Below, in pieces: positions 1-55,982 of a stretch of DNA of 55,982 nt. Position 1 is the first letter of the stretch, and each line of letters starts with the position of its first letter. The stretch spans positions 172,329-228,310 of the forward strand of contig AOIR01000056.1 of the NCBI GenBank assembly GCA_000337115.1. Reading direction: 5' to 3'. The notes below the pieces were generated by a model. That model was not told the DNA's origin. It searched no databases and saw only the letters and a program-made list of their open reading frames with translations. The position numbers and the translations under genes are program-made. Source of the DNA: Natrinema thermotolerans DSM 11552 (GTDB lineage: Archaea > Halobacteriota > Halobacteria > Halobacteriales > Natrialbaceae).

Positions 1-24
1 TATCCTGATGGGGGTGGTCGCCGG

Positions 25-3000
25 GTGAGCGACGCTGCTGCCACGGTCGTCGGCGACTCCCCGTGCGTCCTGATCGTCGGTGAGTCCAGTTCGGCCGACG
101 ACGCGATGGACGCCCTCGCTGGGGCGTTCGCGGAGCAGTCGCTGCTACGGGCGCGAACGGCCGCGGCTGCCCGCGAACGACTGGCCGAGCGCGACGTCCA
201 CTGTCTGGTCTGTCCCTTCGACCCCGACGACCGCTCGGACTCGCCCTCCCTTCTCGAGCAGTTGGCGGACCGAACCGACGGCGTCCCGATCGTCGCACTC
301 GCCGACGGGGACGACGCCGATCGCGCACTCGAGGCGGGAGCCAGCGACGTCGCGAGCGACGCGTCGGCGACCGTCCTGCGGACCCGCGTTCGGAACGCCG
401 CCGATCGCGAGCGGTATCGCCGCGCCGCGTCCGCGGCCGCCCAGCGGCACCGCGCGATTCTCGAGTCAGCCGACGCGGTCGTCTGGGTCGTCGACGCCGA
501 GGGGACCGTCGAGTACGCGACGCCGGCCGTCGAGTCGCGGCTGGGGTATACGCCCGCCGAACTCGAGCGAACGGCGCTGACGCGGCTCGTCCACCCCGAC
601 GATCGTGAGGAGGTTCGCGACGCCGTTGCCACCGCCGTCGCGGGACCGACTGGAACGACCGAACGGGTCCGGGTCCGCCTCGGCCACGCCGACGGCACCT
701 GGCGGGTCGCGACGCTTACCTGTACCAACCGGCTCGCGGATCCGGCCCTCGAGGGACTCGTCGTGACGCGGACGGACGCGAAATCGACCGCCGACGCCGG
801 CGGTCCCGACGCCGTCCGAACGGGGCTCGATCGGCTGGCGGACCCGCTTTTCGTCCTCGGTTCGGACGACGACGTACAGTACGCGAACGCGGCAGCCAGC
901 CGATTCGTCCGGCGGTTCGATTCGACGATGGCCGACGACCCGCTCCCGCCGGGCGTCGTCCTCTGGGACCGGCTTCCGGACGCCCTCGGTCGGTCCCTCT
1001 CCGAACGGGTCCGGGAGGCCGAGCGGACCGGCTCGGTCACCGTGTTCCAGACGACTGCCCCCTCGCTCGAGGACCCGATCACTGTCGCCGTTCATCCCGG
1101 TGACGACGGCGCGACGATCCACGTCCGGAACCGGCCCGCCGAGGCCGTGGAGACGGATCGGGATCGGCTCGCGCTCCTCGAGTCGGTCGTCGACGCCGTC
1201 GACGTCGGGATCGCCGTCCTCGAGGGGGCGACGATCCGGCTTGCGAACCCTGCGCTGCTGGAGTTGGCCGACGCGGCGTCGCTGGTCGGCCGGGACCTCG
1301 AATCGGTGTTCGACGACGACCTCGCGGCGGCGGTGCTGGAGCGGGCCGACTCGCCGGTCGTCAGGTGGCTCGACCCCGTTTCGGGGACGCTCGCGACCGA
1401 GCCGCCGCGGCCGGTCGACGTTTCCATCGCACCGTTGTCTCCCGACTTCGACGCCGACCGCGCCCCATCGACGGCGGATCGAACGCTCTGTGTCGTGCGC
1501 GATGGGGCCGAGTCCAGCGACGGCGCGGCGTCGATGCTTCGTCGAACGACCGCTGCACTCGCCAGTGCGGAAACCCCCTCGGCCGTTCGGCGTGCGGTCG
1601 TCGACGCCGTCGGCGAGTGGATGGGGGCCGATGTCGCCGTCTGGTACCGCGGGACCGACGACCTTCGGCCGGCGGCCACCGTGACGGCCGACCATACTGG
1701 CAGCGACGACGCGTCGATCGAACCGCCGGCGATCGACCCCCGTGGGACGCGGCTCGAACCGATCCTCGAGTCGGGCGAGCCGACGGTCGACGACCGCGAG
1801 GCGTTCACGGACGTCCTCGCACGTACCGGGCTCCGAGCCGAGCGGGTACTCGCAGTGCCGGTCGGGAGCGACGGGATCGTCCTCGCGACCAGCACGAAGC
1901 CGACGGCGTTCGATGGCATCGACATCGACGGACTCGAGGCGCTGTCGGCGGCCACGGCGCTCGCACTTGAGGACCGCGATCGCGCCGCTGCCCTCCGGAC
2001 CTGCCGCCACGAGCGCGCCCGGCTCGAGACGGTCGTCGACCGGGACGAGCGACTGTGGGACCTCGGACGGTCGCTACTGGGGGCGGAGACCCGCGAGGGG
2101 GTCGAGGAACGGCTCTGTGAAGGACTGGTCTCGCTCCCGCTGCCGGCCGCGGCCGACGGCGTCGCACTCGCCTGGGTCGGTCGCGCGGACGACGGCCGCG
2201 AACGGCTCGTCCCGACGGCGTGGGCCGGCCGTGACGCCGCGTTCCTCGAGTCGGCGACGGTGTCGCTGAACGGGGGCGAGGAGACGCCGGCTCACACCGC
2301 GGCGACGACCCGCGAGGCGGTCGTGATCGACGATCTCGCGACCGACGACAGTGGTTCCGAGACGGCCGACCGTGCCGGCGGGGACTCGTGGCGGCGACGC
2401 CTGCGCGACCGCGGGTTCCGGTCGGCGCTGAGCGTCCCCCTCACTGCCGACGAGTTCCGCTTCGGGACGCTGACCGCGTACGCGACGGTGCCGGGCGCCT
2501 TCGACGAGCGGACCCGCCGGGCCTGTGCCCATCTCGGAACGATCGCGGGCGCCGCGATCGGCGCGCTCGAGACGAAAGCGGCGCTGCTCGCCGACCGGGT
2601 AACCGAACTCGAGGTCGTCTGTCGGGACGAAACCGAGCCGTTGTCGTCGCTCGCCGCCCGGCTCGGGCGGGCGATCGACGTCCGGGCCGTGATCCCGCGG
2701 TCGACGGACGGTTCGACGGTGTACTGTTCGATCTCGGACGGCGATTCGGACGCGATCCGGGACCGAGCCGCGGCCGCGCCGGCCGTCGAATCGGTCACGG
2801 TCGTCGGCGACGGCGACGACCGGACGGCCCTCGAGATCGTCTTTGCCGCGCCCACCGTCGCCGGGACGATCGCGGCCCACGGCGGCGTCCTCCGGTCGCT
2901 CGAGCCGGTCGACGACCGGACCCGGCTCACGATCGAACTCGGCGAGCCCGTCGACGTCCGCGCGTTCGTCCGCGCTCTCGAGCGGCGGCATCCGGGGACG

Positions 3001-3261
3001 GAGCTGATCGCTCGCCGAGCGCGGGAGCGACCGCCCCGGGCAGCGGGTGCGATCGACGAACTCGCCGAGCGCCTCTCGGAGCGCCAGCGGCGGACGCTCG
3101 AGGCGGCCTACCACGGGGGATTCTTCGAATGGCCCCGCGATCACACCGGCGAGGAGATCGCGGACTCGCTCGGCATCTCCCAGCCGACGTTCAGCCGGCA
3201 CCTCCGGTTGGCCCAGCGGAAGCTGTTCGCATTACTGTTCGACGACGCCGACGGAGGGTGA
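25..3261 (+). CDS. Multi-sensor PAS/GAF regulator with Bat-type HTH
   Basis: This 1078-residue soluble protein looks like a cytoplasmic sensor and transcription regulator of the bacterio-opsin-activator (Bat) type. Residues about 1-125 resemble a degenerate receiver domain. PAS-like domains follow at about 140-255, 270-370 and 385-490, and two GAF-like domains at about 510-650 and 680-850. A Bat-type region covers about 860-1010. The C-terminal HTH_10 domain (about 1020-1070) contains LSERQRRTLEAAYHGGFFEWP and the recognition segment SLGISQPTFSRHL. No histidine-kinase domain or membrane segment is visible, so signals probably act directly on DNA binding. The GTG start overlaps the stop of a six-codon ORF at 8-28. 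A second, shorter Bat-like regulator lies about 330 bp downstream. The ligand and target genes are unknown; the family call is firm. Confidence 0.9.
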   Translation: MSDAAATVVGDSPCVLIVGESSSADDAMDALAGAFAEQSLLRARTAAAARERLAERDVHCLVCPFDPDDRSDSPSLLEQLADRTDGVPIVALADGDDADRALEAGASDVASDASATVLRTRVRNAADRERYRRAASAAAQRHRAILESADAVVWVVDAEGTVEYATPAVESRLGYTPAELERTALTRLVHPDDREEVRDAVATAVAGPTGTTERVRVRLGHADGTWRVATLTCTNRLADPALEGLVVTRTDAKSTADAGGPDAVRTGLDRLADPLFVLGSDDDVQYANAAASRFVRRFDSTMADDPLPPGVVLWDRLPDALGRSLSERVREAERTGSVTVFQTTAPSLEDPITVAVHPGDDGATIHVRNRPAEAVETDRDRLALLESVVDAVDVGIAVLEGATIRLANPALLELADAASLVGRDLESVFDDDLAAAVLERADSPVVRWLDPVSGTLATEPPRPVDVSIAPLSPDFDADRAPSTADRTLCVVRDGAESSDGAASMLRRTTAALASAETPSAVRRAVVDAVGEWMGADVAVWYRGTDDLRPAATVTADHTGSDDASIEPPAIDPRGTRLEPILESGEPTVDDREAFTDVLARTGLRAERVLAVPVGSDGIVLATSTKPTAFDGIDIDGLEALSAATALALEDRDRAAALRTCRHERARLETVVDRDERLWDLGRSLLGAETREGVEERLCEGLVSLPLPAAADGVALAWVGRADDGRERLVPTAWAGRDAAFLESATVSLNGGEETPAHTAATTREAVVIDDLATDDSGSETADRAGGDSWRRRLRDRGFRSALSVPLTADEFRFGTLTAYATVPGAFDERTRRACAHLGTIAGAAIGALETKAALLADRVTELEVVCRDETEPLSSLAARLGRAIDVRAVIPRSTDGSTVYCSISDGDSDAIRDRAAAAPAVESVTVVGDGDDRTALEIVFAAPTVAGTIAAHGGVLRSLEPVDDRTRLTIELGEPVDVRAFVRALERRHPGTELIARRARERPPRAAGAIDELAERLSERQRRTLEAAYHGGFFEWPRDHTGEEIADSLGISQPTFSRHLRLAQRKLFALLFDDADGG

Positions 3262-3595
3262 TCGCGTGCCGCCGATCGAACCGTCCCAGCCAGCGGCGAC
3301 GGGGCCCAACTCAGCCGGCATCGGTCGTGATGGCCGGCCAACTCCGGCCAGCATCGATGCCGGACCGTGCGTATTTCGGTCTTACTGTGCCGATCCATCG
3401 GGTAACACATGCTTTCCCGTTCGGCCCAAACTGGATAGCGAGTTGACTGATGAATACGTATTGATGTCGGTCCCCTGTTCGGTTCCGTGTATAGCGTCTA
3501 CGACCATGTACTCGGCTCCTAATGAGCCATTCAATGAGTGCGTTCGAGGTAAGACCTGATTACAGCGGCCGCCCGGGCGGGCGGGGGATGGTCCT
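3262..3595. other. Intergenic region before second Bat-like gene
   Basis: No convincing gene is seen. It holds a 10-bp perfect palindrome AATACGTATT (3453-3462) and a small hairpin GGCTC-N5-GAGCC (3514-3528). A TATA-like ATTACAG at 3558-3564 lies 24 nt before ATG 3588, which opens a three-codon ORF (MVL) whose stop overlaps the GTG start at 3596. Confidence 0.4.
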
Positions 3596-4345
3596 GTGAG
3601 CATCGAGATCGCCGACGCCGAGGACCGACCGGAGCCGGGAGCCGACGCCGACGGAACCGGCGCTGACGGAACCGACGTCGGCGCGAGCGGCGTTCGATCG
3701 ACGGCCGACGGCGGTATCGTCGCCCAGCTCCGGCTCGATCACTCGCGGCTGTTTCTGGCCCCCTCGCTCCGGCGGGCCCCGGACGTCACCCTCGAGCCCG
3801 ACTACTGGACCGAGCCCGAACCCGGCCGGACCGTCGTGTTCGTCACGGCCCACGGAACCGACCTCGAGGCGTTCGAGGCCGGACTCGAGACCGATCCTAC
3901 CGTCGCCGATCCCGTCCTCGTCGACCGCTATCCGGACAGGCGAGTCTACCGGGTGGCCCTTACCGACCGCGCAGTCACGTTCACCGCCGCGACTGCCGCC
4001 GTCGGCGGTCGTCTCCTCGATTGCTCGAGCTGCCGGGCCGGCTGGCAGCTCCAGTTGCGGTTCCCCGACCGGGACCGACTCGTCGCGTTCAACGACTACT
4101 GCCGCGAGCGCGACGTGTCGATCACCGTCGATCACCTCCGGGTGTCCGACGAGGACGACGACGGCGTCGTCGCCCTGACCGACAAACAACAGGAGTTGCT
4201 CGCCGTCGCCTACGAGGAAGGCTACTTCGAGGTCCCTCGCGGGATCTCCCAGGACGAACTCGCACAACGACTCGGCGTCTCGAAGTCGGCCGTCTCCCAG
4301 CGACTGCGACGGGCGATCGGCGAACTCTGCGCACAGACGCTCTGA
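3596..4345 (+). CDS. Bat-like HTH_10 transcription regulator
   Basis: A 249-residue cytoplasmic DNA-binding protein with the typical short Bat layout. The first 35 or so residues are acidic and low in complexity. A middle sensor-like region covers about 40-185 and includes a CSSCRAGW stretch. The HTH_10 domain fills about 197-247, with LTDKQQELLAVAYEEGYFEVPRG cut here into LTDKQQELL and AYEEGYFEVP, followed by the helix-turn-helix RLGVSKSAVSQRLRRA. The CxxC-like pair could bind metal or sense redox state, but this is only inferred. The GTG start (GTGAGC) is preferred because no earlier in-frame start is present. It follows the larger Bat-like gene on the same strand and may act on related targets. 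The targets cannot be read from the sequence. Confidence 0.88.
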   Translation: MSIEIADAEDRPEPGADADGTGADGTDVGASGVRSTADGGIVAQLRLDHSRLFLAPSLRRAPDVTLEPDYWTEPEPGRTVVFVTAHGTDLEAFEAGLETDPTVADPVLVDRYPDRRVYRVALTDRAVTFTAATAAVGGRLLDCSSCRAGWQLQLRFPDRDRLVAFNDYCRERDVSITVDHLRVSDEDDDGVVALTDKQQELLAVAYEEGYFEVPRGISQDELAQRLGVSKSAVSQRLRRAIGELCAQTL

Positions 4346-4522
4346 CCGAGCCGCAGGGCCGCCCATTCCTCCAGCGGTGTCTCGCCGTTGCAGTTCGTCC
4401 CGACGCTCTCCTATCGAGCGACGACAGTCATACGTCCGCGCGAGAAAACCGAGATGTAAGCAGTTCGACGACCTGCGGACCGTCCCAAGCGGTTCCGGGC
4501 GCTCCGGTCGCCTACCAACGCG

Positions 4523-4708
4523 TTACTCGTCGTCTTCGTCGTCTTTCATCGCGCCGAGCTGGTCGACCAGCTCGTCCGTCGATACGTCGGATTCGAACGA
4601 CATCTCGCCATGATGGTCGTTTTCATGGACGTTGACGGCTTCGACGTCCTCGTCGTCGTCGGCAGTCTGCTCTTTTTGTTCGGATTCGTCGTAGCTACCA
4701 AAACCCAT
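4523..4708 (-). CDS. Small acidic haloarchaeal protein, DUF5786 type
   Basis: This 61-residue, very acidic protein starts MGFGSYDESEQ, the hallmark of a short Halobacteria-only family that I recognise as DUF5786. The rest is rich in D and E (TADDDEDVEA, MKDDEDDE) with a conserved-looking HENDHHGEMSFE segment and an amphipathic STDELVDQLGAMK helix near the end. An open frame continues upstream to 4975, but that part is arginine- and serine-rich and unlike the family, so the ATG at 4708 is the start. It has no membrane segment or signal peptide. The function is unknown. It is convergent with the Bat-like gene, about 180 bp from its stop, and divergent from glmS. Confidence 0.85.
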   Translation of the reverse strand: MGFGSYDESEQKEQTADDDEDVEAVNVHENDHHGEMSFESDVSTDELVDQLGAMKDDEDDE

Positions 4709-5040
4709 ACGTACACGTTCGCCGCCACTGCAAAAGGTGTGCCGGTTTTTGCCCCTTTCTGTCAACGTGGCTGCAACCCTTCGAAACCGGGTCGACCGGT
4801 CCCGTGTCCGTCCCCTACCGATCGTTTTGCCGTCCGTACTAGAGCGGCAATCCCCTGTTCGTTTGCCGTACTTTTCACCGCCGGCCGACGCCTTCGGCAA
4901 AACCGCTCGAGAGCGCGGCCGGGACCGACGGTTCGGTCGTGATAGCGACTCGATACGGCGACCCGTCCCCCGCATTCGAAACGGCCGAACCGCGACTCAG
5001 GCCTCGAGTACCCGGAGACTACGGCGTTCAGTAGTCCGTC

Positions 5041-5048
5041 TATAGTAA
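5041..5048 (+). promoter_or_regulatory. TATA-like box of glmS transcript
   Basis: TCTATAGTAA (5039-5048) is repeated exactly before the zinc-finger gene (7678-7687). In each case an ATG follows the last base by 27-28 nt, the usual haloarchaeal spacing for leaderless transcription. Here that ATG is 5075, not the glmS start. Confidence 0.45.
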
Positions 5049-5074
5049 TGGGTTCGGGAGGGTTGCCTTGGCTC

Positions 5075-5233
5075 ATGGTCGCGTACCGGTTGTCATCTCG
5101 AACACTCGATTCGGATCACTGTGCTGTCAGATCGCGTCGGCCCTCGTCGTCGGGGGCGAGCCGGGCCGTCGCTGCACACGCAACTACCGTGAGCGGGCCA
5201 CACGACCGTTACCACCGGCCCGACGGGGGGTGA
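5075..5233 (+). other. Possible 52-residue leader ORF of glmS
   Basis: The ATG at 5075 sits 27 nt after the TATA-like box and opens a frame of 52 codons (starts MVAYRLSSRTLD) that stops 7 nt before the glmS ATG. An SD-like GGTGA lies in its last codons, 8 nt before the glmS start. The peptide is rich in R and S and matches no family I know. It may be a true leader ORF or just untranslated leader. The arrangement mirrors other leader ORFs in the window. Confidence 0.35.
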
Positions 5234-5240
5234 GCCACCG

Positions 5241-7052
5241 ATGTGTGGCATCATCGGCCGCGTCGGCGACGGCAACGCTCTCGAACCGCTGCTGACGGGC
5301 CTGGAAAACCTCGAGTATCGCGGCTACGATTCCGCGGGCGTCGCCGTCCAGAACGGCTCCGGCATCAACGTCGAGAAACGCTCCGGGAAGGTCGAGGAAC
5401 TGAAATCGTCGATCGGCGAGCCGCTTCAGGGGGAGGTCGGGATCGGTCACACCCGCTGGAGTACGCACGGGCCCCCGACCGACGCCAACGCCCACCCCCA
5501 CACCGACGAGAGCGAGGACGTCGCCGTCGTCCACAACGGTATCATCGAGAACTACACCGAACTCAGAGAGCGGCTCGCGGCCAACGGCTACGAGTTCACC
5601 AGCGACACCGACACCGAAGTCATCCCACATCTCGTCCAGTACTACCTCGACGCCGGCTACGACAGCGAGCCGGCTTTCCGACAGGCTATCGACGAACTCG
5701 AGGGCAGCTACGCCGTCACCGCGATGGTCTCGGGCGAACACGTCCTCTACGCGGCCCGCCGCGGGTCGCCGCTGGTCGTCGGCATGGAGGACGGCGAGTA
5801 CTTCCTCGCCAGCGACGTCCCCGCCTTCCTCGAGTACACGGACAGCGTCATCTACCTCGAGGACGGCGACGTCGTCGTCGTCGACGAGGACGGCGTCGAG
5901 TTCACCGACCTCGAGGGGGACCCGGTCGTGCGCGAACCCGAAACAGTCGAGTGGGACCCCGAACAGGCCGGCAAGGGTACGTACGACCACTTCATGCTCA
6001 AGGAGATCCACGAACAGCCCACGTCGCTGTCACAGGCGATCGAGGGCCGGATCGATCCGGCCGGTGGCCGGATCGCGCTGGCCGACTTCGAACCCGGGAC
6101 CTTCGCCGATGTCGACAGCGTCCAGTTCGTCGCCTGTGGGACATCGTATCACGCCGCGCTCTACGGCTCGCTGGCGCTGAATCAGGCGGGCGTCCAGTCG
6201 ACCGCCCTGCTGGCCAACGAGTACAGCGTCTCGGCCCCGCCGATCGACGACGACACGCTGGTGATCGCGGTCACCCAGAGCGGGGAGACGGCCGATACGC
6301 TCACTGCGCTTCGGCGGGCCGCCCGCGAGGGTGCCGCTACGCTCACCCTGACGAACGTCGTCGGATCGACGGCCGCCCGCGAGGCCGACGACGCGCTGTT
6401 TATCCGGGCCGGCCCGGAGATCGGCGTCGCCGCGACGAAGACCTTCTCCTCGCAGGCGGTCATGCTCACCTTGCTGGCCCAGCGGATCGCCGCCGACCTG
6501 CGGGGCGAGCCGCCGGCCGACCTCGAGGCGCTCCTACCGGAACTGGAATCGATGCCGGCGGCCATCGACGACGTTCTCGCCGGGTCGGCCGCAAAGACCG
6601 TCGCCAGACGCTACAGCGACAGTGAGGCGTACTTCTTCATCGGTCGCGGGCTCGGCTACCCCGTCGCGCTCGAGGGGGCGCTGAAGTTCAAGGAGATCAC
6701 CTACGAACACGCCGAGGGCTTCGCCTCGGGCGAACTCAAACACGGGCCGCTGGCGCTGGTGACGCCGGAGACGCCGGTGTTCGCGATCTTCACCGGACAG
6801 GAAGACGAGAAGACGTTGAAAAACGCCGAGGAGGCACAGACCCGCGGCGCGCCGGTGATCGCGGTCTGTCCCGACGACCACCCGGCCGTTGAGGTCGCCG
6901 ACGACCACCTCCCGATCCCCGACACCGAGCCCGATCTGGCGGGCCTGCTCGCGAACGTTCAGCTCCAGCTCGTGTCGTATCACGCCGCCGATCTCCTCGG
7001 CCGTCCCATCGACAAACCGCGGAACCTGGCGAAAAGCGTCACCGTCGAGTAA
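5241..7052 (+). CDS. glmS: Glucosamine-6-phosphate synthase (isomerizing)
   Basis: This 603-residue cytoplasmic enzyme converts fructose-6-phosphate and glutamine to glucosamine-6-phosphate and glutamate, the entry step to UDP-GlcNAc. The first residues MCGIIGRVGDG give the Cys nucleophile at position 2 after Met removal. The class II glutaminase domain (about 1-220) contains GHTRWSTHGPPTDANAHPH. Two SIS domains follow, with FVACGTSYHAALYG and TQSGETADTLTALRRA in the first. The end KPRNLAKSVTVE is the standard catalytic tail. The length matches the family. GlmM, the next enzyme, is encoded 1 kb downstream on the other strand. No glmS ribozyme is expected in archaea and none is seen. The transcript probably starts near 5075. 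Confidence 0.97.
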   Translation: MCGIIGRVGDGNALEPLLTGLENLEYRGYDSAGVAVQNGSGINVEKRSGKVEELKSSIGEPLQGEVGIGHTRWSTHGPPTDANAHPHTDESEDVAVVHNGIIENYTELRERLAANGYEFTSDTDTEVIPHLVQYYLDAGYDSEPAFRQAIDELEGSYAVTAMVSGEHVLYAARRGSPLVVGMEDGEYFLASDVPAFLEYTDSVIYLEDGDVVVVDEDGVEFTDLEGDPVVREPETVEWDPEQAGKGTYDHFMLKEIHEQPTSLSQAIEGRIDPAGGRIALADFEPGTFADVDSVQFVACGTSYHAALYGSLALNQAGVQSTALLANEYSVSAPPIDDDTLVIAVTQSGETADTLTALRRAAREGAATLTLTNVVGSTAAREADDALFIRAGPEIGVAATKTFSSQAVMLTLLAQRIAADLRGEPPADLEALLPELESMPAAIDDVLAGSAAKTVARRYSDSEAYFFIGRGLGYPVALEGALKFKEITYEHAEGFASGELKHGPLALVTPETPVFAIFTGQEDEKTLKNAEEAQTRGAPVIAVCPDDHPAVEVADDHLPIPDTEPDLAGLLANVQLQLVSYHAADLLGRPIDKPRNLAKSVTVE

Positions 7053-7333
7053 GCGGTCCCCGGCGACCCGATTCCTCGGGTCCGCGTTCCCACTGCTGTC
7101 GTACTCTCGTTTTCGACCCGCCCGCTGCCGCTCTGGACGCTTTTCTGTCACCCCGCGAAAAGCCCGATCGGTCGGTTTCGAGCAGGGGTCACCGAGGCCG
7201 CAGGACCCGAGGCCACCCCCGTAGCCCGGTCCACACGGCGTCGTCGATCGCGACCCGTACTCGAACGACATCGGAATCGAACGTGGAGGGTCACGCTGGC
7301 GATCGAGGTCGCCGGTGGCGCCCACCGGAACCT

Positions 7334-7351
7334 GGGTATCGATCGATACCC
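7334..7351. repeat. Perfect 18-bp palindrome
   Basis: GGGTATCGATCGATACCC reads the same on both strands. It lies 27 bp from a TATA-like box (7379-7385) that could serve either strand. It may be a dimeric repressor site; no target gene is clear. Confidence 0.6.
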
Positions 7352-7363
7352 TCCGGTTAGCCT

Positions 7364-7395
7364 AGGTGTTTGCCGCTCGTATAAATGGCACACCT
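7364..7395. promoter_or_regulatory. Inverted repeat enclosing a TATA-like box
   Basis: AGGTGT at 7364-7369 pairs with ACACCT at 7390-7395, and the loop holds GTATAAAT. The stem can extend with GCC/GGC across a bulge. A protein bound here would block the TATA box, as in an operator. Confidence 0.35.
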
Positions 7396-7679
7396 GATAG
7401 CTACGGCCGTCGCTTCGTCGGTCGCGATCCGCCGGGTCGCGACGAGTTGGGTGTCGGTCTCGTGACGACGGTTCACGCCTTCCTATCGAGGCCCGTCTCT
7501 CGGTTTGGTTCGTGCGAGTTCAGACGGACTTGGACGGCGATAAAGACGTTGTTACTCGCGTTTAATATCGTATTTCCCGCGGCTCCGTGGCTCACACTCC
7601 CGATCCTCGAACAGTCTTCCGACTCGAGCCGTTCCGGGATCACGTTGCAATCCCCTGCTGCGACCGGCATTATGCGGTC

Positions 7680-7687
7680 TATAGTAA
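7680..7687 (+). promoter_or_regulatory. TATA-like box of zinc-finger gene
   Basis: TATAGTAA ends 28 nt before ATG 7715, which supports a leaderless transcript and the chosen start. Confidence 0.55.
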
Positions 7688-7714
7688 ATACCGTTCTGTC
7701 GCTACGGACTGTTG

Positions 7715-7921
7715 ATGTCGACGGACCCATCCGCCAACTGGACGCCCATGACGGCCGGCCAGCAAACGACAGCCCCCCGATGTGTCAACTGTGGGAATCA
7801 GGTGACCCGCCAGTTCGCTCGCGTGTTCGGCGACAACCGCGACGTCGTCCACGCCTGTCCGGACTGTGCGACCTACCGCGAGATGAAGACTTCCGATTTC
7901 ATCCCGAAAGAAGCCAGATAA
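7715..7921 (+). CDS. Small zinc-finger protein, DUF7563-like
   Basis: A 68-residue protein with two CxxC knuckles, RCVNCGNQVTRQFARVF and HACPDCATYREM, which should bind one zinc ion. Such small proteins, including those called DUF7563, are common in Halobacteria and are usually of unknown role; DNA binding or protein contact is likely. The first 20 or so residues (MSTDPSANWTPMTAG) are disordered. The ATG at 7715 is chosen for its position 28 nt after the TATA box; an ATG at 7748 is a possible alternative. The gene runs towards glmM and ends about 90 bp from its stop. The exact DUF number is uncertain. Confidence 0.8.
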   Translation: MSTDPSANWTPMTAGQQTTAPRCVNCGNQVTRQFARVFGDNRDVVHACPDCATYREMKTSDFIPKEAR

Positions 7922-8011
7922 CCGATGTTTTCGACCGAATCGTAGTCGTCGTCGCACCGTTGTTCCGCTCACACCTCGAGTCGCACCGTTCTCCCGTCGT
8001 ACTGTCGCCGC

Positions 8012-9337
8012 CTACGCCGACGAAGGGATGGCCTCGGCGAGCAGCGACTGGGCGGTGTCGAACAGATCGTCGGCGTCGGCCGGCGATCGTGCCTCCGCGG
8101 TGACCCGGATCAGCGGCTGGGTCCCGCTCGCACGAAGCAGGAACCAGCCCGCCTCAGTCTCGACTCTGACGCCGTCGAGCGTATCGACCTCGTCGTATCG
8201 CTCGTCGACCCGCCGTCGAACGGCGGCCATCGCGGCCCGCTTGTCTTCGACTTCGACCGACGTTCGCCGGATCGGATACCGCTCGATTTCTCCGACGAGG
8301 TCCGACAGCGATCCCCGATCCGCGACCAGTTCAACTAACGTACAGGCCGCGAGCGGCCCATCCGGACACCGGGTTTCTGTCGGCCAGATCCACGCGCCGC
8401 TCGGTTCGCCGCCGAAGACTACGTCCGGCTCGGTCGTCCGCTCGGCGACGTAGACGTCCCCGACCCGCGTCCGGGTCACCGATGCACCGACCGCCGCGAG
8501 CGCGTCGTCGACCGCGAGGCTGGTATCGACCGGTGCGGCGACGCGGTCGCCCTCGCCGGCCGCGTCCCGGGCGAACAGTGCAAGGAGGACGTCTTTCGGA
8601 ACGAACGCCCCGGTTTCGTCGACCGCCAGCATCCGATCCGCGTCGCCGTCGTGGGCCAGTCCGATCTCCGCGTCCGTTTCCGCGACCAGCGTCGACAGCG
8701 TCTCGAGGGTCTCGGCGGTCGGCTCGCTCGGTCGGCCGGGAAACGAGCCGTCCCGCTGCCCGTTGAGCGTCTGCACCTGACAGCCCAGTTCGTCGAGGAC
8801 CGATGCCGTCACCCCGCCGGTACCGTTGCCGATATCGACGACAACGCTTGGCGTCCGCTCGAGGTCGACCGCTGCTTTGAGTTCGTCGGCGTGGTGGTCA
8901 CGAACGCCCGCGCGATGGGTCCGGTCGCCGATTCCCTCCCAGTCGGCCAGCTCGTAGTCGTCCTCGCGGACCCGCCGCTCGATCGCCTCGCGCTGGTCGG
9001 GACCGAAGGCCTTCCCCGACGGCGTCCAGAGCTTGATCCCGTTGTCCGTCGCCGGGTTGTGCGACGCCGTGATCACGACGCCAGCGTCGGCCTCGAGATG
9101 ATCGATCGCGCGGGCGACCGTCGGCGTCGCCTCGACGCCCACCGTCACGACATTGGCGCCACACTCACACAGCCCCGCCGCGACGGCGTCGACGAGCATC
9201 GCCCCGCTCTCGCGAACGTCCCGTCCGACGACGACGCGGTCGTACCCCTCGGACGCGACCGCGCGACCGACCTCGAGGGCGGTCGCCGCCGTCACCTCGT
9301 CACCGACCCGGCCACGAATACCGCTCGTTCCAAACAT
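8012..9337 (-). CDS. glmM: Phosphoglucosamine mutase, archaeal type
   Basis: A 441-residue cytoplasmic alpha-D-phosphohexomutase that should interconvert glucosamine-6-phosphate and glucosamine-1-phosphate for UDP-GlcNAc synthesis. The start MFGTSGIRGRVGDEV is typical of the archaeal family. The phosphoserine loop ITASHNPATDNGIKLW lies near residue 90, the metal loop DGDADRML near 230, the sugar-binding GGEPSGAW near 320 and the phosphate-binding RASGTQPLIRVTAEA near 405. An open frame runs upstream to 9625 but does not match the family, so the ATG at 9337 is the start. A nearby glmS supports the glucosamine role; a broader phosphomannomutase activity cannot be excluded. Confidence 0.93.
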   Translation of the reverse strand: MFGTSGIRGRVGDEVTAATALEVGRAVASEGYDRVVVGRDVRESGAMLVDAVAAGLCECGANVVTVGVEATPTVARAIDHLEADAGVVITASHNPATDNGIKLWTPSGKAFGPDQREAIERRVREDDYELADWEGIGDRTHRAGVRDHHADELKAAVDLERTPSVVVDIGNGTGGVTASVLDELGCQVQTLNGQRDGSFPGRPSEPTAETLETLSTLVAETDAEIGLAHDGDADRMLAVDETGAFVPKDVLLALFARDAAGEGDRVAAPVDTSLAVDDALAAVGASVTRTRVGDVYVAERTTEPDVVFGGEPSGAWIWPTETRCPDGPLAACTLVELVADRGSLSDLVGEIERYPIRRTSVEVEDKRAAMAAVRRRVDERYDEVDTLDGVRVETEAGWFLLRASGTQPLIRVTAEARSPADADDLFDTAQSLLAEAIPSSA

Positions 9338-9522
9338 ACGATTCTCTGCGTGGGGCGAGTGCCTTACTATGTGTGGATTAACCAGCCGACGAGTGGGGTA
9401 GCACCGGCTAGGATCGCCGTTTTCGACGGGGGTCGTGGGGTGGCCGTCGGCCGTCCGTGTCCGGTCGTCTGTCACGTCGATACGACCGGTTAGCATCCGC
9501 CTGTCTGGCTGAACTGTCTGGG

Positions 9523-9529
9523 CCGTATA
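9523..9529 (+). promoter_or_regulatory. TATA box before small HTH gene
   Basis: GTATATA lies just before an ATG at 9531, which therefore is unlikely to be a start. Transcription should begin near 9553-9559, where an ATG opens a short leader ORF. Confidence 0.5.
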
Positions 9530-9558
9530 TATGACCGACGCGGGTAGGATCGAACAGC

Positions 9559-9606
9559 ATGGGACCGACACAGCCAGCGGCCGTCCGATCGAGTCGAACC
9601 GTATGA
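9559..9606 (+). other. Possible leader ORF, 15 residues
   Basis: MGPTQPAAVRSSRTV starts 30 nt after the TATA box. Its TGA overlaps the ATG of the HTH gene (ATGA, 9603-9606). It may allow coupled translation of the next gene, or be chance. Confidence 0.4.
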
Positions 9607-9863
9607 GCGCGACCGAGTCCGACACCCACGGTGACGATCCCGGGACCGACGTCTCGCTCGACGACCTCCCGCCCAGTGCGAAACTCGTCTACAAGGTCCT
9701 CGAGTACGAGGAACCGCTCACACAGGAGGGCATCGCAGCCGAGTCGCGGCTCTGTCCCCGGACCGTTCGCTACGCCCTCGGGAAACTCGAGGATCGGGAA
9801 CTGATCGCCAGTCGCGTCTGTCTCGAGGACGCGCGCCAGTCGACCTACCGGATCCGCGAGTAG
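9603..9863 (+). CDS. Small winged-helix (MarR-like) regulator
   Basis: An 86-residue DNA-binding protein. After an acidic tail (MSATESDTHGDDPG), a winged helix spans about 20-84: LPPSAKLVYKVLEYEEPLTQ, then the recognition helix ESRLCPRTVRYALGKLED and the wing LIASRVCLEDARQSTYRI. This is the form of the small MarR/HTH proteins common in Halobacteria. The start at 9603 is preferred to ATG 9531, because the latter lies next to the TATA box, upstream of the expected transcript start. It is divergent from glmM, so it could act on the shared upstream region; this is only inferred. Confidence 0.85.
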   Translation: MSATESDTHGDDPGTDVSLDDLPPSAKLVYKVLEYEEPLTQEGIAAESRLCPRTVRYALGKLEDRELIASRVCLEDARQSTYRIRE

Positions 9864-10013
9864 TCTCGGTGCCCCCGTTTCGACGGCGTTGCCGCGTTCC
9901 CATCGTAGCCACTGCAAGTCGGTACTGACGGGCGAGAACTGACCCGGGTACGCGTCGTATCGGAGTCCCCGCTCCCATGTCACTGCGAATGGGGGTATGG
10001 CACTGATAAACAA

Positions 10014-10021
10014 TTCTTATG
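10014..10021 (+). promoter_or_regulatory. TATA box of symporter gene
   Basis: TTCTTATG ends 28 nt before ATG 10049, indicating a leaderless mRNA. Confidence 0.5.
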
Positions 10022-10048
10022 CTCGCCGAGTCGATTTCCTGAGACAGA

Positions 10049-11476
10049 ATGGTACGTGAGAGTTGGACGAGCCGGGCCGGATTCATTTTGGCCGCGGTCG
10101 GAAGCGCGATCGGACTGGGGAACATCTGGCGATTTCCCTGGATGACCGCGGAGAACGGCGGGAGTGCCTTTCTGCTGTTGTATCTGCTCATCGTTCTCCT
10201 CGTCGGGGTACCGGGATTACTGGCCGCGTTCGTGATCGGCCGCCGGTCGAACCGGAACCCCGTGGGGGCGTTCAAATCGCTCTCCGGATCTCGCTTCTGG
10301 ACGGTGTTGGGCGTCCTCTGTGTCGTCACCTCGATCATGCTGATGTCGTTCTACAGCGTCGTCGGCGGGTGGATCCTCCGGTACTTCCTCGAGAGCGCGA
10401 CGGGTGCCTATTTCGCGGCCCCCGAAACCCACTTCGCGGCGATCAGCTACGGTGCCGAAGCGTTCGGCTACCAACTCGCCGTCCTCGCGGCCACGTCGCT
10501 GATCGTCGCCGCGGGGATCAGACGCGGCATCGAGGCGTCGACGAGGGTGATGATCCCCGGCGTCGTCGTGTTGCTCGTCGGACTCGCGATCTGGGCGGCC
10601 CGCCAACCCGGCGCTGCGCAGGGATACGAGTTCTACCTCGCGTTCGACGGGGCGTACCTCGCGGCGAACTTCCTCTCGGTACTGGGCGCAGCCGCCGGCC
10701 AGGCGCTGTTTACCCTCTCGATCGGCAGCGGGACGATGATCACCTACGCCTCCTACATCGACGACGACCGCTCGCTTCCACTCGACGCCTCGGCTATCGC
10801 CGTGTTCAATCTCGGTATCGGCATCCTGGCCGGACTCGTGGTGTTCCCGTTGTTGTTCTCGTTCGCGCCAGGGCCGACTGCTGGCGGCCCCGGTGCCCTG
10901 TTCATCGGGATCGCCGGCGCGTTCGCGAGCCTGCCCGGCGGGCGGCTCCTCGGCGCGGTCTTCTTCCTCGTCGTTCTCCTCGCAGCCCTGACGAGTCTGA
11001 TCAGCATGCTCGAGATTCCGGTCTCGTTTCTGGTCGACGAGTTCGACCTCGAGCGGTCGACGGCCACCCGGGGACTGTTCGCGCTGGTCGTCGTCACCGG
11101 CGGCGTCAACGCGTTCAGCCCCGCGGTGTTTACGCTGTTTGCGGACCAGCTCGTCAACCTCCTCCTAATACTCGGCCTGACCGGGTTCATGACCTACACC
11201 GCCTGGGTTCTCGGCCCGGCCGCGATCGAGGAGTATCTCGCGGGTGCGGGACGGTTCTCACGCCCGCTGGTGGTCCCGTGGCGATACGCGATCGGGACCA
11301 TCTTTCCAGCGTTTCTCCTCTTTACGTTCTACGCCGACGTCACGGCGCTCGTCGGACTCTCGGCGGGAACGGGACCGTTGTTAGTCGCAGCGGTGCTGAC
11401 GCTGCTGGCGCTCGTCTTCGTGGCCCGCCGGTCCGTCTCCGAAAACCGACCGCAACCGAGCGAGCGGGCTGACTGA
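10049..11476 (+). CDS. Sodium-dependent transporter, NSS/SNF family
   Basis: A 475-residue integral membrane protein of the neurotransmitter:sodium symporter family (LeuT fold), which imports amino acids or related small molecules with Na+. TM1 has the family signature SRAGFILAAVGSAIGLGNIWRFP, here in two parts: AAVGSAIGLGNIWRFPW and the following MTAENGGSAFLLLYLL. About 11-12 hydrophobic segments follow, including the TM6 region GQALFTLSIGSGTMITYASY and the TM8 region LLAALTSLISMLEIPVSFL. The length fits prokaryotic members. The substrate cannot be read from the sequence. It is convergent with the FemAB-like gene and separated from it by only about 70 bp. Confidence 0.93.
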   Translation: MVRESWTSRAGFILAAVGSAIGLGNIWRFPWMTAENGGSAFLLLYLLIVLLVGVPGLLAAFVIGRRSNRNPVGAFKSLSGSRFWTVLGVLCVVTSIMLMSFYSVVGGWILRYFLESATGAYFAAPETHFAAISYGAEAFGYQLAVLAATSLIVAAGIRRGIEASTRVMIPGVVVLLVGLAIWAARQPGAAQGYEFYLAFDGAYLAANFLSVLGAAAGQALFTLSIGSGTMITYASYIDDDRSLPLDASAIAVFNLGIGILAGLVVFPLLFSFAPGPTAGGPGALFIGIAGAFASLPGGRLLGAVFFLVVLLAALTSLISMLEIPVSFLVDEFDLERSTATRGLFALVVVTGGVNAFSPAVFTLFADQLVNLLLILGLTGFMTYTAWVLGPAAIEEYLAGAGRFSRPLVVPWRYAIGTIFPAFLLFTFYADVTALVGLSAGTGPLLVAAVLTLLALVFVARRSVSENRPQPSERAD

Positions 11477-11544
11477 CTGCGACGCGTCGCTCAGTGCGAA
11501 CCGAACGGTTGCGCTGTGATCGCGGCGGCGTCACGCCCTCGGCG

Positions 11545-12558
11545 TTACCGGTGTTTCTGATACTGATCGACGAGGAGATCGATCCCGAACGCGCCCCGCG
11601 TGATCTCGTAGTGGGTCTCGAGCCGGGGGTTGAACTTGGCTTTGTAGCGGTTGATACTGGGGACGCCGGCCCCGACGAGGTCGTATTCGTCGATCCCCTC
11701 GCGGAGCCCGTCGCGCATGACGTGCCAGTCCAGGAGGTCGTTGATCGCGATATCGACGTCGACGTCGGGCTTGACGCCGCCTTGCCACCGGTAGCGGGTG
11801 CGGTCGGACTCGACGACGAGGATGCCGCCGAGGAACTCGCCGTCGACCCGACAGGCGTAGGGCCGGATCGCGCCCTCGGGCAGCGTCTCGTACAGCGACC
11901 GCGCGAAGCCGGGCCGCAGCCGGAACGGCTGATCCTGGCTCTCGTAGCGCTGCTGGACCTTCTCGACGATGCGTTCGACGTCGTCGCCGTCGCCCTCTTC
12001 GATGACGTACGCGTCGTCGTCGGCGTTGCGGACGTTGCTGCGAGCGTCACTGCTGAACCGCTTCAACAGCTCCTCCTCGCTGCCCTCGAGGTCGACGACG
12101 TAGGTGTGACCGGGGACGACGTCGTACTCGTTCCAGCGGAACGGCCGGATGTCGTCGAACGCGGCACCGGTGACGAACTTGCTGTACAGCGGCGAGATGG
12201 TCTCCTCGATCCACTCGAGACAGCCCTCGAGGAAGCGCTTGATCCGGCGGTCGGCCTTGCGGCGTTTGAGTTTCTCGACGTTCAACAGGGCGGGCCCGAG
12301 GTAGGACGTCCACGAGTGCGGGGCCGGCGAGAACGCGCCGGTGATCGGCCCCTTCGCGTACTCGAAGACGGGAAAGACCCCGACGGGTTCCTGTCCCTTG
12401 AACCCGGCGAGGAGATGGGGTGTCGTGTCGGTTTCCTCGCCTTGCAACGCCAGTGCTTCCGCCCGGAAGAACGGGTTCGTCCCGTCGGATCGCTCGACGT
12501 AGCGGTTCCACTCGTCGGCGTCGGTTCGCGGATCGAACTGCCGTATCTCGATGCTCAT
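11545..12558 (-). CDS. FemAB/GNAT-like acyltransferase, copy 1
   Basis: A 337-residue cytoplasmic protein of the FemAB-like / GNAT_6 superfamily. An N-terminal half (about 1-150) carries GFKGQEPVGVFPVFEY, shared with the two other copies in this window. The C-terminal half (about 160-330) has SSDARSNVRNADDDAY, then ACRVDGEFLGGILVVES, and LLDWHVMRDGLREGIDEYDLVGAG followed by NRYKAKFNPRLE. Bacterial relatives add amino acids or acyl groups to cell-wall precursors. Here an attachment to surface glycan is inferred. The ATG overlaps the stop of the AP-superfamily gene by four bases (ATGA), so the two are co-translated. The donor, aminoacyl-tRNA or acyl-CoA, cannot be told. Confidence 0.83.
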   Translation of the reverse strand: MSIEIRQFDPRTDADEWNRYVERSDGTNPFFRAEALALQGEETDTTPHLLAGFKGQEPVGVFPVFEYAKGPITGAFSPAPHSWTSYLGPALLNVEKLKRRKADRRIKRFLEGCLEWIEETISPLYSKFVTGAAFDDIRPFRWNEYDVVPGHTYVVDLEGSEEELLKRFSSDARSNVRNADDDAYVIEEGDGDDVERIVEKVQQRYESQDQPFRLRPGFARSLYETLPEGAIRPYACRVDGEFLGGILVVESDRTRYRWQGGVKPDVDVDIAINDLLDWHVMRDGLREGIDEYDLVGAGVPSINRYKAKFNPRLETHYEITRGAFGIDLLVDQYQKHR

Positions 12559-14183
12559 AGATATCCGAGGTCCGAGAGTCGGTCTTCGACGGTTCCGTCG
12601 TCGGTCGCGGTGATCGGGTCCGGATCGTAGGCCGGATACGCTCGCCGACGACCGCCGTCGACGGCCGACAGCGGCCCGCCGTCCATGTCGTCGTCGACCG
12701 GGACGTCGAACAGCGAACAGATCGTCGGCGCGATATCGAAGATCGTCGCCCCCTCGAGGTCGGCGGCCGCGTCGAAGGCCGGGCCGGCGGCCGCGACGAC
12801 GCCGGTCCGCTTGTGGTTCCACGGCTCCATCGGCTCGCCGAACCGCTCCCTGCCGAGATCGGCGGCGATGGCGTTGTCGAACGCTGCGGGGATCGTCATC
12901 ACGTCCGGGGCCCGCTCGACGTGCGGTCCTTCGAAGTAGGTCTCGCGGGGTTCGACCGCCTCGAACATCGGCTCGCCATCGGGGGTTCGGACGGCCGACA
13001 GCGACGCGATGAGTTCTTCCCGAACGGTCTCGTACGCCTCGGGCGGGACCGTGCCGTCGGGTTCGCGCCCCTCGAGGTTGATGCGGACGCCGAGTTCGCT
13101 CTTCGAGCGGACGTAGGCTCGCGATTCGGGGAAATCGACCTGCTCGCTCGCCGCCCGGATGGCGTCGTTGGGAACCCGCTTGCCGATCGGTTCCTTCAGG
13201 CCGACCCGATCGAGCGCGCTCGCGATCCGCTGGGTCGTGAGTCCGACCGTCGCGGCGGCGTTGAGCGCCCGTTCGATGGCGCTCGGTTCCCGGTCGCCGG
13301 CTTCGGAACCGTAGAGGAGGTCGTTCTCCCAGGTCTTCGACCAATCGGGCATCCCCTCGCCGCCGCTGCGGGCGCTGACGTAGCCCTCGTCACGGAGGTA
13401 CTCGTTGACTCGGAACTCGTCGCCGGTCACTTTCCCCATCCCGTGGTCGCTGACGACCAGCACGTTCGCCGGCTCGGTCCGCTCGATGGTTTCGGCCACC
13501 TGTCGATCTACCTCCCGGTAGACGGCCTCGATCGCCCGCTTGTCGCCCGGTCGTTCGTGAAACACCGAGTCCGTCTGCTGGAACTGCAGAAAGCCGAAGT
13601 CGGGGTCGAACCGCCGGGCGAGGTAGCGAAACGCCTTCCCCCGGAGTTCGATCGTCCGCTCGTAGCCCTCGATCGATCGGTCCGGCACCGGCCCGCTCTG
13701 GGGGTAGATCCAGTACTCGCCCCCGCATGCGAGCTTGACGTCCTCGAGGATCCCCTCGGGGTGACAGGCCGGTTCCTCGGGGGCGGTCAGCCCCGGTATC
13801 AGTGCGCCGTCGAACTCCCGTGCCGGATGGGTCACGGGGACGTTGACGACGACGCTCGAGCGGCCGTGATCGCTCAGCAGTTCCCAGATCGGTCGCGCCC
13901 GGACGTGGGTCGCGTTGACAACGTCCCAGTCGTAGCCGTCGAAGGTAAGGAAGTCGTAGACGCCGTGTTTGCCCGGGTTCTTGCCGGTGTACAGCGACGG
14001 CCAGGCGCTCGCGGTCCACGGCGGGATCTGCGACTCGAGCGGCCCCGCCGCCCCCTCCGCGAACAACCCCCGTAGCGTCGGCAGCTCGCCCGACTCGAAC
14101 AGCGGCTCGAGTATCGGCAGACAGCCGGCGTCGAGCCCGACGACGAGCAGCCGAAGGTCGTCTCCATCCGTCGAACCTGCCAT
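12555..14183 (-). CDS. AP-superfamily phosphodiesterase/transferase, copy 1
   Basis: A 542-residue protein of the alkaline phosphatase superfamily, type I phosphodiesterase/nucleotide pyrophosphatase branch. The metal ligands and nucleophile can be placed: D18 in VVGLDAG, T57 in PPWTASAWPSLYTG, D205 and H209 in QTDSVFHERP, D246 and H247 in SDHGMG, and a later His in NHKRTG. It has no signal peptide or membrane segment, so it probably acts in the cytoplasm on glycan or lipid precursors. It ends VEDRLSDLGYL, a tail shared by all four AP proteins of the window. It is first in a two-gene operon with the FemAB-like gene. A phosphotransferase or phosphodiesterase role in surface glycan modification is inferred. 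Confidence 0.85.
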   Translation of the reverse strand: MAGSTDGDDLRLLVVGLDAGCLPILEPLFESGELPTLRGLFAEGAAGPLESQIPPWTASAWPSLYTGKNPGKHGVYDFLTFDGYDWDVVNATHVRARPIWELLSDHGRSSVVVNVPVTHPAREFDGALIPGLTAPEEPACHPEGILEDVKLACGGEYWIYPQSGPVPDRSIEGYERTIELRGKAFRYLARRFDPDFGFLQFQQTDSVFHERPGDKRAIEAVYREVDRQVAETIERTEPANVLVVSDHGMGKVTGDEFRVNEYLRDEGYVSARSGGEGMPDWSKTWENDLLYGSEAGDREPSAIERALNAAATVGLTTQRIASALDRVGLKEPIGKRVPNDAIRAASEQVDFPESRAYVRSKSELGVRINLEGREPDGTVPPEAYETVREELIASLSAVRTPDGEPMFEAVEPRETYFEGPHVERAPDVMTIPAAFDNAIAADLGRERFGEPMEPWNHKRTGVVAAAGPAFDAAADLEGATIFDIAPTICSLFDVPVDDDMDGGPLSAVDGGRRRAYPAYDPDPITATDDGTVEDRLSDLGYL

Positions 14184-14209
14184 GGTGGCGTTGTGCCGGC
14201 GGCCGGGCT

Positions 14210-14216
14210 TTGTTAT
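14210..14216 (-). promoter_or_regulatory. ATAACAA promoter element of AP copy 1
   Basis: On the minus strand ATAACAA (context GCATAACAAAGC) ends 27 nt before the ATG at 14183, indicating a leaderless transcript. The same word recurs before other glycan genes. Confidence 0.5.
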
Positions 14217-14374
14217 GCAAGTACTGGGACGCTGTAAGCCGATGCTGGCAGCGGCCGTCCCGGAACACGGGCGAACTGCACGACCGACAGCGCGGCTGTA
14301 AGTACCGGTTTCTCACTGGCGCTAACCCTGTACCCTCCGCATCACTAAGGGCGCGGACGAACCGTCTCTCGCTG

Positions 14375-14416
14375 ATGACCCTCTCTCCTACTGACCGCCC
14401 GCGACCGCAGGCATGA
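14375..14416 (+). other. Possible leader ORF, 13 residues
   Basis: MTLSPTDRPRPQA ends with a TGA that overlaps the ATG of the DegT-like gene (ATGA, 14413-14416). Its ATG lies about 27 nt after ATCACTAAGG (14341-14350), a weak match to the ATAACAAAGG promoter word. Confidence 0.35.
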
Positions 14417-15528
14417 TCAGTGCGACCCCGTCGGTGTTCGACGCCTCGCTCTCCCGGTCGGCCGGCGAGGGGATCGACGCCTACGTCGAGCGCCACGCTC
14501 CCGGCGTCGGCTACTCCTACTACGGTGCCGGCAAGGTCGCGCTTCGGGACGGCCTCGACGGCCTCGTCGAACCCGGTGGCAACGTCCTCGTTCCCGCCTA
14601 CCTCTCGCCGGCCGTCGTCGAACCGTTCCGCGAACTCGGGCTCGAGCCCCGGTTCTACGCCCTCGAGCCGTCGCTCGCACCCGATTTCGCCGACCTCGAA
14701 TCCCGACTGGACGAGGACACCGTCGCCGTCACCTCGGTCAACTACTTCGGGTTCCCCCAGCCCGGCCTCGAGCGGCTCGCGGACCTGACCGACGAATACG
14801 ACTGCTACCACGTCGACGACAACGCCCACGGGCCGCTCAGCGTCGCGGACGGCCGGCTGCTTGGTACCCACGGCGACCTCGGGTTCACGACGCTGCGAAA
14901 GCTGCTGCCGGTCCCAGACGGGGCCGTCCTCTACCGAGCCAGCGACGAGGTGGAAGCGGCGTTCGAGCCGTCGTCGCTGGCCGGCAGGGCGGACCGGTTC
15001 GGTGCCGATGACTATCGATACCTCGCCACGTCGGTCGCCGAAACCGCACTCGACCCGCTCTATCGATCGATCGAGTCGTTCCTCGACGACGACGATGTCT
15101 CGAGCGTCGATCCGATCGCCAGATACGAGGCCGCGAAGGCACCGATGTCGAAGCTCTCGGCGGCCGTCACCGATGCCGCCGATCCGGACGCGATCCGGAC
15201 CGCCCGCCGCGAGAACTTCCGGGCGTGGGACCGCGTGCTGGCCGACCGCGACGACCTCGCCCCGCTGTACGAGGAGCTACCGACCGGCATCAGCCCCTAC
15301 GAATATCCCGTGCTAGCGGACGACTCGTCGTCGTTTCTCGCCGAACTCGAGGCCGCTGGCGTCGCCGGTGCCCACGGCTGGCCGATCCTCCGGGAGTCGG
15401 TGCGGGGCGACGACGCCTACGAGACGGCGAACCGCTACGCCGAGTCGGTCGTCGCCCTGCCGGTCCACCAGGGAATCGAGCCGAGCGCGATCGAAACCGT
15501 CGGCGATCGACTCCGGGGCCGACGGTGA
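14413..15528 (+). CDS. DegT/DnrJ-like PLP-fold aminotransferase relative
   Basis: A 371-residue cytoplasmic protein with the fold of DegT/DnrJ/EryC1 sugar aminotransferases. It has the cofactor-site features YYGAGKVALRDGLDGL (about 37-52), LVPAYLSPAVVEPF (about 59-72), the Asp of CYHVDDNAHGP (about 136) and a possible Schiff-base Lys in FTTLRKLLPVPDG (about 163). The spacing is shorter than usual and the match to well-known members is distant, so it may use a different sugar or have lost transamination. It is divergent from the AP/FemAB pair across a 230-bp promoter region, which points to a role in the same glycan pathway, for instance making an amino sugar. Confidence 0.75.
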   Translation: MISATPSVFDASLSRSAGEGIDAYVERHAPGVGYSYYGAGKVALRDGLDGLVEPGGNVLVPAYLSPAVVEPFRELGLEPRFYALEPSLAPDFADLESRLDEDTVAVTSVNYFGFPQPGLERLADLTDEYDCYHVDDNAHGPLSVADGRLLGTHGDLGFTTLRKLLPVPDGAVLYRASDEVEAAFEPSSLAGRADRFGADDYRYLATSVAETALDPLYRSIESFLDDDDVSSVDPIARYEAAKAPMSKLSAAVTDAADPDAIRTARRENFRAWDRVLADRDDLAPLYEELPTGISPYEYPVLADDSSSFLAELEAAGVAGAHGWPILRESVRGDDAYETANRYAESVVALPVHQGIEPSAIETVGDRLRGRR

Positions 15529-15565
15529 CGTTCCGACGGCGGTGAGAAAGCGGGTCGGAGGCCGA

Positions 15566-17326
15566 TCACTCGCTGGGGGTCGCACTCCGCAACTCTGCCC
15601 GGACGTTCTCGTGTAGCGTGTAGGTCCGCTCGCCCGCCCGCTCGAGGACGCCCTCGGTTCGCAGCTCCGAGACGAGGCTCTGGACCGCGACCCGCGACCG
15701 ATCGACCCGGGCGGCGACGGTCTCGGTCCGGAGCGGACCCGCCCGCGCGAACAGTTCGATGATCGCTTCGGCCGTCTCGACCGAACACTGCGACCCCTCA
15801 CAGGCGCGGGCGAGTCGGTCCTCGAGGTCCGTCTCGAGTATCTCTCCGATGCGACGGTCCTCGTCCGCGATGACGACTCCCTCGTCCGACCCGGACGAAT
15901 CGGTATCGGTTCCGCCGCTCGAGTCTCTCTCCCTATCGTCGTCGTCGGACATGTACCCGAACTCGACGGCGTCGCCGCCGGCTTGGACGATTTCGGACTC
16001 GTCCCCGCCGGCCGACTTCGCCCCGGCGTTTTCGGCTCCGCGCCCGTCGCCACCCGAGTCCTCCTCGCGTCTCGCCGCGCGCTCGCGGACGACCTCCCGC
16101 AACTGCTCGTTCTCCCCGCGGAGTCGCTCGAGTTCGGCGGTCCGATCCTCGAGTTCGCCCTCGAGCGCCTCGATGCGCTCGTCGCGTTCCGCGAGTTGCT
16201 CGCGTAACTCGTCGCGCTCGTCCTCGAGATCGGCGATCTCCTCGTGGAGCCGGCGCAGGTCCCCGCCGCCCTCCGGCAGCTGAGATTGGACCGTCTCGGT
16301 GTTTTGCAAGGCGTCGGCCATCTGTCTGGCCGCGCTCGAGACGTCACGGGCCGACGAGAGTTCGTCTTCGAGGGTCTCGATCCGTTTCTCTTTCTTTGCG
16401 AGTTCGTTCTCGAGTTCCTGGATCCGGTCCTGTTCGCGGTCCTTGCGCTCGGAGATTTGCTGGAGGTCCCCGACCAAGGCGTCGGAGACGGACTTGAGTT
16501 CGGGCCGTTCGACGTCCTCGAGGCCGGGGGTCGCGCCGGCGTCGAAGGTCCGCTTGCGTCGGAACTGGACCTTTCGGACGTCGGTCTCGGTCCAGTCGGT
16601 CTGGACGAACGCCTGGCCGTCGTCGAGCTCGGAGACGAGATCCGAGTACTCGGTGTCGATGATCCGGCCGACGACCTTGGTGTCGTTGTCCCAGGTCAGC
16701 CGGTGCCAGACCAGCCAGTTGGCCTGCGTGATGAAGTCCTTCTTGACGTCGGCGGGCCGCTGGCTGATCCCCAGAATGCCGAGTCCGTGTTTCCGGCCGC
16801 GCTTGCTGATCTTGATCAACAGGTTGCCCGTCTCGCCGACGCCGCCGCCCTCGGGGATGTACTCGTGGACCTCCTCGACGACGAGCAGGAAGGGCTTTTT
16901 GAGCTTCTTCTCCTTGACGAACAGCTGTCGGGCGACCTCCCGGAGCAACTCGTCGGCCACGTCCGAATCGAGATAGCCCGAGACGTCGAGGATGACGGGG
17001 ACGTTCTCCTCGAGCGCGATCGTCGCCATCTGCTCGGCGTGTTCCGGTCCGATCTGGATGTCACACTCCTCGTCGGCCCCCGCGTGCAGCATCTCGTACT
17101 CCTCTTTCAGGCCGTAGTACTCGCCGTCGGTGTCGACGATGAGCAGCGGGTAGCCGGCCTCGAGCAGTTCCTCGGCGATGACCGACGCGGTGTTTGACTT
17201 TCCGGAGCCGCTCTTCCCGGTCGCGAACCCGCGGCCGGTGAGGACCTCGATCACGGGCAGTTTGAGCGGCGCTCCATCGGCCGTCTCGCCGACGCGGATC
17301 TGGCGCTGCTGGGTGTCGTCGCTCAC
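15566..17326 (-). CDS. HerA-like ATPase with coiled coil and winged helix
   Basis: A 586-residue protein with a HerA/FtsK-type ATPase domain at about 1-270. Walker A is GKSGSGKSNTASV near residue 37 and Walker B is FLLVVEEVHEYIP near 146; GILGISQRPADVKK supplies the later motif. A coiled coil rich in E, R and L covers about 285-420, followed by an acidic linker. The end (about 510-580) looks like a winged helix (FARAGPLRTETVAARVDRSR). HerA proteins pump or translocate DNA in repair with NurA, but no nurA gene is adjacent here and the C-terminal parts are unlike HerA proper. The GTG start overlaps the stop of a 12-codon ORF (GTGA). The client process is unknown. Confidence 0.85.
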   Translation of the reverse strand: MSDDTQQRQIRVGETADGAPLKLPVIEVLTGRGFATGKSGSGKSNTASVIAEELLEAGYPLLIVDTDGEYYGLKEEYEMLHAGADEECDIQIGPEHAEQMATIALEENVPVILDVSGYLDSDVADELLREVARQLFVKEKKLKKPFLLVVEEVHEYIPEGGGVGETGNLLIKISKRGRKHGLGILGISQRPADVKKDFITQANWLVWHRLTWDNDTKVVGRIIDTEYSDLVSELDDGQAFVQTDWTETDVRKVQFRRKRTFDAGATPGLEDVERPELKSVSDALVGDLQQISERKDREQDRIQELENELAKKEKRIETLEDELSSARDVSSAARQMADALQNTETVQSQLPEGGGDLRRLHEEIADLEDERDELREQLAERDERIEALEGELEDRTAELERLRGENEQLREVVRERAARREEDSGGDGRGAENAGAKSAGGDESEIVQAGGDAVEFGYMSDDDDRERDSSGGTDTDSSGSDEGVVIADEDRRIGEILETDLEDRLARACEGSQCSVETAEAIIELFARAGPLRTETVAARVDRSRVAVQSLVSELRTEGVLERAGERTYTLHENVRAELRSATPSE

Positions 17327-17361
17327 CGACGACCCACCCCGGCCACGCGCGAGTCAGTCAT
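17323..17361 (-). other. Possible leader ORF, 12 residues
   Basis: MTDSRVAGVGRR ends with a TGA overlapping the GTG start of the HerA-like gene. An SD-like GGGGTGGG lies inside it. A weak TATA candidate TTCAAGG ends about 25 nt before its ATG. Confidence 0.3.
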
Positions 17362-17440
17362 ATCAGTACGGTTCGAACACGGCACCTTGAAGATTGGCCT
17401 CGGCTCGAGCCGCGAGGCCGCGGCGGCGAGGCTACTGCGG

Positions 17441-19408
17441 TCAGTCCTCGTCCGCGCCCGCACCCGAACCGTCCTCGTCCGCACTCGAACCGTCTTCGAC
17501 CCGCTGCTCGCGGACCGTGATCCCCTTGCGGCCCAGGTGCTGGAGCTGTTTCCGGGCGAAGTCCTCCTCGCGGCTGCCCCGCGTCGCGAGGACGTAGACG
17601 AGCGCGCCGCCGGCGGGCCGCATCGTCCGGCCGGCCCGCTGGGTCCCCTGCCGGCGCGAGCCGCCCAGTCCGGAGGCGACGATGGCCAGATCGGCCGTCG
17701 GCAGGTCGATCCCCTCGTCGCCGACCCGCGAGATCAGCAACAGATCGCGCTCGTCGCGTCGGAACTCCTCGAGCAGCCGCCGGCGCTCGTGGTGGGGCGT
17801 CTCCCCGCTGAGGAAGGGGACGTCAAGCGCCGCGGAGAGTTCCCGGCCCTGCTCGAGGTAATCGACGAAGACGATCGCCTTCGCCTCGGGATGGGCCGAC
17901 AGCAGGTACCGCACCTCGTCGATCTTGCCCCGATTGCGGGCGGCGATGCGGTACTTCTCCTGACCCTCGGCCGACGCGTAGGCGTTTTGCTGTTCGTCGT
18001 CGCCCCACGGCACGTAGCGGATCTCGAGTTCGGGTTCGGCCACGAAGCCGGCGTCGAACAGCGCCTCCCAGTCGGTGCCGATCGGCGGGCCGACCAGCGT
18101 GAAGATCTCGGTCTGGCGGTCGTCCTCCCGAATCGGCGACGCCGACAGGCCCAGCCGGTGTTTGGACTGCAGGTGCGTACTCCGCCGGTAGACGTCCGAG
18201 GGGACGTGCTGGCACTCGTCGAAGATCACCAGTCCCCACTCGCGGTCGTCGAACAGCGAGCGGTGCCGGTCCATTCCCGCGATCTGGTAGGTCGCGATCG
18301 TCACCGGACGGACGTTCTTCTGCCCGCCGTGGTACTGGCCGATCTGATGGGGCTCGAGCGAGGTGTACTCGACGATCGTGTCGGCCCACTGCTGGGCGAG
18401 GTCGCGGCTCGGGACGAGGACGAGGGTCTCGCCCTCGACGTGGGCCATCGCGCCCATCGCCGCGACGGTCTTCCCGCTGCCGGGCGGGCCGACGAAGACG
18501 CCTTCGCCGGCCTCGGCGAAGCGGTCGACCCACGTCCGCTGGTAGTCCCGCAGCGACACCGTCAGCTCGATCGCTAGCTCCTCGCCGGACTCGAGGTCGC
18601 GGTGGTCTTGCACCGGGTAGCCGGCCTCGTAGAGTATCCGCTTGATCGCCGCTTCCGCGCCCTCCCGGACCCAGTCTTCCGTCTCGGAGATCGGCGCGTG
18701 GACGTGTTCCTCGTCGAGTTTCTGGCGGGCGACGTTGCCCATGATCTCGGGGGTCTGGGCCTCGAGGACGGTGTAGCCGTCCTCGTGGGTGGTCAGCCGG
18801 AACTGGTGGGCCCGATCCCACTGGCTGTGGACCCAGTCCTCTAAGTCCTCGGAGCGCTGGCCGAGCGCCTGTCGCATCGTCCGGGCGAGGTCGTCGAAGC
18901 TGTCGTGGGGCGTACTCCAGACGTCCTCGGGCCGGACGACGTAGCGGTATCCCTGGTCGCCGTTGGCGTCGGCCAGGTGGGCGAACTGGGCCAATTGTGC
19001 GCGCGTGAACTGGTCCGGCCGGTCGACGACGATTTCCCGGCGCTTCGGAAAGACGACCACGCGTTCGCGGTCCGTGAGGTCCTCGAGTTCCGTCGGATAC
19101 CAGACCACGGGGTCGGTCGACACCGAGAGCCGCTCTATGTCGCCTCCCTCGGCCAGCGCCGCGAGCCGGTCGCTGGCGTCCTCGTGGGGAATCTCGAGCG
19201 CGCGGGCGACGGCCGCGGCGGTCAGGACGGGCCGCCCCTCACGCTGGCTAGCGTCGTGGAAGTCGGCGATGGTGAACGCGTCGTCACCGACCGCCCCTTC
19301 GTCGGCGTCGGTCGCCGCGCCGTCGCCGGCAGTCGACGCGGCGTCGGCCTGCTCGTCAGGGTCGCTTCGCTGCTCATCGGAGGGCGTCGCAGAACGTTCG
19401 TCGGTCAC
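17441..19408 (-). CDS. XPB/Rad25-like SF2 DNA helicase
   Basis: A protein of about 655 residues, a superfamily 2 DEAD/DEAH helicase of the XPB type. Walker A is FVGPPGSGKTVAAMGAM, motif II reads FDECQHVPSDVYRR where many relatives have DEVH, motif III is LGLSASPIRED, and motifs V-VI are SRVGDEGIDLP and QRAGRTMRPAGG. The acidic N-terminal tail precedes a winged-helix-like region (ALEIPHEDASDRLAALAEGG). An in-frame GTG at 19489 would add 27 residues that are hydrophobic and unlike a haloarchaeal N-terminus, so GTG 19408 (MTDERSATPSDEQ) is preferred; this choice is not certain. The role is DNA unwinding in repair or transcription. It follows the HerA-like gene on the same strand map but is upstream in transcription. 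Confidence 0.88.
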   Translation of the reverse strand: MTDERSATPSDEQRSDPDEQADAASTAGDGAATDADEGAVGDDAFTIADFHDASQREGRPVLTAAAVARALEIPHEDASDRLAALAEGGDIERLSVSTDPVVWYPTELEDLTDRERVVVFPKRREIVVDRPDQFTRAQLAQFAHLADANGDQGYRYVVRPEDVWSTPHDSFDDLARTMRQALGQRSEDLEDWVHSQWDRAHQFRLTTHEDGYTVLEAQTPEIMGNVARQKLDEEHVHAPISETEDWVREGAEAAIKRILYEAGYPVQDHRDLESGEELAIELTVSLRDYQRTWVDRFAEAGEGVFVGPPGSGKTVAAMGAMAHVEGETLVLVPSRDLAQQWADTIVEYTSLEPHQIGQYHGGQKNVRPVTIATYQIAGMDRHRSLFDDREWGLVIFDECQHVPSDVYRRSTHLQSKHRLGLSASPIREDDRQTEIFTLVGPPIGTDWEALFDAGFVAEPELEIRYVPWGDDEQQNAYASAEGQEKYRIAARNRGKIDEVRYLLSAHPEAKAIVFVDYLEQGRELSAALDVPFLSGETPHHERRRLLEEFRRDERDLLLISRVGDEGIDLPTADLAIVASGLGGSRRQGTQRAGRTMRPAGGALVYVLATRGSREEDFARKQLQHLGRKGITVREQRVEDGSSADEDGSGAGADED

Positions 19409-19541
19409 TGCCCGATTTAACGGCGGTGCGGATAAACCGATTTCGTTCGCGGGTACCGGTCGCTCGAGGCCGGCGGCTCTCTGGGACACTCCGGCCGCGA
19501 GCCCGGATAGCTATATCTGACTGGGCACTGTCGAATGGAGC

Positions 19542-19718
19542 ATGTACCGCGCGATCCTCCCCGAGGGACAGATCGAGTGCGACCGGTACGACCACACGGA
19601 CACGGGCGTCGAACTCTACAACGACGACGAGCAGTTCATCGCGTTCGTTCCCTACGACAACCTGCACGCGCTGGTCGACGAGGCGTTCTACGGCGAGAAC
19701 GACCGCTCGGTTATGTAG
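19542..19718 (+). CDS. Small conserved-looking haloarchaeal protein, 58 residues
   Basis: This 58-residue ORF starts MYRAILPEGQIECDRYDH and ends FYGENDRSVM. It has haloarchaeal composition, with regular acidic residues and a compact beta-rich pattern (GVELYNDDEQFIAFVPYDNL), and no membrane segment. A TATA box CTATATC at 19511-19517 lies about 25 nt upstream, which supports a leaderless mRNA. Its stop overlaps the 3' end of the convergent TFB gene by eight bases. I recognise the style of a short Halobacteria-only family but cannot name it. The function is unknown. Confidence 0.7.
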   Translation: MYRAILPEGQIECDRYDHTDTGVELYNDDEQFIAFVPYDNLHALVDEAFYGENDRSVM

Positions 19719-20670
19719 CCGGCTGCTGATCGATCGCCTCGAGTTGCTCCCGGTACCGGTTCCGGACCGTGACGACGGTCGTCTGGGCGGTGTCGGCGAC
19801 GGCCCGCTGCGGGATGGTCTCGTCACAGAGCAGGCCAGCGGCGTAGATGGCCGCGGCCGCGAACCCGGTCGGCGACTTCCCCGAGTGCAGGCCCTGCTCG
19901 GTCGTCCGGTCGATGATCTCGACGGCCTTGGTCTCGACGTCCGTCCCGACGTCGAGTTCCGAACAGAACCGCGGGACGAACTGGCGGGGGTTCGTCGGCT
20001 CCAAGTTGATGCCCAGTTCGTCCGCGATGTACCGGTAGGTCCGACCGATCTCCCGTTGCTCGACGCGTGACACGGCGGTTACCTCCTCGAGGCTCCGGGG
20101 GATGTCCTCCTTCCGACAGGCGGTGTACAGCGAGGCGGTCGCGACGCCCTCGATCGAGCGCCCACGGATGAGGTCCTGCTCGAGCGCCTGCCGGTAGATG
20201 ACACTCGCCGTCTCCTTGACCGGCTTGGGGACGCCCAGCGCGCTGACCATCCGATCGATCTCCGAGAGGGCGTACTTGAGGTTGCGTTCCCCGGCGTTTT
20301 TCGTTCGGATCCGTTCCTGCCAGACCCGCAGTCGATGGAGCTGGCCGTGTTTGTCCGCGGACATCGAGTGCCCGTTGGCGTCCTTGTTTCGCCAGTCGAT
20401 GGTCGTCGTCAGCCCCCGATCGTGCATCGACTGGGTCAAGGGCGCGCCGACCCGGGAGAGTTCGTCGTGTTCCTGTGCGTTGAACGCCCGCCATTCGGGC
20501 CCGTAATCGATGGGATCTGCGTTCAGGACGAGCCCACATTCCTCACAGACACGCTCTCCCCGATCGGGATCGTGTACGATCGTGTCGGTCTCACAGTCGG
20601 GACACAGACCAGCCTCGACCTGCTCGGATTGTGATTCGTCGCTGGCGTGATCGATGATAGACCGCGTCAT
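19711..20670 (-). CDS. tfb: Transcription initiation factor IIB
   Basis: A 319-residue basal transcription factor that binds the TBP-TATA complex and the BRE and recruits RNA polymerase. The zinc ribbon uses C23, C26, C42 and C45 (LCPDCETDT and VCEECGLVL). The B-finger/linker follows with WRAFNAQEHDELSRVGAP, and two cyclin folds cover about 120-210 and 215-310 (GRSIEGVATASLYTACR and KSPTGFAAAAIYAAGLL). An in-frame extension to 20772 is arginine-rich and not part of the family. A TTACAG box 28 nt before the ATG at 20670 supports this start. Halobacteria carry several TFBs with different promoter preferences; which one this is cannot be told. Confidence 0.97.
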   Translation of the reverse strand: MTRSIIDHASDESQSEQVEAGLCPDCETDTIVHDPDRGERVCEECGLVLNADPIDYGPEWRAFNAQEHDELSRVGAPLTQSMHDRGLTTTIDWRNKDANGHSMSADKHGQLHRLRVWQERIRTKNAGERNLKYALSEIDRMVSALGVPKPVKETASVIYRQALEQDLIRGRSIEGVATASLYTACRKEDIPRSLEEVTAVSRVEQREIGRTYRYIADELGINLEPTNPRQFVPRFCSELDVGTDVETKAVEIIDRTTEQGLHSGKSPTGFAAAAIYAAGLLCDETIPQRAVADTAQTTVVTVRNRYREQLEAIDQQPAT

Positions 20671-20697
20671 CAGTAGTCGATCGAAACCGTGCCGGCA

Positions 20698-20703
20698 CTG
20701 TAA
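20698..20703 (-). promoter_or_regulatory. TATA-like box of tfb
   Basis: TTACAG on the minus strand ends 28 nt before the ATG at 20670. Confidence 0.4.
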
Positions 20704-20857
20704 GGGGTTCACATGGTTTCGACGGAAACACCGACTTACCGTTCCCTCCCGGAGATTCGAAGCGAAAAGCAAAGAGAAAGGACCCGACCATCGACTGTCC
20801 GCGAGCGAACAGCCCCGATAGTCGAGTCGAAACCGTGTCCCATCGGTCGTGTCCGGG

Positions 20858-20884
20858 CGAAACGACCGACTGTCGGTCGTTTCG
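20858..20884. repeat. Perfect 27-bp palindrome upstream of tfb
   Basis: Arm CGAAACGACCGAC (20858-20870), one central T, then its exact reverse complement GTCGGTCGTTTCG (20872-20884). It lies about 190 bp upstream of the tfb start in a gene-free region, so it is more likely an operator or binding site than a terminator. Confidence 0.7.
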
Positions 20885-21251
20885 ACCCACCATGACCAAT
20901 GACCACATGCAACAAGAAACGCCCCGATCGTTTCGGCGAATCGCCGACGTAAATCACCCCTTCATTCCGTAAACTGCTCTTTCGTGTGTGAACTGTCGCT
21001 CGATTTTATATCGGTCCCAGCGGACGTTCGGTACCAGTGCCGTGTCCCGCTCTACCCCACCACCGCACGGTCGTCGTTCCTTCCACCCCTTACTCGCCCG
21101 TACGTCGTCGATATATGCACGCAATCGCCGGATACGGTCCGGACTCGACAGCCGTCGTCATTGCTCGTCTCACCCTCGAGGAGCCGCCGCTATCGGTCGG
21201 TCGAGAAGTCGATCCATACCTCCTTTGCAGACGGTGCGAAACGTAGTCGTG

Positions 21252-21258
21252 TTTAAGA
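21252..21258 (+). promoter_or_regulatory. TATA box of DUF7344 transcript
   Basis: TTTAAGA ends 27 nt before a GTG at 21285 that opens a leader ORF, and 161 nt before the DUF7344 start. Confidence 0.45.
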
Positions 21259-21284
21259 GTATCTCTGTTGGTGTTCAACCTGGT

Positions 21285-21419
21285 GTGTCAAACGTGATTT
21301 CGACCCGCCGTTCGAACGTACAGCGGTCGTCGTCGAGTCGATACGCCGGTGATCCGGCGTTCCGGAGTCAGGGGGCTGCAAGCTCGAATGGGGCCGATAC
21401 GACTGGGGGGAGTCGGTGA
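21285..21419 (+). other. Possible leader ORF, 44 residues (GTG start)
   Basis: The GTG lies 27 nt after TTTAAGA. The frame (starts MSNVISTRRSNVQ, ends GADTTGGSR) stops with a TGA that shares one base with the next ATG (TGATG). An SD-like GGAG sits 8 nt before that ATG. The peptide is rich in S, R and G and matches nothing known to me. Confidence 0.4.
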
Positions 21420-22012
21420 TGTCCTCGATCGATACGTCGTTGCCCGACGAGATCGCATCGGTCGCCGACGACGAGGGTGAACGCCTCTCGAAGGACGTCA
21501 TTTTCGAACTATTAAAGAACCGCAGACGGCGGGAAGTCCTCACGTACTTGCTGGAAGCCGACGAAACGGTCACCCTCGGCGAACTCGCCGAGCAGATCGC
21601 GGCCTGGGAGAACGACACCGATATCAACGCGCTCAGCTCCGATCAGCGAAAACGGGTCTACGTCGCCCTCTATCAGACCCACCTGCCGAAGATGGACGAC
21701 GCTGGCATCGTCGAGTACGATCAGGACCGCGGGTTGATCTCGCTGTCGGACAATGCCGACCTGCTGATGATGTATCTCGATACCGAGACCCATCGACAGG
21801 ACCGCTGGGACCGGTGGTACGCCGCCCTCAGTGTGGTCGGTGTTGCCGTCCTCGCTGCGGCGTCTCTCGGCCTTCCCGTGCTTGCTGCCGTCCCGATGAC
21901 CGCGCTCGCCGCCGTCGTCGTCGCCGCGTTCTGTTGTCTCTCCGGTGCCCACCTCGTCCGGAATCGCCATCAGGAGCGCAACGTCGACGGCAAACTCTCC
22001 CGGATCGAGTGA
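21419..22012 (+). CDS. DUF7344-type winged-helix membrane protein
   Basis: A 197-residue protein with a cytoplasmic winged helix and two C-terminal membrane segments. The HTH region (about 25-120) contains LSKDVIFELLKNRRRREVLTYLL split here as LSKDVIFELLKNRRRREVLT, then LGELAEQIAAWEN and LSSDQRKRVYVALYQTHLPKMDDAGIVEYD, which in this family (DUF7344) is the diagnostic block. The two hydrophobic stretches lie at about 139-158 and 161-180, with a short basic tail. A membrane-bound regulator is likely; its signal is unknown. A GTG one codon earlier is possible. It stands alone between the TFB region and the beta-helix gene. Confidence 0.85.
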   Translation: MSSIDTSLPDEIASVADDEGERLSKDVIFELLKNRRRREVLTYLLEADETVTLGELAEQIAAWENDTDINALSSDQRKRVYVALYQTHLPKMDDAGIVEYDQDRGLISLSDNADLLMMYLDTETHRQDRWDRWYAALSVVGVAVLAAASLGLPVLAAVPMTALAAVVVAAFCCLSGAHLVRNRHQERNVDGKLSRIE

Positions 22013-22419
22013 TCCTCGATCCGCCGGTCTCGGTTCGTCAGTTTCGCCGCCCGTCACTGCGGACGTTTTCCGACCGCTTTCGCCCACCGAGCGGTGGGTC
22101 CTCGCTCCAGCGGCCGGTCCCGATCCGCGAGCGCTCCGTCGCGGTCCGATCGCCGCGCCGTCGACCGATCGTCGCCGACCGCTGAGAAGCTTTTTGGTAC
22201 CGGGTCCCGTAGCCACGGCTGGCTCCCGACGACCGTCATCCAGTACCGGAGCAGTCGCGTGCCAGCAGCTGTTCCAGGCGCGGGAGCCTTCTCGATACGA
22301 CGACGATCCGTACAGTTCTCACGCCGTCTCGAGAGACGGGGCCGGCCACCGCTCGCGTCCGCCGTCGCCGCGTTCTGTGGCGGATCGCGCGCTCGCGACC
22401 AGTAAGAAAACACTCGAAA
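22013..22419. other. Convergent intergenic region with hairpin
   Basis: No gene seen. A hairpin CCCACC-GAGC-GGTGGG at 22083-22098 lies 70 nt after the DUF7344 stop. AAGCTTTTT at 22187-22195 could act as a T-rich terminator for the plus-strand transcript. Confidence 0.35.
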
Positions 22420-24231
22420 TTATTGGTCGCGTGCGTTGTACTGCAGGTCGACCGCTGCGTCGCCGCGCAGTCGGAAATCGTCGAGATCGCCGTCGAACCA
22501 GTAGGCGTCGAGCCAGTTGCCGACCGCGCCGCGGACGGTTCCGTTCTCGACGACGTCCTCGTCGTCGATCGAGGCGTCGCGATAGTCCGATCTGACGACC
22601 GCGCCGTCGACCTCGAACGCGTAGGTCGTCGGCCCGTCGGCGTCGGTGCCGTCGATGACCAGCGCGTGGGGAAGCATCTCGTGATCGTCGTACTCGCTGG
22701 GGTCGATCGGTTCGCCGTCGACCGTGATCGTCGCAGCCCCGTCCGAGAACGTCACGTCGGTTACCGCACCCGAGAACCGGAACGTCTGGGTGCCGTCCGT
22801 GATCGAACTCTGGACGGTCGAACCCGAGACGGTCGTGGCCTCCGCGGCCGGCTCGTCGTCGGCGACGAGTTCGATCGTCCCGTCGACGGTGATCTCGTAG
22901 CTCGTCGCCGTCCCGTCGCCGCTGACCTCGAGAACGTGGGGAAGATCCGAACCGTAGTCGTCGGGGTCGACCTGCTCGCCGTTGACCAGCACGGAGCCGG
23001 GACCGTCGACGGTCAGTTCGGTGAGATCGCCGGCAAAACGGAAGGCGTCTTTCCAGTCGGCGACGCTGCCCTGGACCGCCGAGCCGTCGATTCGGTCCTC
23101 GTCGTCGATCGACGCGCCCGCGGCGGTCGAGCGCTCGAGTTCGCCGTCGACGGTGAACTCGTAGCGCGTCGCGTCCGCCGGACTGCCGTCGACCAGCAGG
23201 AGGTTCGGTAGCCCGTCGCTGTCCGTCTCGCCGGCCGAACCGGCGGTCGGATCACTCGAGCCATCGCTATCGCCCGTCGCGGCTTCCTCGGGCGTCGTCG
23301 GGACGCCGTCGGGGACCGAGAGGTCGGGGTCGCTCGAGACGGTGCTGGCGACGTCGACCGTCGAGCCGCTGGCGCGTTGGATCTCGCCGCGGACGCCGCC
23401 GCTTTGGAAGTCGACGCTGCCGGGCGACCCGTTCGCGCCGGCCACGAGCGCGTAGGGGTAGGGGCCGGCCGCGAAGTGGGAATCGCGGATCGTCACGGTC
23501 CCGCCGTTCCAGACCCAGACGGGGCGGCCGCTGGTTTCGCCGTAGCCGCCGTAACCGGGGCCGTAGTCGGTGTCGTCGTTGTACGCGACGCAGTCGACGA
23601 TCTCGTCGTCGGCGCTGCCACACCGGAACGTGGTGACGCCGTTGTTCTTGCCGAAACAGCGCTCGAAGCGGACGCTGCCGCCGTAGGGCGTATTCGAACA
23701 ATAAAAGCCGTTGTTCGGGAACCCCTGAACGTTGCAGTGCCGGAACGTCACGTCGGCGTCGTTTTCCGGATGCATGAAGACGCCACCGGGGCCGTGAACG
23801 AAACTCGAGCCCTCCTTGGTCGCGCCGTCGCCGAGGTAGACGTTCTCGACGAGAATGTCGCCGACACCGGCCTTGATCGAGATCATAAAGGAATCGCCCC
23901 GGTACAGTCCCTCGAACCCGACGTTTCGGATCGTCGCGTTCGCGCCCTCGACGTAGAGCAGGAAGCCTTCGCCGGTGGTCAGGTCGATCAGTTTGTTCTC
24001 GAAGGTTTCACCGCGGCCGATCCTGATCGTCTGTCCGCGGGCCTCGATGGTCTCGTACTCGTCGCCGGCGGCGGCCGCCGCTCCCGTCAGCGTCGCCGCC
24101 GCCGTCGTCGCACCGGCCAGCTTCATGTACGATCGCCGGTGTAGTAATCCGTTCTTACCGCCGTCGTCGCTCGCCTCCCCGTCCGGGGAAGGGGACGACT
24201 CGCCGTCCGATACCGAAGGGTCGCGTGCCAT
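22420..24231 (-). CDS. Tat-exported beta-helix protein with three C-terminal repeats, copy A
   Basis: A 603-residue secreted protein. An acidic N-terminus (MARDPSVSDGES) leads to a twin-arginine signal HRRSYMKLAGATTAA at about 32-46. A right-handed parallel beta-helix spans about 60-290 (ATIRNVGFEGLYRGD, ILVENVYLGDGATKEG, VTFRHCNVQGFPNNGFYC), as in pectate-lyase-like proteins. A linker PDGVPTTPEEAATGDS follows. The rest is three tandem beta domains of about 80 residues, each with a YEFTVDG-like strand and a late VNGEQVDP or VDGEPIDP motif. No lipobox or C-terminal anchor is seen. It probably binds or cleaves surface polysaccharide. The ATG at 24231 lies 27 nt after TTTATA. An in-frame ATG at 24273 would precede the promoter and is rejected. 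Confidence 0.85.
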   Translation of the reverse strand: MARDPSVSDGESSPSPDGEASDDGGKNGLLHRRSYMKLAGATTAAATLTGAAAAAGDEYETIEARGQTIRIGRGETFENKLIDLTTGEGFLLYVEGANATIRNVGFEGLYRGDSFMISIKAGVGDILVENVYLGDGATKEGSSFVHGPGGVFMHPENDADVTFRHCNVQGFPNNGFYCSNTPYGGSVRFERCFGKNNGVTTFRCGSADDEIVDCVAYNDDTDYGPGYGGYGETSGRPVWVWNGGTVTIRDSHFAAGPYPYALVAGANGSPGSVDFQSGGVRGEIQRASGSTVDVASTVSSDPDLSVPDGVPTTPEEAATGDSDGSSDPTAGSAGETDSDGLPNLLLVDGSPADATRYEFTVDGELERSTAAGASIDDEDRIDGSAVQGSVADWKDAFRFAGDLTELTVDGPGSVLVNGEQVDPDDYGSDLPHVLEVSGDGTATSYEITVDGTIELVADDEPAAEATTVSGSTVQSSITDGTQTFRFSGAVTDVTFSDGAATITVDGEPIDPSEYDDHEMLPHALVIDGTDADGPTTYAFEVDGAVVRSDYRDASIDDEDVVENGTVRGAVGNWLDAYWFDGDLDDFRLRGDAAVDLQYNARDQ

Positions 24232-24257
24232 GCAATCGGGTAATACGAGACTACCTG

Positions 24258-24263
24258 TATAAA
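24258..24263 (-). promoter_or_regulatory. TATA box of beta-helix copy A
   Basis: AAAGTTTATA on the minus strand, with TTTATA ending 27 nt before the ATG. Copies B and C have AAAGTTTATG and AAAGGCTTATG at the same spacing. Confidence 0.65.
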
Positions 24264-24382
24264 CTTTCTCCATCTACTAGCGTAAAATTAACAGACTGTA
24301 ACTACATACAGCACGATTCGTAGAAGATTCGGTGATGTTCCGTGTCGTATTTTACGAAATTCGAAATTCGACATACGGGTTC

Positions 24383-24399
24383 GGTAAGTAGCTATTACC
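24383..24399. promoter_or_regulatory. Palindromic operator candidate, copy A proximal
   Basis: GGTAAGTAGCTATTACC has half-sites GGTAA and TTACC with a 7-nt spacer. It starts 152 bp upstream of the ATG. Read in gene orientation, it matches the proximal site of copy C at 14 of 17 positions. Confidence 0.6.
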
Positions 24400-24444
24400 G
24401 AGACGGGCAGCCGATCCCGGGCCCGCTCGAGAACGGTCTCGGTC

Positions 24445-24461
24445 AGTAATAGCGGATTACT
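24445..24461. promoter_or_regulatory. Palindromic operator candidate, copy A distal
   Basis: AGTAATAGCGGATTACT, six of seven arm pairs match. It starts 214 bp upstream of the ATG; the distal site of copy C starts 213 bp upstream. Confidence 0.6.
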
Positions 24462-24623
24462 CGAGTTTCAGCGGCGGAACGTGGATGGGAGGACCGAATG
24501 CGGTGTGGTAGAAACAGCGGGGACGGCGGTGGAGGTGGGGGAGAAAGCGTCAGCGGGGCGGTAATGGGGAGGGTCGGAAAGCGTCAGCGGGGCCGAGATG
24601 TGGAGACGAGAGGCGTCGGCGGC

Positions 24624-25574
24624 TCAGTCCGAACCGCCCGACGCGGCTTCCTCGGGCGAGGTCGGAACGCCGCTGGGAATGACTGGCTCGGGATCAGTCC
24701 CTACGCTGTCACCGAGTTTGACCGTCGAGCCGGCGTGTTCGGCGATGCCGGCCCCGTCGTCGTACTCGGAGTCCGTAACGACGACCTCGGTCGGATTGCC
24801 GTTTGCACCCGCGTCGATGGCGGTGTTCTGTCCGTTCATCTCGATCTGGCAGTCCTCGACCTCGACCGTGCCGGGTGCCCACGCCCAGATCCCGCGGCCG
24901 ACGTAGCCCTCGTTGGTGTCGACGTAGACGCTCGAGTTGGTGACCTTGCTGCCCTCCGTCCCGAGCCGGAAATGCGAGACGTAACAGTTGGCGGCGAAAC
25001 TGCTGTCGATGTGGATCGTGCCGCCGCCCTTGTTGCCGGGCGCGGAGCCGTAGATCGCGTTGTCCGAGAAGTTCTGGATGTTGACGTTCTCGAAGTCGAT
25101 GTGACCGTTGTGGTCCGGGGCGACCCAGAAGGCCGTCTGGCCGTGGCCGTTCGGGTTGGTGTTGCCCGTACTCGCGCCGTCACCGAGGTAGACGTTCTCG
25201 ACGGTGCTGGTGCCGTTGCCCGTATCGGAGATACCGAACGTCGCGGTGCCGGTGCCGGAGGTGTTCTCGCCTTTGAAGCCGACGTTCCGGATCGTCCAGT
25301 CGCTGCTGTGGGCCGTGACGACGATGTCCTGGCCGGTCGTCATGTCGATGAGTTTGTTCTCCCAGGTCTCGCCCTCCTCGAGGGAGATCGTCTGTCCCTG
25401 GGCTTCGATGACCTCGTAGTCGTCCTCGGCCGCGGCCGCGCCGACTCCACCGAGTGCGGTCGTCGCGGTCGCCACCGCAGCGAGCGAGCGCACGTAGTTT
25501 CGGCGGGTTAATCCGCTGTTACGGCCTGTCGTCGGCATAGATTCCGTGTCGGACGTACGGGGGTTCTGCGCCAT
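24624..25574 (-). CDS. Tat-exported beta-helix protein without C-terminal repeats, copy B
   Basis: A 316-residue secreted paralog of copy A. The Tat signal is TRRNYVRSLAAVATATTALG at about 24-43. The beta-helix then runs to about 300 with WTIRNVGFKGENTSG, TSTVENVYLGDGASTG, HIDFENVNIQNFSDNAIYG and GTIHIDSSFAANCYVSHF. The protein ends at IPSGVPTSPEEAASGGSD, the very linker that in copies A and C joins the helix to the three C-terminal repeats. So B is either a natural single-domain form or lost its tail; no remnant of the repeats is seen downstream. The ATG at 25574 lies 27 nt after TTTATG. It is transcribed towards copy A. Confidence 0.85.
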   Translation of the reverse strand: MAQNPRTSDTESMPTTGRNSGLTRRNYVRSLAAVATATTALGGVGAAAAEDDYEVIEAQGQTISLEEGETWENKLIDMTTGQDIVVTAHSSDWTIRNVGFKGENTSGTGTATFGISDTGNGTSTVENVYLGDGASTGNTNPNGHGQTAFWVAPDHNGHIDFENVNIQNFSDNAIYGSAPGNKGGGTIHIDSSFAANCYVSHFRLGTEGSKVTNSSVYVDTNEGYVGRGIWAWAPGTVEVEDCQIEMNGQNTAIDAGANGNPTEVVVTDSEYDDGAGIAEHAGSTVKLGDSVGTDPEPVIPSGVPTSPEEAASGGSD

Positions 25575-25600
25575 ACACTTGCGTAACTCCGACTTACACC

Positions 25601-25606
25601 CATAAA
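25601..25606 (-). promoter_or_regulatory. TATA box of beta-helix copy B
   Basis: TTTATG on the minus strand ends 27 nt before the ATG at 25574. Confidence 0.6.
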
Positions 25607-25725
25607 CTTTTCCTTGGAGATATGGCTTAAATTTACAGACTATATTTCTAACACTGTAGAATCGCGAACAATATACCGCTGTACGCTCACGAAATTACGA
25701 ACGTAATCGTGAGGAATCGGCGGTC

Positions 25726-25742
25726 GGTAAGCAACTCTTTTC
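25726..25742. promoter_or_regulatory. Degenerate operator candidate, copy B proximal
   Basis: GGTAAGCAACTCTTTTC keeps the GGTAAG half-site of copy A at the identical 152-bp distance from the ATG, but the other half has decayed to TTTTC. Confidence 0.35.
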
Positions 25743-25802
25743 GGCAGGAAAGACGGGAATACAGCGGCCACTGGCCGGCTCGAGCCCGATCTCTCCGATC
25801 AA

Positions 25803-25852
25803 ACCGTGTGTCTCCGTCTGGGACGGACACCACCGTTTCGACGACACACGGT
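25803..25852. repeat. Nested inverted repeat (hairpin in hairpin)
   Basis: ACCGTGTGTC (25803-25812) pairs with GACACACGGT (25843-25852); inside, CCGTC-TGG-GACGG (25814-25826) forms a second stem. It lies between the two operator-like sites of copy B and may account for part of the extra spacing there. Confidence 0.5.
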
Positions 25853-25864
25853 CGCGTTTTCGGC

Positions 25865-25881
25865 CGTAATAGCGTATTACC
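25865..25881. promoter_or_regulatory. Palindromic operator candidate, copy B distal
   Basis: CGTAATAGCGTATTACC; the core GTAATA-GCG-TATTAC is a perfect inverted repeat. It starts 291 bp upstream of the ATG. Confidence 0.6.
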
Positions 25882-26080
25882 GGCGCTTCAACGGTTGTCG
25901 ACGGTCGGATTACCCGCCGGGAAAGCGGACGGGACGGACTCGAGGCGACGCCGGTAGGCGCGACGGGCGATGACGACGACTCGCGGTCCTCGATGTCTCT
26001 CGATCGCGCGGGCGGAAAACAACTTATTAGCTTGCTTCGGCGACCCACCGGAGCGACGATCCGAGACCGACGACGGTCGG

Positions 26081-27868
26081 TTACGCGTCTCGGACGGCGT
26101 ACATCTCGAACTCGTCGTTCGAGATGACCTTGTTCGCGCCGCGATATCGATCCATCCCCTCGAGGGCCTCGCGCCGGTAGTTGAGTTGGTCGTAGATATC
26201 GATCTCCTTCGTGCGGTCCCACTCCGTGTAGACGAAGTAGTACTCGTCGGTCGGATAGGCCCCGCTGTAGTTCCCCCTCGAGAAGACGGTCGCGTTGGCC
26301 GTGCCGGTGGCGGCCGAGGCGCTGCTGAGCGTGTCGTTCCCCGCGAGGCCGTTGATCCCGTGGTCGTACCGGTAGGGATCGTACCCCATCCCCACGTGCG
26401 GCGTCCCGTTGGCACCGTGTTCGAGCCCATCCTCGTAGCCGCTCATCATCTCGGGGGTTACGTGCTGGCCGGGATTGTAGATCAGCGGCGAGGCGAACAT
26501 CGTGAGCAGCCCGAGGACGAGACAGGCGCCGAGGACGAGCGCCGCGACGGCGTTCGCGCCCGGCCGCGTGATCCACTTCGAAAGCCCGCCGACCAGCTGT
26601 GCCAGCGCGATCCCGGCGAGGATCGTCAGCAACACGTAGATGAAGCCGACCTGTCGGAACGCCATCGTCGGCGTGCCAAGAAAGTAGGCCGCGAAGAGGC
26701 CGCCGAGCGGGACGAGCGCGAGCGAGACGTAGTTGACGAACGCGCGGGGTTCGTCCGCGAGACTCGACCGACGGACCCAGACGACCAGCACGAACAGGCC
26801 CACGACGAGGCCGACGATCGCCGCGTCGAGGAACAGCTTCACGAACAGTTCGGGCAGGCTGCCGCCGATCTCCGTCAGCGACGTCCCGCGCTGGTTCACC
26901 GTGTTGCCGGCCCCGGTGTCGTCCGCGAGCAGTCCGGAGACGAGCGCGATCGCCGACGACCGGAACCGCTCGTTGCCGAGCGCCCAGAGCCCGAACAGGC
27001 CGCCGAGAAGCAGCGTCTGTGCCGCCAGGGTCGGATGCTCGAGCATCGGGTGGTCGTCCAACCGCCAGCGGGCGAGGTACTGGACGGCGGTGATCGCGCC
27101 GATGAGGATGACGACGTTGAACATCTGCTGGGGATGGACCAGCAAGAGCGCGGTCGCGGTGAGAGCGAGGAGGACGCTGAACGGCGACAGTCCGAGCGGG
27201 AGCCGCTCGACGGTCGCCCGGCGGCGGAGATAGGCGACGACCGCGAAGACGACCGGTGGGACGAGAAACAGCGCGTTCGAGTTGGTGTGGACGGCCATGT
27301 GGGTCGCGATGTTGTTGACCGGCAGTACCATCCAGGAGACGATCGCGGCGAGTCCGACCGCGAGCCCGCTGTCGGCCATCTCCCGGACAGTCAGGGGGAC
27401 GAAAAGCAGGAACGGGACGAACAGGACGACCATGCCGAACAGGAGCGCGCGCTCGATCGAGACGCCACCGAGGAAGTGAAAGACCGACGCGAGCGCGTGG
27501 AGGCCCGGATAGAACAGTTCGTGGGGCGCCGTCCCGCCGGCGACGATGTCCCGCGTCCACCCCAGATGGCTCATCGAGTCGCCCATTCCGAGGAAGTGGT
27601 AGTTCCGGATCACGGGGAGGCTCGCGACGGCGGTGACCGTCATCGCGCCGAGCGCGATGCCGAGCCCCTGCCGCCGGCCCCGACAGGTAAGCGCCGTCCC
27701 GACTGCGATCGCGAGCGCGAGCGCGAACCCGACCCAGACTCCCGTCGGCGAGCCGGTGTACACCGAGGACTCGTATGCCGTCGCGGGGTTGGCTCTCGCG
27801 ACGAGGATCCCCGCGGCGACCGCGAGGTAGCCGACCGCGAGCGTCACGTCGAGTCGCGAGCGGTTCAC
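26081..27868 (-). CDS. GT-C-like polytopic membrane protein, copy 1
   Basis: A 595-residue membrane protein with about 13-14 hydrophobic segments. The first extracellular loop after TM3 carries FLGMGDSMSHLGWTRDIV at about 92-109, which resembles the acidic catalytic loop of GT-C glycosyltransferases that use polyprenyl-linked sugars. ELFYPGLHALASVFHFLGGV and QQMFNVVILIGAI follow. The C-terminal 120 residues are soluble and acidic and probably external (YNPGQHVTPEMMSGYEDG). A paralog lies at 33763-35598. No family name is certain. A glycan polymerase, ligase or glycosyltransferase role fits the neighbours. The GTG start has an SD-like GGTGAG 7 nt before it and overlaps a leader ORF stop. Confidence 0.75.
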   Translation of the reverse strand: MNRSRLDVTLAVGYLAVAAGILVARANPATAYESSVYTGSPTGVWVGFALALAIAVGTALTCRGRRQGLGIALGAMTVTAVASLPVIRNYHFLGMGDSMSHLGWTRDIVAGGTAPHELFYPGLHALASVFHFLGGVSIERALLFGMVVLFVPFLLFVPLTVREMADSGLAVGLAAIVSWMVLPVNNIATHMAVHTNSNALFLVPPVVFAVVAYLRRRATVERLPLGLSPFSVLLALTATALLLVHPQQMFNVVILIGAITAVQYLARWRLDDHPMLEHPTLAAQTLLLGGLFGLWALGNERFRSSAIALVSGLLADDTGAGNTVNQRGTSLTEIGGSLPELFVKLFLDAAIVGLVVGLFVLVVWVRRSSLADEPRAFVNYVSLALVPLGGLFAAYFLGTPTMAFRQVGFIYVLLTILAGIALAQLVGGLSKWITRPGANAVAALVLGACLVLGLLTMFASPLIYNPGQHVTPEMMSGYEDGLEHGANGTPHVGMGYDPYRYDHGINGLAGNDTLSSASAATGTANATVFSRGNYSGAYPTDEYYFVYTEWDRTKEIDIYDQLNYRREALEGMDRYRGANKVISNDEFEMYAVRDA

Positions 27869-27909
27869 GCGTTCTCACCGCGCCCGTTCGGCGGGCTCTC
27901 GACACGCAT
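27865..27909 (-). other. Possible leader ORF, 14 residues
   Basis: MRVESPPNGRGENA starts 31 nt after ATAACAA, and its TGA overlaps the GTG start of the GT-C-like gene (GTGA). The SD-like GGTGAG lies inside it. Confidence 0.4.
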
Positions 27910-27939
27910 GTATTGGTCAGTCGTCGGCACTGGCCACGT

Positions 27940-27946
27940 TTGTTAT
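27940..27946 (-). promoter_or_regulatory. ATAACAA promoter element of GT-C-like copy 1
   Basis: GGATAACAAACG on the minus strand, 72 nt before the GTG start and 31 nt before the leader ORF. Confidence 0.45.
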
Positions 27947-28212
27947 CCGTCTCTTACGGCCGAAAACAGGTGTGTGAATCGACCCCATCCACGAACGTTC
28001 GACCGTTGCCGATGCTGAGATCGTCGATATCGCCGTCCGAGACCGCTCGGAGCCGGCTCGAGTCGTGACCGCGTGGCGACACCCGTCCTGTATGGCACCC
28101 CTGCCGTTCCGAACGGTCGGCTACGGAACGATTTCTCGATCCCGAACTGATCAACGGTTCCGGTCCCTTTTGTAGACGGTCGTGGTCCGACCGGGACGAG
28201 AGGCGATTCCGA
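27947..28212. other. Divergent intergenic region, GT-C-like and PP-loop genes
   Basis: No gene is seen. A 13-bp palindrome CCGTTCCGAACGG lies at 28104-28116. A weak T-rich promoter candidate TTTTGTAG is at 28168-28175, and an SD-like GAGAGG precedes the PP-loop gene start. Confidence 0.35.
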
Positions 28213-29520
28213 ATGTCATCCATTCTCATCGACGACCTATCCGTCGACGAACGCACGCTTGAGTGTTCCGTCCGCCCGTCGAGCGATCTCGAGCGGTTTT
28301 TCACCGACGAACCGTTTCGCGCCAGCTACGACGTCCCCATCGAGAACGTCCCCGCGGGGATCCTCGCGATCCCCGTTCTCGCACACGTCTGCCCGGTCGC
28401 GTGGGCCAACGGGGCCGACGTCTACGTCGACGAGGTCGACGCGACGTTCGCCCGCGCCCTCGAGGACGTCGAAGCGTCGCTGTGTGCGATGTACGACTTC
28501 CTCGAGGGCGGGGAACTCTACGCCCGCCGGACCGTCGAGCCGGATCCCGAACCGGACGGGGAACGCGGACTGCTCTTTACCGGTGGGGTCGACTCGACGT
28601 GTTCGTACGTGCGCCATCGCGACGAATCGCCGACGCTGATCGGGATCCGCGGTTGGACGATCACCCCCGACGCGGCCGACGACGACAAGTGGGCGGCGCT
28701 CCGCGAGCGTGTGTCGGGATTCGCCGACGACCGCGACTGTGACGCCGCGTTCGTCGAGTCGAACATGCTCTCTTTCCTCGATCACCCCATGCTGTTGGCC
28801 CACTACAAGCGCCACGTCGACGGCGGCTGGTACAGCTCCGTCGGCCACGGCCTGGGACTGCTCGGGCTCTGTGCCCCCCTCGCGTACGCCCGCGGCATGA
28901 CGGACCTCTCCGTCGCCGCGACCCACTGGGACGGGATCGACCTCGAGTGGGGGTCACGTCCCGACGTCGACGAGCGGGTCCGGTGGGCCGGCACCCGGTG
29001 TCACCACGACGCCTACGAACTCACCCGCCAGGAGCGACTCGACGTTATCGCCGACTACGTCCGCACCGAGAACCCGGGGCTACAGCTTCAGACCTGTAAC
29101 GACCGCATGGACGGCAACTGCGGCGGGTGCGAGAAATGTTATCGGACCGCAGTCGGGCTCCGGCTGGCCGGCCTCGAGCCGACCGATCACGGCTACCCCT
29201 TCACCGACGCCGACTATCGCCGCCTCCGGCGCTCGCTCGAGCGCGGCGACTGGGTCCTCGGGCAGGACGAGCGCCACATGTGGGCCGACATACGCGAGCG
29301 CGCACGCAAGACCGAGCCGGCGTCGCCGGCCGAACGGGCCTTCTTCGAGTGGCTCGAGGGCGTCGATCTGGACGACCTGATCACGACCGCGGAGCCGCCG
29401 CTGTCCGATCGACTCCTCCGGGCCGGCGCGCGGAACGCCCCCGCGCCGGTCTACAACGCGGCCTATCCGGTCTGGACGACGGCGAAGGCCGGACTTCGGC
29501 TCGTTCGCTCCGACCGGTAA
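28213..29520 (+). CDS. PP-loop ATP pyrophosphatase-like protein with Cys cluster
   Basis: A 435-residue cytoplasmic protein of the adenine nucleotide alpha-hydrolase (PP-loop) superfamily. The loop LLFTGGVDSTCSYVRH has TGGVDS at 123-128. A late cluster GNCGGCEKCYRTAVGL, near 302-317, resembles the zinc site of QueC-type enzymes, with CNDR just before it. Such enzymes adenylate a carbonyl or carboxylate and let a nitrogen or sulfur nucleophile replace AMP. The first 110 residues match nothing I know. Its neighbours are GT-C-like and AP-superfamily genes, so amide or similar modification of a glycan precursor is inferred, not tRNA or queuosine work. It is convergent with AP copy 2, with only 19 bp between stops. 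Confidence 0.75.
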   Translation: MSSILIDDLSVDERTLECSVRPSSDLERFFTDEPFRASYDVPIENVPAGILAIPVLAHVCPVAWANGADVYVDEVDATFARALEDVEASLCAMYDFLEGGELYARRTVEPDPEPDGERGLLFTGGVDSTCSYVRHRDESPTLIGIRGWTITPDAADDDKWAALRERVSGFADDRDCDAAFVESNMLSFLDHPMLLAHYKRHVDGGWYSSVGHGLGLLGLCAPLAYARGMTDLSVAATHWDGIDLEWGSRPDVDERVRWAGTRCHHDAYELTRQERLDVIADYVRTENPGLQLQTCNDRMDGNCGGCEKCYRTAVGLRLAGLEPTDHGYPFTDADYRRLRRSLERGDWVLGQDERHMWADIRERARKTEPASPAERAFFEWLEGVDLDDLITTAEPPLSDRLLRAGARNAPAPVYNAAYPVWTTAKAGLRLVRSDR

Positions 29521-29539
29521 GCGTCTGGGCCCGTCCGAG

Positions 29540-31153
29540 TCACTCGAGATATCCCAGCTCCGCGAGCCGCTTTTCGACCCCCTCGTCGGCGGTCTCGACG
29601 GCGCGGTCCGCGTCGAACCGGGGATACGAGCGGGTCTCGGGCGGCTCGACGCAGGGGAGCGCCTCGCCATCCATTCGCTCGTCGGTCGGAACGCCCAGCG
29701 TCGAGAGGACCGTCGGCGCGATGTCGAAGAGCTGTGGCTGTCCGATCCCCGCATCGGGATCGATCGCGTCGCCGCTGGCCGCGACGGTCCCCTCGAGCTT
29801 GTGGTTCCACGGCTCGCTCGGCGGGCCGAACTGCTCGTCGCGCAGCGTCGCCGAGAGGAAGTGATCGAAGTCGGCCGGCACGGTCACGACGTCGACGGCA
29901 CGATCGCTCTCCGGGCCGTGGAAGAACTCCTCGCGGGGAGCGACGGTCTCGAAGACCGGCTCTCCGTCCGGCGTCGTGACCGACCGCAGTTCCCCGATGA
30001 GCCGCGACCGGACCGTCTCGTACTCCGACTGCGGGACGACGCCGTCGGGCTCGCGACCCTCGAGGTTGATGCGGACGCCGAGTTCGATCCGCGAGCGGAC
30101 GGAGGCGGTCGACGCCGCGAAATCGACCTGGGTCGCGCCCGCGTTGACCAGCCCCGCGGGGGCGTACTCGGCCACGAAGTCGTCGATCCCGAGCCGTGCG
30201 AGGACGGCACCGATCCGCTGGCTCGTGAGTCCGACGCCCGCGGCCCGCGCCATCGCGCGCTCGGCGAGGCCGGGCTCGTAGTCCGCGGCCTCGTCGCCCT
30301 GCTTGAGGTTGCCGTCCCGAACCGTCGCCCACGTGGGCATTCCCTCGCCGCCGCGTTCGGTCTCGACGACGCCGCGGTCACGGAGATAGTCGTTGACGCG
30401 GAACTCGTAGCCGTCGTACGGTCCCATCCCGTGGTCGCTGGCGACGATCACGGTGTCCGGATCGTGCGTCGCCAGGGTCTCGCTGAGCTGGCGGTCGACC
30501 TCGCGGTAGATCGCCCGAATCGCTGCGTCGTCGTCGGGCCGCTCGTGGAAGATCGAGTCGGTCGCCTGGAACTCGAGGAAGCCGAACTCGGGGTCGAACC
30601 GGTCGGCGAGATACCGAAACGCCTCGCCGCGGCTCCGCACGCAGTCGGCGTAGGCGCTCCCGAGGTCGGCCGCGTCCTCGTCTGGGTAGACCCGGTACTC
30701 GCCGATCGATTCTCGTACGTCCGCGAGCAGGCCGGCGGGATGACAGTCGGGGTCTTCCGGCGCGGTGTACCCCGGAATGAGCGCGCCGTCGAACTCGCGG
30801 GGCGGGTGGGTCACCGGGACGTTGACGACGACGCTCGTGATCCCGTGTCGGTCGAGCAGTTCCCACAGCGTCCGCTCGCGGACGTCGGTCGCGTTGACCA
30901 CGTCCCAGTCGTAGCCGTCGAAGGAGAGAAAGCCGTAGACGCCGTGTTTGCCCGGGTTCATCCCGGTGTACAGCGACGGCCAGGCGCTCGCGGTCCACGG
31001 CGGGATTTGGGACTCGAGCGGCCCGCTCGCCCCGTTCCGGTAGAGCGACTGGAGGGTCGGTACCTCGTCGTCGTCGAACAGCGGCTCGAGGACCCGATCG
31101 CAGGCCGCGTCGATACCGACGAGTAGCGTTCGAAGGGAGGATCCGTCGTCCAT
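29540..31153 (-). CDS. AP-superfamily phosphodiesterase/transferase, copy 2
   Basis: A 537-residue paralog of AP copy 1. Metal ligands and nucleophile are D15 (VGIDAACD), T54 (PPWTASAWPS), the Asp and His of ATDSIFHERP near 200, and SDHGMGPYDG near 244-253. A later NHKLEG supplies a His. The conserved block GVRINLEGREPDGVVP near 335 is shared by copies 1, 2 and 4 (the 40361 gene) and marks a subfamily. It ends VEKRLAELGYLE. There is no signal peptide. The closely related FemAB-like gene upstream on the same strand, separated by 165 bp and a hairpin, repeats the AP/FemAB pairing of 11.5-14.2 kb in reverse order. Confidence 0.85.
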   Translation of the reverse strand: MDDGSSLRTLLVGIDAACDRVLEPLFDDDEVPTLQSLYRNGASGPLESQIPPWTASAWPSLYTGMNPGKHGVYGFLSFDGYDWDVVNATDVRERTLWELLDRHGITSVVVNVPVTHPPREFDGALIPGYTAPEDPDCHPAGLLADVRESIGEYRVYPDEDAADLGSAYADCVRSRGEAFRYLADRFDPEFGFLEFQATDSIFHERPDDDAAIRAIYREVDRQLSETLATHDPDTVIVASDHGMGPYDGYEFRVNDYLRDRGVVETERGGEGMPTWATVRDGNLKQGDEAADYEPGLAERAMARAAGVGLTSQRIGAVLARLGIDDFVAEYAPAGLVNAGATQVDFAASTASVRSRIELGVRINLEGREPDGVVPQSEYETVRSRLIGELRSVTTPDGEPVFETVAPREEFFHGPESDRAVDVVTVPADFDHFLSATLRDEQFGPPSEPWNHKLEGTVAASGDAIDPDAGIGQPQLFDIAPTVLSTLGVPTDERMDGEALPCVEPPETRSYPRFDADRAVETADEGVEKRLAELGYLE

Positions 31154-31179
31154 CGGGGGAATCTCCCTCCTCTCTACCC

Positions 31180-31187
31180 TTCGTTAT
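31180..31187 (-). promoter_or_regulatory. ATAACGAA promoter element of AP copy 2
   Basis: CTATAACGAAGG on the minus strand ends 27 nt before the ATG at 31153, so the transcript is probably leaderless. Confidence 0.5.
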
Positions 31188-31293
31188 AGACGAAATTATC
31201 ATGGACCGACTCGTTTTCCGGCTCTGAGCGGCTCCTCTATCGTCGACCGGTCACCGGTAACGACTCCGAATAACCGTCGAAACGACTTCATAC

Positions 31294-31311
31294 CGGCCGC
31301 CCCTGCGGCCG
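31294..31311 (-). terminator. Hairpin after FemAB-like copy 2
   Basis: CGGCCGC-AGGG-GCGGCCG on the minus strand (stem 7, loop 4) begins 8 nt after the stop of the FemAB-like gene. No strong T-tract follows, so it may be a transcript end or just a stabilising stem. Confidence 0.35.
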
Positions 31312-31318
31312 CGAGGCG

Positions 31319-32329
31319 TTACTTGACCGAATCGTACAGCGACGCGACCTGCCTGACCCCCCAGGAGCCGTACTCGAGGCTGTAGTAGCTCCGCAATTCG
31401 GGGTTGAACTTCGCCTTGTAGCGGTTGATCCGGCGGGTGTCGGCACCGACGAGGTCGTAGGTCTCGAGGCCGCGCTCGAGACCGTCGCGCATGATCGCCC
31501 AGTCGAGGAGGTCGTTGGTCGGCAGATCGACGTCGGCGTCGGTACGGACGCCGCCGAGCCAGCGGCCGACGGTGTCGCCGTACTCCAGCGCGAGAATACC
31601 GCCGACGAACTCGCCGTCGACCCGGAGAGTGTACGGGCGGACCTGACCGTTGGGCGATCGGTCGGCGAGATCGAGGACGAACGCGAGCGGCACGTCGAAG
31701 TCGATTCCCTGGGATTCGTAGCGGTCCCGAACCTGCTCGTGGATCAGCCGGATCTCCTCGCGGCCGCCGACGTCGATCTCGTGGGCGTCGTCGTCGGCGT
31801 TGCGAACGTTGCTCCGCGCGTCGCTGCTGAACGACATGAGGAGGTCGTCCGCGTCCCTATCAAGGTCGACCGCGTAGGTATACGACGGCGTCACGTCGTA
31901 CTCGTTCCACTGGAACGGTCGCGCGTCCGCGAAGGTCGTCGCGGTGCGGACGTGGCCGTATTTGGGGTTCAGTTCGGCGTCGATCCACTCGAAGCAGCCG
32001 TCCATGAACCGCTGTCGTCGTCGCTCTCGCTTTCGCTGTTTCAGCTTCCCCATGTTCAGGAAGGCCGGCCCGAGGTAGGGGACGCGGAGCCGCGGCGGCG
32101 GCGAAAACGCCGTCGTCACGAGCCGCTTGGTGATCTCGAAGATGGGGAAGATCCCCACCGGCTCCTGTCCCTTGAACCCCACCAGCGGGTGCAGCGTCGC
32201 GTCCGCGTGGTCGGCCTGTACCCGCAGCGCCTCGAGTTCGTGACACAGCCGTCCCTGGGGCGATCGCTCGACGTACCCGTTCCACCGGTCCAGATCGTCC
32301 TCCGTCGCGACGCGGACGTCGATGCTCAT
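31319..32329 (-). CDS. FemAB/GNAT-like acyltransferase, copy 2
   Basis: A 336-residue paralog of copy 1. It has VGFKGQEPVGIFPIFEI near 49-65, FSSDARSNVRNADDDAHEI near 165-183, LRVDGEFVGGILALEYGD near 239, and LLDWAIMRDGLERGLETYDLVGA split here as LLDWAIMRDGLE and ETYDLVGADTRRINRYKAKF. It ends without a membrane segment. The ATG overlaps the TGA of a 17-codon ORF and has an SD-like GAGGG about 10 nt upstream. It should act with AP copy 2 downstream. A role in adding an amino acid or acyl group to a surface precursor is inferred from FemAB relatives. Confidence 0.83.
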   Translation of the reverse strand: MSIDVRVATEDDLDRWNGYVERSPQGRLCHELEALRVQADHADATLHPLVGFKGQEPVGIFPIFEITKRLVTTAFSPPPRLRVPYLGPAFLNMGKLKQRKRERRRQRFMDGCFEWIDAELNPKYGHVRTATTFADARPFQWNEYDVTPSYTYAVDLDRDADDLLMSFSSDARSNVRNADDDAHEIDVGGREEIRLIHEQVRDRYESQGIDFDVPLAFVLDLADRSPNGQVRPYTLRVDGEFVGGILALEYGDTVGRWLGGVRTDADVDLPTNDLLDWAIMRDGLERGLETYDLVGADTRRINRYKAKFNPELRSYYSLEYGSWGVRQVASLYDSVK

Positions 32330-32379
32330 GGCCGCGGTCCCTCACATGCGATCGAGGCGGTCGTCGCTCGGCGTTCCAT
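32326..32379 (-). other. Possible leader ORF, 17 residues
   Basis: MERRATTASIACEGPRP starts 26 nt after TTACAAA (32405-32411), and its TGA overlaps the ATG of the FemAB-like gene (ATGA). Confidence 0.4.
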
Positions 32380-32404
32380 GAGCGATGGCTCCCCGCACAG
32401 CTAC

Positions 32405-32411
32405 TTTGTAA
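32405..32411 (-). promoter_or_regulatory. TTACAAA promoter element of FemAB-like copy 2
   Basis: CTTACAAAG on the minus strand, a near match to ATAACAAAG, at 26 nt from the leader ORF ATG. Confidence 0.4.
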
Positions 32412-32577
32412 GCAGCCTGTTTCCGTCGTCGGAAGCGACAGCGAGCGGACACACTCCGACGGTTCGTTACTCGAGGGAGCAGTCGCATCCCACGGTCCGC
32501 CGACGCTCCGCGATCAGTGATGGACGCCGCCGGGTCGCGTGCCGGCGGTCGGCGTCGACCACCACGGTAACCGACCA

Positions 32578-32584
32578 GTAACAA
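32578..32584 (+). promoter_or_regulatory. GTAACAA promoter element of DUF1616 gene
   Basis: CAGTAACAATGG ends 34 nt before the ATG at 32618, leaving a leader of only about 7 nt. Confidence 0.35.
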
Positions 32585-32617
32585 TGGCTGACAGGATGGT
32601 GCGGTCGATAAATCACA

Positions 32618-33628
32618 ATGAAAGGCCTGCCATTTCAGCCGGTCACGGCCCTGCGGCGGCGCAGCAAGTCCGTCCTCGCTGGCGCTCCCATCGATCTGAT
32701 CGGCATCGCCGGTTTCGTCCTCGTCGCGGCCGTCCTCTTGACGATCGTCGACGCCCCGTCGACGGTCCTGCGGGCGGCGGTCGGGTTCCCGCTGTTGTTC
32801 CTCGCGCCCGGGTACGTGGTCCTGTCCGCGCTCTTCCCGCGGGAGACGCCCGCGAGCGCCGACGGTCGGCCCCTGCTCCGACAGACGGTTTCCCTGTCAG
32901 ACACCGAACGAGCGGCGCTGTCGTTCGGACTGAGCTTCGCCCTCCTCCCGCCGTTGGGGCTGGTAATCGCCGTCACGCCGTTCGGGTTCACCACCTCGAC
33001 CGTCGTCAACACCGTTGCGGGAGCCACCCTGCTCGGGGCCGGCGTCGCGATCGCCCGCCGACTGGCGGTCCCGCCCGCCGACCGCTATCGCCCCGCTCGC
33101 CGACTCGAGGCGGCTCGTGCAGCGATCTTCGACGCCCGGTCGACACGTCACGTCGCCGTCAACGTCGTTCTCGTCATCAGTATGCTGCTGGCGGTGACGA
33201 CGGTCGGCTACGCGCTCGTCGCACCCCAAGACGGCGAGCAGTACACGAGCCTCCGGCTGCTCACGGAAGACGACACGGGCGAACTCGTCGCGTCGGGCTA
33301 TCCCTCGGAGATCGAGTCCGGAGATGCAATTCCGCTCGTCATCGCGGTGGAGAATCAAGAGGGTCACGACGAGGACTACACGGCCGTCGTTCAGGAGCAG
33401 CGTCTCGAGGACGGCGAGATCGTCGAACGCAACGAGTTACAGCGCATCGACTACAGCGTCAACGCCGGCGGCACGGCCTACGCCGATCGCACGCTGTCCC
33501 CCGAGGCCGAGGCGGAATCGATCCGGATCACCGTTCTCCTGTACGACGGGGACGTCCCGGAGACACCGACGACCGAAAACGCGTACCGCCACGGTTACTT
33601 CTGGGTCGACGTCACCGACGGCGAGTGA
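32618..33628 (+). CDS. DUF1616 membrane protein
   Basis: A 336-residue protein with four hydrophobic segments in the first half: about 20-45, 55-75, 105-130 and 135-150, with a fifth near 185-205. VDAPSTVLRAAVGFPLLFLAPGYVVL, cut here as TVLRAAVGFPLLFLAPGYV, is the DUF1616 signature. The C-terminal part (about 215-336) is an external beta-rich domain that begins APQDGEQYTSLRLL and ends GYFWVDVTDGE. DUF1616 proteins in archaea often sit in glycan or S-layer loci, but no activity is known. The GT-C-like gene follows 134 bp downstream on the same strand with its own promoter element, so the two are probably co-regulated partners. Confidence 0.85.
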   Translation: MKGLPFQPVTALRRRSKSVLAGAPIDLIGIAGFVLVAAVLLTIVDAPSTVLRAAVGFPLLFLAPGYVVLSALFPRETPASADGRPLLRQTVSLSDTERAALSFGLSFALLPPLGLVIAVTPFGFTTSTVVNTVAGATLLGAGVAIARRLAVPPADRYRPARRLEAARAAIFDARSTRHVAVNVVLVISMLLAVTTVGYALVAPQDGEQYTSLRLLTEDDTGELVASGYPSEIESGDAIPLVIAVENQEGHDEDYTAVVQEQRLEDGEIVERNELQRIDYSVNAGGTAYADRTLSPEAEAESIRITVLLYDGDVPETPTTENAYRHGYFWVDVTDGE

Positions 33629-33722
33629 GCGCCTCTCGTGACCGCTTCCGGGCGGGCTCGTCCTCGAGCGTCGTTCGGTCCGCGGTGACGGTACGAGCGA
33701 ACTTACAGTCGGCAACCGGTGA

Positions 33723-33729
33723 ATAACAA
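33723..33729 (+). promoter_or_regulatory. ATAACAA promoter element of GT-C-like copy 2
   Basis: GAATAACAAGGC ends 34 nt before the ATG at 33763, the same spacing as for the DUF1616 gene. Confidence 0.4.
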
Positions 33730-33762
33730 GGCCCGCGATCGGGCAACGTCTCGGCAGTTCGA

Positions 33763-35598
33763 ATGTCTTCCCAGTCAGCCGTCGACGATGATCCGATCCG
33801 GAAGCTGGTACTCGCGATCGGCTTTCTCGCGGTCAGCGCCAGCGCGTTCGTCGCGCACACGAACCCTGCGACCGGCTACGAGCTATCGATCTACACGATG
33901 ACGCCGTGGGCGGTCTGGGCGGGGCTGCTGGTCGCGCTGAGCGTCTCGCTTGCCGTCGCGTTCGTCCCGTTCTCGCGGGCACACCGGCACCAGTGGAGCC
34001 GTTCGATAGCGCTCGTTCTCGGCGGGCTCGTGATGGTCGTCTTCGTCGGGCTTCCGATCGTTCGCGGCTACCGGTTCTACGGCCACTACGACGCGTTGAC
34101 CCATCTGGGGTGGGCCCGCGGTATCAGCGAGGGGACGTTCCTCCCCTTCGAGCTGTTCTATCCCGGTATCCACACGGTGACGGTTCTGATCAACGCGACG
34201 GTCGGGATCGCGCTCTCGCGGTCGATGCTGTTCGTCGTGTTCTTCGCCGTCCTGCTGTTCTGTCTGTTCGTCCCCCTGTGTGTCGGCGTGATCGTCCGCG
34301 ACTGGAACGCAGTGGCGATCGCCGCCTTCTCGGCGTTTCTGCTGTTGCCGATCACGACGATCTCGATGAACCTGTCGGCACACGCGATGTCACAGGCGGT
34401 GTTGTTCTCGTCGGTCCTCCTGTACCTGTTCGCGAAGTATCTCCGCACCGATCGGGACGGACGCTCGTTCTCCGCCGTCGGCGTCACGTTCGCGCTCGGA
34501 TCGGCCGCGGTCGTCCTCTATCATCCGCAACTCGCGGCCCATCTGCTCGTCGCCTTCGTCGCGATCGGGCTCGTTCAGTTCCTCGCCCGGCGAGGCGATC
34601 ACGGTCGCGTCTCCGAACACCCCACCCTCTACGGACAGGTGCTGTTCCTCGCCGTCGTCTTTCTGGCGTGGAGTTCGAACTACGGGTTCTTCGCCGGCAC
34701 GGCCGAGTACTTCCTCGGTTCGGTGATCGAGTTCGTCCTCGGCACGGGCGGCGGCGCGGGCGACACGGTCGCGACCCAGGGCACCTCGTTGGCATCGATC
34801 GGGGGGAGCCTCTCGGAGATCTTCTTCAAACTGTTCTTCCCCTCGCTCGTCTTCTCGCTGCTCGCCGGCGGCCTCGTCTTCGCCGTCGCGGGACGGCTGA
34901 GTTCGCAGTGGCTTGATCGCTTCCGCCTCGAGACGACGTATCTCGCCGCCGGCCTGGTCGCGCTCGGCCCCGTCTTCGTGGCGTACTTCCTCGCCAGCGG
35001 GTCGAAGATGTACTTCCGCGTCTTCGGACTGATGATGGTGTTCGTGACCGTCCTCGGGGCGATCGCGATCCACGGGCTGTTGACGCTGCTCTCGGCGCGA
35101 CGATCGGGGGGTCGCGGACCGCCGGTCGGGCGACCGCTGATGGCCGTCGCCGTCGCCGTCTTACTTGTCCTGTCGCTGCTGGCCGTCTTTCCCTCGCCGT
35201 ACATCTACAAAGCGTCCCCCCACGTGAGCGAACAGGAGTTGCACGGCTACGAGTCCGCCTTCGCCACTCAGCAGTCCGATCTCGCGTTCGTCGGGCTGCG
35301 AAACGGACCGAACCGGTACGACGACGCGATCAACGGCAACGAACAGCGGATGCACGCCCACGACGGTCTCCCTCCGTCCGCGATCGAGGACGGGGTTTCT
35401 AACGAGTACGAGGGCGATCGGTACCTCGCGCTCACGCGATCGGATTACGAACGCGAGGTGATAGCGTACCAGGGGCTGCGATATTCCGAGCGCGAACTCG
35501 ATCGAATAACGGCCTCCCCCAACGTGAACCGGGTTCAGTCCAACGGGGAGTTCACGCTGTACTACGTTACCAGTAGCGGGGAGTCCGAGGCGGCATAA
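33763..35598 (+). CDS. GT-C-like polytopic membrane protein, copy 2
   Basis: A 611-residue paralog of the 26081-27868 gene. About 13 membrane segments are present. The first large loop has YGHYDALTHLGWARGISEG near 106-124, with D and H matching GMGDSMSHLGW of copy 1, then LPFELFYPGIHTVTVLIN. GDTVATQGTSLASIGGSLSEIFFKLFF, cut here as TQGTSLASIGGSLSE, matches NQRGTSLTEIGGSLPELF of copy 1. The acidic external C-terminus begins SPHVSEQELHGYES. These shared blocks define a family that I cannot name. A polyprenyl-phosphate-linked glycan transfer or polymerase role is inferred from the GT-C-like loop and the flippase nearby. Confidence 0.75.
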   Translation: MSSQSAVDDDPIRKLVLAIGFLAVSASAFVAHTNPATGYELSIYTMTPWAVWAGLLVALSVSLAVAFVPFSRAHRHQWSRSIALVLGGLVMVVFVGLPIVRGYRFYGHYDALTHLGWARGISEGTFLPFELFYPGIHTVTVLINATVGIALSRSMLFVVFFAVLLFCLFVPLCVGVIVRDWNAVAIAAFSAFLLLPITTISMNLSAHAMSQAVLFSSVLLYLFAKYLRTDRDGRSFSAVGVTFALGSAAVVLYHPQLAAHLLVAFVAIGLVQFLARRGDHGRVSEHPTLYGQVLFLAVVFLAWSSNYGFFAGTAEYFLGSVIEFVLGTGGGAGDTVATQGTSLASIGGSLSEIFFKLFFPSLVFSLLAGGLVFAVAGRLSSQWLDRFRLETTYLAAGLVALGPVFVAYFLASGSKMYFRVFGLMMVFVTVLGAIAIHGLLTLLSARRSGGRGPPVGRPLMAVAVAVLLVLSLLAVFPSPYIYKASPHVSEQELHGYESAFATQQSDLAFVGLRNGPNRYDDAINGNEQRMHAHDGLPPSAIEDGVSNEYEGDRYLALTRSDYEREVIAYQGLRYSERELDRITASPNVNRVQSNGEFTLYYVTSSGESEAA

Positions 35599-36121
35599 CG
35601 GACTGCATTCGGACCCGCGGTCAATTCCGCGGAACGGTCAATCGCCTCGGACCGGCGCTGCTCTCGTCACTGTTTTCGACACCGGGAACGCGATCCCGTC
35701 GTTTCGGTCCCGAACCGGACACGGTCGGAAACCGACTCCGCCGGCGTGATCGCAATCGAACCCGTCGCCGGCATCCCTTCGCCGTCTCGGTAGCCGCCTC
35801 CAGCGGCGGCCCCGCCTCGGTTTCTTGCTGCCGTCTCGAGTCGAGTTAGGACGCGACCGTCTCGCTCGTTGGCGGTCCGTTCGGCGATCTGCTCCAGCGA
35901 CCGGTCGGTTTCTCGGTTCCGGTGCCGCCCGATCGCCGTCGGCGGGGTTGAAGCGATCACACTGTATCCTTCGACCGAAGGTCCAGCCGTCCGCGTTGAG
36001 TTGATCGGTGGCGATTCGAGCGCCGCGTTTCGATCGCGGTCGCCTCGAGCGACCCGCCGTGTGATCGGTCGGTCTCCGTCGGTGTCCTGACTGGACCGCG
36101 TCCGACAGTCGACACCGCTAC

Positions 36122-36138
36122 GGTAATATGGTGTTACC
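36122..36138. promoter_or_regulatory. Palindromic operator candidate, copy C distal
   Basis: GGTAATATGGTGTTACC, half-sites GGTAA and TTACC, extended to 19 bp by flanking C and G. It ends 213 bp before the ATG. Confidence 0.6.
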
Positions 36139-36174
36139 GGCTCCCTGAGCCGGCCGGAGAAGCGCGTTTCGGCC

Positions 36175-36191
36175 GGTAATACCTATTTACT
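36175..36191. promoter_or_regulatory. Palindromic operator candidate, copy C proximal
   Basis: GGTAATACCTATTTACT ends 160 bp before the ATG. It matches the copy A proximal site at 14 of 17 positions when both are read in gene orientation. Confidence 0.6.
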
Positions 36192-36246
36192 GCTCTTCAG
36201 ATTAGACCTTCCTCGAGCCGAGACATACATAACAAACACACAAATA

Positions 36247-36264
36247 ATTCAAAATATTTTGAAT
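36247..36264. repeat. Perfect 18-bp AT-rich palindrome
   Basis: ATTCAAAATATTTTGAAT is self-complementary and lies about 90 bp before the start of copy C, between the operator-like sites and the TATA box. Confidence 0.65.
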
Positions 36265-36318
36265 CTATATTCGGCGAAATAGTGTTTTGATATGGGAATG
36301 TGCAGAAATTAGGAAAGG

Positions 36319-36324
36319 CTTATG
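36319..36324 (+). promoter_or_regulatory. TATA box of beta-helix copy C
   Basis: CTTATG (context AAAGGCTTATGAGG) ends 27 nt before ATG 36351, in exact register with copies A and B. Confidence 0.55.
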
Positions 36325-36350
36325 AGGGTATAATACTCGATTTCGGTCGC

Positions 36351-38147
36351 ATGGCACGCGACACTTCGGTACCGGACGATGACGCTTCGTCCGAGACGAA
36401 CGGCGACGACCGACGGAACGGCGGTAACGAGTCATTACTTGGCCGACGATCGTACCTGACGATGGCCGGCGCCACCACGGCGGCGACTCTCGGCGCGGCG
36501 ACCGCGACGGGACAGAGCGCCAGCGGGGACTACGACGTGATCGAAGTCAGCGCCGGCGAGCGGTTCACCAAACGCCTTGAGGAGGGCGAGACCTGGGGGA
36601 ACAAGCTGATCGACATCACCGCCAGCGGGGCCGAATACCTCATTCACACGCAGGGCAACTCCTGTACGATCCGCAACGTCGGGATTCGGGGCGTCTGGGA
36701 CGGGCACGACGGCTCCCCGCTCGTCGCCTACGCCACCGATCCGAACGGCGAGGTCCTCGTCGAAAACGTCTATCTCGGCGACGGCTCGACCGCTGAGAAC
36801 TACCCCGCCGGGAACCCCGGCGTGTTCGTCCCGCCCTCGCACGCAGGGACGGTCACGGTCCGGAACCTCAACTACCAGGACAACCCGAGCAACGCCGTCT
36901 ACGGCTCCTCCCCGGGCAACCCACAGGAGCATCCCAGCCCCGGTGCGGGCGGTACGGTGATCATCGAGGACTCCTACTCGTCGAACCACTCGTCCTCGGG
37001 CTTCCGCGTCGGGACCGACGACTCCCGCGTCGAGAACTGCGTGGCCGTCGGCGGGAACCGCGGCGGTTGGGCGTATTTCAACAACCCGACGTACCGCAAC
37101 TGCGACTTCTCCGGGGCCAACATCGGCGATATCTACGGCGGCAACGGCGCGTGGTCGCTCGACGGCGTCGCCACCCTGGAAGAGGTCTACGGCTCCAACC
37201 CGGGCGGCAACGTGGACGGCTCGTTCGCCGGCTCCGCCCGGCGGACCCGGCCCGAGGAGGTCGACGGCGTCCCGACCACGCCCGAGGAGGCCGCGTCCGG
37301 CGGTTCGAGCGATAGCTCGAGCAGCGGTTCGAACGAGGATACCGCCGAGTCCCAGCTCTCGAACCTCCTGCTGGTCAACGGCAGTTCCTCGGATGTGACC
37401 CGCTACGAGTTCACGGTCGGCGGCGACGTCGAGCGCTCGACCGCCGAGGGCGCGTCGATCGACGACGAGGACCGAATCGACGGCTCGACGGTGAACGGAA
37501 CCGTCGCCGACTGGAAGGACGCCTTCCGCTTTAGCGGCGACCTCGCCGAGCTGACCGTCGACGGCCCCGGCACCGTACTGGTCAACGGCGAGGAAGTCGA
37601 TCCCGCCGACTACGGCGAACAGCTCCCCCACGTCCTCGAAGTCAGCGGCGAGGGGACGACGATGAGCTACGAGATCACCGTCGACGGATCGATCGAACTC
37701 GTCGCCGACGACGAGCCGGCCGCGGAGGCGACGACCGTCTCGGGCTCGACCGCCCAGAGTTCGATCACGGACGGCACCCAGACCTACCGCTTCTCGGGCG
37801 CGCTGACCGACGTGACGTTCACGGACGGCACCGCGATGATCACCGTCGACGGCGAACGGATCGATCCCCGCGAGTACGGCGCGTACGAGATGTTCCCCCA
37901 CGCGCTGGTCATCGACGGCACCGACGCCGACGGGCCGACGACCTACGCGTTCGAGATCGACGGCGCGGTCGTCCAGTCCGACTACCAGAACGCCTCCATC
38001 GACGAGGAAGACGTCGTCGAGAACGGGACGGTTCGGGGCGGCGTCGGCAACTGGCTCGACGCCTACTGGTTCGACGGCGATATCGCCGACTTCCGACTGC
38101 GCGGCGACGCGGCCGTCGACCTCCAGTACAACGCGCGCGACCGGTGA
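36351..38147 (+). CDS. Tat-exported beta-helix protein with three C-terminal repeats, copy C
   Basis: A 598-residue secreted paralog of copy A. The N-terminus MARDTSVPDDDASSE and Tat signal GRRSYLTMAGATTAATL (about 34-50) match A closely. The beta-helix covers about 65-315 (CTIRNVGIRGVWDGHDG, VLVENVYLGDGSTAEN, VTVRNLNYQDNPSNAVYG). The linker VDGVPTTPEEAASGGSSDS is followed by the same three tandem beta domains, nearly identical to A over the last 230 residues (for example DGPTTYAFEIDGAVVQ and DAYWFDGDIADFRLRGDAA). The high identity of the tails against divergent helices suggests tail conversion or recent duplication. An upstream in-frame start at 36300 lies before the TATA box and is rejected. 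Surface glycan binding or cleavage is likely. Confidence 0.85.
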   Translation: MARDTSVPDDDASSETNGDDRRNGGNESLLGRRSYLTMAGATTAATLGAATATGQSASGDYDVIEVSAGERFTKRLEEGETWGNKLIDITASGAEYLIHTQGNSCTIRNVGIRGVWDGHDGSPLVAYATDPNGEVLVENVYLGDGSTAENYPAGNPGVFVPPSHAGTVTVRNLNYQDNPSNAVYGSSPGNPQEHPSPGAGGTVIIEDSYSSNHSSSGFRVGTDDSRVENCVAVGGNRGGWAYFNNPTYRNCDFSGANIGDIYGGNGAWSLDGVATLEEVYGSNPGGNVDGSFAGSARRTRPEEVDGVPTTPEEAASGGSSDSSSSGSNEDTAESQLSNLLLVNGSSSDVTRYEFTVGGDVERSTAEGASIDDEDRIDGSTVNGTVADWKDAFRFSGDLAELTVDGPGTVLVNGEEVDPADYGEQLPHVLEVSGEGTTMSYEITVDGSIELVADDEPAAEATTVSGSTAQSSITDGTQTYRFSGALTDVTFTDGTAMITVDGERIDPREYGAYEMFPHALVIDGTDADGPTTYAFEIDGAVVQSDYQNASIDEEDVVENGTVRGGVGNWLDAYWFDGDIADFRLRGDAAVDLQYNARDR

Positions 38148-38212
38148 CCCTGGGAGAACCCGATCCCGAAAACTCGACAGTCGTCGGTGAGATCGAGAGC
38201 GACGCTCGCGGC

Positions 38213-40042
38213 TCAGGAGAGCGCACTGGCATCGAGCGGTAACTCGCGACCGGCAAACGGGGACCGTCGCTCCGCCAGCAGGATCGCGGCAGTGACCGTT
38301 AGCAGCAGATATATTTGGTGGTTATCACAGGATGTGGTATCGTCCGTGAACCGGCGGACGACGTCCGTGTCGAGATAGGTCTCGAGCGACTGCGACCGGG
38401 CAACCGAGTCACTGAGGAGTCGCGCGACGTTCGGGTGGTACTGGGAGTTGACTTCCCCGCGGTACACGACGCGAGCGATGTCCTCGAGGGAGGGATGGCG
38501 ACCGAGCAGCGAGAGCCCGTACTGGACGAGTTTGTATCGCGGCGAGGCCATCGGCGTGCCGAAGTCGGCGTCGTCGAACTCGATCGCTCGGGGCCACAGT
38601 TCTCGGAGGAACTCCCGATAGAGGCGGTTGTGTGCCTTCTGCTCGTCCGGGACGTTCATCGCGTACGTGAAAAACGGTGCCGAATAGAACGGGGAGGTAC
38701 TCCAGAAGTAGTACCGATTCCGGTCTTCGCCCTCGAACAGCCAACTGAACCCGCGCTCGTGCGTGAGGAAGTGGACGTACTTGTTCGTCAGCTTCGACTC
38801 CGGATAGGACGATAACGTCGCCGCCACTTCACCGACGATTTGATCCCGATCGAGGCCGGTGATCGCCGCCACGTCCTCGATCGGGAACACGCTGTTTCGA
38901 GCGATGGTGTAGGAGACGAGTTCTTCGGACGAGGACAGTGACTTGGCGGGACTGAGGTCCGGCAGCGTCTTGTCTCCGCCGTCGCCGGTGAAGTACGTGA
39001 GGTCGGACCCGTGGGCGGCCCGTAGCTGCTCGAAGAAGTCGATCAGGAACGCGAGACCGAGATGGTTGAGTCCCCGTTTGATCGTCAAGAGCGTGTCCGC
39101 GTTCGACGCCTGTACGGGGTCGACGGTGAACAGTTCCCAGTCGACGTCCAGGCTCCGGCTGATCTCGCGTGCGATCTCGACGTCCGAACTCGTCTCCTGG
39201 GTCGACTTGACGAACGTCGCCGCGGAGCAGGGCACGTCCGACGCGTGGAACGCGGCCGCGATCGATCTCGAGTCGTGACCGCCGCTGAGCGAGAGGAGGT
39301 TCGTTCGATCCGGATCGCTTCGGTCCTCGCAGGCCGCCCGGAAGCGTTTCGCGAGGTTTTTAGCGTTTTCTTCGACGCTCTTGTCGGCGTGGCGTTTCTC
39401 GTCGAAGTCGAACTCCGCGACGGACCTGAACGAGGCGGTTCCGTCCGGTTCGACGATGACCTGCGTTCCCGGCGGGATCGTCGTAACGTCCCCCCAGAGG
39501 GTCCGGTCCCGGAGCGTGTACCCGAAGAGGAGAGTCTGTGCGAGCCCGTGCCGATCGAACGCCGGAGTATCGAGGGGCGACTCGAAGAAGTACCCGATCT
39601 CGCGCGTGAAGACGGGGCTACCGTCCCGGTCCGCGTAGTACACCGGGAGTCGCCCGAACACGTCGTTGAGAACGGCGAGTCGCCCGGTCGCTTTTTCGAG
39701 GGCGTACAGGACGAACTCCCCGTCGGTCGTCCGGAGCCAGTCCCGGACCGACGAGTGTGATTCGTCGTCCGAAAAGATGGCCGTCACGATTCGCTCGAGC
39801 GTCTCGGCCCGAGACGACGGCGCGTCGTCGTAGATCCGGCCCTCGAGACAGATCCAGAACTCGTCGGTTTCGAACTCGTCGATCGGATAGGACGGATACT
39901 CGGTGGTGCCGATCGTCCACGGCTCCGCCTCTCGGACGACGCGACTCGTGTAGTTCTCGACGTAGCACAACTCCTCGAGCGTTCGTCGCATCGACGCCGA
40001 ACGCCCTCGGGATCGTGAGTGCTGGACGCTGACTCCGGGCAT
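38213..40042 (-). CDS. Asparagine-synthase-like enzyme lacking the glutaminase Cys
   Basis: A 609-residue cytoplasmic protein with the AsnB layout. The N-terminal Ntn-like domain (about 20-210) has WICLEGRIYDD (63-73) and NDVFGRLPVYYADRDG (126-141), but the protein starts MPGVSVQHSRSRG, so the Cys2 nucleophile needed for glutamine hydrolysis is absent. The synthetase domain has the PP-loop LSLSGGHDSRSIAA with SGGHDS at 253-258, and a TYFTGDGGDKTLPD motif near 345. It therefore probably adenylates a carboxylate and uses ammonia or another amine. The start at 40042 fits ATAACGAA 26 nt upstream; the long open frame beyond, to 41737, is antisense to AP copy 3. Amidation of a uronic acid in the glycan is one possible role. 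Confidence 0.82.
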   Translation of the reverse strand: MPGVSVQHSRSRGRSASMRRTLEELCYVENYTSRVVREAEPWTIGTTEYPSYPIDEFETDEFWICLEGRIYDDAPSSRAETLERIVTAIFSDDESHSSVRDWLRTTDGEFVLYALEKATGRLAVLNDVFGRLPVYYADRDGSPVFTREIGYFFESPLDTPAFDRHGLAQTLLFGYTLRDRTLWGDVTTIPPGTQVIVEPDGTASFRSVAEFDFDEKRHADKSVEENAKNLAKRFRAACEDRSDPDRTNLLSLSGGHDSRSIAAAFHASDVPCSAATFVKSTQETSSDVEIAREISRSLDVDWELFTVDPVQASNADTLLTIKRGLNHLGLAFLIDFFEQLRAAHGSDLTYFTGDGGDKTLPDLSPAKSLSSSEELVSYTIARNSVFPIEDVAAITGLDRDQIVGEVAATLSSYPESKLTNKYVHFLTHERGFSWLFEGEDRNRYYFWSTSPFYSAPFFTYAMNVPDEQKAHNRLYREFLRELWPRAIEFDDADFGTPMASPRYKLVQYGLSLLGRHPSLEDIARVVYRGEVNSQYHPNVARLLSDSVARSQSLETYLDTDVVRRFTDDTTSCDNHQIYLLLTVTAAILLAERRSPFAGRELPLDASALS

Positions 40043-40049
40043 GCTCACA

Positions 40050-40062
40050 TCACGATTCGTGA
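40050..40062. promoter_or_regulatory. 13-bp inverted repeat between promoter and start
   Basis: TCACGATTCGTGA (arms of 6 around a central T) lies between the ATAACGAA element and the ATG of the AsnB-like gene, a place where a bound repressor would block initiation. Confidence 0.45.
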
Positions 40063-40067
40063 ATGCC

Positions 40068-40075
40068 TTCGTTAT
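40068..40075 (-). promoter_or_regulatory. ATAACGAA promoter element of AsnB-like gene
   Basis: CATAACGAAGGC on the minus strand ends 26 nt before the ATG at 40042, supporting a leaderless transcript. Confidence 0.5.
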
Positions 40076-40252
40076 GGACGTACTAGACGAATCGGCGGTT
40101 CCGACGGGCGTTCGCTCGCCATTGCTCGTCGATCGACCGACAGCGGTAGTCTCGGTCCGCCCGTCAGGCGATGCGTCGGCCGGGAACCGACCGCCGCGTC
40201 GCGGTGAACGCGGCGTCCGGCCCAACCGGCAGTTAGGGTGAGAAACCGAGGG
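40076..40252. other. Core of divergent intergenic region, AsnB-like and AP copy 3
   Basis: Between the two divergent ATAACRA promoters nothing beyond imperfect inverted repeats of CGGTTCC and GGAACCG is visible. Confidence 0.3.
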
Positions 40253-40259
40253 ATAACAA
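40253..40259 (+). promoter_or_regulatory. ATAACAA promoter element of AP copy 3
   Basis: GGATAACAAAGG ends 28 nt before an ATG at 40287 that opens a leader ORF. Confidence 0.5.
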
Positions 40260-40286
40260 AGGGAGACTGTAGTCTCGAGCGAAACG

Positions 40287-40364
40287 ATGAATCGAACGGT
40301 TCGCGTTCCTCTGGAGCCGCGAGAGACCGACCGCCGTCCCCGCCGACGGAGGAACTCACGATGA
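40287..40364 (+). other. Possible leader ORF, 25 residues
   Basis: It starts MNRTVRVPLEPRETD and ends RRRRNSR, very rich in arginine. Its TGA overlaps the ATG of AP copy 3 (ATGA, 40361-40364), and an SD-like GGAGG lies near its end, about 8 nt before that ATG. Confidence 0.45.
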
Positions 40365-42007
40365 AGACCGTCGTCCTCGGGTTCGACGCTCTCGACTTCC
40401 GCTATCTCGATCGGTTCGAGTCCTCGCTGCCGAACCTCCGGCGACTCCGTGATCGAGGGCTCGAGGCACCGTTGGCCTCGACCCATCCCCCGTGGACCGG
40501 CAGCGCGTGGCCGTCGATGTACACCGGAACGGACCCGAGCCACCACGGCGTCTACGGGTTCTTTGATTACGACGGCTATCCCGACGACGGAACCCTCGTG
40601 TCGCGAAGCGACGTCCGTCGGCCGGCGCTGTGGAACTACGTCACAAGCGACGGCGGCCGCTCGGTCGTGCTGAACGTCCCGATCACCCATCCCGCGGAGT
40701 CGATCGACGGGGCGTTGATCCCGGGCTATCTCGCCGCGGAGGACGAGCCGGGCCACCCCGAGGGGATCCGGGACGAGCTGGCGGACGCGATGGGCGAAGA
40801 GTACACGATCTACTCGCGGGGCGAACTCAGCGACGATCCCGACGAGAAGTTCGAGGGGTATCTGGATCTGGTCGAGAACCGGCGTCGGGCCGCCGTCGCC
40901 CTGCTCGAGCGCGAGGAGTGGGAACTGGCCGTGATACAGGTCCAAAAGACCGACGCGGTGTTTCACAACTTCGACGATCCGGACCGGCATCGGGCGATCT
41001 ACGTGGCCGCGGACCGGCTCGCCGGTGACGTCCTCGAGACCGTCGGCGACGACGTCAACGTCGTCCTCTGTTCCGACCATGGGATGGGGCCGGTCACCGG
41101 CTACGGCATCCACGTCAACGAGATCCTCAGGGAACACGGCTTCGTCGCGGCGACCGACGAGGGCGAGGCGATGTCGATGAAAGCCGAGAAGGCGTCGCTG
41201 ATCGGGGCCGAAGAGGGTCCCGCAGGCGACGCCGCGGACGGGACCGGGGGGACCGCGACCGTCCTCGAACGGACGCTGCACGCCGGCCGGCGCGCGGCCT
41301 CGCGGGTGGGGATCGAACCGGCCGACGTCTACGCCGCCGCGGAACGCGTCGGACTCGAGGAGGCGCTGCTCCGGGTCGTCCCGGACGGGGCCCGATCCGC
41401 CGCGAGCGAGAGCATCGACTGGCGAGCGTCGAAGGCGTACTGCCCCGACGGGATGCGGATGGGCGTCCGGATCAACCTCGAGGGGCGTGAGCCCGACGGC
41501 GTCGTCCCGCCCGCCGAGTACGAGCGCGTTCGCGACGAGATCATCGAGCTGCTGTCGGGGCTCGAGACGCCCGACGGCGAGCCGGCGTTCGAGTTCGTCC
41601 GCCGCCGGGAGGAGCTGTTCGGCGGGCCCTACCGCGAGAACGCACCGGACGTCTGCTTCCTGCCGACCGACATGAACCACACCGTCTCGAGCGGGCTCTA
41701 CGGCCGCCGGTTCGTGCCCGTCGAGACGCACAACCACAAACGCGACGGTGTCTTCGTCGGTGCCGGTCCCGGCTTCGCCGACGCGACACCGGAGCGGCTC
41801 TCGCTCCCCGACGTCGGCCCGATCGTGATGGGGCTGCTCGACCGACCGATACCGGCGGTGATGACCGGCTCCGTCCCCGAGGGGCTCCTCGTCGACGAGC
41901 CCCCGCGAACGGAGTACGGAGACGTGCCGTACGGCGATTCGGCGGCCGACCGATCGACCGACGACGAGCGAGTCACCGAACGGCTCGAGGATCTCGGCTA
42001 CCTCTGA
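40361..42007 (+). CDS. AP-superfamily phosphodiesterase/transferase, copy 3
   Basis: A 548-residue member of the same AP-superfamily group. D9 (VLGFDALDF), T46 (PPWTGSAWPSMYTG), the Asp and His of KTDAVFHNFDD near 195-205, and SDHGMGPVTG near 238 are the expected metal ligands and nucleophile; NHKRDG gives the late His. GVRINLEGREPDGVVPP is shared with copies 1 and 2. It ends VTERLEDLGYL. The start ATG 40361 has the SD-like GGAGG, and an in-frame GTG at 40238 precedes the promoter, so it is rejected. The stop shares one base with the start of the flippase gene (TGATG), which ties this enzyme to glycan export. Confidence 0.85.
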   Translation: MKTVVLGFDALDFRYLDRFESSLPNLRRLRDRGLEAPLASTHPPWTGSAWPSMYTGTDPSHHGVYGFFDYDGYPDDGTLVSRSDVRRPALWNYVTSDGGRSVVLNVPITHPAESIDGALIPGYLAAEDEPGHPEGIRDELADAMGEEYTIYSRGELSDDPDEKFEGYLDLVENRRRAAVALLEREEWELAVIQVQKTDAVFHNFDDPDRHRAIYVAADRLAGDVLETVGDDVNVVLCSDHGMGPVTGYGIHVNEILREHGFVAATDEGEAMSMKAEKASLIGAEEGPAGDAADGTGGTATVLERTLHAGRRAASRVGIEPADVYAAAERVGLEEALLRVVPDGARSAASESIDWRASKAYCPDGMRMGVRINLEGREPDGVVPPAEYERVRDEIIELLSGLETPDGEPAFEFVRRREELFGGPYRENAPDVCFLPTDMNHTVSSGLYGRRFVPVETHNHKRDGVFVGAGPGFADATPERLSLPDVGPIVMGLLDRPIPAVMTGSVPEGLLVDEPPRTEYGDVPYGDSAADRSTDDERVTERLEDLGYL

Positions 42008-43560
42008 TGGTCGCTCGCGAACGCGAACTGTCCGCGCTCCTCTCGAGTGCGGCGATCGTGATGGTCGGCGGGATCATCGGGTCCGGTGCGACGCTTGCCG
42101 AGCGGGTCGTCATCGGCCGACTGCTGTCGCCCGACGCGTACGGCGAGATCAGCGTCGGACTGGCACTGTTGAACGTTGGCGTGACCGTCGCGCTCGTGGG
42201 CTGTACGCAGGGCGTCTCCCGGTACATTCCGCGGTACGACGCCGTCGAGGACCGCCGCGGCGTCTGGATCAGTGGGCTCCTGGTCACAACGGTGTCTTCG
42301 GTCTGTCTCAGTGCGGTCCTGTTCCTGTTCGCCGACCCCATCGTCTCGGGGCTGTTCGAGACCGAAGCGGCGGTGCCGTTGGTCAGGCTGCTCGCCGTCG
42401 CGATCCCGTTCGTCGCGTGCTTTCGAATCGCCGTGGCGGGGATTCGCGGCCACGAGAACACGATTTACCGGACGCTGACCCGCAACCTCCTCGATCCGCT
42501 CTTGCGAATCGGGTTGCTCACCGTCCTGTTGCTCTCGGGCGTCGGCATCGTCGCGGCGGGCGTCGCGTACCTCGGCGGCGCGATCGTGACGCTCGTCGTC
42601 GCTCACGCCTTTCTGAGCCGTCTCATGCCGCTTCGCGGCCGGTACCGGACGCACGTCCCCGAACTCCTCAGGTTCTCTGCCCCGCTCGTGGTCTCGACCG
42701 TGATCAGTATCTTACTGACGCGAACGGACACGCTGATGCTGGGCTACTTTCGAAGCTCCTACGAAGTCGGCATGTACGACGCCGCCTATCCGATCGCCGG
42801 CGGGTTACTCGTCGTCCTCTCCGCGTTCGGGTTCCTCTATCTCCCGCTGGTCTCTCGGTTGGACGACGACGGCGATCGGGACGCGGTCGACGAGATCTAC
42901 GCGACGACGACGAAGTGGGTCTACGTGGTCACGTTCCCGGCGTTTCTCCTGCTTGTGGTCTTTCCGCTGGACGTGATCCACCTCGTCTTCGGGACCGCGT
43001 ATACGGACGCGGCCCGCGTCCTGCCGATCCTCGCGACCGGCTTCTTCCTCAGCGCCGCCGCCGGTCGGAACCGAGAGACCCTCTCGGCGCTGGGTTCGAC
43101 GACGTGGATCGCCGTCGGCAACGTCGTCGGGCTCCTGCTCAACATCGGGATCAACGTCGCCCTCATTCCACGGTACGGGGCCGTCGGGGCGGCCGTCGCG
43201 TCCGTCACCTCGCTGGTCGCCGTCCACACGGTCATCTGTAGCGTCCTGGCGGTCCGCTACGATATCACCCCGATCTCTCCGGAGGCGCTGCGCTGTTACG
43301 TCGCCCTGCCGGCCGTCCTGCTCCCGCTCGCGTTCGCCCTCTCGCCGTGGCTCTCGATCACGGTCGTGACGATCGGGCCGGTCCTCGTCGGCGTCGGGCT
43401 CGCCTCGCTCGTCGTCGCCGGCCTCGTCGGGGGCCTCGAGTCGAACGACGTCGTCGTCCTCGATCTGCTTGAGGACGCCGCCGGCGTCTCGGTCCCGATG
43501 CTTCGCCGGTGGATCCCGTCGTCGGGCGACGAGGACCTGGACGCGAAATCGCCGAACTGA
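42007..43560 (+). CDS. Wzx-type polysaccharide flippase
   Basis: A 517-residue membrane protein of the MOP superfamily, with about 12-14 hydrophobic segments. It should move polyprenyl-linked glycan across the cytoplasmic membrane. The N-terminal segment SAAIVMVGGIIGSGATLAERV and ALLNVGVTVALVGCTQGVSRYIP, cut here as GVTVALVGCTQGVSRYIPRY, match the Polysacc_synt entry region. LLTRTDTLMLGYFRSSYEVGMYDAAY, shortened to TRTDTLMLGYFRSSYEVG, is the typical mid-protein block, and GAVGAAVASVTSLVAV follows late. The C-terminal 40 residues are soluble and acidic. It is translationally coupled to AP copy 3. The linked glycan is unknown. Confidence 0.9.
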   Translation: MVARERELSALLSSAAIVMVGGIIGSGATLAERVVIGRLLSPDAYGEISVGLALLNVGVTVALVGCTQGVSRYIPRYDAVEDRRGVWISGLLVTTVSSVCLSAVLFLFADPIVSGLFETEAAVPLVRLLAVAIPFVACFRIAVAGIRGHENTIYRTLTRNLLDPLLRIGLLTVLLLSGVGIVAAGVAYLGGAIVTLVVAHAFLSRLMPLRGRYRTHVPELLRFSAPLVVSTVISILLTRTDTLMLGYFRSSYEVGMYDAAYPIAGGLLVVLSAFGFLYLPLVSRLDDDGDRDAVDEIYATTTKWVYVVTFPAFLLLVVFPLDVIHLVFGTAYTDAARVLPILATGFFLSAAAGRNRETLSALGSTTWIAVGNVVGLLLNIGINVALIPRYGAVGAAVASVTSLVAVHTVICSVLAVRYDITPISPEALRCYVALPAVLLPLAFALSPWLSITVVTIGPVLVGVGLASLVVAGLVGGLESNDVVVLDLLEDAAGVSVPMLRRWIPSSGDEDLDAKSPN

Positions 43561-43640
43561 TCGCCCCGACGGCACCGCGTTGTCGGGGACGGCGGCGGGC
43601 GATCGGCCCCGAAATCCGGGTCGCGCTCGTAATTCGATCC

Positions 43641-43647
43641 ATAACAA
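43641..43647 (+). promoter_or_regulatory. ATAACAA promoter element of AP copy 4
   Basis: CCATAACAATTGG ends 40 nt before ATG 43687, which would give a leader of about 13 nt. Confidence 0.4.
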
Positions 43648-43686
43648 TTGGTGGGGCCGGGGTCAACGCGAACGAGACACTGGTTC

Positions 43687-45276
43687 ATGACTACCGACTC
43701 GACCACTACCGACCGCGCGTTCGTTCTGGGTATCGACGGCGTGCCGTGGGACCTCATCTCGGACTGGATCGCGGCCGGCGAACTGCCGAACTTCGCGACG
43801 CTCGTCGAGGACGGCGTGGGCGCGCCCCTCGAGAGTACGGACCCGCCGACGACGCCGGCGGCGTGGCCCTCGATCGCGACCGGCGTCTGGCCGGACAAAC
43901 ACGGGATCTACGGCTTCAAACGGCTCGAGCGCGACTACACGCAGGAGATGAACACGAGCGCGAGTCTGGGGCGGCCGCCGCTGTGGGAGCTGCTGTCGCC
44001 GGCGGTCGTCGGCAACGTCCCGATGACCTATCCCGCGAGCGAGATCGACGGCACGATGGTCTCCGGCATGATCTCGCCGTCGATGAGCGACCGGTTCACG
44101 CATCCGTCCGGGTTCGTCGACGAGATCGATGACCGGATCCCGGAGTACCGGATCGCGCTGGACTGGAACGACTACACCGACGACGAGACGGCGTTCACGG
44201 ACGACCTCGAATCGCTCGTGAGCGCGCGCCGGGAGCTGATGGACGAACTCATGGCGATCGACGACTGGCGGCTGTTCTTCTTCGTGTACACGGCCCCGGA
44301 CCGGCTCCAGCATCTCATCTGGGAGGAGGACGTCATTCTCGACCACTACAAGCGGCTCGACGATATCGTCGGCGACGCCCTCGAGTACGCCGATCGGCGG
44401 GACGCCACCCTGTTCGTCGTCTCCGATCACGGGTTCGGGCCGATCTCGACGTTCGTCAACCTGAACACCGTGCTGGCGGAGGGCGGCTATCTCTCGGAGC
44501 AGACCGACGGGACCACGCGGAACTCGCTCGCCCGGTTCGGGATCACGAAGTCCACGCTCCACGGAACCTTGGACCGCCTCGGGGTCGACGACAAGCGGCT
44601 CGTCAAGCATCTGCCGAAGCGCCTCGTCGACGGGATCGCGGAGCAGGTGCCGGGCGATCACAGCCTGTACGACGTCGACTTCACCGAAACCGTCGCGTTC
44701 GCACACGGCCCGAGCTACGTCTACATCAACGACACCGAGCGGTTCGCGGAGGGGATCGTCGCCCCGACCGACGTGCCGTCGATCAAGGCGGAACTGCGTG
44801 AGCGGTTCTCGAACGTGACCGATCCGGACACCGGCGAGCCGGCGCTGAGGGTCCGCGACGGGGACGAGGTGTTCCCGTCGGATGAGGCCGGGCCCGATCT
44901 GGTCGTCGTCGGGCGGGACGGCTACGAGGAGAAGACGAGACTCGCCGATACCGTGTTCGAACCCGCGGACGACAAAGCCGCCAACCACCGAAAGCAGGGC
45001 GTGTTCTTCGCACACGGTCCCGACATCGACCCGCACGCGTCCGCCGACGGACTGTCCGTCGTCGACGTCGCACCGACGGTCCTCCACAGCGTCGGCGAAC
45101 CGATCCCCGACGACGTCGACGGCCGGGTCAGGACCGACGTCCTCTCGGCCGACGCGGAGCCGACCGTCCGCGAGGCCGTTCCGGACGCGACCGCCGGCTC
45201 GAGCGGGGCCGCAGACGCCGACGAGGACTTCGACGACGTGGAGGACAGGCTCCGCGGACTCGGGTACATGGAGTGA
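43687..45276 (+). CDS. AP-superfamily phosphodiesterase/transferase, copy 4
   Basis: A 529-residue, more divergent member of the AP group. D17 (LGIDGVPWD), T56 (DPPTTPAAWPS), YTAPDRLQHLIW near 202-213 with Asp and His, SDHGFGPIS near 245 and a late NHRKQG give the metal site. It lacks the GVRINLEGREPDG block of copies 1-3 and has SYVYINDTERF instead, so its substrate may differ. It ends VEDRLRGLGYME, the shared tail. There is no signal peptide. It is convergent with FemAB-like copy 3, so the AP/FemAB association recurs here in a third arrangement. Confidence 0.85.
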   Translation: MTTDSTTTDRAFVLGIDGVPWDLISDWIAAGELPNFATLVEDGVGAPLESTDPPTTPAAWPSIATGVWPDKHGIYGFKRLERDYTQEMNTSASLGRPPLWELLSPAVVGNVPMTYPASEIDGTMVSGMISPSMSDRFTHPSGFVDEIDDRIPEYRIALDWNDYTDDETAFTDDLESLVSARRELMDELMAIDDWRLFFFVYTAPDRLQHLIWEEDVILDHYKRLDDIVGDALEYADRRDATLFVVSDHGFGPISTFVNLNTVLAEGGYLSEQTDGTTRNSLARFGITKSTLHGTLDRLGVDDKRLVKHLPKRLVDGIAEQVPGDHSLYDVDFTETVAFAHGPSYVYINDTERFAEGIVAPTDVPSIKAELRERFSNVTDPDTGEPALRVRDGDEVFPSDEAGPDLVVVGRDGYEEKTRLADTVFEPADDKAANHRKQGVFFAHGPDIDPHASADGLSVVDVAPTVLHSVGEPIPDDVDGRVRTDVLSADAEPTVREAVPDATAGSSGAADADEDFDDVEDRLRGLGYME

Positions 45277-45423
45277 GACGGCCGGCGGTCGAACCGCGCT
45301 GCTGGCGCTCTTCTCGCTGCTGTCGTTTCTCGCTGAAACGAAGCCGCTTCCGTCTCGCTGCGGTGACCGCCCCGCGCCGTTACGACCGGTCGCGTTCGGC
45401 TCGCTGTCCGCCGGCTTTTCCCG

Positions 45424-46440
45424 TTACTTCAACGCGCTGGAAAACGTCTGGTACGCCGATTTGGCCAACGACATCTCGAGGCCCGACGACTCGACGACGT
45501 AGTACTGGCGCAGGTCGCCGTTGAACTTGGCCTTATACTCACAGAGCCGCTCGGTGTTCGCACCGACGAGGTCGTAGCCGGTCACCGACTCGAGGGCGGG
45601 ATCGGAACAAATGTCCTCGAGAATGGCCCGATGGAGGAGGCTGTTGACGCTGACGCCCTCGTAGGTGGCCGTCACCCCGCCCTGCCAGAAGTACGCGAGG
45701 TCGGGCGAGTAGAGGGTCACAACGCCGCTTTGGTACTCGCCGTCGGGCGACCGGGCGACGTAGACCCGCCACAGCTCGTCGTCCAGAGACGTGAGGAGAT
45801 CGCGAAGAAACGGGCGGGAGATCGGCGGCGGATCGTCGTGGGCCCGATACTGTTCGACCACGTCCTCGTAGACCCGCAGTGCCGACTCGATTCCCTCCCG
45901 CTCGATCGAGAGATCCAGCTCGTCTTGCTTCCGCATCTCCCGGCGCAGGCTCTTGCTGAAGCCTTTCATGAGGCTCTCGATCGTCTCGCCCTCGCAGTCG
46001 AGGACGTAGGTGAACTTCGGCTCGAGCGAGAAGTCGTTCCACTCGTAGGGGCGGGGATCGACGTACTCGATCGGACACCGCATCCGGAAGAGCGTCGTCC
46101 GATCGCCGACGCCGACGGCGTCGATCACGCCCGCCGTCAGCTCCCGGTTGATCCGTTCGCGCTTGTGTCGCTTCGGGCTGGCCGGATCCAGGATCGGGCC
46201 CAGCCGCGGCACGCTGAACGAGACCGGCGGCGAGAGGACCGTCCGGCCGATCGAGCGGTCGCCGACGAACACCGGCAACAGGCCGACCGGCTGCTGGCCT
46301 TTGAACGCGCCGTACAGCTGTAGCTCCGCGTCGGTATGGTCGTCGAGGACGCCCAGCGCGTCCGGCTCGTGAAACACCTCGTAGCCCGTCGCCGGCAAGG
46401 CGTTGCCCCACTCCTCGAGGGTCAGCCGTTCGATATCCAT
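45424..46440 (-). CDS. FemAB/GNAT-like acyltransferase, copy 3
   Basis: A 338-residue paralog, the most divergent of the three. It has YGAFKGQQPVGLLPVFVGD near 43-61, SKSLRREMRKQDELDLSIE near 164 in place of the SSDARSNVRNADDD block, and ARSPDGEYQSGVVTLYSPD near 239. The end shows TGYDLVGANTERLCEYKAKF near 293-312. No membrane segment is present. FemAB-family chemistry, transfer of an amino acid or acyl group to a precursor, is inferred. It is probably leaderless from an ATAACAA element, and is transcribed in the direction opposite to AP copy 4 with 147 bp between stops. Confidence 0.82.
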   Translation of the reverse strand: MDIERLTLEEWGNALPATGYEVFHEPDALGVLDDHTDAELQLYGAFKGQQPVGLLPVFVGDRSIGRTVLSPPVSFSVPRLGPILDPASPKRHKRERINRELTAGVIDAVGVGDRTTLFRMRCPIEYVDPRPYEWNDFSLEPKFTYVLDCEGETIESLMKGFSKSLRREMRKQDELDLSIEREGIESALRVYEDVVEQYRAHDDPPPISRPFLRDLLTSLDDELWRVYVARSPDGEYQSGVVTLYSPDLAYFWQGGVTATYEGVSVNSLLHRAILEDICSDPALESVTGYDLVGANTERLCEYKAKFNGDLRQYYVVESSGLEMSLAKSAYQTFSSALK

Positions 46441-46468
46441 GTAGGTCTCCCTGCGGTGAGTATTCGCT

Positions 46469-46475
46469 TTGTTAT
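46469..46475 (-). promoter_or_regulatory. ATAACAA promoter element of FemAB-like copy 3
   Basis: CGATAACAAAGC on the minus strand ends 29 nt before the ATG at 46440. Confidence 0.5.
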
Positions 46476-46554
46476 CGCGTCGCTACCGGCGGTAATCGAG
46501 GTCCTTCCGGTCGCCGGCAGCCGCTCGAGTGCCGCGTCGCAACCGGCACCTGGC

Positions 46555-47721
46555 TCACCGCTCGAGGGTCGCCAGGATCCGCCGCCAGTCCTCGCTCGCC
46601 CGCTCGAGCGAGACGTCGTCCCGGACCGCCGTCGCGGCGGCTCCGAGCGAGCGCCGGAACGCCGGCTCGTCCAGACAGCGCTCCATCGCCGCGGCGACGG
46701 TCGCGGGCTCGCGATCGGCGACGACGATCCCGTTCTCGCCGTCGGTCACGACGTCCGGGATCGACCCCACCGGCGGGACGATCGCGGGCAGGCCGGTCGC
46801 CATCGCCTCGAGCATGACCAGCGGCAAGGCGTCCCGCTCGGAGGTCAGGACGAACGCCGCCGATCGGCGGTAGTACTCGAGCGGCTCGTCCACCCAGCCG
46901 GGGCAGTCGACCCGGTCCGACAGTCCGCGGGCGTCGAGTTCCTCGACGACGACCGACCGGAGGGGGCCGTCGCCGACCATGACCGCCCGGAACTCCCGGT
47001 CGGCGGCCTCGAGTTCGGCGACGGCGTCGACGAACCGCAGCGGATCCTTTTCGGCGCTGAACCGGCCGACCCAGACGAACTCGTAGTCGCTCTCGACCGC
47101 CCGCTCCGGCGGCCGGTAGGTGTCGACATCGATCGCGTTCGTCAGGCGTTCGATCCGGTCCGGGGGGACGCCGAACCGGACGAGCCGCTCGGCGTGTGAG
47201 GAGCCGGGGACCGACACCGCGTCGAAGCGCCTGAACAGCCACTGCGGGACGGTCCCGTACCACTGCTCGGCGTGATGGTCGAGATCGATCCCGATGATCC
47301 CGAGGTGGGCGGGGTAGCCGTAGATCGCTTTCAGCGCGAGCGCATAGCAGCCGTAGGGTACGAGCGAGATCGACGCGACCGCGTCGTAGTCGTTGCGATA
47401 CCCCTCGTACAGCGCGAGGAAAAAGAGACAGAGGACGCGGACGATCCGCGGGCCGATCTCGGGGACGCGAACGGTCCGTGCGGACTCGATGTCGCCGGTC
47501 GGATCGAGACAGACCATGGTCGTCTCCCCGGCGACGTCGGCGAGCGGTCCGTAGTGGCGCTCGTTTTTGTGTCCCAACCCCGTCACGACGAGGATCCGGC
47601 GATCGTCGGCTGGCGGTGGCTCGTCGTCGGGCTTCCCCGATACCGCTGTCGTCGAGACGGCGTCCGTTCCGGTCGTGTCCTGCGGTTGCTCCGGCCGCGT
47701 CGACGAGCCGGGCTGACTCAT
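46555..47721 (-). CDS. GT4-family glycosyltransferase
   Basis: A 388-residue cytoplasmic retaining glycosyltransferase with the GT-B fold. A disordered, proline-rich start (about 1-38) precedes the first Rossmann domain (RILVVTGLGHKNERHYGPLA). The second domain begins near 205 with YEFVWVGRFSAEKDPLRFVDA and carries the E-x7-E signature in SERDALPLVMLEAMATGLPAIV near 305-325, cut here as RDALPLVMLEAMATG. The sugar donor is unknown. The long open frame upstream to 48588 is antisense noise. The ATG at 47721 overlaps the stop of the alpha/alpha-toroid gene by four bases, so both act in one step or complex of glycan assembly. Confidence 0.9.
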   Translation of the reverse strand: MSQPGSSTRPEQPQDTTGTDAVSTTAVSGKPDDEPPPADDRRILVVTGLGHKNERHYGPLADVAGETTMVCLDPTGDIESARTVRVPEIGPRIVRVLCLFFLALYEGYRNDYDAVASISLVPYGCYALALKAIYGYPAHLGIIGIDLDHHAEQWYGTVPQWLFRRFDAVSVPGSSHAERLVRFGVPPDRIERLTNAIDVDTYRPPERAVESDYEFVWVGRFSAEKDPLRFVDAVAELEAADREFRAVMVGDGPLRSVVVEELDARGLSDRVDCPGWVDEPLEYYRRSAAFVLTSERDALPLVMLEAMATGLPAIVPPVGSIPDVVTDGENGIVVADREPATVAAAMERCLDEPAFRRSLGAAATAVRDDVSLERASEDWRRILATLER

Positions 47722-49079
47722 CGGTCGCCGACCACCGATGGATCGGCCGCCCCCCGATGCTCTGGCACCCGATCGGGGTCGGCCCGGTTCGCACTCGCAA
47801 GCAGGAACGCCGAGAGCGCGTAGGACATCCACCCCTGACACCAGCGCATCAGCGTCACCCGCTTCGTGTGGTAGCGGTACTTCCGATAGTAGAAGCGCCC
47901 CTGTTCGGGCTGGAGGTTCGCGAGGACCCACCGGAGGATCCGCTCCGCGAACGCCAGTTCGCCCTCGCGGGTAAACACCAGAATCCCCTGCGTGCTGGCG
48001 TGAATGTCGCGGGGATACGCGTTTTCCTCGTCGAAGTTGGGTGCGCCGTCCAGTTCGAACAACTCCGTTCGGTAGAACTCGAGGGCGGTCTCCAGCGCGT
48101 CGGCGTACCGGTCCGCGTCGACGACGTCGCGATAGCGTTGGAGACACTCGATGATGAAGCCGTTGTGGTGGCTGTCCATCGAGAGGTGGGAGGCAGAGGC
48201 CGGCAGCCGGTAGGGCCATCCGCCGCGGTCGGTCTGGTTGGCGACGACGTGATCGAGGATCTTTGTCGCCCGCTCGCGGTAGTCCTCGTCGCCGAAGTAG
48301 TCGTAGAGTTCGACGAGCATCCGCGCGCCCAGCGCCGCGGAGTTGAGCGTGTAGGAGTCGTCCGGGTGGTTCATGTGGTAGTCGATCTTTGCGCCCTCCG
48401 GCACCTCCCGGTAGTTCAGGTCCTCGACGAGGAAGTCGCGTGCGGTCCGGGCAATCTCCGCGTATCGCTCGTCGATCCGGGCGGCGCGCAACAGCGCGGT
48501 CACCGCGTAGGCGGTCGAGACGATGTCGGGATCGCTCGGTTCGCCCTTCGTGTGGAGATGCTGGATCTCGTGTCGATGCCCCCCGCAAAACCCGCTGTAC
48601 CCCTCACATCGTTCGGCGACGAGCCAGTCGGCGAGCCGTTCGGCCTCCGCGAGCGGGTCGAACCCCGGCTCGCTCGCCGGGTCCCACTCGGTTCCGAGGT
48701 CGTGATAGTTCAGATTCGCCATCGCGAACAGGCCACCGCCCTTGAAGTTGCGTCGGAGTTCGACGCGAAACAGCGGCCTGACGTCGACCGGCGTCCGTTT
48801 GACCGTCTCCTGAACGGCGAGGTTGAGCCACTTGTTCTCGACCGGCAGCGCCTGCAGGAGCTGGCTGCTCATCCCGTCGCCGTAATCGGGTCCGACGTAG
48901 TCTCGCTCCCGGGCGTACGCGAGCGTCGACTCGAGGACGGGGCCGTATCGCTCGAGCGCTCGAGCGGCCGTCCCCGACCTGTTTTCCCCCGTCGAATCGC
49001 CCGCTGGGTCGGCGGACCGGGAGGAGACGGTACTCGAGAGTCGCCGGACGCCGATCCGCGGAATGTACTCGGACTGCAT
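47718..49079 (-). CDS. Alpha/alpha-toroid protein of glycan locus
   Basis: A 453-residue soluble protein made of repeated helical hairpins, each near a short motif: CGGHRHEIQHLHTKGEP, DIVSTAYAVTALLRAARI, SYTLNSAALGARMLVEL, GGWPYRLPASASHLSMDSHHNGF (cut to GGWPYRLPASASHLSMD) and ENAYPRDIHASTQGILVF. This is the pattern of alpha/alpha-barrel enzymes such as polysaccharide lyases, six-hairpin glycosidases and prenyltransferase-like proteins. Databases often call haloarchaeal relatives ABC permeases, but it has no membrane segments. It is first in an operon with the GT4 gene. A role in processing or epimerising uronic acid units is possible but unproven. Confidence 0.72.
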   Translation of the reverse strand: MQSEYIPRIGVRRLSSTVSSRSADPAGDSTGENRSGTAARALERYGPVLESTLAYARERDYVGPDYGDGMSSQLLQALPVENKWLNLAVQETVKRTPVDVRPLFRVELRRNFKGGGLFAMANLNYHDLGTEWDPASEPGFDPLAEAERLADWLVAERCEGYSGFCGGHRHEIQHLHTKGEPSDPDIVSTAYAVTALLRAARIDERYAEIARTARDFLVEDLNYREVPEGAKIDYHMNHPDDSYTLNSAALGARMLVELYDYFGDEDYRERATKILDHVVANQTDRGGWPYRLPASASHLSMDSHHNGFIIECLQRYRDVVDADRYADALETALEFYRTELFELDGAPNFDEENAYPRDIHASTQGILVFTREGELAFAERILRWVLANLQPEQGRFYYRKYRYHTKRVTLMRWCQGWMSYALSAFLLASANRADPDRVPEHRGAADPSVVGDR

Positions 49080-49107
49080 CTGTCTCCGCCCTCCCGCCGG
49101 CAGGCCA

Positions 49108-49114
49108 TTATTAT
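49108..49114 (-). promoter_or_regulatory. ATAATAA promoter element of toroid-GT4 operon
   Basis: CGTATAATAATGG on the minus strand ends 29 nt before the ATG at 49079. It differs from ATAACAA by one base. Confidence 0.5.
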
Positions 49115-49194
49115 ACGGCGGCTACCCTTTCGAGCGGCCGTGCCGGCGATCGATCGGTTCGGTGAACGCTCCCGGTGAAACTGGTATGAGCGAG

Positions 49195-49201
49195 ATAACA
49201 A
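49195..49201 (+). promoter_or_regulatory. ATAACAA promoter element of DUF354 gene
   Basis: AGATAACAATTGC ends 27 nt before an ATG at 49228 that opens a six-codon ORF. Confidence 0.45.
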
Positions 49202-49227
49202 TTGCAGTGACGGTCCCACGTACGGAT

Positions 49228-49248
49228 ATGGATCCGGGTGGTCCGTGA
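49228..49248 (+). other. Possible leader ORF, 6 residues
   Basis: MDPGGP stops one base before the ATG of the DUF354 gene and starts 27 nt after ATAACAA. Confidence 0.35.
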
Positions 49249-49249
49249 C

Positions 49250-50368
49250 ATGAGATACCTGTTCTTTACGAATACGCCAGCACACGTGCACCTGTACAAA
49301 CACGCCGTCGCGACGTTGCGCGAGCGGGGCCACGACGTCCTCGTCCTCGCGCGGGACTACACCTGTACACTCGACCTGCTCGAGTGGTACGACCTGCCCT
49401 ACGAGGTCTACGGCTACTGTGATACGTCGAAGGGGTCGCTGCTGAGCCGGCTGCCAGCCCATTACCTCCGGGCGATCCGGCGGGCCAGACGGTTCGATCC
49501 CGATCTCGTCTTCGGGATGGGGGGCTACGCGGCTCACACGGGGGCCCTGCTCCGGACGCCGACGGTATTGCTCATCGACTCCGAGCCGGCGTCGTTCGAC
49601 CACACTGTCTCGACGCCGTTCGCACGGGCGATCCTCACGCCGAACACCTTCCGCAAGGACCTCGGGGAGGATCACTACGTGTTCCCGGGGCTCAAGGAGT
49701 GTGCGTACCTCCATCCCGAGGTCTACGAACCGAACCCCTCGGTCCGCGACCGACTCGGCGTCGGCGAGGCGGAGCCGTACGTCCTCCTCCGGCTCAACGC
49801 CTTCGGCTCCCAGCACGACGTCGGCAAGGACGGCATCTCGAGCGAGCAGTGTCGCCGCCTCGTCGAGCGACTGAGCGACGACGCGACGGTCCTCGTCTCC
49901 GACGAGGGGAACGACGTCGACCTTACGGGCCTGCCGGCACGGTCGTTCGATCTCCATCCCGCCCTGATGCACGACGCGCTCGCCGAGGCAACGCTGCTGG
50001 TCGCCGACACCCAGACGATGGTCACCGAGGCCGCCCTGCTCGGTACGCCGGCGGTCCGATCGAACTCCTTCGTCGGCGACGCCGACATGGGCAACTTCGT
50101 CGCGCTCGAGAACCGAGGGCTGATCCACAACGTCGCCCGTTTCGACGCCCTCCGCGATCGGGCAACGGCGGTCCTTCGCGACGAGGGCGTCGACGAGGCG
50201 TGGCAACGGCGTCGCCACGATTACCTGGCCGAGACGATCAACCTCACGGACCTGCTCGTCGACGTCGCGACGGCCCGCGGTCGCGTCGACGACATCGATA
50301 CCGTCCGGCAGTTCGACCAGCCGGCGACCGACGATCCGAACGCACCCGTCGGCGTCGGCAGCGACTGA
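49250..50368 (+). CDS. DUF354 family glycosyltransferase-like protein
   Basis: A 372-residue cytoplasmic protein of the DUF354 family, which has a GT-B fold like WecB and MurG. The start MRYLFFTNTPAHVHLYKHAV is typical, with LRERGHDVLVLARDY next. LVFGMGGYAAHTGALLRTP near 89-107, YVLLRLNAFGSQHDVGKDGI near 172 (cut to YVLLRLNAFGSQHD), and VADTQTMVTEAALLGTPAVRSNS near 245 (cut to QTMVTEAALLGTPAVR) are the donor-site parts. A GTG four codons earlier is possible; ATG 49250 is preferred for the family start. DUF354 genes commonly lie in archaeal glycan loci. The reaction is unproven. Confidence 0.87.
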   Translation: MRYLFFTNTPAHVHLYKHAVATLRERGHDVLVLARDYTCTLDLLEWYDLPYEVYGYCDTSKGSLLSRLPAHYLRAIRRARRFDPDLVFGMGGYAAHTGALLRTPTVLLIDSEPASFDHTVSTPFARAILTPNTFRKDLGEDHYVFPGLKECAYLHPEVYEPNPSVRDRLGVGEAEPYVLLRLNAFGSQHDVGKDGISSEQCRRLVERLSDDATVLVSDEGNDVDLTGLPARSFDLHPALMHDALAEATLLVADTQTMVTEAALLGTPAVRSNSFVGDADMGNFVALENRGLIHNVARFDALRDRATAVLRDEGVDEAWQRRRHDYLAETINLTDLLVDVATARGRVDDIDTVRQFDQPATDDPNAPVGVGSD

Positions 50369-50386
50369 GCCTCGATGTAACGGCGT

Positions 50387-51337
50387 CTAGATCCCCAGAA
50401 TGGCCGGGACGAGAACGGTCGCAGCGACCGACAGGACGAGCCCGTTGATGAGCGCTGGAATCACGAACCGCTCACCCGAAACACGCTGAATCAACGGGAG
50501 CGTGACGTCCATCGTCGTTGCGCCACCTGGTGCGATACTCGTTACCCCACCGAGATACTTGGCGACGGCTGGTAGCACCAGGAAGGTAACGATCTCCCGA
50601 AAGAGATTCGCGAGAAACGCGATCGTCCCCAGTTCAACCCCGCCGAGATCGAAGACGACGACACCCGCGTAACTGTACCATCCGAACCCTGCTGCGACCG
50701 CTGCGGCGTGGGTGACTGGCATGCCGATAACCGCCCCGAGCAACACGCCACCGAGAATACTCCCGACGGCCACGGCCACCGGAATCAGGAGGACGCCCCA
50801 GCCAATCCGGACGATATGACTCACGGCCTCGGTATCGCCGCCAACTGTAATACCGACGCCGAACAGCAGCGCCAGGAGCGCGTAATCGGAGATCGAGACG
50901 ATACGTGTGATGACGTGTTCCGGAAGCCCGACGGCCGAGAGTCCGAGCCCGACGGTAAGCGAGACGACGATGAGGCCCGTGACCTTCCAATCGAAGCCAC
51001 CAGCGTCTAGTTCCGACGGTGTGTCCGGCCGAGTGACGGTCCCATCGGCCGAGGCGGATTCCGGATCGCCGATCGACGTGGCCGTGATGAGGAGGTAGAC
51101 ACAGCCGACACTTCCAATGATACTGCCCAGACACAGCACGAGGGCGGAGCCGCCGATCGTATTCAAATCCTGTAGAATCTGCTCGTCACCGCCGAGTTGT
51201 GTCCCGATCGAAACGAGCAAGACGGCGAGACCGCTGAAGATAATGGCATCACCGATCTCCTGAATCCGGTGCAGAGCGGTGTAGTATCCGACCAGACTAC
51301 CGACTACCAGTGCGAGCAGGAGCGTTCCGATACTCAT
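50387..51337 (-). CDS. LysO-like (DUF340) membrane exporter
   Basis: A 316-residue membrane protein with about eight to ten hydrophobic segments in two repeats. LLVSIGTQLGGDEQILQ near 40, ALLALLFGVGITVGGDTEAV near 150, AAGFGWYSYAGVVVFDLGGVELGTIAFLANLFREI near 215 (cut here to GFGWYSYAGVVVFDLGGVE) and the late GGATTMDVTLPLIQRVSGE are the marks of the LysO/YbjE family, which exports lysine in bacteria. The substrate here is unproven. Its base composition looks lower in GC and poorer in CTCGAG words than its neighbours, as does the fni gene next to it. It lies 66 bp downstream of fni on the same strand. The ATG overlaps the TGA of a 13-codon ORF. Confidence 0.82.
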   Translation of the reverse strand: MSIGTLLLALVVGSLVGYYTALHRIQEIGDAIIFSGLAVLLVSIGTQLGGDEQILQDLNTIGGSALVLCLGSIIGSVGCVYLLITATSIGDPESASADGTVTRPDTPSELDAGGFDWKVTGLIVVSLTVGLGLSAVGLPEHVITRIVSISDYALLALLFGVGITVGGDTEAVSHIVRIGWGVLLIPVAVAVGSILGGVLLGAVIGMPVTHAAAVAAGFGWYSYAGVVVFDLGGVELGTIAFLANLFREIVTFLVLPAVAKYLGGVTSIAPGGATTMDVTLPLIQRVSGERFVIPALINGLVLSVAATVLVPAILGI

Positions 51338-51375
51338 GGTGCTTCCCGAGCCAATACGGCATACCAGGATTTCAT
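51334..51375 (-). other. Possible short ORF between fni and lysO-like gene
   Basis: MKSWYAVLAREAP ends with a TGA that overlaps the ATG of the LysO-like gene (ATGA). Its promoter is less clear (TGTATTCG about 33 nt upstream), and it could be read from the fni transcript. Confidence 0.25.
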
Positions 51376-51403
51376 CGATGGTCGTTGCATCGTTTGCTCG
51401 TGG

Positions 51404-52501
51404 TCACGAATACAATTGCTTCTCGCTACTGGTTCGTTGTTCGACGTATTCTCGCGTTTCGCCCTGTAACACGTATTCCGTTCGTTGAAGCGCGTCGATC
51501 GACCCCGAACCGGTCACGAACATCGCCGTCCGTAACTCGGCGATCAGGTCCTCGACGCGCTCGATAACGGCGTCCGGGCCGTTCGTGGCCGGTTTCAGGA
51601 ACGGTTTCGCCAGCCCGCCGGCACGGGCACCTACCGCGATCGCTTTGGCCACGTCTAACCCCGTCCGCACACCGCCACTCGCGATCACGCAGTCGTGTTC
51701 GGCGACACACTCGAGTGTACTTGCAGCGGTCGGGATGCCCCAGTCACGGAACAGGGTCCCGATCCGTTGCTGGCGTGGTTCGTTCGCGGTAGCCGCACGG
51801 TAGGCTTCGATCCCGGACCACGTCGTGCCGCCTTTGCCGGCGACATCGATCGCGTGTACACCTGCCGCGGACAGCTTTCGGGCAGTCTCCCCGGAAATCC
51901 CGTTGCCGGTCTCTTTGACGATGATCGGAACCGAGAGATCCGCGGCGACGCGTTCGATCGCAGCCAGACAGTCCCGCCCGTCGACGTCGCCTTCGGGTTG
52001 GACGGCTTCTTGGAGGAAGTTCAGGTGGACCGCGAGCGCGTCCGCCTCGATCATCGCCACTGCGCGCTCGACCGTTTCGATGTCGTACTCTCGAAGCTGT
52101 GCGGCACCGAGATTCCCGTAGATGAACGCGTCGGGCGCGACGTCGCGGACGACGGTATACGACTCGAGGACGCCGTCGTCGTCGAGTTCGAGGCCAGCCC
52201 GCTGGCTTCCAAGCCCCATAGCGATGCCCGTCTCGCTGGCAGCACGGGCCAGTGCCCGATTGATGGCCGTGGTGTTGCGGTGCCCGCCAGTCATGCTCTC
52301 GATGAAGATCGGGGCCGACAACTCGTGTCCCAGAAATTCGATGGCGGGGTCGATCGCGTCGTAATCGAGTTCCGGCAGCGCGTCGTGGACGAGGTGTACG
52401 TCTTCGAAGCCCGTTCCCGTGGTTTCGACGTCTCGCTCCTGTACGATCCGGATATGATCGTCTTTTCTATCTTCAGTCTCCGACGAGCCCTGCTCCGTCA
52501 T
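51404..52501 (-). CDS. fni: Type 2 isopentenyl-diphosphate delta-isomerase
   Basis: A 365-residue cytoplasmic FMN- and NADPH-dependent enzyme that interconverts isopentenyl and dimethylallyl diphosphate, needed for archaeal lipids and polyprenol carriers. [15 protein letters not shown] near 12 begins the family match; [22 protein letters not shown] near 65 (cut to [13 protein letters not shown]), [26 protein letters not shown] near 152, and [18 protein letters not shown] near 205 bind FMN and substrate. [26 protein letters not shown] near 270 (cut to [16 protein letters not shown]) is the phosphate loop. The length is usual. An open frame upstream to 52615 is not part of the family. Its place among glycan genes may reflect polyprenol demand. 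Confidence 0.96.
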
Positions 52502-52775
52502 TAGTCGAACTTGCAAAAGGGATGGCAAAAGGGTACTGTTATTCTGATTCACCCTGACCCGGCTAACTCTGGAATGACGTGTCCCTTCCCGCGGTGTCCG
52601 CTGTATGCAGTACAACCTTCAGCTCGATTTCTGACTCGACGGACGGGTGGTACGCGGGACTCCATCGAGAGGAGAGTAGCCGCTGAACGTCATGCTCCCC
52701 TGATCGCGCGACGCCATCGCGATCAGCGCGTACACCGTCTTGGAAACCGGCCTTCCGCGGCTGCGGATGCCGCCG

Positions 52776-54107
52776 CTATCGGTCGCGCAGTCTGGTCGTC
52801 GCCAGCCAGCCAAGGCCGATGACTGCCCCCGCGGCGAGGCCCGCCCCGAGTCCGAGCAGGCCGAGCGAATCCGACCCACTGCCGGATGCCGGCGCGACCG
52901 CGACGGCCGAAGGCGCGGTTACGTCCGCCTCGAGCCGGTACGCATCGTCGGACTCCGCGAGGACCGTGGTGTCGGCCTCAGCCCACCCGTCAGCGGTCTG
53001 CTCGTAGAGGACGACTTCTTCGGGCTCGAGGCCCAACTCCTCGAGTCGGTCCTTCTGGACGGTAACGGCAACCGTCCCGGAGGCGTCGGCGGCGCCCGAC
53101 TCGTTCGTGATGGTTAGATACGACAGCGCCTCGACGCCGTCGGGGCCGCTCCCGGAGAGTTCGGAGAACCGGCTCTCGAAGCCGATCGACGCCTCGCCCT
53201 CGAGGCCGGTCAGCTCGACGCCGTCGAACCGGACGCCGTCGTCGGTCCCGCGGGTCGGCTGCAGGAAGACGCGATCCTCGGGCGCGGCGTCGGTCACCCT
53301 CGCGGTGATTCCGCCGTCGGTTCGCTCGTACGTGACCGACGGATCGTCGCAGGTGCCGGTCCGGATCGTCACCGGCTCCTCGAGGGAGGGCAGTTCCGTC
53401 CGCCGGTTGCCGTCGCCGGCCGCGCCGGAGAGGACGTCCCACTGTTCGATCTCGCCGTCGCCGTCGAAGTCGGGGTCATACAGTTCGCTGCGCCGGTCGG
53501 CGAACGCCGAGTCCTCGTTGAAGCCCGGCCGGATAGTCACGGCGAACTGACCGTCGAGCCCGCCCCGGATCGCGCCGCCGTCGGTCCGCCCCTCCTGAAA
53601 GATCCAGGATGCGGACGTCCAGCCGTCGCCGCGGTCGAACTCGTCCATCCGCGTTTCGGCCGTGTAGTTGTCGTCCTGGACGACCCACTCGCTCTCGGCG
53701 GGCAGGCCGGCGATCTCGTAGGTGACCAGTCCACCGGGCGTCTCGCTATCGAGGCGGCCGTGGACCGTCACGAGACTCAGCCCCTCGGGGCCCTCGTGGA
53801 GGAACAGGGCGGACGTGTTGTCTCGCTGGAGGTGGGTCGTCCCGTAGGAGCTGTAGAAGCGGTCAGTTCCTTCCGGATGGGTCTCGTGGCTGCGATACTC
53901 GTAGAACGATTCGACCGATTCGCCCGAGGACAGCGGCTCGATCGGCTGACAGAACGAGCCCTGTTCGACGACGTAGCCGTCGGCCTGCTGCGTGTCCGCC
54001 TGTGCGATCGGCGAGCCGGACTGGCCGGCGACGCCGCCGACGCTGCCGACGAGCAGTAGCACGGTGACGACGACCGCTGCCGCGCCCGTGGGGAGTCGTA
54101 AACTCAT
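52776..54107 (-). CDS. Secreted, C-terminally anchored surface protein
   Basis: A 443-residue exported protein. A Sec signal peptide covers about 1-28 (GAAAVVVTVLLLVGSVGGVAG). The external part is beta-rich and acidic; a calcium-type loop DPDFDGDGEIEQWDVLSG near 208-225 resembles an EF-hand or dockerin loop. A segment near 325-410 (ALSYLTITNESGAADASGTV, LEPEEVVLYEQTADGWAE) resembles the domain that precedes PGF-type sorting signals in haloarchaea, but no PGF motif is present. One membrane helix LGLLGLGAGLAAGAVIGLGWL ends the protein, followed by TTRLRDR. It is last in an operon with the deacetylase and wecB, overlapping the deacetylase stop by four bases. The function is unknown; glycan or matrix contact is inferred. 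Confidence 0.75.
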   Translation of the reverse strand: MSLRLPTGAAAVVVTVLLLVGSVGGVAGQSGSPIAQADTQQADGYVVEQGSFCQPIEPLSSGESVESFYEYRSHETHPEGTDRFYSSYGTTHLQRDNTSALFLHEGPEGLSLVTVHGRLDSETPGGLVTYEIAGLPAESEWVVQDDNYTAETRMDEFDRGDGWTSASWIFQEGRTDGGAIRGGLDGQFAVTIRPGFNEDSAFADRRSELYDPDFDGDGEIEQWDVLSGAAGDGNRRTELPSLEEPVTIRTGTCDDPSVTYERTDGGITARVTDAAPEDRVFLQPTRGTDDGVRFDGVELTGLEGEASIGFESRFSELSGSGPDGVEALSYLTITNESGAADASGTVAVTVQKDRLEELGLEPEEVVLYEQTADGWAEADTTVLAESDDAYRLEADVTAPSAVAVAPASGSGSDSLGLLGLGAGLAAGAVIGLGWLATTRLRDR

Positions 54108-55144
54108 GATTTTACCTGTGTGAATCGAAATTCGGCGGGGTCGGTTTCGGCGCGATGCGATCCGTCGGAGTCGCCCTCGAGCGCCGCCTGTAGCGCCCGC
54201 GGTGGGCCGATCCAGGCCCCCAACTCCCGCGCTCGCTCGATCAGCCAGCGATACAGCGTCCGGTAGCCGGGAAACTCCCGGTCGCTGAAATAGCGTGGAT
54301 GCCAGAGAACGGTCATGACAGCCCCGTTTTCCGCCGCCTCCGTCAACAGCCGCTCGCAGGTTTGACGGGCCCCACAGGGCTGGCTGGCGGGATCCGGAAG
54401 CGCCTGCTCCATGATCGTCAACGGAAAGACGAGAAAGTCGTCGCCGAACGGTCGGATCGGGTCGTAGCCCGCGTGAAACCCACACTCGGTACTCGAGCCG
54501 AGGCTCGCGTCGTACTCGAGGCCGATCGCCCGGTGGTAGCGCCACGTCTCGGGGACCGACAGCCGCAGGTAGTGTTGGCGACCGCCGGCGATGGGACCAT
54601 CGAGAACGTCCTCGAGGGTCGCTTTCTCCTCGCGCAGCCGCTTGGGCTCGTCCGCGGAGTGGTAGGAGCCGTGGAGGCCGACCTCCCAGCCGCCCGAATC
54701 GAGGTCACGGATGACGCCGGCGATCCCGTCGCCGGTCACGTCGTAGCGGCCGAGGTGCTGGACCCAGTTGGCCGGCGAGAGCCACTCCCGGGCCGGCCGG
54801 TCGGCCAGCAGGTGCTGTTCGTTCAGGAAGTAAAACGCCGAGCGTACCCCTAACTCGTCCTCGAGGGCCATGATCTCCTCGAACTGCCAGTAGGGGTTGT
54901 CCCCGGAGACAGCGGTCCGGAGGTGATGTGTCGGTCGCTCCTGGAGGGCATAGTACAGCGACCGGATCCCCTTGAACGGCCGGTCGACGTCGTGGGTCAG
55001 ACAGAGGGCGAACGACGCGTCGCCGGGAGGATCGACCCGCGCCCGCGGGAGGTCAGCCACCCGGTCGAACGTCACGTCCGACGAGGGGTCGTCGTCGGTC
55101 GCTACCTCCGTCTCGGCCCGCCCTGGAGTGGGTGTCTCAGCCAT
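54104..55144 (-). CDS. Polysaccharide deacetylase family protein
   Basis: A 346-residue protein with a NodB-like (CE4) fold. CLTHDVDRPFKGI at 48-60 contains the catalytic Asp and a metal Asp (HDVD). GLHGSYHSADEPKR near 177 supplies the two His of the HxxxH metal motif, and TVLWHPRYFSDREF near 297 the late His. There is no signal peptide, so it is probably cytoplasmic, acting on an amino-sugar precursor or lipid-linked glycan. The ATG at 55144 lies inside the end of wecB (8-bp overlap), and its stop overlaps the next gene. This fits deacetylation of a GlcNAc- or ManNAc-containing unit made with WecB. Confidence 0.88.
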   Translation of the reverse strand: MAETPTPGRAETEVATDDDPSSDVTFDRVADLPRARVDPPGDASFALCLTHDVDRPFKGIRSLYYALQERPTHHLRTAVSGDNPYWQFEEIMALEDELGVRSAFYFLNEQHLLADRPAREWLSPANWVQHLGRYDVTGDGIAGVIRDLDSGGWEVGLHGSYHSADEPKRLREEKATLEDVLDGPIAGGRQHYLRLSVPETWRYHRAIGLEYDASLGSSTECGFHAGYDPIRPFGDDFLVFPLTIMEQALPDPASQPCGARQTCERLLTEAAENGAVMTVLWHPRYFSDREFPGYRTLYRWLIERARELGAWIGPPRALQAALEGDSDGSHRAETDPAEFRFTQVKS

Positions 55145-55982
55145 CGTCGACGTGTCGCTCGAGCGTCGTGACGATTCGCGCCGCTGCGTTGCCGTTCCCG
55201 TAGAGGTCGGGCTTGGCGGGCGGGTTCTCGGCGGCCCGGACGGCGTCGACGATCCGGTCGGCGTTCGCCCCGACGAGGTCGTTCCAGCCGGCGTCGACCG
55301 TCGCCGTCCACTCCGTCCGATCCCGGAGGGTGACACACGGCGTGTCCAGATAGAACGCCTCCTTCTGGACGCCGCCCGAGTCGGTCGCGACGCAGGTCGC
55401 GCCTTCGACTAGCCCGATGAACCGGGCGTAGCCGACGGGATCGACGACGCGAACGGCCGCGGTCAGTCGCTCCCAGAGGCCGTAGTCGTGGAGCGCGTCG
55501 ATGGTCCGCGGGTGTGCCGGGAAGACGACCGGTCGCTCGAGTCGCGTCAACCCGTCGACGATCGCCTCGAGACGATCGGGGTCATCGGTGTTTTTCGCCC
55601 GGTGGACCGTCGCGAGGACGTACTCGTCGGGAACCGACGGCTCGTCGCCGCCCAGCGTCTCGAGGCGATCGCGGATCGCCAGCAGCGTGTCGTACATCAC
55701 GTCCCCCGGTACGGAGACGCCCTCGGTGATTCCCTCCCGCTCGAGGGTTCGCTTTGCGTCCGGGCCGGGCGCGAACAGGAGGTCGGCGGCGTGGTCGGTC
55801 AGTCGTCGGTTGACCTCCTCGGGCATCGACCGGTCATGTGAGCGCAGGCCGGCCTCGACGTGTGCGAGCGTCGCCGACGACTTGGCGGCCACGAGTGCGC
55901 CCGCCAGCGTCGAGTTCGTGTCCCCGTAGACGAGGACGACGTCGGGTGATTCGTCTTCGACGACTCCCTCGAGTGCCGTCAT
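55137..55982 (-). CDS. wecB: UDP-N-acetylglucosamine 2-epimerase, 5' end outside window
   Basis: The last 281 residues of a UDP-GlcNAc 2-epimerase, which makes UDP-ManNAc for surface glycans. VVLVYGDTNSTLAGALVAAK, AHVEAGLRSHDRSMPEEVNRRL (cut here to HVEAGLRSHDRSMPEE), LLFAPGPDAKRTLEREGI, LATVHRAKNTDDPDR and VATDSGGVQKEAFYLDTPCV are the family's substrate and catalytic blocks. Family members have about 350-380 residues, so some 80 N-terminal residues lie beyond the window, and the Met at the edge is internal. It is the first visible gene of an operon with deacetylase and secreted protein, joined by overlapping stops and starts. Confidence 0.95.
   Translation of the reverse strand: MTALEGVVEDESPDVVLVYGDTNSTLAGALVAAKSSATLAHVEAGLRSHDRSMPEEVNRRLTDHAADLLFAPGPDAKRTLEREGITEGVSVPGDVMYDTLLAIRDRLETLGGDEPSVPDEYVLATVHRAKNTDDPDRLEAIVDGLTRLERPVVFPAHPRTIDALHDYGLWERLTAAVRVVDPVGYARFIGLVEGATCVATDSGGVQKEAFYLDTPCVTLRDRTEWTATVDAGWNDLVGANADRIVDAVRAAENPPAKPDLYGNGNAAARIVTTLERHVDDG

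Follow-up and report, generated by a model that had tools for sequence, protein, structure and literature searches.

A perfect palindrome upstream of a tfb gene in Natrinema thermotolerans is probably the first hairpin of a conserved regulatory RNA in the Natrialbaceae

Small regulatory RNAs and other structured intergenic RNAs of archaea lie between genes, are rich in hairpins, are restricted to particular lineages, and carry a pyrimidine tract at the 3' end. Structured 5' leaders comprise autogenous leaders and riboswitch-like elements. The locus analyzed here, upstream of a gene for the general transcription factor TFB in Natrinema thermotolerans, was compared with both kinds and with the archaeal guide RNAs. 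It shares with archaeal small regulatory RNAs the intergenic site, the hairpins, the lineage restriction, and a tract of pyrimidines where the RNA presumably ends; unlike them, it is defined by covariation in many genomes and has no member in Rfam 15. As in structured 5' leaders, it stands ahead of a single gene and is encoded on the strand of that gene, and a hairpin is followed by a T-rich tract. However, the distance to the gene varies here, a conserved block (P3) intervenes, and the gene encodes a general transcription factor. The small size, structure, and intergenic site are shared with H/ACA and box C/D guide RNAs, but the tfb-upstream RNA has no match to a guide RNA in Rfam. An H/ACA guide was rejected because the ACA after hairpin 1 is not present in every row (GGACACG versus GGAGACG in several rows), and inspection of the RNA by eye revealed no kink-turn or C/D boxes.

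The window, meaning the whole stretch of 55,982 nt that was analyzed, gave no match to the 4227 models of Rfam 15 at the gathering threshold. Between 19000 and 22500, the search up to E 5 returned a sole match of 17.7 bits, located elsewhere at 19184-19219. A known RNA family was rejected on the basis of Rfam 15. A literature search, with most subscription papers outside its coverage, found no description of the RNA, and the accessible parts of PMC2864571 and PMC2121645 contain nothing on it. As a structured intergenic RNA it is of a known kind; the family appears to be new.

The initial annotation had placed the palindrome in a gene-free stretch beside tfb. This was confirmed as a gap of 748 bp between tfb and a divergent gene, with the tfb ATG taken at 20670 on the minus strand and the ATG of its neighbor at 21419 on the plus strand. 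Both bounding genes were assigned by domain search.

19711-20670, minus strand: tfb, general transcription factor TFB of 319 aa, with TFIIB repeats and a zinc ribbon
21419-22012, plus strand: divergent DUF7344 gene

Other features of the neighborhood were recorded. A gene for an XPB/Rad25-type helicase (Pfam ERCC3_RAD25_C; 17441-19489, minus strand) lies just downstream of tfb; the distance between the two genes varies in relatives, and in some the helicase was not seen within reach. An open frame of 58 aa (19542-19718, plus strand), convergent with tfb, is kept in 42 of 44 family loci. On the other side, the proteins encoded at 22420-24273 and 24624-25574, both on the minus strand, look alike by eye and have apparent signal sequences; a Pfam scan of the former gave no match.

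The 27-bp palindrome itself, CGAAACGACCGAC-T-GTCGGTCGTTTCG, was found exactly at 20858-20884, with 13-base arms around a single central T. It is the longest perfect hairpin (loop of at most 6) in the window, where the runners-up have 10-base arms. Across 60 first-order Markov windows of equal length, a single hairpin in total combined arms of 13 or more bases with a loop no longer than 1. Such a hairpin is thus unusual for one window, but about one is expected by chance somewhere in a genome of 3.9 Mb. By itself the palindrome is weak evidence, and it is raised above chance because its pairing is conserved in relatives. A dispersed repeat in many copies had also been considered. The genome-wide search, however, found the full palindrome only once at up to 3 mismatches, and the 13-base arm occurs exactly at only three other sites, so the palindrome is not a dispersed repeat.

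Covariance models were built as a first model (R1) and a family model (R2). Read in the sense of tfb, the predicted RNA comprises HP1, a short HP2, and a long-stemmed HP3, followed by a pyrimidine-rich tract.

20858-20884, minus strand: palindrome, the 13-bp core of hairpin 1 (sequence and genome search)
20763-20906, minus strand (tfb sense): predicted conserved structured RNA of about 145 nt (covariance model; 146.1 bits with R1 and 137.2 bits with R2)
20855-20888, minus strand: hairpin 1 (HP1), GGG-U-(C)-GAAACGACCG ... CGGUCGUUUC-R-CCC, loop length varying among species
20831-20848, minus strand: hairpin 2 (HP2), GACCG-AUGGGACA-CGGUU, loop near-invariant
20781-20828, minus strand: hairpin 3 (HP3), a 13-bp stem of 20828-20816 with 20793-20781 (alignment and consensus fold)
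20760-20780, minus strand: pyrimidine-rich and T-rich tract directly 3' of HP3, a candidate archaeal terminator (base composition)

The pairing was evaluated in two alignments. The genus alignment (A1) was made with MAFFT, was fitted to no structure, and contained 24 of the 29 Natrinema loci; L028, L029, L031, and L037, which differ after HP2, and L032, which has no anchor, were omitted. The family alignment (A4) contained 49 sequences and was fitted to the covariance model, and therefore leans towards the structure. It omits the same five loci, L038, the likely repeats L145, L149, and L153 (of L066, L058, and L053, respectively), and L150, which is from the same genome as L031.

RNAalifold on A1 returned three hairpins with 30 pairs, 13 of which had changes on both sides. 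In this alignment, 94.7% of the cells were paired, compared to 28-45% in slid controls, and 47 double-change cells were counted against 15.8 in shuffled data (0 of 500). A4 gave corresponding values of 92.4% against 33-50%, with 140 double-change cells against 39.6 (0 of 500) and double changes in 20 of 28 pairs. Fitch parsimony on a tree built from the tfb coding DNA counted 69 double compensatory changes over 21 of the 28 pairs; six slid controls, in which gaps reduce the number of cells, gave 2-7. The same count gave 80 one-sided changes that keep the pair and 72 that break it.

The strand was examined through wobble pairs. When read in the tfb direction, the Natrinema loci contained 52 G-U and 10 A-C cells and the family 118 and 22, respectively; HP1 alone contained 53 and 4. 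This excess of G-U over A-C points to transcription in the tfb direction. Folding of the single sequence did not choose the strand, with z scores against shuffles of -6.5 (minus) and -6.1 (plus). The minimum-energy fold of the N. thermotolerans sequence favors an outer stem over HP2. This stem, between the 5' flank (GUG..CAUUGGUC) and the HP2 region, was rejected as a conserved structure: changes on its 5' side break pairs, its 3' side is nearly invariant, and for two of its pairs only 11 of the 24 loci have bases that pair. As a local control, the adjacent conserved 100 nt of 5' flank yielded no consensus fold (energy 0.0) in either the 24 Natrinema loci or 13 other loci.

Both marks of a structured RNA, compensatory changes above the controls and a strand-specific G-U excess, were found. 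Together with the foldless flank, they argue for an RNA. On this comparative evidence, the three-hairpin pairing is maintained by selection and read in the tfb direction; a conserved RNA structure almost certainly exists, and the RNA reading as a whole, whether or not it takes the form of an independent gene, is highly probable. The palindrome is then probably the first hairpin of this RNA, whose likely role is regulatory; a DNA site for a protein or the scar of a mobile element is the less likely reading. The structure is not uniform. L028, L029, L031, L037, and L038, scored afterwards, had 82 of 119 cells paired (69%), suggesting that the fold is degraded or different there.

The distribution of the RNA was determined with R2 in 125 Natrialbaceae genomes, using strict search filters that lose weak matches. 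A match was accepted in 69 genomes, one in each. Matches reaching 33 bits number 67, and every one is located ahead of the same tfb orthologue and on its strand; two further matches, of 29.9 and 30.1 bits, were accepted owing to their position upstream of tfb on its strand. The gap between RNA and tfb was 75-309 nt across the 69. Ten other listed matches in the family (25.5-30.8 bits) lie elsewhere or antisense. The initial annotation had proposed that the palindrome may control tfb. The link to this gene holds for all 67 matches of 33 bits or more, and a role in its control is possible.

The tfb orthologue is present in 112 of the 125 genomes, and 43 of these 112 had no accepted RNA match under the strict filters. 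Among the 29 Natrinema genomes, in which the orthologue is 93-100% identical, only G002 and G024 had no accepted match, and their loci L037 and L032 scored only 23.8 and 14.6 bits where the RNA would be expected. A search with R2 for diverged RNA in the match-less loci gave nothing convincing, e.g., 10.8 bits at E 0.6 just upstream of tfb in L068. Separate folding of such loci gave no clear answer, with a covariation term of -3.9 for four Natronococcus loci plus one Natrialbaceae MAG and of +1.0 for five Natrialba loci. Outside the Natrialbaceae, R1 matched 14 genomes at 21.0-27.1 bits in a search of 293 genomes, and R2 matched 6 genomes at 25.9-30.2 bits in a search of 392 genomes drawn from the order. 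These matches, judged by score alone, were treated as chance, the best of them equaling the weakest accepted ones. By these model searches, the RNA is detected convincingly in the Natrialbaceae only, upstream of the same tfb gene.

The DUF7344 gene is the upstream neighbor in all 44 of the named family loci examined (L040-L083, orthologue identity at least 80%). Its linkage is as constant as that of tfb, and therefore synteny does not decide between a tfb leader and a gene of its own. In Natronorubrum bangense (L057), the DUF7344-RNA-tfb block lies on a record of 213,905 bases titled plasmid. A second conserved block, at 21210-21340 on the plus strand and upstream of the DUF7344 gene, had a conservation of 0.85-0.97 per 10-nt bin in the 24 Natrinema loci, more than most of the 748-bp gap; it is a candidate for the promoter and long leader of that gene.

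Candidate promoters and the T-rich tract, recognized from sequence only, bear on whether the RNA has a promoter and a 3' end of its own. The elements around the RNA are as follows.

20991-21012, minus strand: P1, TATA-like GATATAAAATCG then GACAGTT, at a near-constant distance to the RNA (pattern search)
20891-20995, minus strand: conserved 5' flank without consensus structure, containing CGAAAG, GTTTACG..ATGAA, ATTTAC, CGAAAC, and TTCATGTG; candidate regulatory DNA or 5' part of the RNA (alignment)
20695-20739, minus strand: P3, highly conserved tfb-proximal block GTAAG..GTTTC..CGAAACCATGTGAAC.CCTTACAGTG; candidate tfb promoter

Distances were taken from an anchor pattern that matched 42 of 63 distinct upstream regions. 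The pattern searches located P1 as well as the anchor in 27 loci; the two are 160-164 nt apart in 22 of these, 144 nt in three, and 171 nt in one. In the remaining locus, from N. gelatinilyticum, about 0.8 kb of inserted DNA parts P1 from an intact RNA (132.6 bits). On the tfb side, the distance from anchor to ATG in the 42 loci was 162-191 nt in 25, 233-282 nt in 16, and 395 nt in one. The tract 72-83 nt after the anchor had T+C fractions of 0.86-0.87 and T fractions of 0.42-0.55 in the 24 Natrinema loci, and 0.82-0.83 and 0.46-0.49, respectively, in 13 loci of other genera; this is an average trend that is not evident in every locus, e.g., L072.

P3 is retained also in loci where the RNA was undetected. 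The block around CGAAACCATGTGAAC is highly conserved in the family, yet a genome search allowing 1 mismatch found it nowhere else, which makes P3 a candidate for an unusual, gene-specific promoter-like element. Because the spacing to tfb varies, the P1 distance is near-constant, a pyrimidine tract follows HP3, and P3 is kept even without the RNA, we lean towards an independent small RNA gene over a cis-acting leader of tfb.

The leader is the most serious alternative and has an appreciable, lesser probability. It holds that transcripts from P1 carry HP1-HP3 within a long 5' untranslated region of tfb. In one version, HP3 and the pyrimidine tract would act as an attenuator, and HP2 would bind a regulator, possibly TFB, that sets read-through into tfb. 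The constant location of the 67 matches upstream of tfb on its strand agrees with this explanation, as does the resemblance of HP3 and the following T-rich tract to a termination element. Furthermore, P1 persists at a similar distance in some Natronococcus and Natrialba loci without detected RNA, a pattern compatible with a tfb leader or with an RNA too diverged to be detected. Against the leader, the separate conserved P3 suggests that tfb has its own promoter, and the RNA-to-tfb spacing is free, with the anchor-to-ATG distances spanning 162-395 nt.

The insertion in N. gelatinilyticum also speaks against the leader, since it parts P1 from the RNA, and P1 may therefore not be the RNA promoter. 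The RNA may start nearer HP1; alternatively, the copy in this species may be in the course of being lost. The insertion lies at about 1914-2700 of L047, which is from the same genome as L030. No inverted repeats of at least 14 were found in it, and its ends may resemble those of an element of the IS200/IS605 type.

A palindromic DNA operator, on which a dimeric regulator would control tfb or the DUF7344 gene, was implied by the initial reading of the palindrome, and perfect symmetry in N. thermotolerans at a site between divergent genes would suit it. The relatives, however, do not keep symmetric half-sites. Of the 49 aligned sequences, only those of N. thermotolerans and L010 (G026) have perfect 13-base arms; perfect arms of at least 12 are likewise found in 2 and of at least 10 in 5. 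The relatives have, for example, GAAGCG...CGCTTC or GAAGCG...CGTTTC at this site, with different loop lengths (varying in L023, L066, and L070). All ten consensus HP1 pairs are Watson-Crick in 8 of the 49 sequences, and N. thermotolerans is not among these, having one U-G pair outside the palindrome. The arms change in pairs with G-U far in excess of A-C, which is meaningless for a DNA site, and HP2 and HP3, two more hairpins in the same RNA, covary too. With its symmetry lost, its arms covarying through G-U wobbles, and its loop variable, the operator was rejected as very unlikely. What the alignment shows to be conserved is the pairing of a hairpin, not the palindrome, which is one of the forms that this hairpin takes.

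A small peptide encoded by the stretch, with the structure incidental, is more improbable still: an AUG does occur within HP2, but the length varies among relatives in steps not divisible by three (7 nt inserted in L023, and 1 nt deleted in L014, L015, and L018), one group lacks 11 nt after HP2, and the changes follow the pairing. A mobile element, of which the palindrome would be a remnant or a target site, was also raised by the initial annotation. The frequency of inverted repeats at the ends of such elements and an insertion near the RNA in one relative would suit it, but it was dismissed with near certainty, since the sequence is a single genome copy at the same orthologous place in 69 genomes with base pairing maintained over the family.

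For the independent small RNA, the following course is proposed. Transcription of the RNA would start either near HP1 or farther upstream, at the TATA-like P1, and would end at the pyrimidine tract after HP3, and tfb would use its own proximal promoter P3. HP1 and HP3 may serve as scaffold and stabilizer, and the exposed HP2 loop, AUGGGACA, may provide the functional contact with a protein or a target RNA. Of its eight positions, six are identical in all 49 sequences, and the remaining two are identical in 48 and 47. The search of the genome for a target of the HP2 region established none; the exact 14-base complement was found at the RNA gene only, with three more places at one mismatch. At up to 2 mismatches there were 59 places, compared to 17 for a reversed control, a difference that may reflect base composition.

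In bacteria, 6S RNA controls the initiation machinery. A counterpart in spirit would be an RNA that regulates the transcription machinery of archaea itself, in an autogenous manner or in trans, with TFB or a partner binding the HP2 loop; this extension, drawn by analogy, is improbable in our estimate. If such binding did occur, the RNA linked to the gene of a general transcription factor would control that factor or be loaded onto it.

R2 already finds the RNA in 69 genomes, and it would be a new RNA family for annotation. Haloarchaea have several TFB paralogues, whose division of labor is an open question; the N. thermotolerans genome contains six TFB matches at E of at most 1e-100. An RNA tied to one of these tfb genes in much of the family, strongly covarying and with a near-invariant loop, would offer a defined entry point, open to test, for studying control at the RNA level close to a general transcription factor.
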